DNA of 64,000 bases, from positions 12,180,701 through 12,244,700 of the forward strand of contig OY855913.1 in NCBI GenBank assembly GCA_963693305.1. Direction: 5' to 3'. Each line of letters begins with the position of its first letter. Positions within the stretch are counted from its first letter, which is position 1. The notes under the pieces were generated by a model that ran no database searches, was not told the DNA's origin, and worked only from the letters and a program-made list of their open reading frames with translations. The stretch comes from Meandrina meandrites (lineage: Eukaryota > Cnidaria > Anthozoa > Scleractinia > Meandrinidae). Shown piece after piece: positions 1 through 64,000 of this stretch. The position numbers were made by a program, and so were the translations under genes.

Positions 1-177
1 TGCCTCCAACAAGAAGATATATTTTTGCTGCAGTATAAAGCAATTTCATCCCAAAATAGCTATTTTCTTATTTAAAAGACTCGTGACAACGGCATTGGAA
101 TAAGAAAAGCTGTCGACATGTCAACAGACATATCTTGTCATCAAGAGACATTCAATTCTCTATATTTCTTGATACAG

Positions 178-1101
178 GCAAACATGCAAGTGGATTTGTG
201 GGAGAAGAAAAAATCCATCAAACGAAAGTTGGATTCTTTAGTGAAAGATTTGAAACATGCACACATTCCGAATGTCAATGATGTCCAGGTTGGAAGTTAA
301 AAGAAAACAGTTGTACCATGCTAGTTATTTTAACGAGACAGTAATTGGTGATGTGAACTCTGGGGCTGACCTTACAACACAGTATTTATTTAAGGTTTTG
401 GTCTACACCAATGGGCATTTGCTTGCAGAATCGTAATCAACAACAACAGCTTGACAAACCTGGGGGGGGGGGGGGGGGGGGCACTCCCATATAAGGGCTT
501 AATGGGGATGTGCAGCCCAACAGGGTATGGTTTTCAGGATTTTTTGTCTTGAACCGGGTATCTATTTCACCCCTTTTTGGCTTAAACAGGGTATCTTTAC
601 ACGGGCCAATGTCTTAAACAGAATAAGCATATGTTTGTTTATACAAATTTTGCCACAAGCTGAATTTTTGCAAGTCCTTCCTTGAAGTGTTGACTTCTGT
701 TGACTTTGGTATTCACACCAAGCTTAACTCATATTTGATTATGCTAACAACAATTGTCTTGACGGGGTATCAGAAATCAGATATTCTTGTCTTAAACAGG
801 TTCAGGATTTGGGCAGTTCAGCTTACGCCAGAAATATACGAAGGGTGTAAGAAGGCACTCTTCACTATCACACAACAAGAGCAGGAAGAATTAATCCTTG
901 CAAAAGAAGCAGAAAAGGCCGAAAACGACCCTATGTATGTGGGAGACGGAAGCTCGTATTGGAAAAAATGTAATAAAGGCAAAGTACCTGACGGCAAAAA
1001 TAAATCGTCTTGACAAGCAGCTTGGAAATACCCTTAAAGAAATTAGTAAGGACAATGTCAAGATGTCATCCCTCCGAGAGGCTACATCCCGAAAACAATA
1101 G
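178..1101 (+). CDS. 3' exons of an unrecognised coiled-coil protein
   Basis: Two exons can be joined. The first, 178-288, follows a TTGATACAG acceptor and ends at CAG|GTTGGA. The second starts at 822 after GCAGTTCAG. Both are phase 0. The first encodes a lysine-rich helix (WEKKKSIKRKLDSLVKDLK). The second starts LTPEIYEGCKKALF and continues into a charged helical stretch. In the second exon the frame breaks at the A6 run at 963-968; with one A fewer the frame runs on through KINRLDKQLGNTLKEI to TAG at 1099-1101. A polyadenylation-like AATAAA follows near 1167. The gene must start before the window. I do not recognise the family; the composition suggests a cytoskeletal or centrosomal coiled coil, but that is a guess. 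The frameshift may be a sequencing indel or may mark a pseudogene. Confidence 0.45.
462..620. repeat. poly-G tract and GGGTAT-containing repeat fragment
   Basis: A run of 20 G residues (462-481) is followed by an imperfectly repeated phrase built on 'cagggtat' and 'cttaaac' (about 520-600, again near 755-800). It sits in the intron between the two exons above. The poly-G run is a likely assembly or sequencing weak spot. Confidence 0.6.
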
Positions 1102-4100
1102 ACATTTCCGGAAATCATGGGATCATCTCACTTCACTTTCAGCTACAATTATTATGGAAAAAGCAAAATAAAAGACTTACAAAGTGTTATAAGACATCCA
1201 TTTTTATTCAATACCCGTCTTTTGCTATATTATGTATTAAAAATATTATTAAGTTGTTTTTAAAAAAATAAATAAATAAAAATAAAAATGAGTCTTCCAA
1301 GTTTATATTCTAGACCTTAAGTATTGCTCCTTACATTGTAATTCAAATTTTCATATCACTGATCTTCTTGTAACTCAAAAGTTTCTATCACTAACGATCC
1401 CTTAGCAACTCCGAAATATTATCCAAATATCAACCACTGACAATCTTCTCGTAACTGTCTATTGCACAGAATCCCATGTAATTCTTAGCTGATGCCTGCT
1501 TGTAACACGCCACATTTAATTGAAAGTTTGATGTAAAATATTATTCGCTTATAGTAGCTCATGGTATTGGAGCTGAACATATTAGAAAATGTTAAATAAA
1601 TTTAATGTATAATTTACTAGACAATAACTGACTAAGTAATCACTAATTTTTTTCAAAACAATCAAGATATGGTAAAGATCAAACAACATATAAATTATAG
1701 TTATGCTTTAATTTCCAGACTGTCCAACCGATAAACTGTCCTTTTTGGGTCCGGAATGTCCTTTTCGAGCCCATAGAATTGTTTTTCTTAAGTCTCCCCT
1801 ATCTGCCAGCTGCTAACAGCCATCAGTTTGTCTTGTTCCCTTCTGGTTTGTAGAACCACAATTTATAGTTAACATTATTATCATGGTCCTTGGTTCCCCT
1901 GAAAGTAAACAAAAATTTTAAAACACCAAACAACACTTACTGTAAATTAACATTAAATCGACATAAAATCAAAAAACATCTTAACATAAAACATTTTTCC
2001 TCCAAATATAAGCTGCACCATAATGAGGGACAGGAAGCAGCACAATACACAAACTTATTACTAAATTTGACATCACCCCTGTACAATTTAATGGTTTAAA
2101 TAATCCCAATAAAAAATACTCACTGAGTGGTTTCCGACAAAAAAATGCCCGCTGCCATGCCTTCAAAACACAAGTACATAACAAAACTATCCCCCTGCCT
2201 CCCCCCAAATATTATCTAGCCAGACAGGTATTTCAGAAAATATTAGAAATACCATCGCACTTTGTCCTTGAGAGGAATCTTGTCTCATTTTCCAAAACAA
2301 ATGGAGTATTAACAAAATTAATAATTCAAATAGGCACAATAGGCTCCAGTGATGTGAGCTTTCATGAGCCTTAGCCGAATGTTTGTATATGACTGAGATC
2401 AAGAGAGCAAAACATTAAAAGAAAAACTTGAAATTAAAAAATATTCCAATATTAGAGTGCTTAAGTACTCTAATATTATTTACAGTAATAATAAGCGTAT
2501 TAAAACCTGGGCCTTTAACACCTCGTTTTAATATGAAGGGATGTAATAAACGTGTCTTAGCTTGCTGAGCGCGAGGAAATAAACGAAGAGCCCTTTCATT
2601 GTTTCTAGTGTGGATCATTGGAGAGCCAAGAAATATGCTACTCAGTGCAATATGCCCATACAATTTTAGAGTTGTACATTGCTTTAAAATGATATAAATC
2701 ACTTTTGTGATGAAATATTACACTTTTCAATCTTAAATTTTGTGGACAGTATCTCTTAAATTCTTGTTGGAAAAACTTTCCGTTATTTTGTTGTCTTCCT
2801 ATGGGCAGTAAATTAACTATCTAAATGCTTGAACACACCTCGGGCCATGAGCAGCACATGGAATCATGGGGCATGTGCATGTAAAAGCACTGCTGACTAC
2901 AGGTAAATTATGCTCTTTGTTATTAACTCTATTGCATTTAACTGAATATAGAAATCTTGACAAAATGCTTCTGGTGCACTTCAATGGTATGAAATTAATA
3001 AAGGTGTGAAAGCCAATTAAAATGACTTTGACTCTCTTGTTTGTGTGGTGGTTGCAATTAAGACATAAAGAAATTAATTAATTAAAAATCAAATAATTTT
3101 AAGAAATATACAGAGAATTGTATTGCAAGGAAATATGAGACAAACCATGATGCAGCCAGCTATTAATAAAAAAATAATTCTGAGTAAATATATATTAAAA
3201 CACAACAGCTCAAAACAGAAACCTCATTTGGCATGATGTTGTTTTGAATGATTTGTTTTGTGTGGAATAAAATAAATACACCATTCTAAGTTCTCTTATC
3301 TTTTTGCTGCAGTGGTATGTCATGTTATAAAAGTTATTTTAAAAACCGGGTGTCGCTAGTAATGATTATACGGCTGGACAGAGATATCAGTTCTAAATAA
3401 CAGAACAATTCAGAATAGATCATGCATCAACATGTACCATGGAAGAAAGCAATCCCAATATTTATCATGCATCTGCTTCACTATGGCAGTGTATTTTGAA
3501 GTTTTCCGCTTTCGACCACACTTTCGTCTTCACAGTTTATAAAAAGACTACTTGACTGCTTGGCCACAGTTCGACTTGTTGGAAAACTGATTAACTCGGG
3601 CAATCCATGATATAAACCAGACATTGTGATACCCAAAGCTTAATTTATAACACACAATGTAGGTGAGTAAAATTGACTGATCATTTTTTTGGTCACTTGC
3701 TCTGTATTAACTTCAATGGCATATCCTTCCTATAGAAATACCCCGTTATTGAGCCGAGTTTCAAGTTTTCATGCTGAATCGATTTCGAGAAAAAGCGATT
3801 TTTCTGTGCGAACAACCAAAATTTACCAACACATTTTCCCACTCGAAGAAAATGACCAAATCTCTTGAGACTTTCCTCTATGAAGTTATTTTCAACTACA
3901 GTTATAAGTCACTCACCTCTTCAGAAAGAGAAATCGTAGTCAATCTTCACTGTCCAAAAACAAAGCACTTGGAACGTAAATAAGTGGAGAAAATCAGCTT
4001 GAAATATCGTTGTGTTGCGAACGCAAGGCCGCCATTTTCGAAATCACTCCAAAGCTGCGCGCTTCTTTCTTCGTGACGTCACGATGGCTACGCGCATACA

Positions 4101-4229
4101 GACAGTGGATTTGACGAGTTGACCCCTCCCTCCTGGGAGGGATAAATGTAGAGCGGGATTTTCTAAGCTGAATTTCTAAGCTGTGTTCAATCCGCGCTCC
4201 TTTCGACTGGCTATTACAGCATTATCCTG
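1102..4229. other. AT-rich intergenic stretch, no gene seen
   Basis: No spliceable chain of exons, structural RNA or clear repeat is visible on either strand. The small open frames here (for example 1890-2099 or 3771-3983) have simple composition and no recognisable domain. Confidence 0.5.
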
Positions 4230-4810
4230 AAGGTTAAACAGGTTATTTGCTTGGAGAGTTTGTTTCTAAAAAAAAGACTTGGTGTCAGTGCTTTCAACAG
4301 GGTACGGAAAATCCTTGTTCTTCAGGTTTTGCCTCGAATGTTGTCCGAGAGGGATAGCAGGTCAATGAGTTTGTTTTACCTTGAGTTGAGTTTTTTGGCC
4401 GTGAGTATTGTTGTTGTGCAAGGAGTTCGTTTCGTTTTTCCGTGACCTCAGTTTGTTTTGCTGTGAGTTTCTTTCAATCTTTGTTGTGTTCATTTTGTTT
4501 GGCAGCGAGTTGACATTGTTTTGTCTTGACTTGAGTTTGTCATTTGCCGAGAGTTGAGTTTATTTTGCTGTGAGTTTCGTTGTTGTGCCGTGTGTTCCTT
4601 TGGTTTTGCCGTGACTTGTGTTTGCTTTGCCGTGAGTTTCTTTGTTGTGGTATAAGTTCACTGATTTTTTTAGCCGCGTTTTAGCCGTGAGGAGAGTCTG
4701 TTTTGCCATAAGTTTTGTTTTTATTTTGCTGTGAGTTGATTTTGTGTGTAGTGTGTTTATCTTGTTTTGCGGCGAGATTCGCTGTTGCTGTGAGAGTTGT
4801 GGGCCATCGT
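4230..4810. repeat. degenerate GT-rich minisatellite (TTTTGCCGTGAGTT-like)
   Basis: The phrase 'tttgccgtgagttt' and variants recur many times with irregular spacing of roughly 30-60 bases (for example near 4395, 4457, 4555, 4608, 4635 and 4725). A short echo occurs at 6057-6070. The G/T strand bias explains the open frame at 4251-4445, which is not a gene. Confidence 0.5.
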
Positions 4811-4943
4811 ACTATTCTGGCTTCCGTTTAAGCCGTGAATTTTCTTAAAAGAAACTCCGACAGTTTATACAGGTGTAGTTTTTCGAAGCGACGGCAAACA
4901 TAAAGACTTGACTAAAATTAACTTACGCCTGTCTGTTTTGTAT

Positions 4944-5110
4944 ATGTAATCGCATGGGCCCGAGGGCAATTAAGGATTAATTTCACACGCATTTTCAAAG
5001 TTTTTACAAAATTGCCCGAGTCGCGAAGCGACGAGGGCAATTTGGAAAACTTTGAAAATGCAAGTGAAATTAATCCTTAATTGCATGAGGTCACATTGCG
5101 ATTACGTGTT
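4944..5110. repeat. near-perfect inverted repeat (foldback/MITE-like)
   Basis: The left arm (about 4944-5020) and right arm (about 5028-5110) are reverse complements with few mismatches. They share gtaatcgca, the phrase caattaaggattaatttcac and gcattttcaaagtttt. The centre is the small palindrome tcgcgaagcga. The unit would form a hairpin of about 75 bp. Confidence 0.7.
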
Positions 5111-5926
5111 TATCGCATAAAGGGCAAAATTGTGTACAAAAGAAAACTTAAACGAGGTCCGCCATGGCGTAAACCGGTTGGCAAGAATATTTGTTCGTAG
5201 CAAAATGACCACATAAATAATCAACTTATGTCGAGAAACAGTAAAAGTAAGCATAACACAGCATGTGCAATTCACTCATAATAGTTCCTTCACAGATAAA
5301 ACTGAATGCAGTTTAAATTTTATTTACCTTTGTTTACGAGGCGTCCGACCGCGCAGAAATGCTGCATCGATGAAAGTCATAAACAAAGTGTCCGAGCGAG
5401 CTTAATAACTTCTTGAACCTGACATTCTCCTTTCCACAGCGAAAACTGTAAGTACCAACAAAATTTATGCTCTTTCCAGACTCTGTTTCTAATAAGGCGA
5501 AGCAAGCAAACGAAGAAATGTTATCTTTCAGTGTCGATTCAGTGGTCTCAGCCGCCATGAATTTCTATTCTCCGTGCAGCGCCAATCGTCCAGAAGTTTT
5601 TTCGGGCTGTGACAAACGAATTTGGATTGAAAAGTCCTCTCTCTATTCCACCAAGGCACCACTCATTTCTGCCTATACCGATTTTCTTTCACATTTGATG
5701 AAACAACCGCATTTATATCAAACTCGGCTGCACTGCGTTTCTGAACTTTTTTCAAACTCGTTTTTAAGCGGGAAACCAACTCAGTGCAGACGACGCGCGC
5801 TCAGCCAATCAGGATCAAGTAATCATGCCCTCTTGATTACCAAAAAGTGCCCTCGTGATTAAGAAAAAATGCCTTCTGTCTCAACCAATCAGCGTTCAGT
5901 AATTTTGCCCCGTATGTGATAAGAAG
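5111..5926. mobile_element. possible non-autonomous DNA element with imperfect terminal inverted repeats
   Basis: The left end TTATCGCATAAAGGGCAAAA (from about 5110) matches the reverse complement of the right end, TTATCACATACGGGGCAAAA (to about 5926). The interior has open frames on both strands (5334-5558 minus, 5467-5862 plus) with no recognisable domain. No clear target-site duplication was found, so the boundaries are tentative. Confidence 0.35.
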
Positions 5927-6263
5927 TAAAATCAAAACAAATTTCTTCGCCTTCATCAAGCACACGGCAAGATATTAACGGAGAAAAGTTTTATTAATGA
6001 GAGCCAGTTCAGTACAGGCCAGAAAAGTAAGGTATGTGTCAAAAAGAAACTTCTATTGCCGTGAGTATATTTTGTTGTGCCTGGAGATAATTCATTTTCT
6101 TGTGAGCAAATTTATTATGCCGTAGGATATTCAGTTTTAAATTTATCTTGCACCTATATGGGCAACCGTATACACTTATAAAAACTGTGGCCACTTGTTA
6201 AGAAACACTGTAAACTCAAGCAAATGATTAAACAATCTATATATTTATCTTAAATCTATATAT

Positions 6264-6660
6264 TTATCTTGTATCAAAGTTTGACCCGTCAAAGATATCT
6301 TCTGCGGCATCGATGCGGCAGCCAGCAGTGGTCGATTTGCCCGTGAAAAAAGGTTTATTGACCATGTCCTGTCCCCAACTGCTTTGCACAGCCTGCAATG
6401 TACTAAAATCTGCTGGGACTGATGCTTTAAAAATCTTTTTTGGGGTACGTTGCCGGGACAGATACCTCAGAATAATAATTTCTTTTTTGGAGTCGCTTGA
6501 AAACTCCGAGTCGACATTCTCGTTAAAAGACTCACCGAAAACACAAAGGTTTTCCCGCACTCCAAGCGATGTCATTTTAATGTTACAATTTCCACTCCCT
6601 ACCGGGCTCAGTACTTCAGCTATGTTAAGACAATTTTTACCTTTCCCACCCCTCCCTTAA
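6264..6660. other. overlapping open frames on both strands, function unknown
   Basis: A 103-codon minus-strand frame (6264-6575) and a 115-codon plus-strand frame (6313-6660) overlap almost fully, so at most one is real. Neither shows a known motif or a clear splice partner. Remnant transposon coding sequence is possible. Confidence 0.2.
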
Positions 6661-6712
6661 ATCATTTCTTTGGAATCTGCTAAAATCTAGCAGATCACGT
6701 GACCAGCCGCAA

Positions 6713-6750
6713 CCAGGGTCCTTTCTCTAGAGATATAGAGAGGACCCTGG
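6713..6750. repeat. short hairpin repeat end
   Basis: ccagggtcc and ggaccctgg flank a short A/T-rich palindromic centre (tctctagagatatagaga). It looks like the folded end of a dispersed repeat. Confidence 0.5.
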
Positions 6751-6831
6751 GAACGAGGTTGGTTGGTTCCAAACTGGCTCCCGAATCGAAAAGGTCGGCA
6801 AGCCGACGACCGTGCCGACCTTTGCCGATGC

Positions 6832-9812
6832 CACAATGATTCTGGCATCCCCGTAATTTAGGCACCCGCGTCCCAGAATCCCTAGCGAATTTGGCATGCC
6901 AAAATCACTAAAAGCGTTGAATAGAGCAGACAGACTGGGGCAAGTGAAGTCAAAAACCATTTTGACCATTTTGCTTTATCGCAAAGCTTTGTCTTCATAA
7001 ATTTAATCGTTCTTAGGAAATAGTACTAACGTCTTTGCAAATATTCGCAAAGCAAAACAAACCGTTTGATTCAAGTCCACGCAGTTATTCTTATAACCGA
7101 ATCACGCGCCGAAATCCCTTTTAATTGTATTAACACGCACATGGTGCTTATCGCTAAACCTTTCAAGGCAGGTTAATATTTCAAACATTGTAAGAGGCGA
7201 ATTGTAAGAGCTTCCAATTTGCTCGGCGGATGAAAATTTCAAATGCGAACATGATCAAAAAACTGACAAAGGACTGTCACGCAATATAGGAACTCAAAAT
7301 GTATGCGGTCGCCAGGCCGTGGAAACTGACCTCTCCAGTCTGTCAAAGATTTTAATAAGCATCTTAGACCAAAGGTTTTTTTGGTTTTATTAATGCTCAT
7401 TTATTCCATGTGAACTTATCCCTTTTGTTTGTATCGTTATGAGCAATAGGTTGTAGTGACAAATAAAAAAAAGTAAGGGTAAACAAGACGTCAGTTTAGT
7501 AAAGACTGGGAGAACCTGGGAGAACTTAATGACCTTTACCTAGTGATTTCGGTTTTCCATCTTAAGAAGTCTATATAGGTATTCGAGCATCGACCCAAGG
7601 TTAGAACAAACAGCTAAGGCCCGAACATGAAAAAAAAAATTCGAACGTTGAAAACGTGGAAAGCACAAGACATATTAAAACGGAGAGGAGAGTGATGTAT
7701 TGGGGATACCGAAATCCCTAGTGGGTATCCCATTCTACTATATTTTCTTTGATGAGTATTCTGAAGCCTGACAGAAATTAACCGAAACTAAAAAAAAGTA
7801 GGTTACATAGACGAAAAAGCGTTCAAATGGGTAAAAGAGTGAGGAGGAGGATTTTATATGTGGGGGATACCAAAATCCCTGGTGATATGGGTATCCCATC
7901 CTAATATTTGTCTGTGTTGAGAATTCCTAAGAGAGAATAACCAACACTTAAAATAGAAGTTAGGTTACATAGACAAAAAGCGTTCAAACGGGTTAAAAAA
8001 ATGAAAGGAGGGCGAATTTTGGGGGATAACAAAATAACTAGTGATATGGGTATCCCCTTCCAATATGTCAGTTACCGATACCCTTCCGAGTTACATCGAC
8101 TAACAGCATTCAAACCAGGAAAGCACGCGGAAAGGGCTCAAGAAATAATAATATTTAGTAGAATTCTACTAGTACACTAATGCAAATGCTGCAATGTGAT
8201 TGGCTGAGCTATTGAACACTATCAGCCATTAGTGTGCAGTTGCCGAAGGTCGTCCACAAAATGCGACGTTTTTATCGTTTTTCCGAAGTTTTGGAAGGAA
8301 GTTTAAATGTAAATGGATAATAAAATTCCCGAGAAGACTAAAAGAAGGACATTAGCGGTTTCTTGACTTTAAAAGCTTGAAATTATTGAAAAACGGGTGC
8401 ACGCGCGTAAACAACTGCAAATTTACCAAGGACAATTCAATGCGTGCGATTTTGTTAAAACGTTAAGTTCGATAATGCGTAGGAAAATAATTAGAAACCA
8501 TTATTTGCGTTTATTTCAGTCAGAATTCTACTAAAACAATTAGATTATTCGCTCTCAATTTCTATGAGGTGATAGTTGATTCGGCCTGCGGCCTCATCAA
8601 CTATCACCTCATAGAAATCTCGAGCTCATAATCTAATTGTTAAATAGACTAGACCATATCGCTAAAGATTCTGGTATCCCCCAAAATTCCCCTTTCTTAC
8701 CTTTTCTACCGGTTAGAAGGCTTTTCGTTGAACCTACCTTTTATTTTTAGTGTTGGTTAGTTCTCTCTTCAAAACAGACAAATACTACTAGGATGGGATG
8801 CCCATATCACTAGGGATTTTGGTATCCACCCAAATTCCTCCTTCTCACTTTTGTACCCGTTTGAACGCTTTTCGTCTATGTATATCTCTCTTCACAATAC
8901 TCATCAAAGACAATATAGTAGGATGGGATACCCACTAGGGATTTCGGTATCCCCAATACATCACTCTCCTTACGTTTTAATATGTCTTGTCCTTTCCACG
9001 TTTTCAACGTTGGAAGTTTTTTTATATCTTCGTGCCTTAGCTGTTTGTTCTAACCTTGTGCTCGAATACCTAGACTTCGGGGAACCGAAATCACTAGGTA
9101 AAGGTCATTAAGTTCTCGCAGTCTTTACTAAACTAACGTCTTGTTTACCCTTACTTTTTTTTTTATTTGTCACTACAACCTATTGCTCATAACAATACAA
9201 ACAAAAGGGATAAGTTCACATGGAATAAATGAGCATTAATAAAAACCAAAAAAAGCTTTGGTCTAAGATGCTTATTAAAATCTCTGACAGACTGGAGAGG
9301 TCAGTTTTCACGGCCTGGCGACCGCATACATATTGAGTTCCTATATTGCGCGACAGTCCTTTGTCAGTTTCTTTATCATGTTCGCATTTGGAATTTTCAT
9401 CCGCCGAGCAAATTGGAAGCTCTTACAATTCGCCTCTTACAATGTTTGAAATATTAACCTGCCTTGAAAGGTTTAGCGATAAGCACCATGTGCGTGTTAA
9501 TAAAATTAAAAGGGATTTCGGCGCGTGATTCGGTTATAAGAATAACTGCGCGGACTTGAATCAAACGGTTTGTTTTGCTTTGCGAATATTTGCAAAGACG
9601 TTAGTACTGTTTCCTAAGAACGATTAAATTTATGAAGACAAAGCTTTGCGATAAAGCAAAATGGTTTTTGAGTGGAATTGTGGTTGTCTTCACTTGCCCC
9701 AGTCTGCTCTATTCAACGCTGTTGGTGATTTTGGCATCCCCAGAGGGATGCCAAATTCGCTAGGGATTTTGGGACGGGGGTGCCTAAATTACGGGGATGC
9801 CAAAATCACTGT
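6832..9812. mobile_element. about 3 kb palindromic DNA element with 1 kb inverted arms
   Basis: The left arm (about 6832-7930) and right arm (about 8757-9812) are reverse complements over roughly 1 kb with scattered mismatches. For example, 6963-7110 mirrors about 9520-9660. The outer ends share TGGCATCCCCGTAATTTAGG. A motif of the form GGGATACCNAAATCCCTAGTG plus GGTATCCC is repeated inside both arms (near 7705, 7863, 8022, 8665, 8790, 8930) and also at the termini (6845-6900, 9735-9810). The central 830 bp contains a second palindrome. No transposase is visible, so it is probably non-autonomous. Open frames within it (6727-6969 minus, 9661-9948 plus) are mirror copies of one arm sequence. 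Confidence 0.75.
8538..8642. repeat. inner palindrome of the 3 kb element
   Basis: Arms 8538-8580 and 8597-8642 pair through caattagattat, atttctatgaggtgatagt and adjoining bases, with the loop ggcctgcggcc itself self-complementary. It could form a hairpin stem of about 43 bp. Confidence 0.75.
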
Positions 9813-9948
9813 GACCCCCACGAGAAAATCAGAACTCCGCTGGGAGACTGGAACCCAAGCTTGCGGTTTGAGTTTGCTTGTGGCGCTTGTGGCAAGAGAA
9901 GGGGAAGTAAGAGGGTTTCATCCCCAATCACTCTTAAGTTATTTTTAG

Positions 9949-10537
9949 ACATGGTACCCAGTTCACCCGCGGATGTTAACGTTTGTCGATCAAAGAAATC
10001 TGTGCCGTCGGACGTCGAACTTTGCGTTATAACTTTTTAGGCTTTGATGCGATGACTGTGAAACTTAAAATATTCATGTATCATTCGGTAATAGTAATAT
10101 GAAAAAGACAAATATTTTTAATGATTTTGGCGTTTAACTGGACCCCACTTTTTTAACAAAATCGCATCCAGTAAAAAACTGTGCTGATAGTGTTTTGCAA
10201 AATTTGTGGAATCGGCTTATGTTGAGTTAATACATACCATAGCCAAGTTTCAGGGAAATCGTTGAAGAGAAGGGCGGAAATATTGATGCCATCTAAATTC
10301 AACTCTAACATTCTACTGACAGTTTCTTTAATTAACACTCGAACATGAAAAAAGTCACGAACCCTAATTTCTGAGGTCTCTCCGATGCTTGCTGAATCAC
10401 AGTGCCTAGCCGATTGTCGATCATGCGAACCGTTCAAAAGTATCCGCTAGTTCTGTGAACATAACAAAATGCTCTAAAACTTTCTCAAACCTCCAAAGGT
10501 GTGTTTCTCATTTTATCTGGCATTTTAAGTGGGGTTA
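9949..10537. other. no supported feature
   Basis: Only an isolated minus-strand open frame (10153-10437) is present. It has no recognisable domain and no convincing splice context. Confidence 0.4.
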
Positions 10538-10743
10538 GATCGTGTGAAATGGTCGCTCACCGGTGGACAACAACAACTAGAAAGTTTCAATCCATCAGCC
10601 CTAGAAGTGGTCGCGGTTGTTTACAAGAGGCAGTCACTTCGATCGTGTGAAATGGTCGCTCACCGGTGGACAACAACAACTAGAAAGTTTCAATCCATCA
10701 GCCCTTGAAGTGGTCGCGGATGTTTACAAGAGGCAGTCACTTA
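10538..10743. repeat. two-copy tandem duplication, 103-bp unit
   Basis: Units 10538-10640 and 10641-10743 start gatcgtgtgaaatggtcgct and differ at only a few positions (for example cctagaag versus ccttgaag, cggttg versus cggatg). The high identity points to a recent duplication. It lies downstream of the KMT5A stop codon. Confidence 0.85.
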
Positions 10744-11192
10744 CGAGAGATGTTGTGGGTTCTGACCCCACAATTTTGCTATAATTAGTTTGGAGAACTG
10801 GTCGCCTATGGTAGGTAGGTCGCACAGGGAATTTTCGACTGAAACATTTTGGAGGAAAACTGCACAGATCAATGTAAATATCAGTGTAAAATATTTATAT
10901 TTATAAATGTACAGTCATATACATGATGAAATGAAAATTACTTAACATTTTACAAGAAAATTACAGCCATTGCACTTGAAAATTAAATGAATAAAAAATC
11001 TTCCAAGTCAGAGTCAATAATATTGGTGAAATATCTGGACTACGAAGAGGGAATTTTCTTAGAACAGTCTGTGAAAATGAATGGATTTGACGCTTACATT
11101 CTGTTTGTTGTTCGTCTATTGATTGGCCTGATGATAACATTCTATGTTCTCAATTCATGAGTAGCCTGACTGACCAGGCATAGAAATCTTTT

Positions 11193-14100
11193 CTAGCTTT
11201 TCAACCACTGATGATGTTGAAGGACATCCTTGCTTCTCTCTCCATAGTCATAAAGAAGTTCTTCTCCAGCTTTCACGTCTCTAACAGTTTCCAGTATCAA
11301 GTAAGGTTTGTCCTTTATAGACACCAGCCTCGTTGCACAGTTTGCATCAGTTCTGCTGTGATTCAAAAGCCGGCCAAGCCTGTCACTCTCTTTTGTAGCA
11401 TCAACACTGTAAATGGAAGGAAAAGCAAGTACAGTCAAAGCCAGTCGAGCGCTCCTCCCAATTACAAGATACTGAATTCAATAATTGAGATTCTTTTTCT
11501 GAAATACTGTGAAAAGCTTAATACTAAAACCTAATGGTCATGCCAGGAGGCATAGCGGTCATTCAGTCAGTCAGTCAGTCAGTCAGTCAGTCAGTCAGTC
11601 AGTCAGTCAGTCAGTCAGTCAGTCAGTCAGTCAGTCAGTAGTAATAGTTTAGATATTCCTGTCGTTGGCATTCTCTTGCAGCATTACCAATAATGTTGAG
11701 GTTAAGCTTTTAGTAACACTTAAATTTAAGTAGGCGTATTTTCTACGGCATGGTATAAAATAGTTATGCAACACTTTCACATGGTATACTTGTTATACCA
11801 CTTGTTATTGTATTTTGTTGGTATACACACTCCCCTAAAGGCTTTGGGGTATACCGAAAAAATACAAGTGACTCGTGGGATATTCCATATTATTAAAAAC
11901 TAGCAATGGCATACTGCAATTCCTGAGTTTTGATTGGTTAACAAGCAATGGTATATGAGCTAATATACCATTGACCACAAATATCGTAGCCCATATGCGT
12001 CAACGAAAACAGCTGGGGAGCTTAAATATTGCAATTCTTTTGGGCATTTTTAATAAAACAATTGTTCCACTCGCGTTTGTTGGATATGAGATCGTTATAT
12101 CCAACGAGGCGCTACGCACCTCGTTGGCTATCTACCATCTCATGTCCAACACGCGCTCGTGGAATAATTGTTAAGTATACCGCTCGAAAGCGTTGCATTA
12201 CTACTATATCAAAAACAAGAACTTTCACCGAGCAGTTTTTGAGTTAGTTACTTAACCTGTGAAATAGTAACGGAGCAACTTCATACTAACTCAACTATTA
12301 CGCACTAATTGCTAGATGTTGTTTCACGGGTTGATTAAAATCACTCTATTAGCCTCAAAAGGTCCAAAAATAGGGTAGTTTTAACCTCATATGATATTGC
12401 CATGGCAAACAAGTTTTGATGTCACAACAATCTCAATTTTAACGTGTGGAAGTTTGTACTAAAAAATATTCCTAAACATTATTGGTATAGCGGCGATGGA
12501 ACACTGCAACACGGACATGTCTAATCCTGACTAAACTATTACAAGCCCCCCTAAAGCTTGAATACTGATTGGAATACTGTTCATGCGACAGACTAAGAAT
12601 CTGAAAGTATCCCTAGTCGCTACTGTGATTCAACAACTTCTTTTTTCTGTTTCTCTTTTATGCTTTTTGAAAGGTAACAAAAATTATCAATTGAAAGTTA
12701 CACCTCATTTTATTGCATATTTATGTCAAAGGGCTGGCAACATGCAATAATTTCTTTGGGAGAGAAATACAGTGTAGTGTACTCACCACAATTTTTTGTT
12801 CTTGAAAGTAAAGTAATACATGTAACATCCAAATTCTGTCTTCCCTTCATAGAACTTCTCCCGCTCCTTTGCTGTTTCATAATTGATCAGTTCACCAGCA
12901 TATTCACACACAAATTGTCCTCTGGTAAAGTCCTGTGTAGCAAATACACCTCTTCCTTTACCTTCCACCTCTTGAACCTGGAGTCAAAATGAAAGAAACT
13001 AGCTTCACAAACTAGAGCCCAAAGTTATTGATAATTTTTTTCGTGTGTGAAATTTTGGTTAACTAGCATTTGTCGAGCATGTCAGGTTCAGTGCAATTTT
13101 GATGATGGGGAAAACTAGTTGTTGACAACTGTTTATAATCAACAACCATCAACAGCTAAATTGGTTAGAATTAGTATATTGTAAAAATTGTTTGGTAACT
13201 TGTGCCATAAAAACGTAGTGCCTAATGGCAACGCACTTTCACCACTGGTGATTTGAGGCATAAAGTTGTCTCGCTGCATTAGTCAGTGAAAAAAGCCGTC
13301 TGTCCTCAATAAACAGACAGTGAAGTTCCTTTAAGATTGGATTAATGGGATTGTTCCTTCCAGAGCTTGAGTTAAACATTTTCACACCAGCTTGATTTTG
13401 AGGGCAGTTGACTGGTTCATAATTTTTTCAAACCAGGAAAAATTAATCCACAACAAAATTGGAACAATCCAACTGCAGGTTAGTTTTATAACATACAGTG
13501 GAACTCCTCTGTACAGACAACCACAGAACACCCACTAATATACCAGACGTAAAGCTCAATATTTTCTCTTAATAATAAAGTATAATTTGTTGTTTGTCTT
13601 ACAATGTAGTCACTTATGATGTGAATTGCAACTCTTTGACTGCATGCTGCTTGTATTTATCAGGCAATAAGTTCGACTGGTTACATGTTACCTTATAAAG
13701 CAGGAGGCTCTGCTGAGGTCCGCATACTACTAGTATAACAGATCAATTAATGAACAACTAGAAGCAGCATGGAACAGCCATGGAAGTCGGGTTTCCACAG
13801 TTGTTGCTAACCTGTACAAGGAGAGCTTTGAAGAACAAGCAATAGCTACATCATCCCACAAGCCTAGGATCTGGAATCATTACGTACACGACACCTTTAA
13901 CATTCTTGTTGCCAAAACGTCAATAGTTTCTTACAGCATCTGGACAACCAGCAGCCTTCCATCTGCTTCACCATGGAAACAGAGAGTGACAACAAATTCG
14001 CCTTCATTGACACCGCAGTTTCAAGAGAACCAGATGGCCGCCTCACCACCAGCGTATGCAGGAAGCCTATGCACATTGATCAATACTTGGCGTATGATTC

Positions 14101-17100
14101 ACACCACCCTTAATCAGTAAAACACAGTATTGTCAAGCGTCATTACAATCGCACTAAATGCCTCGTAACTGAACCATATTTCTGTTATCTCCAAGGAGCA
14201 AAAGCATTTGTCATTTGTTCTTGTTTCTAAAGGTTATCCTTTTTATTTCTTGCAGAAGATCACCAAGACCAGAAAGCCAACCACCACACTGCACTGCTGA
14301 ACCAGCGAAAGAGTTTAAATCTACTGCAGTCCTACCTTATGTCAAAGGTCTTTTCGAGCAACTTCACAGCTGCCTACAAGGCATACACACTGTTTTCAAG
14401 TCGAAAACTGCACTATGATCAAACCTGTTACAGCCAAAAGACGCTGTTGATCGGGCTAAGCAAGATTGTATTGTTTACAGGATTTCCTGTGAATGCGGCA
14501 AAGTTTATGTTGGTGTGACTGGACAACTGATGAAAGACAGGATCAAAGCACATGGCCAAGACACCCGACTTGCCCAAACCCAGACCTCCGCTATTTCGGA
14601 GCACTCCCACAACACCAGACACCATTCACGTTGAAACGAGGTTAAGTTTATTGATCATGATCCCCATTGGTACTCATGTAGGGTCAAAGAGGCAATTCAC
14701 ACAAGACTTCACCCTAATAACATCAACAGGGATAGTGGAATTGAAATTCCAGAAGCATGGATGCCGACAATCAAAAACACAACAGGAGAACTATTCTTGG
14801 TTTTCACATGACGTCATCAAAATTCTAAAATCCCGAATCGCAAGACCCCTGAGTTTTTATCCTTCACTGGCTATTAGACATCCTTGATGTATATAATTTT
14901 GTTGAAGGTTTTTAGCTTGATAGCAGCTGCCATCTTTAAGATAGACGATTTTGAATTTCTGCATTTCACGCCACACAATATCAAGATGGCCGCCAGAAGG
15001 CTGTCACGTATGCTTAACAAAATGCCGCATCCTGTGATTTTTAACAGTCTGAACAGTTGAGGTTTTGCAATATGTGTTTATTGAATGCTTACTTGTTCAT
15101 GAGAGTGATCTGACTGCCTTTTATAGCAGAAGTGAATTCTAGATGTTTTCATGGATTTCTGGCCACCATGTTGGAGATATGTCCAGAAATGCACGCAATG
15201 ACGAAAATGACGAATTTGGCGAAATTTCGCCAAAGTTGAAGTTTTGAGGGAACGAGCTCGAGAGGAGGGTAGCACGAAAGCGGTGAATTCGACGAAAATG
15301 ATGAATTTGATGAAAAGGACGAATTTGGCGAAATTTCCCCAAAGTCGAAGATTTGAGGGAACGAGCTCAAGATGAGGGTAGCACGAAAGCGGCAAATTTG
15401 ATGAAAATGACTAATTCAACGAAAACAATGAATTTGGCAAAATTTTGCCAAAGTCAAAGATTTCAGGGAACGAGCTCGATTGGAGGGTAGCACGAAAGCG
15501 GCGAATTCGACGAAAACGACGAATTTGGCGAAATGTCGCCAAAGTCGAAGATTTCAGGGAACGAGCTCGAGTGGAGGGTAGCACAGAAGCGGCGAATTCG
15601 ACGAAAATGACAAATTCGACGAAAACGACGAATTTGGCGAAATTTCGCCAAAGTCGAAGTTTTGAGGGAACGAGCTCAAGATGAGGGTAGTTCGGAAGTG
15701 GCGAATTTGACGAAAATGACGAATTCCACGAAAACGACGAACTTGACGAAATTTCGCCAAAGTCGATGATTTCAGGGAACGAGCTCGATTGGAGGGTAGC
15801 ACGGAAGCGGCGAATTTGACGAAAACGACGAATTTGGCGAAATTGACGAATTTGGCGATTTTTCGCCAAAGTCGAAGATTTCAGGGAACGAGCTCGAGTG
15901 GAGGGTAGCACGGAAGCGGCGAATTTGGCGAAAACGACGAATTCGACCAAACTGACAAATTTGGCAAAATTTCGTCAAAGTCGAAGATTTCAGGGAATGA
16001 GCTCGAGTGGAGGGTAGCACGGAAGCGGCGAATTTGGCGAAAACGACGAATTCGACGAAAACGACGAATTTGGCGAAGTTGCGTCAAAGTCGAAGATTTC
16101 AGGGAATGAGCTGGAGTGGAGGGTAGCACAGAAGCGGCGAATTCGACGAAAATGACAAATTCGACGAAAACGACGAATTTGGCGAAGTTTCGCCAAAGTC
16201 GAAGTTTTGAGGGAACGAGCTCAAGATGAGGGTAGTTCGGAAGTGGCGAATTTGACGAAAATGACGAATTCCATGAAAACGACAAATTTGAAAAAATTTC
16301 GCCAAAGTCGATGATTTCAGGGAACAAGCTCGAGTGGAGGGTAGCACAGAAGCGGCGAATTCGACGAAAATGACGAATTCGAGGAAAACGACGAATTTGG
16401 CGAAATTTCGCCAAAGTCGAAGTTTTGAGGGAACGAGCTCAAGATGAGGGTAGTTCGGAAGTGGCAAATTTGACGAAAATGACGAATTCCACGAAAACGA
16501 CGAACTTGACGAAATTTCGCCAAAGTTGATGATTTCAGGGAATGAGCTTGATTGGAGGGTAGCACGGAAGCGGCGAATTTGACGAAAACGACGAATTTGG
16601 CGAAATTGACGAATTTGGCGATTTTTCGCCAAAGTCGAAGATTTCAGGGAACGAGCTCGAGTGGAGGGTAGCACGGAAGCGGCGAATTTGGCGAAAACGA
16701 CGAATTCGACCAAACTGACAAATTTGGCAAAATTTCGTCAAAGTCGAAGATTTCAGGGAATGAGCTCGAGTGGAGGGTAGCACGGAAGCGGCGAATTTGG
16801 CGAAAACGACGAATTCGACGAAAACGACGAATTTGGCGAAGTTGCGCCAAAGTCGAAGATTTCAGGGAACAAGCTGGAGTGGAGGGTAGCACAGAAGCGG
16901 CGAATTCGACGAAAATGACAAATTCGACAAAATTTCGCCAAAGTCGATGATTTCAGGGAACGAGCTCGATTGGAGGGTAGCACGGAAGCGGCGAATTCGA
17001 CGAATTTCATGAAACTGACGAATTTGGTGAAATTACGCCAAAGTCGAAGATTTCAGAGAACGAGCTCGAGTGGAGGGTAGCACGGAAGCGGCGAATTTGG

Positions 17101-20100
17101 CGAAAATGACGAATTTGGCGAAATTTCGCCAAAGTCGAAGATTTCAGGGAACGAGCTGGAGTGGAGGGTAGCACAGAAGCGGCGAATTCGACGAAAACGA
17201 CGAATTTGGCGAAATTTCGCCAAAGTCGAAGTTTTGAGGGAACGAGCTAGTTCGTGTTGTCATACATAGCATAGTAAAGTAAAATGCTTTAACAAACTCC
17301 TACTGGTCTTGACATCTCCGACAACCAAAGCACAACAACAATGACATTTCACGTGGCCTTATATAGAATACTACACTTAACTCATTGACTGTTGACTCAT
17401 TGTTTCACCCTCTTTTTGAGCATACAAATGCCCCAAATTACACTAGAACAAGACGTATTCCCAGCGCCTGGGGGGCGTAAAGGAAAAAACCTTGCATGCA
17501 GGGGTACTGATATTTTCTAGAAGAACACATACATGTACAGGTAGTCCAAAAGAACAGCAATGACACTTCACATTGTCATACATAGCATAGTGAACTAAAT
17601 TGCTTAAACATACTTATTGTGGTCTTGACATGTCTCACAGCTAAAGCACAAGAACAATGACACTTCATTTTGTCATACATAGCATAGTAAACTAAATTGC
17701 TTTAACAAACTCCTACTGGTCTTGACATCTCCCACAACTGAAGCACAACAACAATGACATTTCACATGGCCTTACATAGAATACTAAACTAAATTGCCAA
17801 CAACATATTCATACTGGTCTAAACATGTCTAACAGCTTAAGCACAAGTGTTATTTTGCGAATACGTGTCAGTTGATGGCAGATCCGGCAAATCACTTGTC
17901 TGGGAATCACTGAGCCGGCAGTTTTCGTGCCAAAAGTTGCTAAACAACATGCTTCTTGAGTATTCGTGACCGCTCGCGCTAAAATTAGTTTGAGGAGACT
18001 CGAACGCTTCGACAAAGTCGTAGCACAACTGCAGCCTTGTAACGATTCCAACACAAACACAATCTGGATTCACTAGAGCTTCAGTATATCAATGTCATCT
18101 CAGCTCAGCAGGAAACTCTGTATGGATACAAGAGATTGCTAAAACAAATGTGGCTAAGTGTTATTTGTTTTCATTGGGACATGGATCGACCGTTATGACA
18201 GGCAAGCAGAAAGGTTACATTGACCCAAACGACAGTATTTTCACAAGTGTCATTGATCATTCATGGGTGAATCACTACATATTTTTATGGAGGTTCTTAA
18301 CTTTGGAACAGTTTGAAAAGAGACAGTAAAGCGAGGGATTAACTTTATTAGCCTGCATTCCCCAACATTGGCTGGATTATTCGTGGCTGATGGACTATTT
18401 TGACTGAGGCATTAACACTTAATATCACCACTTACATCTGTCAAAACAAGGACGTGAAAGGAACATAGTGTAAGTTGTTTGATACAATGCACAAATATTA
18501 TTCTTACGTCCACAAATGAGTATTTGTCAGTGCAATATTTAACAAAGGAGGCATACATTTACGTACTTTCTCCATATTTACCTTACTATATTTGAAGAAC
18601 GAGGCATACAAACATGTACTTTTTTAGCTGTTTACTTGTCCAATGGGTCAACATGGCAACGCTGTGTAAATATAAGTGGCTTCCTGATTTCAATAGAGTT
18701 TCTGTATATCAATGCCTGAAGTCAGGACAGCAGGAAATTCTGCAATATTGGATATGAAAGATTCCTAAAGCAAATGGATTAATTGTTTTCATTGGGACAT
18801 AGATCTCGTGAAGTTGGCAAGATTGCATAATTGAGTTAATTCTCATAAGTTTGCTGTATGCAAATATCATACTGACAGGCCACAAGGAAATTGTTGTGGC
18901 TATGTCTTAACCTGTGTCATGTCTAGAGAATCAGGCATGTTGGTATGTTTGCAGTTCCTGTGTCATGTCTAAAGAACGAGGCATTCATGTATGTATGCAT
19001 TTTTACAGTTGTTAATAATAATTATGTGTCAAATCTGTGAGCATTGCATGAGTTGAGTTCAAGGATATAACTTTGCTCATCAAATATGTCAGCAGTGCAT
19101 GAGTTGAGTTCCGAGACATAACTTTACTGGCTTGACGAATTTGACGAAATTTCGTCACATTCGTCATTTTCGCCAATTTCGTCAAATATGTCAGCAGTGC
19201 ATGAGTTGAGTTCCAAGACATAACTTTGCTGGCTTGACGAATTTGACGAAATTTCGTCACATTTGTCATTTTCGCCAATTTCCCCAATTTCGTCAAATAT
19301 GTCAGCAGTGCATGAGTTGAGTTCCAAGACATAACTTTGCTGGCTTGACGAATTTGGCGAAATTTCGTCACATTTGTCATTTTCGCCAATTTTGTCAAAT
19401 ATGTCAGCAGTGCATGAGTTGAGTTCCAAGACATAACTTTGCTGGCTTGACGAATGTGACAAAATTTTGTCACATTCGTCATTTTCGTCAATTTCGTCAA
19501 ATATGTCAGCAGTGCATGAGTTGAGTTCCAAAACATAACTTTGCTGGCTTGACGAATTTGACGAAATTTCGTCACATTCGTCATTTTCGCCAATTTCGTC
19601 AAATATGTCAGCAGTGCATGAGTTGAGTTCCAAAACATAACTTTGCTGGCTTGACGAATTCGACGAAATTTTGTCACATTCGTCATTTTCGCCAATTTCG
19701 TCAATTTCGTCAAATATGTCAGCAATGCATGAGTTGAGTTCCAAGACATAACTTTGCTGGCTTGACGAATTTGACGAAATTTCGTCACATTCGTCATTTT
19801 ACATCACTCTGCTGGCTTGACGAAATTTCGCCACATTCGTCATTTTCGTTGTTGCGTGCATTTCTGGACATAAGTGCCATGTTGGTGCCCATCTGCTTGG
19901 GCACCAACATGGCGTTTCCATACTGTGCTCTGTAAATTTGTGTGGAACATTTTGATGGATAACTCGAGTACGGAATACCGTACAAACCCGAGACTTGGAC
20001 AAACAGCATATCTGGTAATTTTCTATAACCTTATTCTTGAGTTTTTCGACTCAATAGTTTTGGATTAACTTTTTTGCAGCGTGACAGTGAAAACCAGCAT

Positions 20101-23100
20101 TAGGTCAGCAGACCACAGAGGGAATAACAGTACATTGGTATAGAGAGGATCGAAATGTACCAATCACAGCTGCTGAAAACCAGCCAATCGCAGTGGAGCA
20201 TCCTGCTTTTCAAGGTAACATGTAACCAGATGACCCACTGCCTGATTAAGACTTGTAGTATGCAGCTGAAATGTCGCGATTTCACATCATAAGAGACTAC
20301 ATCAAGAGAGAAACAAGAATACTTTCTCATTATTGTACTTTACCAAGATGAACAACCACAACCTTTTTTACGACATATTTTCTCTCACACTGACCTGCTT
20401 AAAATTCTCTGACCTGAGTGAGGCATTCTCATACAAAGCTAACCTTGCTTTACGGACACTTGTTATCTGCACACTGAATATTTTAGGTTTTATTAAATCC
20501 ATGAGCATAAGGTTATTATATCCTTTGGTCTATTTATCGAGAAAACACATGCCATTTTGACAAATTCTCAGATTGAGCAGTAAGGTAATACCTCAAGATC
20601 TTGTTCCTTGCCTGATAACAAAGCCTGTTCAAGGGCTTTCTGTTTTTCACTCTACAAAGGAAAATAACTTGTTTCAGCTAAGAATACAATCATACTCACC
20701 CTGCGAGCAGAGCCTCTTTTAACTTCCCTGCGACTGAGAATTGGGAAGAAATAGAGGCTCTGCATAAAATGCGTCAATTCTTTGAAGTCGCCGCAGCCCC
20801 AAAGCTTGGGCTGGTCAGTCCGGATAAAACCGGTTTTTTGCAGCGCGAGCATTATTTTTTAGGAAAAACCGATGATCAAAACCGAGCCCACAGCACGAAG
20901 ACTGAAGCAATCTCATACTTGGTCATTTTAAATAGGTCATGACCTACTTTCCTACACAGGGAAAGACCAATGACACAATCTTGAGATACAATTGGGGGAG
21001 AAAGAAGTCACAACCAATGTTCAAATCCTCAACTAAATAAACTCGGCTGTCAACGGTACTGAATAGCGCGCGCTAGTGAATGTACGCGTCAGATTTAGGA
21101 AGTTTTTTTACACATCTTTTTGCTCACAGACATTTGGTTATTGACAAACCCCTGTACTAACAGGCTTGAAAAACAAACTATTTCTGTTGCTAATTTACTC
21201 TGTGAATGTTCAAAAGAAGAAAGCATTTTGATAGAAGCTTATAAATCCGCTACATTTTTTGGATCCAGGCAAAAAGCCTCGCGCAAGTTTGTGCAAGTCT
21301 CACGTAAGCTTTGCGCATGCTCAACAAAGATTTGACACGATTCGTGCAGAGCCCTTTCTTGTCCAGTTTAGTTTATTAGCGAAAAAGAAAGGGCTCTGCT
21401 TGCAGGGTAAATCATACTGAACTAAGAGTTTAGAATGAATTTAGCTAGAACTAATTGCATGTGTACAATGTAGGTAATGGAAGGAAGGAGATGATTATGG
21501 TATGGAACTTCAGAAAAGGGAATGTTTGTTGCTATGAAGATCAAACAAACTTATAAAGTACTTGCAAAACAATATAAACAACAACAAAAAGATTGTTATA
21601 ATTGAAACTACAATTACCCGGTAGTTTTAATAACACATTTATGCAATCTTGGTTGCAATTAATTTATGCAAAAACCCAGATCTTAGTATTCAACACATAA
21701 CTTGATATAAAAAGCATATTAAGATAAAATGTCAATAAAAATAAATAAAATAATCAATAAGGGCCAATTCGCACTAGCAGCAAAATTTTGTAACAATTGG
21801 TAGATTTCATCACTTGTGTGTCACTTGTTACAGAAAACAAGTGCGAATACATTTTTTGAGATCTAGAACTTGTCAAACAATTCAGGAAAACAAAGAAGCA
21901 GTTGTCTTATGATTGGTCCGCGTTGCACGCGTGATACATTTTGTCAAAAAATCGCAAAAACAAGTGCGAACGACTTGTTGGACAAGTGCAAATTTTGTCA
22001 AAACGGACAAATCTTCAAAGGGGCCGATGTCCTGCCTCAAGGCAGGACAAGTCATGACAAGTCGCATTCCAACGCCCCTCATAATACCAGATAACAATAC
22101 GTTGTTGATTGGCTATTGTGTTTGGTCTGGATTGTACTAAAAAACAACAGGCAAAATTTTTCCGCGATAGGCGGCAAAACATATTTGTGTGCCGAGGTGA
22201 GGTCGTGGAAGGATGGTAATACCGGGGTTGGAACAAATGAATGTGGAGGGAACCAGTTTGTGCCAATAAATGGAGGGGGAAAGAAATAGTTTACTTGCCA
22301 CATTTTCCCCGCAGGTCAACACAAAAACATCACTTCACGCACACTTCAAATGCAAATCGTTTTAAAATTTTTCACCACGTGGACCTCCCTGATTATTTGA
22401 TGTTTGCACAAGACGACCGTGCCGAGAAATGTACAACGATGCCAGAAGCACGTGCAGAGCTATTGTAATAATAATTACACCTTTTGTTTTCTTCAAAATG
22501 TCTCTGACCTGTCGCGACAATTTTGTTTTTGTCAAAAATGTTATGACATTTAAAACTTGTCCGCTAGTGCGAATCGGCCCTAACTCAAAAAACTAGGATG
22601 TACAGTCAAACCCTAGACAACAAACCTTAGCAAGGCTTGAAAAAATAATTGACTCCAACCTGCCCTTCAACAAGCAACTCTTAAATTTCACTTGCCTAGC
22701 AAAGTTGCACTCTTGTCTTAGTTTAATCGTAATTCAGTCAGCAGATGACTTGCCTAGTAGGCCTGTGCCCACTTCTCACCACGTTTCATTATTTTACTAC
22801 CTTTGGTGGCTACATTTACACAACAATGTAAGTTATGTCCATAACGTTCGCTTGATAAAATGTATCTTGTACATCCCGTGCACCGAAAGTTTCTATCCCT
22901 CGCGGACTAAGCTTCTAAGACCGCAATAAGATAATGTCTACAGTTGAAACATACGACTTTGACTCGGAAACAAAAGAGAAAAGCCACGTGAATGTCGACG
23001 TATTTCCAACTGTCGCTTTGGGAGGGAACTGGGATTGAATAAACTCAAGAACATGAATGTGGTCTTACGAGCGATCGGCATCGACTCAACCATTGTCGAA

Positions 23101-25168
23101 TTGTTTATCGTCCCTTAAACACTTATGGTAAACCTTCAAATTGGATCCATGTTGTCAGTTCGCTTTAGTGGATTTAACACAAAATTGCTGATGTTTTGTC
23201 TTGCTTCGTAAAAAATGGTAAGTTATATGTATACATCGACAGCACTGTATGTCAAATCGAGCCAAGCCAGCGAACTTGCCTAAAAACCCTTCACAAATGC
23301 CACGCGAGTACCCTTTATATGTGTTAGTTGCATGCTTTATTTGCTTAATGATCAATACATACCATTTTTACTTAAATTTGGCGTGCAATTGCGAACAAAA
23401 CAGAGATATCTTTCGTGTATGTTACATGACCAGTCGAACAATCAATCCCGTAGCGGAGTCTGCACGTGGAGAAGTGAACTATTGTTGAGAGTCTAGCGAA
23501 ATTTATTGTCTTAGCTAGAGAAATTTCGCGAATTATCGTTGAGGCAGCAAAAGTTCTAGAAAATATCGTTCTTTGTTCCAGCGAAAGTTCGCGCGAAATG
23601 TTGTGAAATGTCGCGAAATTCGCGCATTTCGTTTGCATTACTTTTTCACAATACTGTAGAAGGCTAAAAGGTTAAAAATTGTAAAATTAAAAAGTTTAAA
23701 CCAAACGTTTTCGGCTGTTTGCCATCATCAGGGTTAAAAAAAAACTGAAGATGGCAAACAGCTGAAAACGTTTGATTTAAACTTTTTAATTTACACCAAA
23801 AAAGCGACATTAAATAGGCAGATTGTGGTGATCTACTTGTGACCAGATCACAGGGTTCCACTGCAAGCATGTTTCATCCTAAGTCTGATTGTAATTGCTT
23901 TGATTTTACTTATTGACCACTGCTGAAAGAGCTGCTAAATTTTCTTCAGCATTTCACTCCTATCTACATGCTTTGTAAATTGAAAGAAAATAAAACAAAA
24001 ACCATAATTCTTAGATACAATAGAGCAGTTTTCACTTGAGTGTTACAAGTAATTTGTGTTTGTTTGGTTGTTTGTTAATATGCTTAGTGATTGGTTAAAA
24101 ACACTCATGCTTCATTCTCAGGCCAATCTAACGCAAAAGCGAAAGCAATCATGACTCGCTCATGGGTATTTTCCCACACTCAGTGCCAACTAGATGTATT
24201 TGCCTTTGAGTTTTGATTGGATCACTGGATTGTTTGCATTCTTTTGTGATTTGCTGAAGTTGTTGCTTTGGTTTTGGTTACAACACTCATTTGAAAACTG
24301 TTCTAACCACTTGAAATCTAACATTATTTAATTTGGGAGGTACATATGAGACTTTTGGGAAACAGGCATACCTGTATAACTGATTTGCTTTTCCGGCTAC
24401 TTCTCCGCACTGCAAAATACTCGGACACCTCAGTCTGACGTGACTGCTTCTCTTCCTTCTTTTTCCTAAATTATCACAAAGAAGAAAAACACAAAGAAAT
24501 GCATGTTGCCTTTAAAATATCAAATATCAAGTGACTCCTCAGAAAAATTTAGCATACAGCAACTTCCTAGTTTCAAACGACAACCAACCATGGATAAAAA
24601 CATGCCAATTAGACTCACTGATTTTGCAGCAAAATAAACATTGTTGCTCTCATGTTTTAATGTAAAACAAGCTGCTCATGCATTATTGTTTCTGAAAGAA
24701 ACTTCTTTGCAGTTGTTTCTCGCCAATCTGGGCAAAAGAAAGGGAAACATCATAAAATTCAACATAAGGTAGTCATGCTCCCATCCCTTCAATAACGGAA
24801 AAGTTCATGCGAAGACAGTATATTACCTCACAAAAATGTAAAAACAAACTGTAATAGAGCTTAATGGTCGATAGTAAAATACTGTATTCATGCATAGTGA
24901 AAGGTTAACAGTAAAAATACATTGAAAGAGAGTATTTGAGACAACTGCTACAAAAATCACTGAACTGTGGAATAGGCCCTGATTTTTGTGATGCTGCCAC
25001 ACCCACTTTCTTCTACTGCCCTGCCTTCTTTCATCGGTGAAATCTAACTGATGTAATGTATATGAAATGATTCATTTATTAACTGCGGATATATATGAAG
25101 GTGATATGTGATCTTCACAGTGAATTTCCAATTTAAGCAATTGGAATAAAGAAGCCTGAAAAAAATCA

Positions 25169-25202
<34 letters not shown>

Positions 25203-26655
25203 GATACCGGTGCGATGCTCTACCAACTGAGCTATGAAGCCACACATTGGGAGCGAGGTCAATTGTGAGTTCATATTTTCCCGTGAAAGGAGTGAAATGA
25301 TGTAATGTATATGAAACAAGAAGATGCGAGCATCTTAAAACTGCGCTTTTTTAAATTAACTCCAGTTTGCTAATTAACAGTTTTCTTACTCGGAAAAGTC
25401 ACGGTTAAATTAAATTTGTTTGTACCAAAGAGCAAAGGACTAGCAGAGTAGTCACGCGAGTCACACAATCCGATATTGCACCATCGCCCCTAGCCGTTGT
25501 GAAATTTATGATGATGCAATGGTCTTAATCTGGAACTTCGCTTGCGACATGTTTGGGCATGAATTAAACATTCTGCTATTTGAACGCTATTAATTTTACA
25601 CACAATAAAAAAATATATCCGCAACAGTTTCCATACATTCTTGTTTCAATTTGTTTGTACTATGAGTGAAGGACTAGCAAAGTAATCACGCAAGTCACAC
25701 AATCCGAAGTTTACGTTATCCCCGGCTGTGTTAAGCTTGTTGGTTTTTTCCCTACTAATGACGTAACCCCTGCACGTTCAGACACGCTCAATTGTTTACC
25801 TTCGCAAATATTTAATTTTCCTTCAAATCTCTGAACTCGCTTCGATGAAACAGCCAAAGAATTCACTTCAATTGCCTAAACCCACAGGAAATACTTGCAG
25901 AAGTGCAAATAAATTAATGACCGTCGCTTCTGCCGATATCAGTAAAGTTTCAAAGAAAACACAACGTTATCTGTCACGTAACGAAAGTGAAACCTGCAAC
26001 ATCAGCGCATTCCATGGCTGACGTAATACCTTTTTTAGTGTATTTAATCTTAGGTTCGGGTCCAACGCTTCGATAAACCAAAAGAAAATATACTTTCTAC
26101 AAAAAAAAGAAAACAATATCCATAACATTAATGTTTTAACAGCTTTTGGTGAATAAACATCACAGGTTGCATGATTAAAAGTCATGATCACGATTTGGCC
26201 GAGCTGAGGTTTAAGTCTGGTCACCGACAAAAAAAATCCAAAAAAAAATAATAAATCCCGTGTAAAACAAGAACCGCGCTCGGCCCATGGCCACGCGGTT
26301 AATGATTCATATATTAACTGCGGATATATATGAAGGTGATATGTGATCTTCGCAGTGAATTTCCAATTTAAGCAATTGGAATAAAGAAGCCTGAAAAAAA
26401 TCAGGGCTTCAACGGGATTCGAACCCATGATCTCCGCGATACAGGTGCGATGTTCTACCAACTGAGCTATGAAGCCACACATTGGGAGCGAAGTCAATTG
26501 TGAGTTCATATTTTCCTGTGAAAGGAGTGAAATGATGTAATGTGTATGAAATGATTCATATATTATTAACTGCGGCTATATATGAAGGTGATATGTGATC
26601 TTCGCAGTGAATTTCCAATTTAAGCAATTGGAATAAAGAAGCCTGAAAAAAATCA

Positions 26656-26689
<34 letters not shown>

Positions 26690-29600
26690 GAAGATCACAT
26701 ATCACCTTCATATATATGCGCAGTTAATATATGAATCATTTCATATACATTACATCATTTCACTCCTTTCACAATTGACCTTGCTCCCAATGTGTGGCTT
26801 CATAGCTTCATAGCTCAGTTGGTAGAGCATCGCACCTGTATCGCGCACGGGTTCAAATCCCGTTGAAGCCCTGATTTTTTTCAGGCTTCTTTATTCCAAT
26901 TGCTTAAATTTGAAATTCACTGCGAAGATCACATATCATCTTGAAATCTAACTGTTGCCTTGTCACGTATAATTCACAACTCGCTAATTACATTAGGATC
27001 ATTGTTGAATAAAGTGTGGTATAAATGGTCGGTAGAAGAGAAATTCAATAAAAATTTGGTTAAAGGAAGTGTTTGCTATTTTTTCAAGTGGTGGTGTCAA
27101 TTTTCTGGTCCTGAATTTACATTTTGGCACAAAAAATATATTTAACCAAGATCATCTTTCAAGTAATAGATCAAAAACGAGTGCGAGTTTTTCATCAGGG
27201 GTTCCAAACACCAAGAAACAGATGAAAGCACGACGCCGAAGGTGGAGTGCTTTTATTGTTTCGAGGTGTTTGGAACCCCCGATGAAAAACGAAGCACGAG
27301 TTTTTGAGCTGGCTTCTCAAACTAGCATGAGAATTTTTTTCGAAGAATAGGTAATTAGTAGGCGTGCTCAATAGGCTATTGTCTGTTTTTTATTCATATG
27401 GTAAATGAAATGAATATTTTATATGCGGCCATGTGGGCAAGTTTTAAAGGTTGAATTTTTAATAAACTAACATTATGCCGCGTGATGGAGATCGAGTCCA
27501 GATCAGAACGTTTTCGAGTTCCAAAAACCTCTTGTCAAGAAAATGTTTTGGTGAATGATGCTGTTCCAGCTTCAACTAAGTATAAAAACAAGTGGGCTGT
27601 GAACATTTTTGCCGAATGGCAGAGGTTGAGAGAGGTTAAAGTTCCGGTATTAGATTGTGGCAGTCTCTTCAAGGACTACGATTTACCCAAGGTTACCGCT
27701 GTGAGTGTAGATATTGCTGGAATGGACGCTCTGTCGCTGAACTATTGGTTGTCAAAATTTGTGATGGAGGTAGCTAAAAAGTCCGGTGAAAGATACCCTC
27801 CCAAGTCTGTTTATGGTATCATTTGTGCCCTCAAGCGTTATTTGGAGGAGAAAAATGGATCAGAAGCTTTGAATCCTCTGGACGCTAGTGACAAAAGGTA
27901 CTTGACAACTTGTTAATATGTTGCTGTATTGTTGTTGTAAGCAATGATTTAAGCAGGAAAAATGCTGTATTTAGAATTATAATTAAGACTGATTAAAATT
28001 CAAGTTTCTTGATCAGTGTCTTGATCAGTTTTTGAACTAATCTACCGTGTCTTGATCGGTATGTTCATCGGGTATCAACATACATGCACCTGACCCAATT
28101 GATGCGAGCTGATTGGGTCATCAGCTCATGAATAATTAATGAGTTTGAGAAGCCCGGTTCAAACGAGCAACTGTAAACAACAGTGGCGGCAAAGAGACTC
28201 GGCACGTGAGCCACAGGAATTTCTGGAATTTGTTAACGAAAGTGGATGGGGTAGCAAGGCGATTTTTGGTCCTATTCCACAGTTCGGTGATTTTCGCAGT
28301 ATCCTTAAAACAAACAAACAAACAGCCTGGACTATAGCAGTCCAGGGCTCAAAATAACGGCCGGTCAATGGACAATGTCCGGCCAAAATGACGATTTGTC
28401 TGGACAAAAGTTTGGTTCGGCGGTCATTTTGACTGGTCACATACACGGCTTTCAAATAAATAACACAAAAAAAATTATTCGCAATATTTCTTGAAATTTT
28501 ACAGTAAAATCATTAAATATCATAGCAGCTTGCAAAAACTATATGCACCTATAGACAGTGCGAGTTCGTAGCGTGTTTTTCACCAGCAAGATCATGAGAA
28601 AATAATAAAATCATTAAACCCGTTGAATTTTTTAAGTTCACTTCCAAGCACATTGTATTTTGAAGTTTTATAAAAAACTTCCTGACCGTGTTTATCGCTA
28701 ATTAGTTAAGTAAAAGATGGTTTGTTAGTAGATTTCCAGTAGACCTGAAAAAGCAACAAAAGACGTTGGGGTTTCCTTTCTTCCTACATGCCGAGCAAAG
28801 GCACAGTTATCTCACTTGTAGCATGGGCATATGTCCTATTACTATTTAGTGTTCGGTAGTAAAGACCAGTAAAGTGCTTACAACCAAGATCGCCTCCACC
28901 CGTAAGTCATTAACTAATGTAAAACTATGCAGAGTAACATAACATTACGGCTACTGGGCATTTTGTTTTATGTAGAGTAGAACGCAGAAGAAATGGAAAT
29001 TCAAAAAGCGAACAAAATATAATGACACTTATACATGTAGCGATCAAAACATTTAAGCTTAAGCCTTTATACTCTTTAACAACGAGTGTTTTAGCTTATG
29101 AGGCGAAATTTTTGGCAGAATAGGCTATTGCTTCAAAGTAAATACTCAATATTTTGACCGGTCAAAAACGAGACATGACCGAGCAAAAATTGATTTGGCC
29201 AGTCAACATGACCGGTCAGTATTCAAAAATTATTTTGAGACCTGCAGTCCATAAACAGTCACACTTAAAATTTTGCTTTCTTCCATTTACCCTGACTACT
29301 TTTAAGCATTTAACAACTGCAACGCAAAATGGAGGTTCGGTGCCTGCGATATCCAGGAGCTTCCACTATTGGCAGCCAGCTCCTAGATGGAGACTGCTCC
29401 CATGGCTGGCAAATCCTGGCAGACCAACCATGAGCCCCCATGCAGAAGTGAGGGCAGGCACCTGTCACACTGCGCGAACAGTGGAAAAGAGGGAAGAAGT
29501 GGGGGGGGGGGGGGAGCCTTCAAGACGAGCTCCGTTGAACTGCCACAGTAATAAAATGCTAACAATGCCCACGAATGCTAAAACATGATTCAGTCGAAGA

Positions 29601-32600
29601 GCACATGGGATCTTGGCGCATGCCCATGTAGGAAATGCCACTGACTCCGAGGAACATTGGCGCTCTTTGTTGTTAACTAAGTTAAATTGCATTTAACTGC
29701 ATATAAGTAAGAGATCAAATAATACAAAGAACCTTTCTACCAAAACAGTTACTGTGCTCATTGATGCTAATTGATGAATACATAATTAATTTTATTAAAT
29801 ACAAGATGATAAATTTTTGCATATTAAATAAATTCATCATTCTGTACAATAGAACTAACTTACACTTTCTTCTTTTTGCCTTTAGCTTGTGTTACTGGAT
29901 TATTACTCCACTTTAATAAATGAGGACTGAATGGCTTTGAGATTGTGTCAACTTGTTGCTTAACTGATTTCTTGCTTATGTCAGTTTCTGTCAGCTGTTT
30001 TTTTGTGTCTTCTGAACCATCAGGCATGACTACACCCTCAACTCGAGTTGGTTTTTCCTCTGGTTTTATCAGGACCTGTTCTACAGGTTTATTCTTGTTT
30101 AAAGTCATTGTTGAACATGATTCCTTATCCTCACCAACAGAGCTTTGTTCAGCATTAGGAGTAGAAGCTGGTCCCTGCATCATTTGCAGAGGTAGAAGTG
30201 TGTTCGTTTTTTCCACAGATGACTTGGTTTCCTAAAAACATAAAAACAGTATGTGTGCTTTGACATTATTCCTGCCATCATTGTTCTTGGGTTAAGGTTT
30301 TGAGAGAGAAGGTTAGTTTTGGCCATTTTGCATATGTAACCTTGGAAGAATGCAGTATAAAGGGTGATGAAACCAAAGTGTAGCTCTCCATATCTTAACC
30401 TGAGAACAATGCTGGCAGGAATATCAAAATATAGTTCTTTTCTATAATGCAACTGTTTAACTTATTGAACAATAATCAACAGCCTGCAAGTATTAGGTTG
30501 CTACTAAATTAGTGGGAGGCACAGTGGCCTAATGGTTAGTGCACTGGACTTTGGATCGAATGGTCCGGGTTGAGCCCAGGCCAGGGCACTGCATTGTGTT
30601 CTTGGGCAAGACACTTTACTCTCATAGTGCCTCTCTCCACCCAGATGTATAAATGGGTACTGGCGAATTTACTGCTGGGGGTAACCCTGCGATGGACTAG
30701 CATCCCATCCAGGGGGGAGTAGAAATACTCCTAGGTGCTTCATGGTACAGAAACCGGGATAAGCTCTGGCCTGATAGGCCACAAGGCTTGTATGCAGACT
30801 TTACTCAATTAAATAACAACGCTACAATTGTCTAAATTGCAACAAAACTGTATATGCGAAAACTTCCCTGCCCTTTGAATGCTCATTACATGTTTGTAGT
30901 TTTTCAGATGCTCAGCTTGACAATCATGACTGGGTCTCAGTGGATAATAAGGATGAGTTGTAGATCTCTACTTCTCTCTAACATAATTTAGCTCCTGGGT
31001 TTCTTTGTTATTTTTCCTCACTATCATTGGCCTTTATTTTTTTAATTATCCTGAGCAACATACATGTACCGTAAAATTCAGAAAGAAATGATTGCCAGAA
31101 AAACTCAATTTCCTCTACATCCACTCATTTTCTACTTTTCTGCAGATCAACAAAAAACTCATGAATGAAAACCAAAACAACTGTGTCAGAAGTTTCTTCG
31201 AATGATTTCAATTGGGCTCAAACAGAATTTTTCTAGTGGTGACCAATTTACAGTGCTCCAAGCTCAAGTTTTACAGAAGTTGCCTTCTAGCAACTACCTT
31301 TTGTAAAATGGTCACCATCGCCACTAGAAAAAATTATCAAAGCATTTCTAAAGCAGGACACATATCATCTTGACCGTGATGAGCCAAATTAAAATGGTTC
31401 AAAGAACATTCCGACATAGTTATTTTCGTTTGCATATTTTGTTGAACTGTTATAATATTATTATTGTGCAAAAACGTAAATATAAGATTAAGAAACAGGC
31501 AAGGAAGATAAACATACAAAACAAGTTAATTCTCGTACAGTATGGCAAAATACTAGAAATATAAATGCAGTTTTCAATACCATACATATAATAGTGGCTG
31601 CACGACTGACATCAAACAGGACAATTGAGAGCTCAGCTTGAGCCATGATGTATCCTTAATGCAAACAGATAAGCAAGATGGGCAAGATGGAATATTTTGC
31701 AGTCAAATTTGTTTGGCTTATACCCCATTCACACCAAAGCTTAAACATGTTTAAATGTTGTTTAGTTAAACATGGTTTAAAATTGTTTTCTTCATGGAAG
31801 TTGCTGACTGATGTTTATCAACTTCAAATTTGGCACAATGAAAGCACAAGTTAGAGCATACTTGAGCCCTATATAAAATTTAGTCTGTCAGGTACATGGA
31901 TTTGTTGCTGATTTTTATTTTCTTAAACCTGGTTTACCTACATGTTTTGTTGGTGTGAATCAGTGGTGTGAATATTAGTTATTGTACTGCAAAAAAAAAT
32001 GTTGATGCCTAGACAGCCCTTTCTAACAACCAAATCTGCGACCTGTTTGGATAATTTAGTCACCAAATTTTATTTCACTCGCCATAATGACCAAAATGGT
32101 CACAGCTTGGAGGGCTGCTTTATAAAAGAAAAAGGAAACTTCTGGAAAACTTGAGCTTGCAGCATTGATTTCCTGTAAATCTTTTCTCAATATTTGCAAC
32201 ATCAAAATAAAAAAGGAAATAAAAGGTATTTTTGAGCCTTTGATGTCACTTTCTCTACTTCACAACCAAGCCTTGGAACAAGGTCATTAAATACATAAAG
32301 AAACAATTTGTGATGTTCATATTTGGATTGAAACTTGTCAAGCTGTGCGATAGAGTCATATTGTATATGAAAATGTAAAAAAATTAAAAAGTTGTTTATC
32401 TTTATATATGTAAGTATACCCCTAAGCTAACAGCTCATTGTGCAGCTCTCACTGTAGTGGTTAATTAGTGGTTATGCTGCAAAAAAGTTAAAGGCCGGGG
32501 TGATCATTTATCACATCACAAAAATAGGGGAGAGCATAATTATTCTATGCTTTCAGAATGCAGATCTTTTCAGAAAGTTTTGGTGCCAAAATAACTGAAA

Positions 32601-33198
32601 AAATGTTGACCAGGTTATGCTATTATGTGCCAAATGGCACTCCTAGGGGTTAAAGGTTTAATAAATACATTGTTACAAAGGGCGAAAAACATCCCATCAA
32701 CAAACGAAGGAAGAAGAGAAGAAACCCAACAAGTCAAAGCAGTACTGAAAACAACTATCCTTTGTCTTTTATCACCAACTGTGAGAGGGTGTTAACCAGA
32801 AAACCTGCCAATATCAATTTCAATGGATTTGTAGTACTTTCTTATGTGCAGGGCATTTCTGAAAGAATTGGTTGCATTTTGAAACAACAGGTTGAAGAGT
32901 GTCATTCAGATCTCAAGTAACTATCAATAGCCTGTTTCCACGACCTAAAGAGCAAGATGATTCTGACCGCCAAAGGTCAGGCATGGTGTACAAAATCAGT
33001 TGTTCACAGTGTCTATGGCCAAACAGAAAAGCAAAGGTTTGCCTAATTTGTCTAACTACATTTAGCAAGTTTTTTTAATAATCAACAACAATACATTATT
33101 TTATAAAAGTGAGTTTTTACGCTAGATTCAAAATGAGGATTGCATGATTACCTTAATGTCTTGCGTACCTACTGATTCATCTGTGGGGCTTTCTTTCT
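11193..33198 (-). CDS. KMT5A: histone H4-K20 monomethyltransferase KMT5A (SET8/PR-Set7)
   Basis: Six exons join in consistent phase: 33198-33152, 30231-29864, 24465-24372, 20651-20592, 12977-12787 and 11406-11193 (TAG). All have GT-AG borders. They give about 323 residues, close to the vertebrate enzyme. Only the first one or two 5' exons are missing. The N-terminal part is S/T/K-rich and disordered, with a basic KGKKKK stretch. A PCNA-box-like QTEVSEYF is followed directly by AVRRSSRKSK, the family signature. The SET domain follows: GKGRGVFAT, CEYAGEL, GCYMYYF, the cofactor-site RLLNHSR and LLYDYGERS, ending at WLKS. The expected SET active-site residues are therefore present. In animals the enzyme monomethylates H4K20 on nucleosomes and is controlled through the cell cycle. 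The introns are long (3-8 kb) and loaded with mobile elements. The initiating ATG was not found. Confidence 0.93.
11563..11639. repeat. (CAGT)n tetranucleotide microsatellite
   Basis: About 19 uninterrupted tcag/cagt units lie in the last KMT5A intron, roughly 160 bp upstream of the final exon. Confidence 0.97.
11740..12180. repeat. GGTATAC-rich palindromic dispersed repeat
   Basis: The segment has several short self-complementary pieces: ggtatac/gtatacc near 11790-11855, and the hairpin ccaacgagg(...)cctcgttgg at 12099-12127. They are arranged like the remains of foldback elements. The boundaries are uncertain. Confidence 0.35.
12978..13734. other. intron sequence, no additional feature seen
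   Basis: This is part of the 7.6 kb KMT5A intron. It is AT-rich, with no exon-like sequence or clear repeat. Confidence 0.4.
13735..14860 (+). pseudogene. degenerate Penelope-like element: RT 3' part plus GIY-YIG endonuclease
   Basis: Pieces in different frames read as a Penelope-type reverse transcriptase and its endonuclease: VVANLYKESFEEQAIA, then PRIWNHYVHDTFNILVAK (the position of the RT catalytic box, degraded from the usual Y-x-DD), FAFID-like and SREPDGRLTTSV phrases. After a gap come AEPAKEFKSTAVLPYVKG and the GIY-YIG-like IVYRISCECGKVYVGVTG. The order matches Penelope-like elements, in which a C-terminal GIY-YIG nuclease follows the RT. Many frameshifts and stops show it is dead. 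It lies on the opposite strand to KMT5A, inside its largest intron. Confidence 0.8.
15200..17250. repeat. 109-bp minisatellite array with 763-bp higher-order period
   Basis: Each unit contains gaatttggcgaaatttcgcc, aaagtcgaag, tttcagggaacgagctcgag and tggagggtagcacggaagc. About 19 copies are present. Frame-shifted copies of the same peptide begin every 109 bases (for example minus-strand frames ending at 15772, 15881, 15990 and 16099). A block of seven units repeats as a whole: the frame ending at 15950 reappears at 16713, exactly 763 = 7 x 109 bases away. The many minus-strand open frames here are by-products of the repeat, not genes. Confidence 0.9.
17255..17850. repeat. degenerate tandem repeat of about 100 bp
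   Basis: The phrases tcatacatagcatagt, caaactcctactggtcttga and caacaacaatgacatttcac recur near 17260-17350, 17570-17650, 17672-17760 and 17765-17850. This repeat links the 109-bp array to the rest of the foldback element. Confidence 0.7.
17851..19079. other. interior of the foldback element, no gene recognised
   Basis: The stretch has weak internal repetition (two partly similar blocks near 18080-18200 and 18690-18800 around 'cagcaggaaa...tctg'). Open frames at 17809-18073 on the minus strand show no domain. No transposase signature was seen. Confidence 0.45.
19080..19830. repeat. 102-bp minisatellite array
   Basis: About seven units contain gtcagcagtgcatgagttga, gttccaagacataactttgc and tggcttgacgaatttgacga. 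Most units are 102 bp, a multiple of three, and some carry an extra 9-12 bp. That is why a 261-codon minus-strand frame stays open across the array. It is not evidence of a protein. Confidence 0.9.
19876..19913. repeat. perfect 16-bp hairpin at the element end
   Basis: 19876-19891 and 19898-19913 are exact reverse complements (gccatgttggtgccca) around the 6-nt loop tctgct. A related but imperfect ccaccatgttgg lies at the opposite end (15163-15174). Confidence 0.9.
20697..21409. mobile_element. Mu-like short inverted-repeat element with 9-bp target duplication
   Basis: The left end CACCCTGCGAGCAGAGCC matches the reverse complement of the right end, TTACCCTGCAAGCAGAGCCC. The direct repeat AATCATACT flanks it at 20688-20696 and 21410-21418. 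A 9-bp duplication fits Mu-like (MULE) elements, but no transposase is present, so family membership is inferred. It sits 37 bp upstream of the fourth visible KMT5A exon in gene orientation. Confidence 0.75.
21761..22580. mobile_element. Harbinger-like non-autonomous element with TAA target duplication
   Basis: The ends are GGGCCAATTCGCACTAGC and, in reverse complement, GGGCCGATTCGCACTAGC. TAA occurs directly outside both ends (21758-21760, 22581-22583). A 3-bp TWA duplication and GGGCC ends fit the PIF/Harbinger superfamily. The interior has a perfect small hairpin, gtcctgcctcaaggcaggac, at about 22029-22048, and only short open frames. Confidence 0.75.
22584..23660. other. intron sequence, no supported feature
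   Basis: Short open frames on both strands (for example 22705-22929, 23249-23488, 23372-23638) show no domain. A local run of 'cgcgaaat' variants near 23520-23625 is the only visible repetition. Confidence 0.4.
23694..23731 (-). ncRNA. hammerhead ribozyme motif, Penelope/retrozyme type
   Basis: Read on the minus strand from 23731: CTGATGA, then a GGC/GCC stem II with an AAACA loop, then GAAA and a GTTTGGTTTAAAC segment able to form stem III. This is the conserved hammerhead core order CUGAUGA - stem II - GAAA. Such minimal hammerheads are known in the terminal repeats of Penelope-like elements and retrozymes. No catalytic test can be made by eye. Confidence 0.6.
23745..23782 (+). ncRNA. degenerate inverted partner of the hammerhead motif
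   Basis: The plus strand reads CTGAAGA, GGCAAACAGC, TGAAAACGTTTGATTTAAAC. It is the same motif as its neighbour with a core T-to-A change, in inverted orientation 13 bp away. The core change should abolish activity. The two halves together could form a long hairpin. Confidence 0.5.
24021..24305. mobile_element. short inverted-repeat element, TAGAGCAGTTTTCA family
   Basis: The left end tagagcagttttcacttgag and the reverse complement of the right end, tagaacagttttcaaatgag, form the termini. The interior shares tgattggtt and gactcgctca phrases with a second copy at 47253-47540. No coding capacity. Confidence 0.6.
25169..25241 (-). repeat. tRNA-like head of a dispersed repeat (Thr-GGT-like)
   Basis: The 73 nt fold as a cloverleaf: acceptor GGCTTCA/TGAAGCC, D arm GCTC/GAGC, T arm ACGGG/CCCGT with TTCGAAT, and anticodon position GGT. 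Two faults speak against a working tRNA: position 33 is C instead of the universal U, and the 31-39 pair is A-C. The same 73 nt occur in longer repeat units nearby, so this is best read as a tRNA-derived repeat head. Confidence 0.65.
25415..25720. repeat. duplicated 65-bp segment between tRNA-like units
   Basis: aatttgtttgtac, aaggactagca and tcacacaatccga occur in the same order at about 25417-25483 and 25650-25716, with several substitutions. This is an old local duplication. Confidence 0.6.
26404..26476 (-). repeat. second tRNA-like repeat head (Thr-TGT-like)
   Basis: Same 73-nt layout as the copy at 25169, with substitutions including anticodon position TGT, a mutated D arm (GAAC in place of GAGC) and T stem CATGGG. 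The flanks (gaaggtgatatgtgatctt, gcagtgaatttccaatttaa, gcaattggaataaagaagcc) are shared with the first copy. It is a dispersed repeat rather than a gene. Confidence 0.65.
26656..26690 (-). repeat. truncated tRNA-like copy at an inverted junction
   Basis: Only the 3' half of the tRNA-like sequence remains. At 26690 it switches directly into the inverted flank of the next copy. Confidence 0.6.
26796..26871 (+). repeat. fourth tRNA-like copy, opposite orientation, damaged
   Basis: GGCTTCATAG is followed by a duplicated CTTCATAG before the D arm. The variable region is deleted, so tcgcg runs straight into cacgggttc. Together with the truncated copy it makes an inverted pair spanning about 26530-26935. 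Confidence 0.65.
27171..27308. repeat. foldback repeat with 40-bp arms
   Basis: Arms at about 27171-27212 and 27264-27308 share cgag, gtttttcatc, ggggttccaaacacc and their complements. The centre aagcacgacgccgaaggtgg is partly self-complementary. The open frame 27069-27350 runs across it by chance. Confidence 0.65.
27485..27916 (+). CDS. Crypton/ZMYM-type recombinase-related N-terminal exon
   Basis: A 143-codon frame starts at ATG 27485. After a variable start it reads STKYKNKWAVNIFAEWQ, then LSLNYWLSKFVMEVAKKSG and YPPKSVYGIICALKRYLEEK. This matches the N-terminal SAM-like part of the Crypton-derived tyrosine recombinase domain family (DUF3504, as in ZMYM and KIAA1958-type proteins). The frame continues past AAAAG|GTACTT at 27895-27905, a plausible donor, so it may be a first exon whose partners were lost or not seen. 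It lies inside a KMT5A intron, on the opposite strand. A domesticated gene fragment or transposon remnant are both possible. Confidence 0.5.
   Translation: MEIESRSERFRVPKTSCQENVLVNDAVPASTKYKNKWAVNIFAEWQRLREVKVPVLDCGSLFKDYDLPKVTAVSVDIAGMDALSLNYWLSKFVMEVAKKSGERYPPKSVYGIICALKRYLEEKNGSEALNPLDASDKRYLTTC
28345..29243. mobile_element. hAT-like non-autonomous element with 8-bp target duplication
   Basis: The ends GGGCTCAAAATAAC and, in reverse complement, AGGTCTCAAAATAAT form the termini. The direct repeat GCAGTCCA lies immediately outside at 28337-28344 and 29244-29251. Internal flanks carry tgaccggtca-type palindromes at both ends. An 8-bp duplication fits hAT elements. No transposase is present. 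Confidence 0.75.
30512..30805 (+). mobile_element. tRNA-derived SINE
   Basis: The tRNA-like head (GTGGCCTAATGGTTAGTGCA, later GGGTTGAGCCC) carries box-A/box-B-like phrases. It is followed by tgggcaagacacttta, cccagatgtataaatgggta, ggtaaccctgcgatggact and gcatcccatccaggggggag, the body of a SINE type widespread in marine invertebrates. It sits in the KMT5A intron upstream of the 30231-29864 exon. Confidence 0.75.
31726..31960. mobile_element. possible short inverted-repeat element
   Basis: cattcacaccaaagcttaaa at the left and ttttgttggtgtgaat at the right are imperfect inverted ends around several 'ttaaaca' repeats. No clear target duplication. Confidence 0.4.
31961..33151. other. intron sequence, no supported feature
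   Basis: AT-rich sequence with no exon-like segment or clear repeat between the inverted-repeat element and the small KMT5A exon 33198-33152. Confidence 0.4.
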
Positions 33199-35640
33199 CT
33201 AGAATAAACAAAGTTTGGTGTTTAAGTTATTCCTGGTAGGTAATAAATCAGCTTTATTTTTACTATCATTACAGGGATCTATATTTGCATTTGTCTGGTC
33301 ATCCAAGACAACTAAAAAATCATATGGACAACCAAGAATACAAAAACTCATCTGCTGCACAAGTGAAGTTTGACTTTAACACAACAACATTTTTCTAAAA
33401 TGTTCACATGAGGTGCCTGCATCCTGACCTCTTGTCATCCATTTAGAACTTTTTAAAAACAGAGAATAATTTACAATATTTCCCCTGAAAAAAAAATCAT
33501 TTAGGCCACCATCTTGTATGATACGATATTTTCCAGGAATGAAATCATTTCAGGCTAATTTTCTGATGTACTGCATTGACTTCTGAATTTACATCTATAT
33601 CCATGGAAACACATGGACAATGTAACAGATATTCGAATCAGTGAGATGAGCCAATATCTTGCTTAAACCTTGGGTGTGTCATCATCTCTGGCTAAGAAAT
33701 ATAGGTTATTAATAAGTTAACTGTTTCAGAAAATCCAACCAAGTACAAATGGGAAGAATGAAAGTGTTCCTTCCTACAGCCCCAGCTAATTTCAGCAAAC
33801 ATTTGTGCCTGCCATACTACAATTTTCGAGCTACATGTACCATGAATGGCTTACTTTTTTCTGCATTTTCTCATGTGTAAAACATTCAAGTTTGTCTGAC
33901 AAACTGTTGTGTTTAACAAGTAAACCATTTAACGTAGCTTAACATAAAAAAAATCCTCCCAAAATATTAAAAATAAATACCAGTAAACCATTGAAGATCG
34001 CTGTCAAAGCATTTACCAGAAATGTAAAGCCGCCCTTTGCTGTATAAAAAGTTGACGCAAAAGTTTTCAAAACCATTGTTTCATGTGCCGAAACACACAG
34101 GCGGAGCTGTCAAACTTGACATGTTGACACTCCAAAAAAAAAAAAAACGGGACGGTTTGTCTAGACAAACTTGAATGTTTTAGGCCTTGATGGTTAACTG
34201 TTATAGCACAATTATCGGTAAACTGATTAGGTGGAAATAATCAAAAGTAAACTTTCCATTTACATGCTGTTTGGTTGCCATTCTGCACTTCTCAACAGGC
34301 AAGTTAAATATTTTGCCAAGGCAAGTATGCCATCTGGTATCACCAAATATGGATCCCTGCGCTATATATTTCCAAAAACTAACGTTGGTGCACTTTACGA
34401 ATCACCCAAGAAAATTCACTGGGAAAATTTAGAGAGAAAAAGGTGAGCGACCATCAAGGGGGGTGACTCTTAACTTCCAATTTCTTTCTTAGGCAGGTTT
34501 CTAACTGCCGTATTTTGGAAACAGACCTCATATGGAGAAGCTTGTTGCATGAGTTTGTTCTATTGAAGACTCCTCCAAGAGTTTCAAGTCACGGCCATAT
34601 TTTACGCGTCACATGACCAGAATAGAAAAAAACCCTAAAACTAAAATGGTGGATAGATTTTAAAATTAAATAAGCGTCAATAGATACAGAATGTCCACAT
34701 GAGTAATGTGACATATCATTTTTGTGAAATTCGCATTATTATAAGAGCTATGGCATAATAAACACTCATATTTAGACTTTCATCAGTAGTGTTTCCTCTT
34801 TTGGTGTAAACGGTAAAAGCATACCCGGTACGTCAGATTATAAAGACGGCAACGTTATCTCTGATTTGTAAAAGTTTTAGGGATTTTGAATTTTAACGCG
34901 TAGTTTGGGACTGGCACTAGTTTCGCATGCACAATGACATATTTTTCAAAGCAGGTGTACCCCAAATAAAATTCACCATTTAGCGTTACAGAAAGCTTCA
35001 GAATCACTTGCTTCAAAATACAGTCTTCAGCAATCCCTTAGCAACTGCTCTGGATCTGTAGTTAAGAGTCTCCCCCCTTAAGTAGTTTTGCCACAAATAG
35101 CTTAATTTCTTGAATACTTGAGGAAGGTAGCCAACCTCCGAACATTCTAAAGGTAAGTAAGTCTTTGATGGAAAACTGAGAGATGCTCTGTGCATAAAAA
35201 ACAAGAAGTTACATATCTTCAGTCTCGCGCAGTGGAGTATTTTTGACGGACTGGTGTCGTTTGGAAAGTCGATGAAACATGTAACACAGGACCACAAGGA
35301 AGGCTGATTTGTCACAGCAATAAATTATAAATACCTTTATGGGGCATTTCGTCCTTAACCACAGATCGAACAATGCAGAATACACCAAGCTATAGAGCGA
35401 TTCAAAATGGATGCCGTATGACCGTGCCGTATTTGTATTTTGTATCATCTGTAACATCAATCTTGATTGGCTCTTGTTTATCCAATCACAAAAACCCTTT
35501 TGGAATCCTTTGGCAGGGTCATATTGTGTCGCCATACATGACGTACACAATAGATTCGTTGAACGGAAAAGAGACGCGAAGCCGCGTTCTTTTGCGTTGA
35601 AAAATAATTGGGGCATATGATGATTTCAGTTTTTTATAGT
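33199..35640. other. 5' region of KMT5A, first exon not located
   Basis: The first visible KMT5A exon needs a phase-1 donor upstream (minus strand). No convincing ATG exon with that phase was found here. The 135-codon minus-strand frame at 35209-35616 has no recognisable domain and looks like a dispersed repeat. Confidence 0.4.
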
Positions 35641-35648
35641 GGACAAAA

Positions 35649-35656
35649 TGACGTCA
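35649..35656. promoter_or_regulatory. CRE-like TGACGTCA palindrome
   Basis: A perfect 8-bp TGACGTCA lies about 600 bp upstream of the XBP1 ATG, between KMT5A and XBP1. bZIP factors of the CREB/ATF type bind this core. Functional relevance is inferred from position only. Confidence 0.35.
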
Positions 35657-36078
35657 GTATCGTCACTGACAAGCTCTCCACTCGTATACAGCGGATAACT
35701 TTTTAACTGTGAGCTATTTTTTATTTCTTAGCGGTTGGTGGTGACTGATGTTGCTCTATGTTGCTGCGTAATAAACTAGATTTGGTCGCTTTGGACAATT
35801 TTTTCTTGCCAAAATTAGTCGCCTATTCGTCATTTTGAGCGAGCCAGGCTGGAGCGAGCAAATTCACATTTCCACCTAGCCAGTGTGCGATTTGTGCGGT
35901 GCGTTGCATCGGATAGGGCAGAATGAGAAAGGGATGAGAAAAGAAGTCTCTCTTGTTTTCCCTCAAATAAATCGACGCCCCCACCCCCTCCCCGCTCCCC
36001 CAATCTCGTTTCTAGTGCCTAAAAACAATCCGTGGAACGAGGATGAGGGTCGATTGAGGAAGTCCGAACTGTTGAGTT

Positions 36079-36097
36079 CGTGGCGTGTTTTCATTGG
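36079..36097 (-). promoter_or_regulatory. ER stress response element (ERSE) upstream of XBP1
   Basis: The plus strand reads CGTGG, nine bases (cgtgttttc), ATTGG. On the minus strand this is CCAAT-N9-CCACG, a perfect match to the ERSE consensus bound by NF-Y plus ATF6 or XBP1. It lies about 160 bp before the XBP1 ATG, where a proximal promoter is expected. Confidence 0.75.
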
Positions 36098-36257
36098 CCA
36101 AGGCTGATTTATTCGTTCTATTTTGGGAAAATCATTTACCATATTTGGAAATATGATGAAATTTTCGGAAAAATTTCGTCGCTTGCTTGTAAAACGAAGG
36201 CCGTATTGCTAAAACCTAGACTTAACATTGTTAGTGGAACCGTTTATCAACGGTAAA

Positions 36258-38748
36258 ATGGAATCGAAAACTATCGACAGAGAGGCTGTACTAAATTCGC
36301 TTGTTTTAAACAACTCGACAACAGATGGGCAACCCAGAAAAAGAAAAAGACTTGACAATTTATCTGCCGAAGAAAGAGCTCTTCGAAGGTACAATGAACT
36401 TGATAGATGGCCTTTTGATGATTCTTTCTCAGTATAAACTAAGCTTGTACTAACTGTATTTTGGCGTCCGACTCATCTCAGTTAGCTTACGCACTTCTCT
36501 GAATATTCCTTTTCTTGAATGAACTAAACTCTTTCTTGTTATTGTTTTGCTCAGAAAACTAAAGAATCGCGTGGCTGCTCAAACCGCTCGTGATAGAAAG
36601 AAGGCACGAATGACGGAACTCGAGGAAATGGTCGCACAATTAGAACAAGAGGTAACAATCATACTGACCAACGTCTTTATTTTAGGCGTCCCGATATAAA
36701 CGACAAAAGAATCGAGCCCTAAGCTTGGGCATATCCAAATTTTGTTAAATATACTTTGGCAGAGCCTAAATGTCTTAAGTTTTGTTTTCATTTTTTAGAT
36801 TAGTTTTCAACCCCTAAAATAAAACCAGCTTTTACTCTTGGACTGAAGCTGAAATATTTAATGGCATATAAATAAAGGAACAGCTTGTTGGACTTGACAT
36901 CTATGTCAAGTTTTACCCAAGCTCAGACTTTACTACCTATTCTTTTCTTGGGAGTGGGGAGGGGGTTGCCAGTGAAAGGAGCCAATATTTCTTGTCTTTC
37001 CTTATACCAGGCATTGATTAAAAGTCTTCTTTCGTGTATATGTTGTGATTCAATTTTACCGTTCGTACAATTTGATATTCTCCTTTATTGTAGTGTACAG
37101 TAACATGTGATACCTAATATAAAACAAAGGAAAATACCAAATACACCTTTTTTTGGTTTTTGACGCCATCTTAGTTGGGAGGCAAACATGGCAAAATTTA
37201 CAGTTAATGTATGGGAACAGTGGGAAAGCCACAGTTGAGCATTTCATTTTTATATACATTTGTCTGAAATCCAAGCTGCCATTTGTGTGGAAAGAGTTAA
37301 GAAACATTTGTATAAAAAAACTAAAAATGCAATTTCTCCCTTGCCAGCATAGCTGTGTCCTTCAAATTTAATCGACTGAATCTTTTGCTAGGTATCTTTG
37401 ACTTGCAATTCATAGAAGTTGCAGAATGTTAATTTTCTTTAAATTATTGGGCTTTGAACTCCTAATTTTCCCATACATTTACTGTAAATTTTTTTGTGTT
37501 AACCTTGCAACTAAGGTTGTGCCAGAAACCTTGAGAAGGTCTATTGTACCAAGGGTAAATTTTAAGTCAAATGCCTTTTTTAATTTAGAATAAAGCTCTT
37601 CGCATGGACAATGAAAGTCTAAGAAAGCATTCCGAGGCTGTGACAATTGAGAATTCGGAGTTAAGAGTTCGCCTTGGCATCACACCTCCAGTATCACCAG
37701 AGCCTGTCACTACATACACATACCCACCAAGTCCAGAAACAAGCTCACCTTCAAAGCATATCCATTCAGTTGTGATCAAGAAAGAAGCAGAATGTAACGA
37801 GTATGCATCACTCTTAGTTTCTCAGCAGCAGGAACGCCTGATTCTGTTTCTTTCTCTGATCACGACTTGGATGACGATCAACAACAGGTATGGATAATTT
37901 GTAATATTTCTTATTTTAATTCCTAGCAAAACTGTAAACAAGGTTGCTTATTTGTGCTTTAAAACAAGCTTAAACTTACTACTGAAAGGCTCATAAATCA
38001 GGCTGATGTTAATTTTACTGCCCATGCAGTTAAGTATTCACTGTGACTTGAAATTTGGGATGTATCCCACTCCTGTGTGGTTTCCAGGCATCAGATGTGT
38101 TACAATGGAATTTAATCACTATTACTGGAACCAAAATACGACAGGCCAGCTGATGCGACACTTGTGGGAGGATTAATTTGCATGTAGTCTATCAGCTATG
38201 TAAATTGTATTTAATTTTGCTTTCATTTAACTTTTGCAATTGCTCTATACACTGATTATATATGTAATGTCTTTCTTATTTGTAATTCTGTGAACAGTTA
38301 AGAGTTTTTATCACTGAATATAATTTTAAAGAAAAGGAGAAACAGCAGTGACACTAGGATAAAATGTTGTATTTGTTTCACTTTCCAGCCTGACATGGAT
38401 TTTGGCTTTCTTGAACATGATGAAGAAGGAGAATCACTTGCACTTATTCAGCCCAAGCAGGAAGCCAAGTCAGGCTCAACCTGCTGTCAGCATAAGACCT
38501 TCTCAACCACAAAAGACAAGGTCGACAACACAGACGAGACAGTCCCAGAATCGAGCAGCAGTGACATAACAGTAGCAGACCTTGTTGGAATGGACTGTGA
38601 GGCTTTTGATTCATTGGATGATATTTTAAACTTCAAAGATTTCTCGAAAGAGTTCAAAGAAATTGAGGTTGAACCGGGAATGTTAGGTTGTGAAATGTGG
38701 GAGGAAACCTTCACAGAAGTATTGTTCCCATCCCTTTTGGCTGTCTAG
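36258..38748 (+). CDS. XBP1: X-box binding protein 1, UPR bZIP transcription factor
   Basis: Four exons join in phase: 36258-36388, 36555-36651, 37589-37887 and 38389-38748. The ATG at 36258 (MESKTIDREAV) is the first in frame. Residues about 44-62 form the basic region (KLKNRVAAQTARDRKKAR, nearly identical to vertebrate XBP1), followed by a leucine zipper through LRKHSEAVTIENSELRVRLG. The acidic C-terminal exon (ADLVGMDCEAFDSLDDI) is the transactivation part. After removal of a predicted 20-nt IRE1 intron in exon 3, the frame runs to the stop at 38746-38748, giving 288 residues. Without it, the frame ends at 38567-38569, giving 235 residues with a hydrophobic tail. XBP1 activates ER chaperone and degradation genes under ER stress. 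Confidence 0.95.
37799..37835 (+). promoter_or_regulatory. IRE1 double-hairpin unconventional splice site in XBP1 mRNA
   Basis: Two adjacent hairpins have 7-nt loops. The first, 37799-37813, has stem GAGT/ACTC and loop ATG|CATC. The second, 37817-37835, has stem GTTTCT/AGGAAC and loop CAG|CAGC. The second loop fits the IRE1 consensus CNG|CNGN. The first keeps the vertebrate stem and the G|C cut but lacks C at -3 and G at +3. Cutting both after the third loop base removes 37806-37825 (20 nt) and joins the zipper frame to the transactivation frame. An alternative 3' cut after 37828 would remove 23 nt in the same frame. Confidence 0.8.
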
Positions 38749-38875
38749 CTTATAGATTAAAAAAGTCTGTCTAAGTCTGACTGATGTATAATTAGGCACA
38801 TACTTACAATCTCCATGTATTATCCTTAAGACAAGGCTGAAAAATCATCTTAATAGTCAAGTCTGATACATGGGG

Positions 38876-39135
38876 GCTGCAGTGGCCTAATAACTAGCAC
38901 ACTGGACTCTGGATTGAACAGTGTGGGTTAGAGCCAGCCCTTGCTGGGGTTATTGTGTCGTGTTCTTGTGCAAGACACTTTTGCTCTCCACCCATGTGTA
39001 CCAATAAGCACCATTCTGATCCAAGGAGAGTAGATACACTGTACTCCTTGTGGTTTAAAGCTAACATAGCTGGAGTTGAGCGCTGACCCGGTAAGCCACC
39101 AAGGCTTGAAGATAGACCTTACTGTACTAAAACAT
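38876..39135 (+). mobile_element. diverged tRNA-derived SINE copy
   Basis: gcagtggcctaataactagc, cactggactctgga, gtgttcttgtgcaagacact and tccacccatgtgta follow the same order as the SINE at 30512, with many substitutions and internal deletions. It lies about 130 bp past the XBP1 stop codon, possibly in the 3' UTR or just beyond. Confidence 0.7.
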
Positions 39136-40540
39136 TCTGCCAAGTACAAGGTGGACAAAATGATTATCTTTGTGGATGGTCAGAACAGTAATACTTCTGC
39201 TGGTTGTACATTGTTTACAGATGGTCATTCTTAAAGCAGTTGTAGAATAACTAATTAAAGAAGTAAAACAGGCAAATTACAAACAAAAAATGCACCAGTA
39301 TTAGAAGAAAATAATTACATGTATATGAAACTAAAGTATATACACAAGATGCAAGTACCTAAACAGTCAAATTGGGCTTATCAATAACCCAAAAAATCAA
39401 TGTTAAAATTAGCTACATTTTAATATTCACGTAAATAACTCTTGACAATGTTTCTTAAATGATTTTTATATAATCCTTGTAATTTAGAGAACTTGACTTC
39501 TGTGAAAGTTTCCTATTATCAATTACTGTTAAATAGCAGTGGTCTCACATTGATCAATAAAAGTAGTCGTGGGTTATTTTGGTTGTATTTATTTAATTTG
39601 CCATATGCCAGAAGTTTCCAGTGAGCTAATAGTTGCCGAGGTCATAGTACGGTAAAGTGAAGCCAAGTTGCTCATAGAAATCACGGGCGAGTAGTCCCGC
39701 AAATTAAGAATATTTCCATTTTCAAGAGCGTTATTTTCTATTTCTACCTTTCAATTTCGTACTGCCCCTCCATTTTAGGCCTCCTTGTGGCCAAACTCGG
39801 GCAGGACAATTGTCGTTGGAGACTGTACGTATTTATGGTATTATGCTGCTATCACTATTTCTGTCACTTACGGAAGACCTTACCCAGCTCTGAGCTATCT
39901 CTTTACCTGTATAACCTGTGCACCGGAAAACTTAAGGTACTACTATGATCAAATTTTCACCTCTTGCAATTTTAGGGGTTTCAACGGGTATTTAAAGTTT
40001 TCAAATGTCTTTATTAGTTCCGGAGATATTTAAGCTTAAAAAAATCGTAAATTATGCACATTAGGGGATTGATGATGTCATGTACTCGACCCAATTTTTT
40101 TGTCAAGTACAAAAATTAAGTTATCTCGGTCATTTTTCTGCAGAGACCAATGAAACTTGGCAGACTTTTAGTTCCACAGATGACATACCTACAGTTGTAA
40201 TTAAATTATGTTACCATGGCAACTCATTCTTTTCCAGTCCCCATCAATTTGTTTTTAATATAATTTTAGAATTTTTCAGTTCGGAAAATTTAAACCCAGG
40301 AAAGATGTCTGCCAAATCCATTGATATGTTTGCCAGATCTCGCATGTTAAGCATTATTTACCAATATTAAAAAAGAATGCCAGAATTGGCCAGAAAAGCC
40401 TTTAGCATTGGGGGGATCTGAAACCTAGTATGTCGCCATGGTAAATGAAATTACGAACAAAAGTTCATAGTACTGCGTGACACTTGGACGAATCAAAGTA
40501 AAAAAATGTAAAAAGGTAAAAAAGTGCCAAAAAGTTGTTT
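39136..40540. other. no supported gene
   Basis: AT-rich spacer between the XBP1 3' end and the Penelope-like element. Small frames at 39785-40033 and 40080-40370 show no domain. Confidence 0.4.
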
Positions 40541-40578
40541 AAATACCAAACGTTTCGGGCTTCGCCCTGCATCAGTGG
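40541..40578 (-). ncRNA. hammerhead-like motif beside the Penelope-like element
   Basis: On the minus strand, CTGATG, then a GGGC/GCCC stem with a GAA loop, then GAAAC and GTTTGGTATTTAAAC. It has the order of a hammerhead core with one extra base before the conserved A. It is clearly related to the motif at 23694-23731, including the A-rich flank. Its place next to GIY-YIG and RT sequence fits the terminal-repeat hammerheads of Penelope-like elements. It is probably inactive or weak. Confidence 0.5.
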
Positions 40579-40669
40579 TAATAATAACGTTGTCTTGAAC
40601 AACACGACAGAGCTAATGTTTAAATGTAACGTTCAAAGCCCAGCGCGCACAAAGTGACGCGCTTGCAGT

Positions 40670-40996
40670 CTAAATGAATGTAAAGTTGATGTTCATCCGG
40701 CTAGGTGGTGTGCCCAGCTTGAAGATTAGCCGCATTTCCAGTCGTTTCCGGAAGATGTTGCTGCCCGAGAAGAGCTTGATACCGCGAATTTCGGCGTCGG
40801 ATAAGCTGTGGTTTAATCCATTGAAGTGCTCAGCTACAGGAAAACCAGGAGAATTCTTCTCGATCCTCCGGAGGTGTTCTCGGAGGTTGCAGCCGGTCTC
40901 CCCGATGTAGAGAGCTGAGCACTTACGGTAAGAAATGCAGTAGATCAAGTTGCTGGAGTCACAACTGAAATGTTCCTTGATGTTGATCAGTGGAGC
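40670..40996 (-). pseudogene. GIY-YIG endonuclease fragment of an inverted Penelope-like copy
   Basis: The minus-strand frame reads SSNLIYCISYRKCSALYIGE followed by TGCNLREHLRR, the GIY-YIG-type core. It then has FPVAEHFNGLNHSLSDAEI and a C-terminal RKRLEMRLIFKLGT. It lacks an RT on its own strand and abuts the plus-strand RT head to head. Penelope-like elements often carry such inverted partial copies at the 5' side. The nuclease frame is intact but is only the C-terminal part. Confidence 0.75.
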
Positions 40997-42675
40997 ACTC
41001 AATGGTCCTCAATAAGAGAACAGCTTATTCAAACCTTTTTTCTTACTGAAAAACAAGCACTGGACCGACTTAGCAAACGAGATGACATCGTCATCAAGCC
41101 TGCGGACAAAGGCGGCGCTGTAGTTGTATGGGCAAGAGCGTTGTACCTCGTGGAGGCTCGGCGACATTTATCCGATGTCAGATTCTACCAATGCCTCAAT
41201 CAAGACTGCACCAAGAAAAGCCGGCAAACAGTAAAATCTGTAGTTCATGATTTAATCAGCACCTGCGAATTACCACCTACTGCGAGCAACTTGATTGTGA
41301 CTTCTCCACGTACATCACAATTCTACCTTCTACCAAAGATCCACAAGCCAAACCATCCAGGATGTCCAATTGTATCCGCTTGCAGCTGTCGGACCGAAAA
41401 TATCTCAGCATACCTTGATGAGGTGATGGCTCCCCTGGTGCGTGGACTTAGCTCGTACGTCAAAGACACAAATCATGCACTTCAGATTTTCGATTCTTTT
41501 CATTTCGACCCTATGGACATAAAATCATTGTACACGGTCATACCCAATGACTGTGGCCCATTTCCTCGACAAACGACCTGTTCTTCAACCTGCGACATCC
41601 ACCTTGACCCGACTTGCAGAGCTTGTATTAACTCTTCTCTTTCAATGGCGCGTTTTACCGACATGTAGCTGGAGTAGCCATGGGCAGTAAAATGGGCCCA
41701 AATTACGCCTGCCTGTTTGTCGGCTATATGGAAGAAGTCATCTTATCTCAGTACACTGGCTTTATTCCTCGGTTGTACAAGAGATACATTGACGACGCTG
41801 CAGGGGCCGCATGCTGCTATCGTAAGGACCTTGAGGACTTCATTGCGTATGTTTCTAACTTCCATCCATCTCTTCAGTACACGCACACCATTTCTGAAAC
41901 CTCGCTACCTTTTCTTGACATCAATCTGCACATAGTTGGCAACAGTCTTCAAACGTCGGCTTACTACAAAGAAACAGACACACACAGCTATCTACATCAT
42001 CAGTCATCACACCCCCAGCATTCTAAGAACAGCCTTCCCTACAGTCAACTTCTGCGCCTCTGCCGTCTTTGTTCAGATGAAAACGATTTTAGTACTAAAG
42101 CAAAAGAGATGTGTGGCTTCTTCCGCGAGCGGGGCTATCCCTCCGATTCACTTCGTGAAGACCTGCGGAAAATAAGTAACATCAACAGGATGGACACCAT
42201 CTACAGCCATCGCGATGAAAACAATCAAGCTGGGAGGATACCATTAGTTCTCACTTACCACCCTCTCAATGAACAAATTAAGAAGATCCTGCTCGGCAAC
42301 TTCCGCATTTTAAACAACGACCCAGAGACTGGGCGGATCTTCACTGATGCCCCCCTTCTAGCATATCGCCGAGACCGCAACATCCGAAATATATTGGTGC
42401 ATACCACTGTTGGAAATCAATCCACCGATCCCGCTGGCACTTTTCCTTGCAACCATCCAAGATGTCGTACCACAGCTTATCCGACGCCGAAATTCGCGGT
42501 ATCAAGCTCTGCTCGGGCAACAACATCTTCCGGAAACGACTGGTCGCCTTGTCGCCATGGTAACCAAGTTGTAAAAGTCATTGTGAAACACGACAAGCAG
42601 TGTTACTACAAAGAATCAGACTTTCAATACAAATTGGCTGAAATATCACTTTCTTCGTATTTAATCAGAATTTAG
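40997..42675 (+). pseudogene. Penelope-like reverse transcriptase, frameshifted
   Basis: Two frames (to 41668, then 41680-42675) make up one RT: IVIKPADKGGAVVVW, FYLLPKIHKPNHPGCPIVS, MDIKSLYTVIPNDCG, AMGSKMGPNYACLFVGYMEE, the catalytic YIDD box (RYIDDAAGA), LPFLDINLHI and LAYRRDRNIRNILVHT. The joint near 41550-41670 has a frameshift and a TAG at 41666. At the 3' end the GIY-YIG domain has an internal deletion: its tail (SDAEIRGIKL and FRKRL) survives out of frame near 42480-42540. The RT catalytic aspartates remain, but the protein cannot be made whole from this copy. It is an inactive or sequencing-broken retroelement. Confidence 0.85.
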
Positions 42676-42723
42676 TTGAGTGTATGACGTCATTACTTTG
42701 CTAATTTGCATATTTTAAAAACT

Positions 42724-44519
42724 TGAATATCTCTGGAAAGAAAAGAGTATGGTGGCCCATCAGTGCCATAGTATTTTATGCTGTATTTTAACATTTTTTC
42801 TCTTTTTTTAATAATTTTTTATTTTTTTTTATTTTTTTTTTTATTTTTCAATATGTGGTTTATTTTTTACTTTTTTTATTGTTTCTTTTTTTTATAGCAT
42901 TAACAAAAAAAAACCAGCCATGGCCTAGCAGTGCCATAGCAAAAAAAAAAAAAAAAAAAAAAAACAGCCATGGCCTAGGAGTGCCATAGCCCATGATGCA
43001 TTGAGAAGGAGTAGTCACCAGGCTCTTGGCCTCAAACAACATGGCGGCGTGGATAAGAAACGATATGTGGAAATGTGATGAAGAGCTTAAGCGGGATTTA
43101 GAAGGATACGTGAAGCAGGCACTGAAGAGGGATGAGGTTTTGGACTTTGTTTCCAAAAAATATCTAATGTATGCTTGGAGAGGGGGACATTGGGGGTTGC
43201 TGAACACCGCATTACCGCAAAAAAATTCGACAAATACCGCAATACCGCAAAAAAAATCGGAAAATACCGCAATTTTATAGTAAGCCTGTATAGCTGGTGG
43301 ATTCGTTGACGCGAGGGCAAAAATAGAGGCAAAAACAAGTTGTAGGACCGTGGAAACAATGGCACGGCCTTAAACGGGTTGTTAAAACAGTTAAATTGTA
43401 GATTAAAATGTGTGACAAATCAAGGCTGTTTCACGTTGCTTCAGAAACGGCTAAAAATACTCGTTAAAAAGTGAAGGATACGTTTTTGTACCGAAAATCG
43501 TCTACCAAAACGTAAAGAAAACGCATCCCGCAGGTTTGGAGAATACCGCAATACCGCAATTCAAGATTAAAATTACCGAAATACCGCATGAAAAATTGGC
43601 CAATACCGCAATACCGCAAACCCCAATGTCCCCCTCCTTGGAGTTTGCGTACTCTTTGTTGCCGTTTGTTAAAAACATAAAGTACTGAAAGTACATCGAC
43701 TATGAAATAGAGCTTGATGATTTGGAAGAATCTGTGCGCAAAGAAATGAATGGTCCGGGAAACTTGTTTGGTTATCGTGCAATGACTAAAAAGATAAGAA
43801 AAATTCACGGTTATAAAGTTCCAAGAAACCTGGTCTGGTCTACGCTATGATGGAACATGTCGATCCCAGTGGCCTTTAGGAACGAGGAGGTATCGGGCAA
43901 CCAAAGCGAGCCCCAAATGGTGTTTTTACCTCAAAGGTAAACGTAGATTAAGCGTGTTTTAAGCCTTTTCAAACTAAACTTTTAGATAATTCTGTGTAAA
44001 TTTAATGACGCATTGTTTGCACCGGCAGACGTGGCATAGAGGCCCTGCCGTACGAATAGCCACTGCGTTATATCAAAGTAATGCAAACGACAACAAAGAG
44101 TATGCAAACTCCAAGCATACGTTGGATATTTTTTGGAAACAAAGTCCAAAACCTCATCCCTCTTCAGTGCCTGCTTCACGTACCGTTCTAAATCCCGCTT
44201 AAGCTCTTCATCACATTTCCACGTATCGTTTCTTATCCGCGCCGCCATGTTGTTTGAGGCCAAGAGCCTGGTGACTACTCCTTCTCACTCCTAGGCCATG
44301 GCTGTTTTTTTTTTTTTTTTTGCTATGGCACTGCTGGGCCATGGCTGTTTTTTCTTTTTTGTTAATGCTATAAAATAAAAACAATAAAAAAAGTAAAGAA
44401 TAAACAAAATATTGAAAAATAAAAAATAAATAAAAAATTATTAAAAAAAGAGAAAAAATGTTAAAATACAGCATAAAATACTATGGCACTGATGGGCCAC
44501 CATAGAAAAGAGATATTGG
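42724..44519. mobile_element. palindromic element with duplicated transposase-like exon in the arms
   Basis: Left arm 42724-43180 and right arm about 44110-44519 are inverted copies, including catcagtgccatag, poly-T/poly-A tracts and the coding piece MASNNMAAxIRND, ELKRDL, VKQALKRDEVLDFVSKKY. The next coding part (EESVRKEMNGPGNLFGYRAM, then KVPRNLV) occurs once, at 43700-43850 plus strand, with breaks. The protein resembles the N-terminal part of an integrase-core protein common in coral and fish genomes; the family name is not certain. The core catalytic domain is absent. Confidence 0.7.
43181..43636. mobile_element. nested element with ACCGCAAT-repeat ends
   Basis: The ends AGGGGGACATTGGGGGTT and, in reverse complement, GAGGGGGACATTGGGGTT are flanked by the direct repeat CTTGGAG (43174-43180 and 43637-43643). 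Subterminal runs of 'taccgcaa' variants occur at both ends in inverted orientation. It split the left arm of the palindromic element after that arm had formed. Confidence 0.75.
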
Positions 44520-44656
44520 AAAACAGTAAACGGCATTTTTCTTCTCATATACAGTACTTGATAATATTTTAAAACGGCTACGAAAGAAAAGATGCGAATT
44601 TCATCATAGTAGCACTTTAACCCTTTTCCGCTGTTTCAAAAAGACTATCAGCTTAA

Positions 44657-45064
44657 GGTGGGGGTACACCCGATTTTGAGTGAAATTTTAAGAGTTTTAA
44701 GGAAGGGATAGAAGAAAGAAAATTATTTTTGAAACACTGACAGACAGTTGACCCCCACGCAAGAGCACCCCAGGTTGTCAGGGAACTGTTTGGGTGTCCA
44801 TATACTAATTTTTAACTTCAAATTCTAATTTTAAAATCACATTAAATCTCTAATATTTCTTATTTCTCCAAATTTTACTAATCCTTTGAGAAAAACTATC
44901 TCTTTCCAAACATCCCCAAAAATCACCAAAAAATTTACAAAACACCGCTTATCATAGCTTTGTGAAATGAGCATAGAGTTTCTGGATTGCTTGAAACGCA
45001 GACGAGATATTCGCATTAAACCAAGTTTAGCGGTGGAAAAACGGGCTTCAGGTGTACCCCCGCC
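44657..45064. mobile_element. TTAA-flanked inverted-repeat element (piggyBac- or Kolobok-like)
   Basis: The ends GGTGGGGGTACACC and, in reverse complement, GGCGGGGGTACACC are each flanked by TTAA (44653-44656, 45065-45068). Both piggyBac and Kolobok superfamilies use TTAA targets. The 408-bp interior has no coding capacity. Confidence 0.75.
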
Positions 45065-45758
45065 TTAAATTCATAGAGCTCGGAGTGAAGCTTCTGTCGT
45101 GTAATTTTCCGGCCGAACCTTTCTTTTCAATTCGAGGTAAAAACACACTCAGGAATATATTCAGGCAAAACAAAATTGAGGATACCTGATTTCTTTCGCT
45201 CTCATTGAAGCGTTTGAGCTTGTTATTAAAGATTCTGTCTACTGTGAGACCGAATCTGTCCGAATCAAGTCGTAAGGGAAAAACACCGCGCTGCTGCAGC
45301 TGGGTTTTACTCACACAAACCTCTGATTTCTATGTGCATTGACTGGCGTGCCTTGCGGCGTTTCGAAAGTTTTCACTGTACTGCATGTTTGTTGCCTTTC
45401 ATGCAAAAAACAGTTTTACTTACTAATCAAGCTTCCAGGCCCAGTTCTAAGCTCTCAAGTTACCTTTCATTTTCACGACTGTTTTTGCGGAAACACGAGT
45501 ATCGCAGCTGAAGGCTATGATTTACGACACGGTTGGTTGGTTAATGCCATTCCACTGACCAGGTATAAAGTTGCATCGTTCTGTGAATAAACTTGACGGA
45601 GATGAAATCTCGGTACATTTGTCACTCAGTGAAGTAATGATGAGATTATAATCGGCTATTTCACGAGCCTGAGGTGTGAGTGTCTTTCAACAAAACATTT
45701 GATGTCCTGAGTGGTATCTCAATCAGTACAGGCGTTCTTCTGGTAACCCGTTACTTTT

Positions 45759-45811
45759 ATGGCTCCCGTGCATCAAATTTTATACTATAAAATTAGAAGC
45801 ACGGGAGCCAT
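45759..45811. repeat. hairpin ATGGCTCCCGTGC
   Basis: atggctcccgtgc (45759-45771) and its exact reverse complement (45799-45811) enclose a second self-complementary piece, aattttatactataaaatt. Confidence 0.8.
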
Positions 45812-47071
45812 TAGTGAAACTTAATGGAAGCTCTAAGTCCTCTCGATTTCGTTCTCTGGGGTTTTGCTATGGAAAGCCAAAATTAAACCCAACCAGCTAA
45901 AAAAATAAACGACGCACGCACTAAAGTGCCGATGCAAACACTGATAGATTTTGGAGATACCAAACTCTAATTGGTTGTTTAAAACGTCCAACACTGCCAA
46001 TTTTGTTGAAAAAAAAACCGTTGGTTGAGAAATATATAGTCTTACTACATTGATAAAATACGAATGACGAGTGAAAATATACACTAACATAATGTTTAAT
46101 GACAGCTTTATTATTCCAAGGTTCGTCCTGACTGTACTATGCTAAGTTATTATTCCACCATTGCGCCATTTACCATATTAGGTCACAAGAAGACGCATCG
46201 ACACAAACTGCATTTGTTGCTGTTATTAAGCTTTTCCATAAAAATGTATTCATACTCAACAGTAAGTGGAATTAATTAAGGGTGCTCTGAAAGCTCAGGT
46301 ATTACTCTAATGGGTTTATCGAGGTGGCTTACAACACTTTCCGGAGATCTTGCTGTCTTTGGCATCTATCAAAGTTACAGTGGCCTTATAATGTTGACAA
46401 TATCAATAGTTAAAACCTGTAAAGCATTTATCCATTAACGTTATCAGATGTGTATGAAATCAGAATTTTAAGAAGTGGTCAAACCCTATTTATTTTCAAT
46501 ATTATGTCTACTTCACACAACTGTTAAAATATCACTTCTGTGAAGTAGACAAAACCAAACGAGTTCTGGCAGTTATTGTTTCACAAATTTAGGCCGACTG
46601 TGACTGAACCATTTTGACAGACATTTATAACAATTGGTAGAATGAAGGAAGACGGAAACTTTCATTACGTAGTTTTAAAGCTGTAAGCTTCGAGATGTTT
46701 ATAAAAATTATAGGGTTGTGTTGCCATGAAACTAATTTTGACCTCACATAGATGCTATTTTGTTTGTAAGTAAAATTTACACAGCTCTAACTTAAAGATA
46801 TTTGTCAACATCACTGTGGAAGCTGTGATAAATTAATTACAAAGACGGGAAACCCTGATTACGTATTGCGAGTCTCCTGCTAGGGGGCTGCAGACTGGCA
46901 AGAAAATTCTTATACAAACACAACTGAGTATGTCCATATCGGCCTAAATCTAATTCTAATTTAAATTCTTATTCTAATATTTGCTGAATGTTGAACCTAA
47001 CAATGATTACTGACTTCACCTAAGTATACAATTTAGGTTTTTTACTGCATTACTTTAAACGTCAGACACGG
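45812..47071. other. intergenic, no supported feature
   Basis: Flank of the MVP 3' end. AT-rich, with short frames only. The MVP 3' UTR probably occupies part of its right end. Confidence 0.4.
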
Positions 47072-50000
47072 TCAGTAGTCTGTGGAGGAGCCTGGTTGTT
47101 GAAGAGCTCCAATCAGACCTTGAGCTGTGCTAAACAAGTTGATAGGCGAGCTTCCATCTGTTATCAGGGTAGACTTCAGACCCAAAGACTGCAGCAGTTT
47201 CACCTGTAGCATAACAGAAACAGGATCAACAGTTAATCAAGTTAACTGAAGTTAGAGCAGTTTTCACTTCGAATGTCAAACGTGATTCGCGTTTGCTTTG
47301 GTTTTGTATCACTTCGCTTAGTGATTGGTCTTAAAACTCTCCCGCCACTTTCTCAACCAATCAGAAGTAAAACCAAAACCAATCGTGACTCGCTCGCACT
47401 TGTTTTCCCGCGCGTCTTGCCGGCTGCTTATATTTGCTTCGAGTTTTGATTGGTTCACTGGATCGTCTATGTCCTTTGTGATTGGCCAGAATGATTACTT
47501 TGGTTTTGGTTTTACGAAACTCAGTGTATTTTTAAATTTTAATTTGTACACGGCCCCACAAGCTTTTAGCTTTAAACTTTTTACCGTGGTTAAAAAAAGT
47601 TGTTATTATTATTATTATGAATTAATTAATTAATTAATTAATTAATTAATTAATTAAAAATTGCTCTAACATGCATGTAAAGCTTTAAGATAACCCGCAA
47701 AAATGTCAGTTTGTGTCTAGGGTAAAAACAAGACACTGTCTGCAGATTGTATCCTGTCAGTAGCAAGGTACAAACCTGCATCTCTGGTCCAGCTGTGGCT
47801 ATTGCCTGAATAGTATCAGAGCCAATGGACGACACCATGTTCTTAAATTTGTCAGTCTCAATGCCTGCCATCTCTTTGGCCTTCGTTACATCCAAGGTGT
47901 TCTGTTCATGTTGGTACTTCAACTCTGCCTCCCTTGTTTTACTTAGACGTTGCAGTGCAGATTCCTTTTAAGGAGAAAACAAAATAATTGAAAAGACTAA
48001 GTTTGTTCACACCAAACTCTCATAGTGCAGTTCAAAGGTCAAAGTTCAAAGCTCTACAATAGGTGGCTTACAATCCGAAAAGTTATATCATCCTTGAAGA
48101 GTTCATGTAAGCCCATAGGTTTTGAATATTTTGCATCTGCGATTTTAGGGGCCTTATGTTTTTTTTTGGTTGTGTTAATATTAATAGTTTCTACCTTCAG
48201 CTCAGACTGATGGAAAAAGGGTAATGATGGATGGCAAATTTTGATTGCAGAATTTGTGAAAAGTGAAAAGTTAGAAAGGCATTAGACCTGGCCAAAAAGT
48301 GCATGATAATCGATGATAGTCCATGGTAATTGAAATTCACTTCCATTTGGCCACCATCATCATTTACTTTGAGCCTGTTCATATTTTTCTTGATAGTTGA
48401 TAAAACGTTTTCCCGTTTGACCATGCACATGATAGTTGATGATAGTAGTTGGACACCTGCCCATCTAATTGGTTCTCCCATTGTTGTTTATTCACTGACA
48501 GAGCATGATCAGGCATGCGTTGTTCCTAAAAGCGAAAGTTATCCTTCACCTTTTACTTAACAATTGGTAAGTAGTCGATGAGAAGTACGAGAGAAATTGA
48601 ATTCTTAAACTATCATCAATAATCATGTGCCATTTTACCTGGAATCGTTCACTAATTTTTTTTTGGTAAAAGTAAGATGACACCACTTTCACTATCAAAG
48701 GGTAATCGCTTTCACACCCTTCGTGTATTTAATATCAACAGACACATGAGAACGTTATTCACTTGCTCCTGTTCGTTTCTGGCAGGAAAGGACAATGGAC
48801 ATAATCCATTCATTATAAATTCTGCATTTATTAATATGTATGCGTCTGTGTTCTGTCCAAGTTAATTATATCATAAATATCAAGTTATTTAAGTTTAAAG
48901 GAATGAAGACTTACAGCCTCGATCTTAGCAGCTTCTGCCTTTAACTTTGCCTGCTGTACTGCAGCCTCCCCTTCAATTCGAGCTGCCTCTGCTCGGGACT
49001 GAGCCTCAGCTTTGGCTTGCCCTGTTGACTCCACTGCAGCGCTTTGAGCCTGCAGTTCTAACAACTCCTTTCTAGCGCGTTCTGCCTCCGCTTCATCTGT
49101 TATCTTCTGCCTTTCCAGTCGACCCTTGGCTTCTTGTTCAAGCCGCTCTGCTTCATGTCTTAAATGTACACAACATAAAGTAAGTACAGTTTGTAAACAA
49201 GTACATGTACAATTTACATTATCCTAATCAAATAATGGTTTATTGTCTCGTCCTCAAGGAAACTCACAATATAAACAACAACTACTATTTGCCTTTGCAA
49301 TGTAGAAGTTAGGCTGTCTTCAAATAAATGGAAACCTTAAAAAATAAAGTTCACCTGATGGTTGAAAACATACATATGTAAAACGAAAATTATAATAAAG
49401 GAAAGATGGAAATGGATTGGATCACAACGTTAATGCTTTTAGTATTTTGTGTATACTATATGACACGTGCACTACATTCGCATCCCTGCACTCTCCAAAC
49501 AGCAATTACGTACTTCTAGATCATAAAGATTGTCATCAAGCCTTATTAATTTAGCATGCTTTTTAAAAGCTATTATGATTATTATATATATATATATTTA
49601 TGATCTTGTAAGAGGCAATGCAATACTAGCAAGTAAATATGAAAGAAGTGTTTCTGATATTACCTAAAAATAGCATTTCCGGGCTCCCAGATTTCGAAAT
49701 TTGACCCCTAGCGCTTTGCACTTGCCTCAGTTATCAGAAAGGTCTGGCTATGGTCTGGATAAGCATTGCCTAATTTACCTTGCTGTAGCTTCCTGAGAAT
49801 TAGTTGTAATCTCAATGGCTAACTGGACTGACTTTTGCAGTGCATCCCTGGTACGTTGATCCACTGGCTCCACAGACTGGATATCAATGCTTGTTATGTT
49901 TAGACTATTTGCAGGGAAAGTAAACTTGTTTCGAATCTTGTGATTGTCATCAATGCCAAACACTGAAGTACGGATGATCTTTGCTGAATTCTGCAAGAAA

Positions 50001-53000
50001 GAGATTGTTTTCAGCCAGTGTTTATTGTTTGGAAGTTATAAATGTTTAATAGCATCTAACGCGCCACCTATCATCTTATAATCAACACTGTAACACTTAA
50101 AAACTTAACATGCATGATGCTTAAGGTAATCTTGTTTTATTTTTTGACTGCCTTCATCCTACAGAAAATCACCGAATTACAGGTCATAACGAATAACATA
50201 CAAGCATGACTATTTGTAATCACTGAAGGCAATGAATGATTCATTCAGAAAACACATTCTCTAAGTTAATTTGATTACAATAGTCTAGCCCGATCTGTAA
50301 TTGTCTTGATCATATGAAAGAAAATGGGTATAAAGTGGGAATGTTTGACTAAATAACTCTGGGCTTTGCCTCCTACATAGTCCTTTTTAGGTGAAATACG
50401 AAAGACATAAAAACAGCTAGCTGCAAGGTGCTTATACAAATGTGTAAAAAGCAGACGTTTTGCCCTGACTTTATAGACTGTATATATTAGCCACACTTTC
50501 TTGGTAGTTGGTATTGACATTCATGCACTTGCAATTAAAGAAAACGTTTTCAAGAATCTTCGAAATTGTTCAAGGATCTCAAGGTTCCTGCAACGATACA
50601 GCAAAGATATATTTTTGCCTGCACTGTTTACCGTTAGGGTGTATCGTACATATACTGCTCTTAATTTACAGATTTATTTCCTCTCTTGTTTGGCTGCTCT
50701 CATACTGTTAACAAAATTCAGCCCAAAGTTAGTGAAATGTGACTGCACCTTGTGAAAGTCATCAAATTGGACCCCAGCTACTGCACCACGTATCCTTGAA
50801 GCAATCGCTTTACACGCATCTCCAACAAAGTCTGGAACAGAGAACAATTTGGCAGCATCCTTTGCACCCTTGTCACCCACTTCAAAGTGCCTGTTAAGAA
50901 AAAAAAAAAACAAACAAACAGGTTGCAATAAATTACAATGGGAATAGGAAACCACAAATACTGTTCTCACAATAGAGGATAAAACTTAAAATTTAAAAGT
51001 TTATATGAAAATGAGAATCTTTATCCTCGCTCTATTTATACACACAATAAGAATACATTGTAGTTACCAGTTGTAAGACAGCTGCAGCTGCAGTCTAGCA
51101 TGGTCAGATGTCTCTACAGTGACAATGTCAGTACAGAAGTCAGGTCCAAGAAGCAGACACAGTGCTTTGATTACGTTTGGTTTCTTTGGTTTTCCTCCTG
51201 ACAGACTGAGCTGTGTAAACTGTTCATCAGGACACAGCATTACCAACTCAGGACCAAATACAACTCTGGAAAGGAACAAAATGAAAAAATGAAAACTAAT
51301 TCATATAATTTTGTTAGTCTGCTGGGTATCTGTAACACACCAAAAAGAGAATAATAACTTTGAGGGGTTGTAGAACAATGTCAATAACATAATACTCTGC
51401 AACCGACTGAATATAATACTCTACAACAGACTGAGTACACCAAACCATGGCTTGTTGTTAAACTCTACCTTTGTCCGAAGGGGATCTGGTCATTTGTGGG
51501 ATAGAGAGGGGTAAATGAAGCTGTAATAGGCCATTTTACAGTTGTCCACTCAGTGACCTGGCCTTTGAATGGTAGTGAGGCTGGAGGTGACCTTGCATTG
51601 ATTCACTAGTTAGCACCAGAACAACTTGATTTACGAAACAAAAGCAGTAAGGTCTGTATCAAAACAAGGTCACCTCCAGCCTCGCTACCATTCAAAGGCT
51701 AGGACACTGAGCAAACTGTAAAATGGTCTATTCAATACAGTGAACTAACAACAACAACAACAAATACATATATACACGGCCAGTGAATGCAAAACTCCTG
51801 TACCCCAATATAAAAACTCCATAGAAGATATTAACCTGTACATGGGGCTAAGACCTGCCCATTTTTTTCCATTTCATTATAGTTAGCCAATGATACTGAC
51901 AAAGAGTATTTACAACAAACCAAAAACATTTGTCATTGAACAGGACGACTGATGATGAAGCACATGTGACTTCCAAATTGAAAATAAAAAAGTGAACTCA
52001 GTGCCAATTTTCTTTTTCTTAATTAATGGAACTAAACTTTCCAGGACTTTTTACTTTTTATTTCATTCCTTTAATCAAACCGATACGATTACATGCTCAT
52101 TTTCTCAAACTCATTAATAATTCACCTAATGTAAACAATGGACATTATTTAATCATCACATTGTCTTGATTAAATAATTTAACAATGTTAATTTCTCCAT
52201 TTTATTTCTTGGCATTAGTTATCAGTTATCAAATACTCAAGAAAATGTTTTATTTTACAGACACGATAAATTTTGGTGTAAAAATCAATGATGTCAACAA
52301 TGCGTCTTGTCAGTACATGTACCTTGCAGTCTTCTCCTTGTAATCATATATCTGCACTGCTGCATTATGAGGCACTCTGAATGTCACAACTCTGGTTTTG
52401 TTTCTCCCGAAGCTACTTCTGGGTTCTCCTTGTGCTACAAAATAATCATTATACCCCAATATGTCACCAACATGCCTTGATGCTGTTGCATTCACATGTT
52501 ATATTATAGCTGCTAATAGTTTTTGACATGTTATCATAATCAGGAGTTTTTCTCATTTTGTCACTCTCCAGATCTTTAGTCTAGGTATATAAATGTTATG
52601 TCAATAAATTTAGTAAATGTAGAGAAAAGAGTCAAACTAGCATTAGCAAGTCAACATGTATACTGAAATCCAAAAGAAAAATGTGCAAATCAATCTGCTG
52701 AATGTGGAGAAAAGAGGATAGCAAACCAAAGTAAATATCAACAAATGCAAGTAGGGTGAACCACTTATAATTACCGAAAATACATGTTAGCTGATGGCAG
52801 TCGGATAAATATTGTAGCTTGCACTGTGTTTAAGCCTATCTTGGCAATATTAATTTTTGGTTGTGCCCATCTTTCAGCATGGCAAAATTTTCCAAAATAT
52901 CAAGCACAATCTCTAAAATTATTTATCACCTCTTAATGGGCCAGGACGTCTCGATGATTTGGATTGTACTGTATTAGATTGTGCTATATTGGAAAATTCA

Positions 53001-55444
53001 TCCCATTGGTTGGACATTGCCTGAATGGATGGAAAACCTTTAAAAAATTTCAAAACATTATTCACCTTGGAAAGAAATGTTATGTTATGTTACATATTAT
53101 GCGCTATATGTTAATTTTTCTTCATAGTTCAACTTACATGACTAATTTAAACCTACAATTAACCTTCCACACAGGTTTGATGCTCTATCACAGGAGAATC
53201 TGGGAGCTGTACAAGCATTATTATAGAGGACACATTTGTTGGGACAGATACAGTTAACATAATTAATTGAAATGAACAAAAAACGGGGCAATGGAAAAAA
53301 CGGTGTATGAAGTGTCCTAAGTACAGTCTTGGCCAACAATATTTAATCGATAATTTGTATGTTCAAAAGTGACAAACTTCCTTAAACATGGCCTAGCACC
53401 CACGAGTCTTCTAATACTTAGTTTCCATAAATTACCTTAGGTTGCATGCTTTATAAGGATGAAGGACCAACTTTAACCAGGGAAGTGACAACAATCTCAG
53501 AAATTGGAGCAATTTAAAGTGCAGTGAATTTGTCAGTATTTCCTGTGTTTACTCATGGACGGTGCACTGCCAAACATTTTACTACTCGCAATGTAAGGCC
53601 TGTATGCTAAGGATTTCACTAGTACTGTATCATGTCTTTGATGTAGAGAAACAGTTCAACTTTAAGGGCCCTTTAAGCTAAGGGTCCAATTTGTAAGCTT
53701 CCTGTTATTACCCCAGTCATACTTGTTATCACCCTGTCAAAAACCTTACTAGAAATCTCTGGTACAACAACATTCCTTGTGCCGCGGTCAGCCAGGGGAT
53801 CCTTTCCTCCTGCTAGAAGTTGTTCGACAGTTGGAGGTAGTTCCTTTTCCCAGAGTTCTTCATCTTGGGTCAGCATATATGTCTGACCACAGACAGCTCT
53901 CACCCTTCCAGTCTTGATGTCCCGGATATACATTCCTTCATTTTCATCCAGAGGAATGGCTTTCCTTCGTGCAATAACTTCTACTTCAACAGGAGGAACA
54001 TATTCACTGGGTCCACGGATCATCCAGCGATCACCAGGACGTCTTGGAACCTCTTTCTGAAAAACATAGTTTTACCAAATATTGAATACTGTTAGGTCCT
54101 ACTGAAACTAGATCTGCAGGCAACTCCACTTCTAAGGGAAGACTAGGAATGAATGAAAGGGAGGGGAACAAAAAAGAAAAAAACTAAAGCGCATTCTCTT
54201 AGGCTATAGCTAGCTTGGTATATGCTAGTCCTTTCATTTGTAATTTTGTCCATTCAAAAATTAATATAGTTTCAAGCATGCTTATCATTTATAAAATTAT
54301 TATGTCATACAGTAATAAAATTGGGTTATGTGGTACTGTAATGGAAGATGAATGTATCTAAAAAAATTATAATACCTCTTTTTCGTCAACATCAATAAAA
54401 CCTTCATTTGCTTTTAAAATTAGTCCCTCATCTTCACCAAGAATAAACACATCTTGGATGCCTTGTTCTAGCTTTTCACCAGGCAACAAGAAGAATGACT
54501 TCTCCCCCTGTAGTATTAAGTAAGAAAAAGCATAATAATTGAAATCAGATCATCAGCATCCAACTTTTGTACACAAAACCAGATATAAAAGGGTATATTG
54601 TACTCTTTCTCTCAGATATAATTTGCAAATTATAAATAGGAAATATATGTAAAAACCCAAACACTTGTACTATTCTCAGCCAACAGGCAGTTTGAAATGC
54701 TTGATATAATATTTTTTCCATTACACCTTTTAACAGGTATAGTGCTAAAAGAGAAGTCAATTCAAGCTTCATTTTTCTGAGGTCTGCAAAGAAACTTAAT
54801 ATGAGACTTACATACTTAAGTGCTAACATCCTTGTTTGAAAAAAAAAATAACTAGCAACTTTTAGGACTGCTGAGAGAATAAAATTATGACCCTGGCAAA
54901 GAACTGGTTTCATATTTTTCAAACTGATCATGAATAGTGAGCCTCTCTAGGCCTCTAGGAATATTTCTAAAACATCAAAGATGCAATGATTACTGCTGAA
55001 AAAAGCTAAGATCACACGATTGAAGTGAAAATTTAAAAATTCATGCGATAAGATAGAATATTAAGAAACAAAACATGTAAAAATAATAAAAAAAACATAT
55101 CTGCCATCTCTGCTTATCTCACAATTTTTAACATTTTTTGCTAAAATATTTAATATGAATTCAGTTGTGACTTACACTGGCTACATGCACTGTCATGCAA
55201 TGATTTTAATCCATAAGACAAAGATGCTTAAAATAAAGTTGAAGATTTGCAAAAAAAATGGTGACATGACCACCCAGTCTGGAGGTACCCACAGAGAGGT
55301 TCAATAGTGAACAAGATGAAGATAATTATCTACTACATATAGTTTCATTAATATCTTATGGTGTAACAACCCCGACCGATTAGCTCAGTTGGTCGTAGGG
55401 CATCAGACTACCGTGCGGGAGGTCTCGGGTTCAAGCCACAGATG

Positions 55445-55481
<37 letters not shown>

Positions 55482-55641
55482 TATGCTGCCTTTGCAACAT
55501 TAATTTGGCATCTGCAAATGGTTTAATTATAAGATATTATAATCTTCTCATCAGATAAGGACGATAAACCATAGACCCCTTCTTCTGCATCTTCACTGTT
55601 GTGGTCAGCAGGGGACGTAAAAGAACCCACACACTCATTGT

Positions 55642-55679
<38 letters not shown>

Positions 55680-58039
55680 TCTTTGCCCTTTGCGTTGATA
55701 TTTAGCTGTTAAAGCTACTCTACAATCCAAGGGTAATTAAGGTTTCATTTTGCACACTTCACTTCACACAGGCACCACTACAAATTCAGTTCTCTGAAAT
55801 CACTGGATTGTCCTGCACATTAAGTTGATTTGACTGTTAAGCAAACTAGACTCATGCATAAACAACTAGTGAAAAACATTTGTTACAGTACTTTAATTCT
55901 GCCAATTTTTGCTGATGTGTTCCAAAGGGGAATGTACATCTTTCTCAATGACTCATTATTGTAATTATAATAATATGTACTACATTATGGTACCTTGACC
56001 AGCCTCTTTTGTCCAAGCTGGGGTTTACCATCTTTATCAACTGGATCTAGAATGACACAGTACTGCCTGTTGTTCAATGTTGTAATATCAACAACTCCAA
56101 CAACCTGAAGCAAGAAAATAAATATCAACAAATCATTCGCAAAAAATTAGGTAATATATAAAGCACCAAACACAAAGATCTAAAAAATATCTAGATTAGA
56201 TCTTGACAATATTCTAGAAAAAAACAATATTGCATGCCTGTTTCTTAACTAAAAAAAATGTTCTGAACATTTCCTTTGTTGGAAGAAATGGCATGTCACA
56301 GATTCAAGGTATTATATATTGCTATTTTTCATTACAAGAAAAAGTAAATATAAACAACAAGTTTATAAATATAACATTTTCATTTCCCAATAGATCTACA
56401 AAAAAAATTATGATTAATAATTAATTATCCAGCAAAATCACACGAAAACCGCCTGATACTTAGCCGACGAGGCCATAGGCCCAGGTGGCTAAAATCATAC
56501 AATATTTTTCACAAGATTGAGTAGGATAATTGTTTTATTATTCATCAAATAGTCAACGAAAAGAATTTTACAGCTAAAAATACTGTGGTTATGTAGTGCT
56601 TTGCGATACTTCAGATGAATTGTCACAACCAGACACGTATATCACAGGAAATCTGTTACATTGGGATAACAGATAATAAGGATGTACAGACCATATATGG
56701 ACATAGTGCGAGCTTGTTGAATAATAATGCAAAATAGTCCTAAAAAGAAATGTCTGAAATAACTCAGTATACCTAGGCAGTCCTATGACAGCATTGCTGG
56801 CATACTGGTGACAAAATGGAACCAGGCATCACAAGGAACCAAGTGTAGGTTGATAAAGTTAAGATATGTGGATTACCTCTTCATACACATTTGGAATGTG
56901 AGCCTCTGTGTCTGCCATGGTGATTAACCACTCTTCTCCATTTTTACGTAGAATACCTTTATCATCTTTGAAAGTCCTTGTGGATCGAAGGTGTAGAGCT
57001 TTCTAAAATTGATCAGGATAGAACAAAAATAAAGGAATAATAACCCTTCAAAATAAAACATGTGAAACAGGTGATAAACCATAGTGCATTATGGTGTTTA
57101 TTGGAACAATCTTAATTTAATACGGTGACACTGAATAAAGACAAACAAATTGGGGAAAAACCTCAAAGACTCAAAGGATAGTACAGAACGCAATGAAACC
57201 AATCAATTGACAGTACAATGCTTTATGTTTTATGTATTTGGTTCCATGGCTTTTTTTTGGTTAGACTTTAAAACACCATGTGCACATGATATACTTAGAA
57301 TTAGTATGCTTTTCTGTACAACCATAACACTGGCCATTGATACTGCACTTTTGTTCATTTGTAACATGATACTTTTATTTTTCTTCCAAACTGTATAACA
57401 TGAAACAATTTGTTTTTGCAAATACTTAAATAAGTACTGTGATATCAATATTGATTGCTTTGCTTTCAACAACAAAGCACAGATGTTGATTGATAAAAGA
57501 AAAGGCTTTTACAGTTTATGAGACACGTAAGGTCACCTTTTCTAATAAGGAAAGAGTGCTGCCATTTTATATGAATAAGTCTTTTGTATGAACTGCTCTG
57601 ACATTTCAAAGTCTAATTTAAAATAATTAATTTGTGGTTTTAACTTGGCACCACAGAGTCTACAGGAATCCTACCACAGGAAGAACATGCCTTGTTCGTA
57701 AGAGTTCCAGACTATAACATATACAGGATAATCTGCACATATATACATGATGTTTAAGTCAATTTAAAAATCAAAGCCAAGGGACGAATACAATATGGCA
57801 AGGGAAATACCAACCAATGGCTGACATATTAATACTTTTAGGTACTAAGTACTGTAACTTGGGTCTCAGTAGTTTTATCTAAAATTCAATGAAGAATCTT
57901 GCAGAGCTCTTCTCACCTTCTCTGTCAAAACATAAGCATCAACGACATCCACAACTTCCTCATAAGCACCTGGCAGGTAAGCCCCAATCTTTTTAACAAG
58001 CCATTCTTCCCCAGCAACACGTAGGTTACTATCACGGTC
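47072..58039 (-). CDS. MVP: major vault protein, N-terminal exons outside the window
   Basis: Twelve exons join in phase: 58039-57917, 57002-56877, 56104-55994, 54507-54376, 54056-53723, 52434-52323, 51265-51068, 50890-50749, 49990-49779, 49158-48915, 47964-47776 and 47203-47072 (TGA), about 684 residues. In order they encode vault repeats ([88 protein letters not shown]). Next comes the shoulder ([56 protein letters not shown]). The long Glu/Ala-rich cap helix ends with [20 protein letters not shown]. The match to vertebrate MVP is strong throughout. MVP forms the 13-MDa vault shell in the cytoplasm. About 150 N-terminal residues are missing. Confidence 0.93.
47253..47540. mobile_element. 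second copy of the TAGAGCAGTTTTCA inverted-repeat family
   Basis: Begins tagagcagttttcacttcga and shares cttagtgattggt, gtgactcgctc and gagttttgattggttcactg with the element at 24021-24305. The right terminus is degraded. It lies in the last MVP intron. Confidence 0.6.
47603..47656. repeat. ATT and ATTA microsatellite
   Basis: About five ATT units are followed by nine TTAA/ATTA units in the last MVP intron. Confidence 0.95.
51525..51732. repeat. foldback repeat with 65-bp arms in an MVP intron
   Basis: Arms 51525-51594 and 51666-51732 pair through aataggccattttacagtt, cctttgaatggtag and gaggctggaggtgacctt. The loop is about 70 bp. Confidence 0.75.
55371..55690 (+). mobile_element. tRNA-derived SINE, second family
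   Basis: The head GACCGATTAGCTCAGTTGGT and GGTCTCGGGTTCAAGCC carry A- and B-box-like promoter phrases. The body holds actcagggtcttaaaataac, gataaggacgataaaccata, gggacgtaaaagaacccaca and gtagggcatgaagttcccgg. It lies in an MVP intron on the opposite strand. Confidence 0.75.
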
Positions 58040-58484
58040 CTGTTTGATACAAGAAGGACAAGAGTGCAAACTAATTAAAATAAATGAGATCAAAGGCTTT
58101 GCGCTGACATCCTCTGTTCATGACAAATGTGGCCAACAATGAACAAGACATTTTTTTCAGTAATTGCTATTGTAAATATTTAATATTCAAGAAACCGCGA
58201 TTACCGCTGTGGACATATTTATTAACAGGGTTCAATTTGTTTTGAGAGTCTTAAATTGTTTTGGGAGTCCATTTTCCCTGTTTATTAACCAAATTGCATG
58301 TCTTTGTAACTTAATAAACATTTTGACAAGTGTAGTTTGCTTACTAAACAAATCTAAATGAGGATAATTTATACCAAACCGCAATGGTCACATCACTACC
58401 CTAGCCTTCGTACCTTCCCAGCACAAGAAATGCCACATTGACGGGCTCCCTTCCTGGCTCCCCGTACAAAATTTTTCCCGAGAT

Positions 58485-58870
58485 CTCACCAAGATTACCA
58501 AGATCTCGGCGAGATTGCCGGCGAGATTGCCGACATCTCGGCGAGATTACCAAGATCTCGCCAAGATGACTAAGATCTCGCCGAGATTACAGAGAATGCC
58601 GAAATCTCGCCGAGATCTCACCGAGATCTCGCTAAGATTTTGCCGAGATTACCGAGATACCGAGATCTCGGCGAGATTGTCAAGATCTCGCCGAGATCTC
58701 GCCAAGATTACCATGATACCGAGATCTCGGTGAGATTGCCAAGACCTCGCCGAGATTTAAATTTTCTCGGTGAGATCTCGAAAGTGAGTATAGAATGCCG
58801 AGGTCTCGGCGAGATATAAACCAAGAACTTGACGAGACTACCGAGATCTCGGGGAGATTATCAAGATTAC
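58485..58870. repeat. left array of palindromic GAGATCTCGGC motifs
   Basis: More than 20 close variants of 'gagatctcggcgagattgcc' occur on both strands, since the motif is nearly self-complementary. Extensive alternative folding is expected. Confidence 0.85.
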
Positions 58871-60334
58871 CACTGTTGTAATCTCACTTGGACTGCTGTG
58901 AATATTTTACGAAAAATATTTCAAGGAGATTGCCGATATCGACAATCCAATATCGCCGGCGATTCCCACTTAAAAATTACTTTCGCTTTCGTTGGCTAAA
59001 CATAAATCTCACTAAAAAATCTGAGAAATGAGCGATGTCTCCTGTTGAAATACCTACTAAAATCATTTTCAAAATTGTTTTTAGTTTGATAAAAAAAGTC
59101 AGTCTCCTGCGTGCCGAGAGTCTACCGATCGGACGCAATGTTTACTTTGTGGCGACAGAGCGGCGGGCGTGAAAGATAAGATTTTTGTTGATTATTTTAA
59201 GATGTTCGTTTCTTTCTATGAAAGAATTAATTAAATGGAAGTATTTCAGATCAAAGCCATACCTTCAAGGACTGATTTCGCACCGTCACTGATAATCTTC
59301 CGATTGAAACTCATAGAGATGAGGCTTCATTTCCCTCTTTAACTCGTTGGACATAGTGAAGCCCCGGGAGTGAACCTTGACATTTTTTCTTTCTTCATTG
59401 TCCGTCCCACCGATGACAAACATAATTTGCGAAGATAAGATAAGACGATAAGAAGATAGATAAGACGTCCGCGGGAAAATTCCCGCCAAGGTCATTAAAT
59501 GAGCAAACCGATTGGTTGATTTAGGTCACGTGCGGCATTGTACACGCCATCCTGTTGAGCAGTTTGTGAGTTCTGTGAACCATGCTTCAAAATGGCTGGA
59601 GAAAATGTTTTATTTCTTTCTTCAAAAGACAAGGACTGATCAGAAGAAAAAGCTGTTTTTGTCAAGAGTTGATGAAAAGGAAGACTGCAGTTGCTGTGTG
59701 GAGTCTGTAGAAATCGTTTGACAACACGAGCGAAACCGTGATTGTGTGAGTTTTACATTTACAATTCACCTTGGACTCAGCTGAAATGCTGAACAAATTT
59801 TGGCAAAAAGGCAAAGCCTCGCAGGGGAGTGCATGAAGACAAACATCTTAAATGAAGGCCATTCAGGTTCAAGCTGTACTTGTTATCGCTTGTTGAACTT
59901 TGATTTGACTTTGAGTTGTCATCGGCCCGGCAGTTAAAATGTGATTTAACGCAAACTCTAAAGAGAGCGACAGAGCTTCTTCATCAGCGCTCAGAGATAG
60001 TTTGGTAGATCAGGTTGTTTGTTGAAGATAGAGGTTAGTTCTTCTTACGTGTAATATTTTGTTCTTTCATTTAGAATCATTTGTTTTCCATAAGCGTCAT
60101 AAGCTTAAGTTTTATATTAATTTTCATACAAATCAGCCTTAACCAAAATACTGCAAATGCTCTCGTGTACTAATTAGAGTTGTGATGTTGTAAACCTGAA
60201 ATTGTGCAAATAAATCAGTAGGCTGTCAGAGACTTGCAGTGGAGTCATATTTCAGTGTGTTCGTTTTGATGTAAGTTACTTCAAAAGCTCCCGAATTTCT
60301 CTGGAAAATGGGAATGTATGCAAGGTGAGACCTT
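58871..60334. other. centre of the inverted-repeat element, no gene recognised
   Basis: A GT donor-like site follows a short minus-strand ATG frame (from about 59325, starting MSFNRKIISDG, donor at about 59266). It could be a first exon of MVP or of another transcript, but it does not match the known MVP N-terminus. Other frames lack domains. Confidence 0.3.
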
Positions 60335-60535
60335 GCCGAGAATCTCGGCGAGATTCTCACTAAATTAGCGTTATCTCGGCGAGATTTTGGCCGCCGAGAT
60401 TTGTTTCTTGGCGAGAATCTCGGCGAGTTTTTGGCCGAGAATCTCAGCGAGATCTCGCCGAGGTAAAATCTCGGCGGCCAAAAGCTTGCCGGGAATCTCG
60501 CCGAGATTCTCGCCGAGATTGGCGAGATCTCGGTT
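60335..60535. repeat. right array of palindromic GAGATTCTCGGC motifs
   Basis: Same motif type as the left array, with about 12 variants over 200 bp (gagaatctcggcgagattct and relatives). Confidence 0.85.
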
Positions 60536-60559
60536 AAAATTTTGTATGGTTCAATACCG

Positions 60560-63500
60560 GAATCTCTTTATACGTTCCATCACTGACATTGCTTCACACG
60601 CATCTTGCCCCATACCCTCTCGCATACCAGGCCCAAATTTGCAAGTTCAGTAGAAAATTCAAAGCATCAGCCTGGTGCATGTGCGATACAGCCTTTCATT
60701 ACATAGCTTCCTCCAATATCACCATGGCCTGGGGTAAAGTAAACGAGCAGCTCTATAATGATATTCTGAAGGAGGAAACCCTCCTGTACTGCATCCATTG
60801 CCACACCTGGCCATCAATTGTACTCTAGGTTGCCCCTAAAGATCAAAGCCTGGTCAGTCTTTTCGTCCCGTCACATCCTCCTCTACCACTCCTTCGTCTG
60901 ACCACTTGGTAGGTCCCTTCCTATGCTTCCACCTCTTCATTAAGCACCAAGCACCCCCAGCAAGCAACCATCTGTTCCGACTTCCACTGGTTTGCTTGCT
61001 CCCACCTCAATTGTCAATTTAAGCACATCTGCAACAAACCAGATTGCAGAGGAAACCACCCTGGCTCCCAGTGCCCTAAAGCACCAAAGCACTAACCCCA
61101 TCATCTTAACTGAACTTAAGCATCTCCCAGACCAAGGTCTTGCTTCAAGCCTTCTCCACAACCTTTAATGGGGCTGCAACCTGCCTACTTTGGTACCCGC
61201 TCTTTTAGGATGACACCTAACTTAAAATCAGCACTCCTGCACACTGACGCTGTTTCAGTGGCCGTGGCAAAAGAGGTGTCTAATGGCCATACTGCTGGAC
61301 CCTTCCAATCACCACCTATAACCAATTTCCAATGCTCCCCCCTTGGGGTAGTGCCAAAGAAGGATGGCACCTGGCACATTATCATGGAACTTTCCTCCCC
61401 ATAAGGCTCTTCAATTAATGACTACATTTCAAAGGAGGACTTTACATTGCACTATGCTACCTTTGATCAAGCTCTCACTTTGGCTGCACACCATGGGAAG
61501 AATGCCCTCATGGGCAAACTGGACATAAAGCATGCTTTCAAAAACACCAATACCCGCCGATAATATTAAGAGATAAAGAATAAATGTAATGCTGAGTAAA
61601 TGCATTGTGTCAATGATATGGACAACAAATGCAAGGAAACGTTGCTGTACTTAATTGTTATATTTCAATATAATTCTATATCATCTTCAGACTAAGGTGA
61701 CAAACAAGTAGCTAGGACTTACATGTAAATACTGAAAGATGGTACATAAGCATTTAAAGCATGCACAAGAAAATACAAAACAAAGATGTTAATGCTTTCC
61801 GACTCAGTTTTCCAGTTCACCTGGAGGACTGTGAGCTTCTTGGCATTCACTGGCAGGGTAACTTCTACATTGATTTTCGCCTTTCCTTTGGCCTTTGTTC
61901 TTCTCCCTACCTCTTTAACTACCTTGGCCAATGCCTTTGAGTGGTTATTGAAGAACAATTACCAGATTCAGGATTTAATGCATGACCTTGACAATTACTT
62001 TACAGTCAGCCATGCCAACTATGTTGAAACAATTACTCGCATGGCCTCTCAGGTGGCCATACCCCTGGCTCCCAACAAGCTAGAAGGTTCCACCACGCGC
62101 TTGGTTTTCCTGGGTATATTGATTGGCATGACTTCCATGAAATGTCGCAAGAGAGAACTTTTGTCTTTGATTGGCAAACTGAATTTTGCTTGTTGGATCA
62201 TCTTTGCAGGCCATATTTCATATTTTTCTACATCGCCTTCCTGACCTCTCCACTTCAGCATGCCTTCTACATCACCATGTTACCTTGAACTGTGAAGGCT
62301 GTCGAGACATCGCTTGGTGGCTCCAGTTTCTCCCCTCTTGGACTGGGTGTGCCATCATACCAGACTCCCACTGGACAAGATCACCTGATTTGGAACCCTT
62401 TAGGGATGCCTCCGGAAGTCTCAGCTATGGCACTTTTACTCGGGTCACTGGATTGCCAACCCCTGACCTCCCATACTCCTGAATGGATCGATTCAGTGGA
62501 AAGCTCTAGCTCTACCCCATTGATCTTGAATGTCTTCTCTGTAGTGGACATTTGCAGTAGTGGACACTTCCTGAGACCCCATCATCATGTACCTTGTCCA
62601 CTCCATATTCTTTAGTGCTGCTACCAACTACTTTACAGTCCTTGTCACTCACATTTTCAGCACCAACAACTCCATTGCTGATTCCTTATCCTGTTTGCAG
62701 ATCTCTTGGTTCCATCAGCTTGCTTCAGCAGCAGATCTGGAACCAACTCCTGTCCCTGAGTCTGCAGTGACCCTTTGGCAGGTCACCTAGCCTTTCTCCA
62801 GTCTCAAGTTATAGCGAACTCAACCCACCACTCATACCAGGCAGGCATTCGTTGATACTCTACTACCTTCCGTGCCTCCAGAGGATGGCAAATTTTCGGC
62901 CACCAAGACCACCCTGCGCTTCTTTGCCGCCAACCTTGGTGACCATGTAAGCTTCAAGACTATCAAGTTATACATGGTGGGAATCTGTTTTGCACACACC
63001 AAAAACAGTCTACCAGACGCCTTTCAGGAAGACCCACTCCTTCATCACCTTCTTCGTGGAATCAAGTGTACCGTTGGCCTGGCATCTAACCAGCGCCTGC
63101 CAGTCACCTTGGCTCTTCTTCTGCAGGTTAAGGAGGAGTGAGCTTGTGCTCCTGACTTCCTACCATCAGACAAGTTAATACTGTGGGTAGCAAATCCATT
63201 AGCTTTCTATGGCTTTCAAGGGTCCAGTGAATTCACATCACCTTCTGCATCTCAATTCAATCCACTTGAACATCTATGCAACACCAATGTCTCCTTTACT
63301 TCTGAAGGGTGCCTCACCTTGCATCTGAAGTCATCTAAGACAGACCCTTATCATCAGAGCTGTTCACTGTTGATCATACCGCCCCATCGTTCTGTCTGCA
63401 CTGTGCAAGCCCTTAGAAAGTCCCTTGCTCTGCGCCCAGTCAGTGAAGCCCCATCCCCACTTTATGTCTTCCTATCTGGCTAATTCCTCACAAGAGCATA

Positions 63501-63960
63501 TGTCACCACCATCCTTCGCACTCTCCTGAAACGTCTAGGTGTACCAACAGAGCTCTATGCATACTGCAGCTTCAGGATTGGAAAAGCTACCTCAGCAGCT
63601 GAAGCTGGTCTGCCCTCTTGGCTCATCCAAACACTTGGAAGGTGGTCAAGAAACTACTTCACCATCCATATTAGAACTCCACCTTCTGTCCTTCAGAGGG
63701 TCCCTGGTCTTTTGGCTGCCACAAGCACTCCAGGACAGGGGAAATGGAAAGCACTACAAGGATGCTACACCCCTAATTTCAAGTAATCATTTAGTTATGC
63801 AGGCAGTATTTGGGATTTAATTTGGGTGCACACCTGCCACTTCTAAATGCAGATAGAAGGCTGGGTGCAACCCTTACCCCACCTTCTCTTTTACTTACTT
63901 CCAGGTGGGGCATGCACCTCACTTGTTGGCTCATCCATTACCTTGCAGGGTGTGTTACTG
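60560..63960 (+). pseudogene. DIRS-like retroelement (RT, RNase H, tyrosine recombinase), decayed
   Basis: Fragments in order: a gag-like end (VNEQLYNDILKEETLLYCI, 60650-60828). Then RT start (FQCSPLGVVPKKDGTWHIIM, 61320-61400) and LMGKLDIKHAF (near 61510). Then RT core (NNYQIQDLMHDLDNYFTV and LAPNKLEGSTTRLVFLGIL, 61950-62130), RNase-H-like phrases (62290-62480), NSIADSLSCLQISWFHQLA and a tyrosine recombinase (62860-63780: TLRFFAANLGDHVSFKTIKL, RIGKATSAAEAGLPSWLIQ). RT plus tyrosine recombinase without an integrase fits DIRS/Ngaro elements. The RT box reads DLDN, not the active xxDD. The recombinase H-x-x-R reads C-S-F-R. An unrelated insert (about 61556-61800) splits the RT, and stops are frequent. 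It is inactive. Confidence 0.8.
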
Positions 63961-64000
63961 CCACACTTATGGCATTGCTCATTGCTAGGGTGTGTTGCTG

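What the first reader, a model, noticed from the sequence alone, without database searches (positions are those of the whole stretch)
37799..37835. XBP1 carries an IRE1 splice site with a predicted 20-nt intron and a non-canonical 5' loop
The two hairpins line up with the vertebrate XBP1 pair: the first stem, GAGT/ACTC, is identical to human. But the predicted excised piece is 20 nt (or 23 nt), shorter than the 26 nt in vertebrates. The 5' loop is ATG|CATC, which lacks the C at -3 and G at +3 of the CNG|CNGN consensus, while the 3' loop CAG|CAGC is perfect. Removing 20 or 23 nt (both 2 mod 3) switches the leucine-zipper frame into the 119-codon transactivation exon exactly as in other animals. 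This suggests that cnidarian IRE1 accepts a relaxed 5' loop.
Basis: partly seen in the sequence, partly recalled or inferred. Interest (0 to 1): 0.85.

Follow-up and report, generated by a model that had tools for sequence, protein, structure and literature searches.

The report
Coral XBP1 switch with unusual loop
A stony-coral stress-response gene (XBP1) carries the short RNA cut-out that the sensor enzyme IRE1 removes in other animals, but its first cut site lacks two letters thought to be required, and similar departures recur across corals and their relatives, which suggests that their IRE1 reads RNA less strictly.

Summary
Window 36258-38748 holds an intact four-exon XBP1 gene of a stony coral (nearest named relative: Oculina). 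Two hairpins with 7-nt loops, AUG|CAUC and CAG|CAGC, match the vertebrate layout. Removing 37806-37825 (20 nt) switches the frame into exon 4 and gives a 288-residue XBP1s.

The unusual 5' loop is not a mutation of one copy. Codons behind the motif E-X-A-Z-L show that 12 of 12 scleractinian rows lack both C at -3 and G at +3. In a neutral reading, 45 of 46 cnidarian rows cannot have C at -3 (exception: Nematostella), while 74 of 75 other animal rows with a candidate have Ser there. The 3' loop stays CNG-compatible. A spliced sea-anemone sequence fits a 20-nt intron; a spliced hydrozoan sequence joins directly behind a His codon, so -3 is A there.

No spliced coral sequence was among the hits listed, so cleavage in corals is inferred. 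Twenty nucleotides is known from Aspergillus. RNAfold gives the 3' hairpin only about 0.22 probability. Coral IRE1 was not examined.

By-product: scleractinian XBP1u forms lack the ribosome-arrest peptide that most other anthozoan rows keep.

The parts
36258..36388 (+). XBP1 exon 1, coding part from the ATG
   Evidence: Gene model with GT..AG introns; homology
36555..36651 (+). XBP1 exon 2 (basic region and start of zipper)
   Evidence: Pfam bZIP_1 at residues 40-93, 1.2e-11
37589..37887 (+). XBP1 exon 3 (rest of zipper, linker, IRE1 site)
37799..37813 (+). 5' hairpin GAGU-AUG|CAUC-ACUC, non-canonical loop (loop 37803-37809)
   Evidence: loop conserved in relatives at codon level
37806..37825 (+). 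Predicted 20-nt IRE1 intron CATCACTCTTAGTTTCTCAG
   Evidence: Frame switch; same spacing in 22 of 22 anthozoan rows read; spliced P0003 fits 20 nt
37817..37835 (+). 3' hairpin GUUUCU-CAG|CAGC-AGGAAC, canonical loop (loop 37823-37829)
   Evidence: low pairing probability in RNAfold, 0.22-0.23
38389..38748 (+). XBP1 exon 4: activation domain in the spliced frame, ending LFPSLLAV*
38567..38569 (+). Stop of the unspliced (XBP1u) frame, upstream of where relatives encode the arrest peptide

Best explanation
This is the XBP1 gene of a scleractinian coral and 37799-37835 is its working IRE1 splice site. Under ER stress IRE1 cuts the mRNA in both hairpin loops, a ligase (RtcB by homology) joins the ends, and loss of 20 nt moves the ribosome from the 235-aa XBP1u frame into the activation domain to make the 288-aa XBP1s. 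The coral 5' loop AUG|CAUC keeps G-1 and C+1 but not C-3 and G+3 of the CNG|CNGN rule, while the 3' loop keeps the full rule. Shown here: sequence, frames, conservation of the loop at codon level, and spliced sequences with matching junctions in a sea anemone and a hydrozoan. Inferred: cleavage by IRE1 in corals, ligation, dependence on ER stress, and that cnidarian IRE1 is the relaxed partner.
For: Gene and frames. 12 of 12 scleractinian rows read E-Y-A-S, so -3 is A and +3 is T or A. Neutral reading with any residue allowed: 46 of 57 cnidarian rows give a candidate, 28 Tyr, 15 His, 2 Phe, 1 Ser; of 110 other rows 75 give a candidate and 74 of these include Ser. 45 of 45 cnidarian unspliced rows read have a 3' dipeptide from L, P, Q, R, compatible with CNG|CNG. 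P0003 fits a 20-nt junction in 14 of 14 residues against two relatives, other lengths at most 6; P0031 fits a 23-nt junction directly behind a His codon in 12, 12, 10 and 9 of 14 against four relatives, other lengths at most 8; 0 of 20,000 random stretches from the other proteins reach 12.
Against: No spliced scleractinian sequence among the 120 listed of 1276 hits to the spliced query. Hairpin 2 is not the favoured fold. S. cerevisiae Ire1 needs CNG|(C/A)NGN and mammalian XBP1 cleavage is described as needing CNG|CAGN. P0031 and P0003 sit on unnamed contigs that I take to be cDNA from size and continuous frame. No cnidarian IRE1 sequence was examined.
Confidence: 0.85

Rival explanations
1. 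The unusual 5' loop is a mutation, pseudogene or assembly error in this one copy.
For: Loop departs at two of the conserved positions.
Against: All exons open, GT..AG introns; 12 of 12 scleractinian rows from several genera have codons forcing the same departures.
Confidence: 0.02
2. IRE1 reads loop positions -3 and +3 as a cross-loop base pair rather than as fixed letters: C:G elsewhere became A:U in stony corals by two compensating changes.
For: Scleractinian A with U, Exaiptasia and Actinostola U with G, Nematostella C with G are pairable if Ser is TCN, as it is in the window. RNAfold forms C:G between loop positions 1 and 6 with probability 0.61 in the window's 3' hairpin and about 0.33 in the human ones.
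Against: Four octocoral rows and P0040 have A with G, and eight hydrozoan rows have A with Leu (C or T). Few independent events. RNAfold gives the A:U pair in the coral 5' loop only 0.018.
Confidence: 0.15
3. The 5' hairpin is a relic and XBP1s is made by ordinary alternative splicing or not at all in corals.
For: No spliced coral sequence was among the listed hits. An annotated Actinostola model (P0011) reaches the activation domain by a different predicted join.
Against: Exon 4 keeps a long open spliced-only frame with a conserved end; spacing of 20 nt held in 22 of 22 anthozoan rows read; the anemone and hydrozoan spliced sequences join exactly at the predicted cuts.
Confidence: 0.06
4. The 3' cut is at the second CAG|CAG, removing 23 nt.
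For: The CAGCAGCAG repeat allows it and the frame result is the same.
Against: The 7-nt loop on a 6-pair stem places the first CAG|CAG at the cut; P0003, from a relative, fits 20 nt in 14 of 14 and 23 nt in 3 or 4 of 14.
Confidence: 0.08

Closest known systems
Vertebrate XBP1 mRNA splicing by IRE1 alpha
   Same: bZIP gene, two 7-nt hairpin loops, identical 5' stem, frame switch of 2 mod 3 into a C-terminal activation domain
   Different: 26-nt intron and CNG|CAGN loops in mammals; here 20 nt and AUG|CAUC at the 5' site
Nematostella vectensis XBP1 (P0014)
   Same: Anthozoan, 20-nt spacing, same 3' SQQQ site
   Different: E-S-A-A-L allows the canonical CNG|CNG loop; keeps the arrest-peptide core
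Filamentous-fungal hacA/hac1 (20-nt intron)
   Same: Intron length of 20 nt (PMC6627864, passages)
   Different: Fungal gene; its loops were not examined here
S. pombe Ire1 RIDD sites (UG|C)
   Same: The coral 5' loop carries UG|C (PMC8104961 section 8; PMC6037481 passages)
   Different: Those sites lead to decay, not splicing, and lie in loops of variable size

Membership tests
XBP1 (metazoan bZIP factor of the unfolded protein response) | bZIP domain and orthology with named XBP1 proteins | tested here: met
   Pfam bZIP_1 1.2e-11; best named hits are coral XBP1-like proteins; tree clade of 44 rows at 99/89
XBP1 (metazoan bZIP factor of the unfolded protein response) | Second frame with activation domain reached only after a 2-mod-3 removal | tested here: met
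   288-aa spliced form against 235-aa unspliced form
HAC1/XBP1-type IRE1 splice substrate | Two stems with 7-nt loops bracketing a short intron | tested here: met
   Present in sequence; stability of the 3' hairpin is weak in RNAfold
HAC1/XBP1-type IRE1 splice substrate | CNG|CNGN in the 3' loop | tested here: met
   CAG|CAGC
HAC1/XBP1-type IRE1 splice substrate | CNG|CNGN in the 5' loop | tested here: not met
   AUG|CAUC: A at -3, U at +3; also not met in 12 of 12 scleractinian rows. So it is filed as a variant
HAC1/XBP1-type IRE1 splice substrate | Excision by IRE1 on ER stress | not testable with these tools
   No RNA data; spliced sequences only from an anemone and a hydrozoan
XBP1u arrest-peptide mechanism | C-terminal WGxxQxxWxP core in XBP1u | tested here: not met
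   0 of 10 scleractinian unspliced forms (window included); 7 of 9 other anthozoan ones have it

The most novel reading that the evidence does not exclude
Across Cnidaria the 5' XBP1 loop has escaped the CNG|CNGN rule while the 3' loop has kept it, so cnidarian IRE1 cuts two differently written loops in one substrate. Stony corals went further: they lost both C-3 and G+3 and also the XBP1u arrest peptide, so their IRE1-XBP1 branch both reads RNA and recruits its mRNA differently from that of mammals.
Probability: 0.55. Interest if true: 0.72.

Novelty: new variant of a known kind. Interest (0 to 1): 0.6.

Why it matters
The CNG|CNGN loop is treated as the signature of IRE1 splice sites from yeast to human and is used to predict IRE1 targets. 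A phylum with an apparently working XBP1 but without that signature at the 5' site offers natural variants for finding which IRE1 RNase residues set loop specificity. Practically, XBP1 splicing assays in heat-stressed corals should look for a 20-nt rather than a 26-nt product. The absence of the arrest peptide in stony corals makes the role of XBP1u pausing testable by comparison.

Tried and rejected
Rfam with a permissive threshold over 36000-39800: 3 hits (MIR854 at E 0.1, two snoRNAs at E 2.6 and 2.7), all far below their gathering scores and taken as chance; no IRE1-intron family. Mutation or misassembly: rejected by relatives. A hidden canonical 5' loop in the coding exons: none with a stem of 4 or more pairs; five CNGCNG strings exist in the coding sequence. 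More hydrozoan spliced forms: a search with residues 145-341 of P0031 returned only P0031 among 221 candidates. Junction of P0031 at the earlier E-S-A instead of E-H-A: best register 10 of 14, with 3 of the first 4 residues failing. Cross-loop pairing is kept only as a rival.

Limits of the counts. The first motif reader demanded Ala and one of S, Y, H, F, and I chose its 48 rows by hand (47 database rows plus the window). It misread P0031 as E-S-A-N; corrected to E-H-A. The first count of other animals demanded Ser, so its 77 of 110 with Ser was circular; one search repeated both counts with any residue at X and Z. There 5 of the 75 other-animal rows have a second, off-site candidate besides Ser, 1 (P0030) has only a candidate with Gln that looks off-site, and 35 rows give no candidate, most of them frame-corrected vertebrate annotations. 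Of 57 cnidarian rows 11 give none: 8 exon 1-2 fragments, P0023 and the two spliced forms. Ala, hence G-1 and C+1, is still required by the pattern. The rows called 'other animals' are those outside the cnidarian set; many are named vertebrates, and the invertebrates among them are partly unnamed. Both protein searches that supplied rows list only the best 120 of 1276 and of 1224 hits. The random control drew also from P0031 itself (1 of 20,000 at 12); without P0031 the highest is 10.

Literature: ten searches. From titles and abstract starts I saw no report of a cnidarian XBP1 splice site; one search returned mostly unrelated human papers because 'hydra' matched other words. Passages on XBP1 in three papers (PMC6385260 on Montipora, PMC10079687 which proved to be on mussels, PMC9481131 on Euphyllia) mention expression only, and passages on cnidarians in PMC11325440 concern rhythms. 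Hooks and Griffiths-Jones 2011 (PMC3225973) and 10.1126/sciadv.1601298 are not held; I have not seen them and they may bear on this.

Full report
What is there. The window holds a four-exon XBP1 gene on the + strand: coding exons 36258-36388, 36555-36651, 37589-37887 and 38389-38748, all three introns with GT..AG borders. Unspliced by IRE1 it encodes a 235-aa XBP1u; with 37806-37825 removed, a 288-aa XBP1s. The spliced protein matches Pfam bZIP_1 at 1.2e-11. The best hits are coral proteins: an unnamed row (P0001) at 90% and Oculina patagonica (P0002) at 89% over 52% of the spliced query, and 86% and 89% over all of the unspliced query. In the tree the window lies nearest to Oculina, inside a cnidarian clade of 44 rows with support 99/89; the fork joining it to Oculina alone is weak (98/37) and many forks are unresolved.

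The hairpins. The 5' hairpin GAGU-AUGCAUC-ACUC is at 37799-37813 and the 3' hairpin GUUUCU-CAGCAGC-AGGAAC at 37817-37835. The 5' stem is the human one (GAGUCCGCAGCACUC, quoted in PMC9472280, passages). On both strands of the window only 1 site has a C.GC.G. loop on 6 or more pairs. Synonymous recoding gives both stems and the canonical 3' loop in 7 of 100,000 trials, with thresholds set from the observed site. Against this, RNAfold gives hairpin 2 only 0.22-0.23 and hairpin 1 0.80-0.85, while the human pair gives 0.95-1.0.

The loop is conserved. In the unspliced frame the 5' site is E-X-A-Z-L. Loop position -3 is the second base of X, -1 and +1 are the first two bases of the Ala codon, and +3 is the first base of Z, so relatives known only as proteins still reveal the loop. 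Of 47 cnidarian database rows read (P0031 corrected by hand), X is Tyr or His in 43 (A at -3), Phe in 2 (U) and Ser in 2 (C possible): Nematostella P0014 and the spliced form P0003. All 12 scleractinian rows (9 full-length, 3 fragments) have Tyr and Ser, so they lack both C-3 and G+3. Four octocoral rows have Tyr and Glu: A at -3 but G at +3. A neutral repeat allowing any residue gave a candidate in 46 of 57 cnidarian rows (28 Tyr, 15 His, 2 Phe, 1 Ser) and in 75 of 110 other rows, of which 74 include Ser. The 3' site reads as two residues from L, P, Q, R in 45 of 45 cnidarian unspliced rows, which is compatible with CNG|CNG but does not prove it.

Spacing. The same reading gives 20 nt in 22 of 22 anthozoan rows, 23 nt in the two scyphozoan-like rows and in 16 of 21 hydrozoan rows, and 20 nt in the other 5 hydrozoan rows. 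Twenty nucleotides is not new: it is the hacA intron length in Aspergillus and Trichoderma (PMC6627864, passages).

Is a relaxed loop cut? Two cnidarian sequences are spliced forms. P0003 (289 aa on a 962-nt contig; pairs with Nematostella at 100/87) fits a 20-nt junction in 14 of 14 residues against the shifted frame of Nematostella or Exaiptasia; other lengths give at most 6. Its residue before the junction is Ser, so it supports the length but not the relaxed loop. P0031 (341 aa on a 1129-nt contig, in the Hydra/Hydractinia group) joins directly after His: 12, 12, 10 and 9 of 14 residues fit a 23-nt intron against four relatives, other lengths at most 8, and 0 of 20,000 random stretches from the other proteins reach 12. 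His is CAY, so -3 is A, and this sequence must have been joined at an AYG|C loop. That both contigs are cDNA is inferred from size and continuous frame. For stony corals no spliced form is among the 120 listed of 1276 hits.

How it probably works. By homology IRE1 cuts both loops, RtcB joins the ends and XBP1s is made. S. cerevisiae Ire1 needs CNG|(C/A)NGN in a 7-nt loop, S. pombe Ire1 a UG|C site (PMC8104961, section 8; PMC6037481, passages), and human IRE1 alpha as phospho-oligomer also cuts RNAs without the motif (PMC8674358, passages). The coral 5' loop would suit a looser mode, the 3' loop a strict one. Whether coral IRE1 is looser was not tested; no cnidarian IRE1 was examined.

A second departure. 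Human XBP1u ends in a ribosome-arrest peptide; a stall at the same place is reported in fruit fly (PMC8152447, passages; PMC6624018, passages). The core WGxxQxxWxP is present in 7 of 9 other anthozoan unspliced forms and in 51 of 126 remaining rows (many of which are spliced, frame-corrected or fragmentary), but in 0 of 10 scleractinian forms including the window, which end early in ..AVT; 15 of 23 medusozoan forms show a shorter WWG/WWA ending. A hydrophobic stretch in the XBP1u frame remains (best 17-aa mean 1.28 in the window, 1.28 in bovine P0139). Stony corals therefore appear to have lost the pausing device while keeping the splice site.

Verdict. It is a new variant of a known kind: a conserved non-canonical IRE1 5' site. 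The ten literature searches showed no report of it in titles and abstract starts, but two papers that may bear on it are not held.

Noticed in passing
window 38389-38569 in the XBP1u frame; proteins P0001, P0002, P0004-P0010: Scleractinian XBP1u forms stop early (..AVT) and lack the arrest-peptide core that 7 of 9 other anthozoan unspliced forms have; further stops follow in the window's frame.
   Followed up: partly
window about 38380-38420, XBP1u frame: The unspliced frame reads ..SLTWILAFLN.., resembling human ..SPWILAVLTL.. in the membrane-targeting region, so a dual-coded stretch may be shared between corals and mammals.
   Followed up: no
window 40919-42675 (+) and 40670-41008 (-): Long open frames that look by eye like parts of a retroelement (a YIDD motif in 41632-42675); no Pfam match at 0.001 for three frames tested.
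   Followed up: partly
window 15411-16738 and 19012-19803: Repetitive stretches open in more than one frame (for example repeated ..KFRQIRQASKVMSWNSTHALLTYLTKL..).
   Followed up: no
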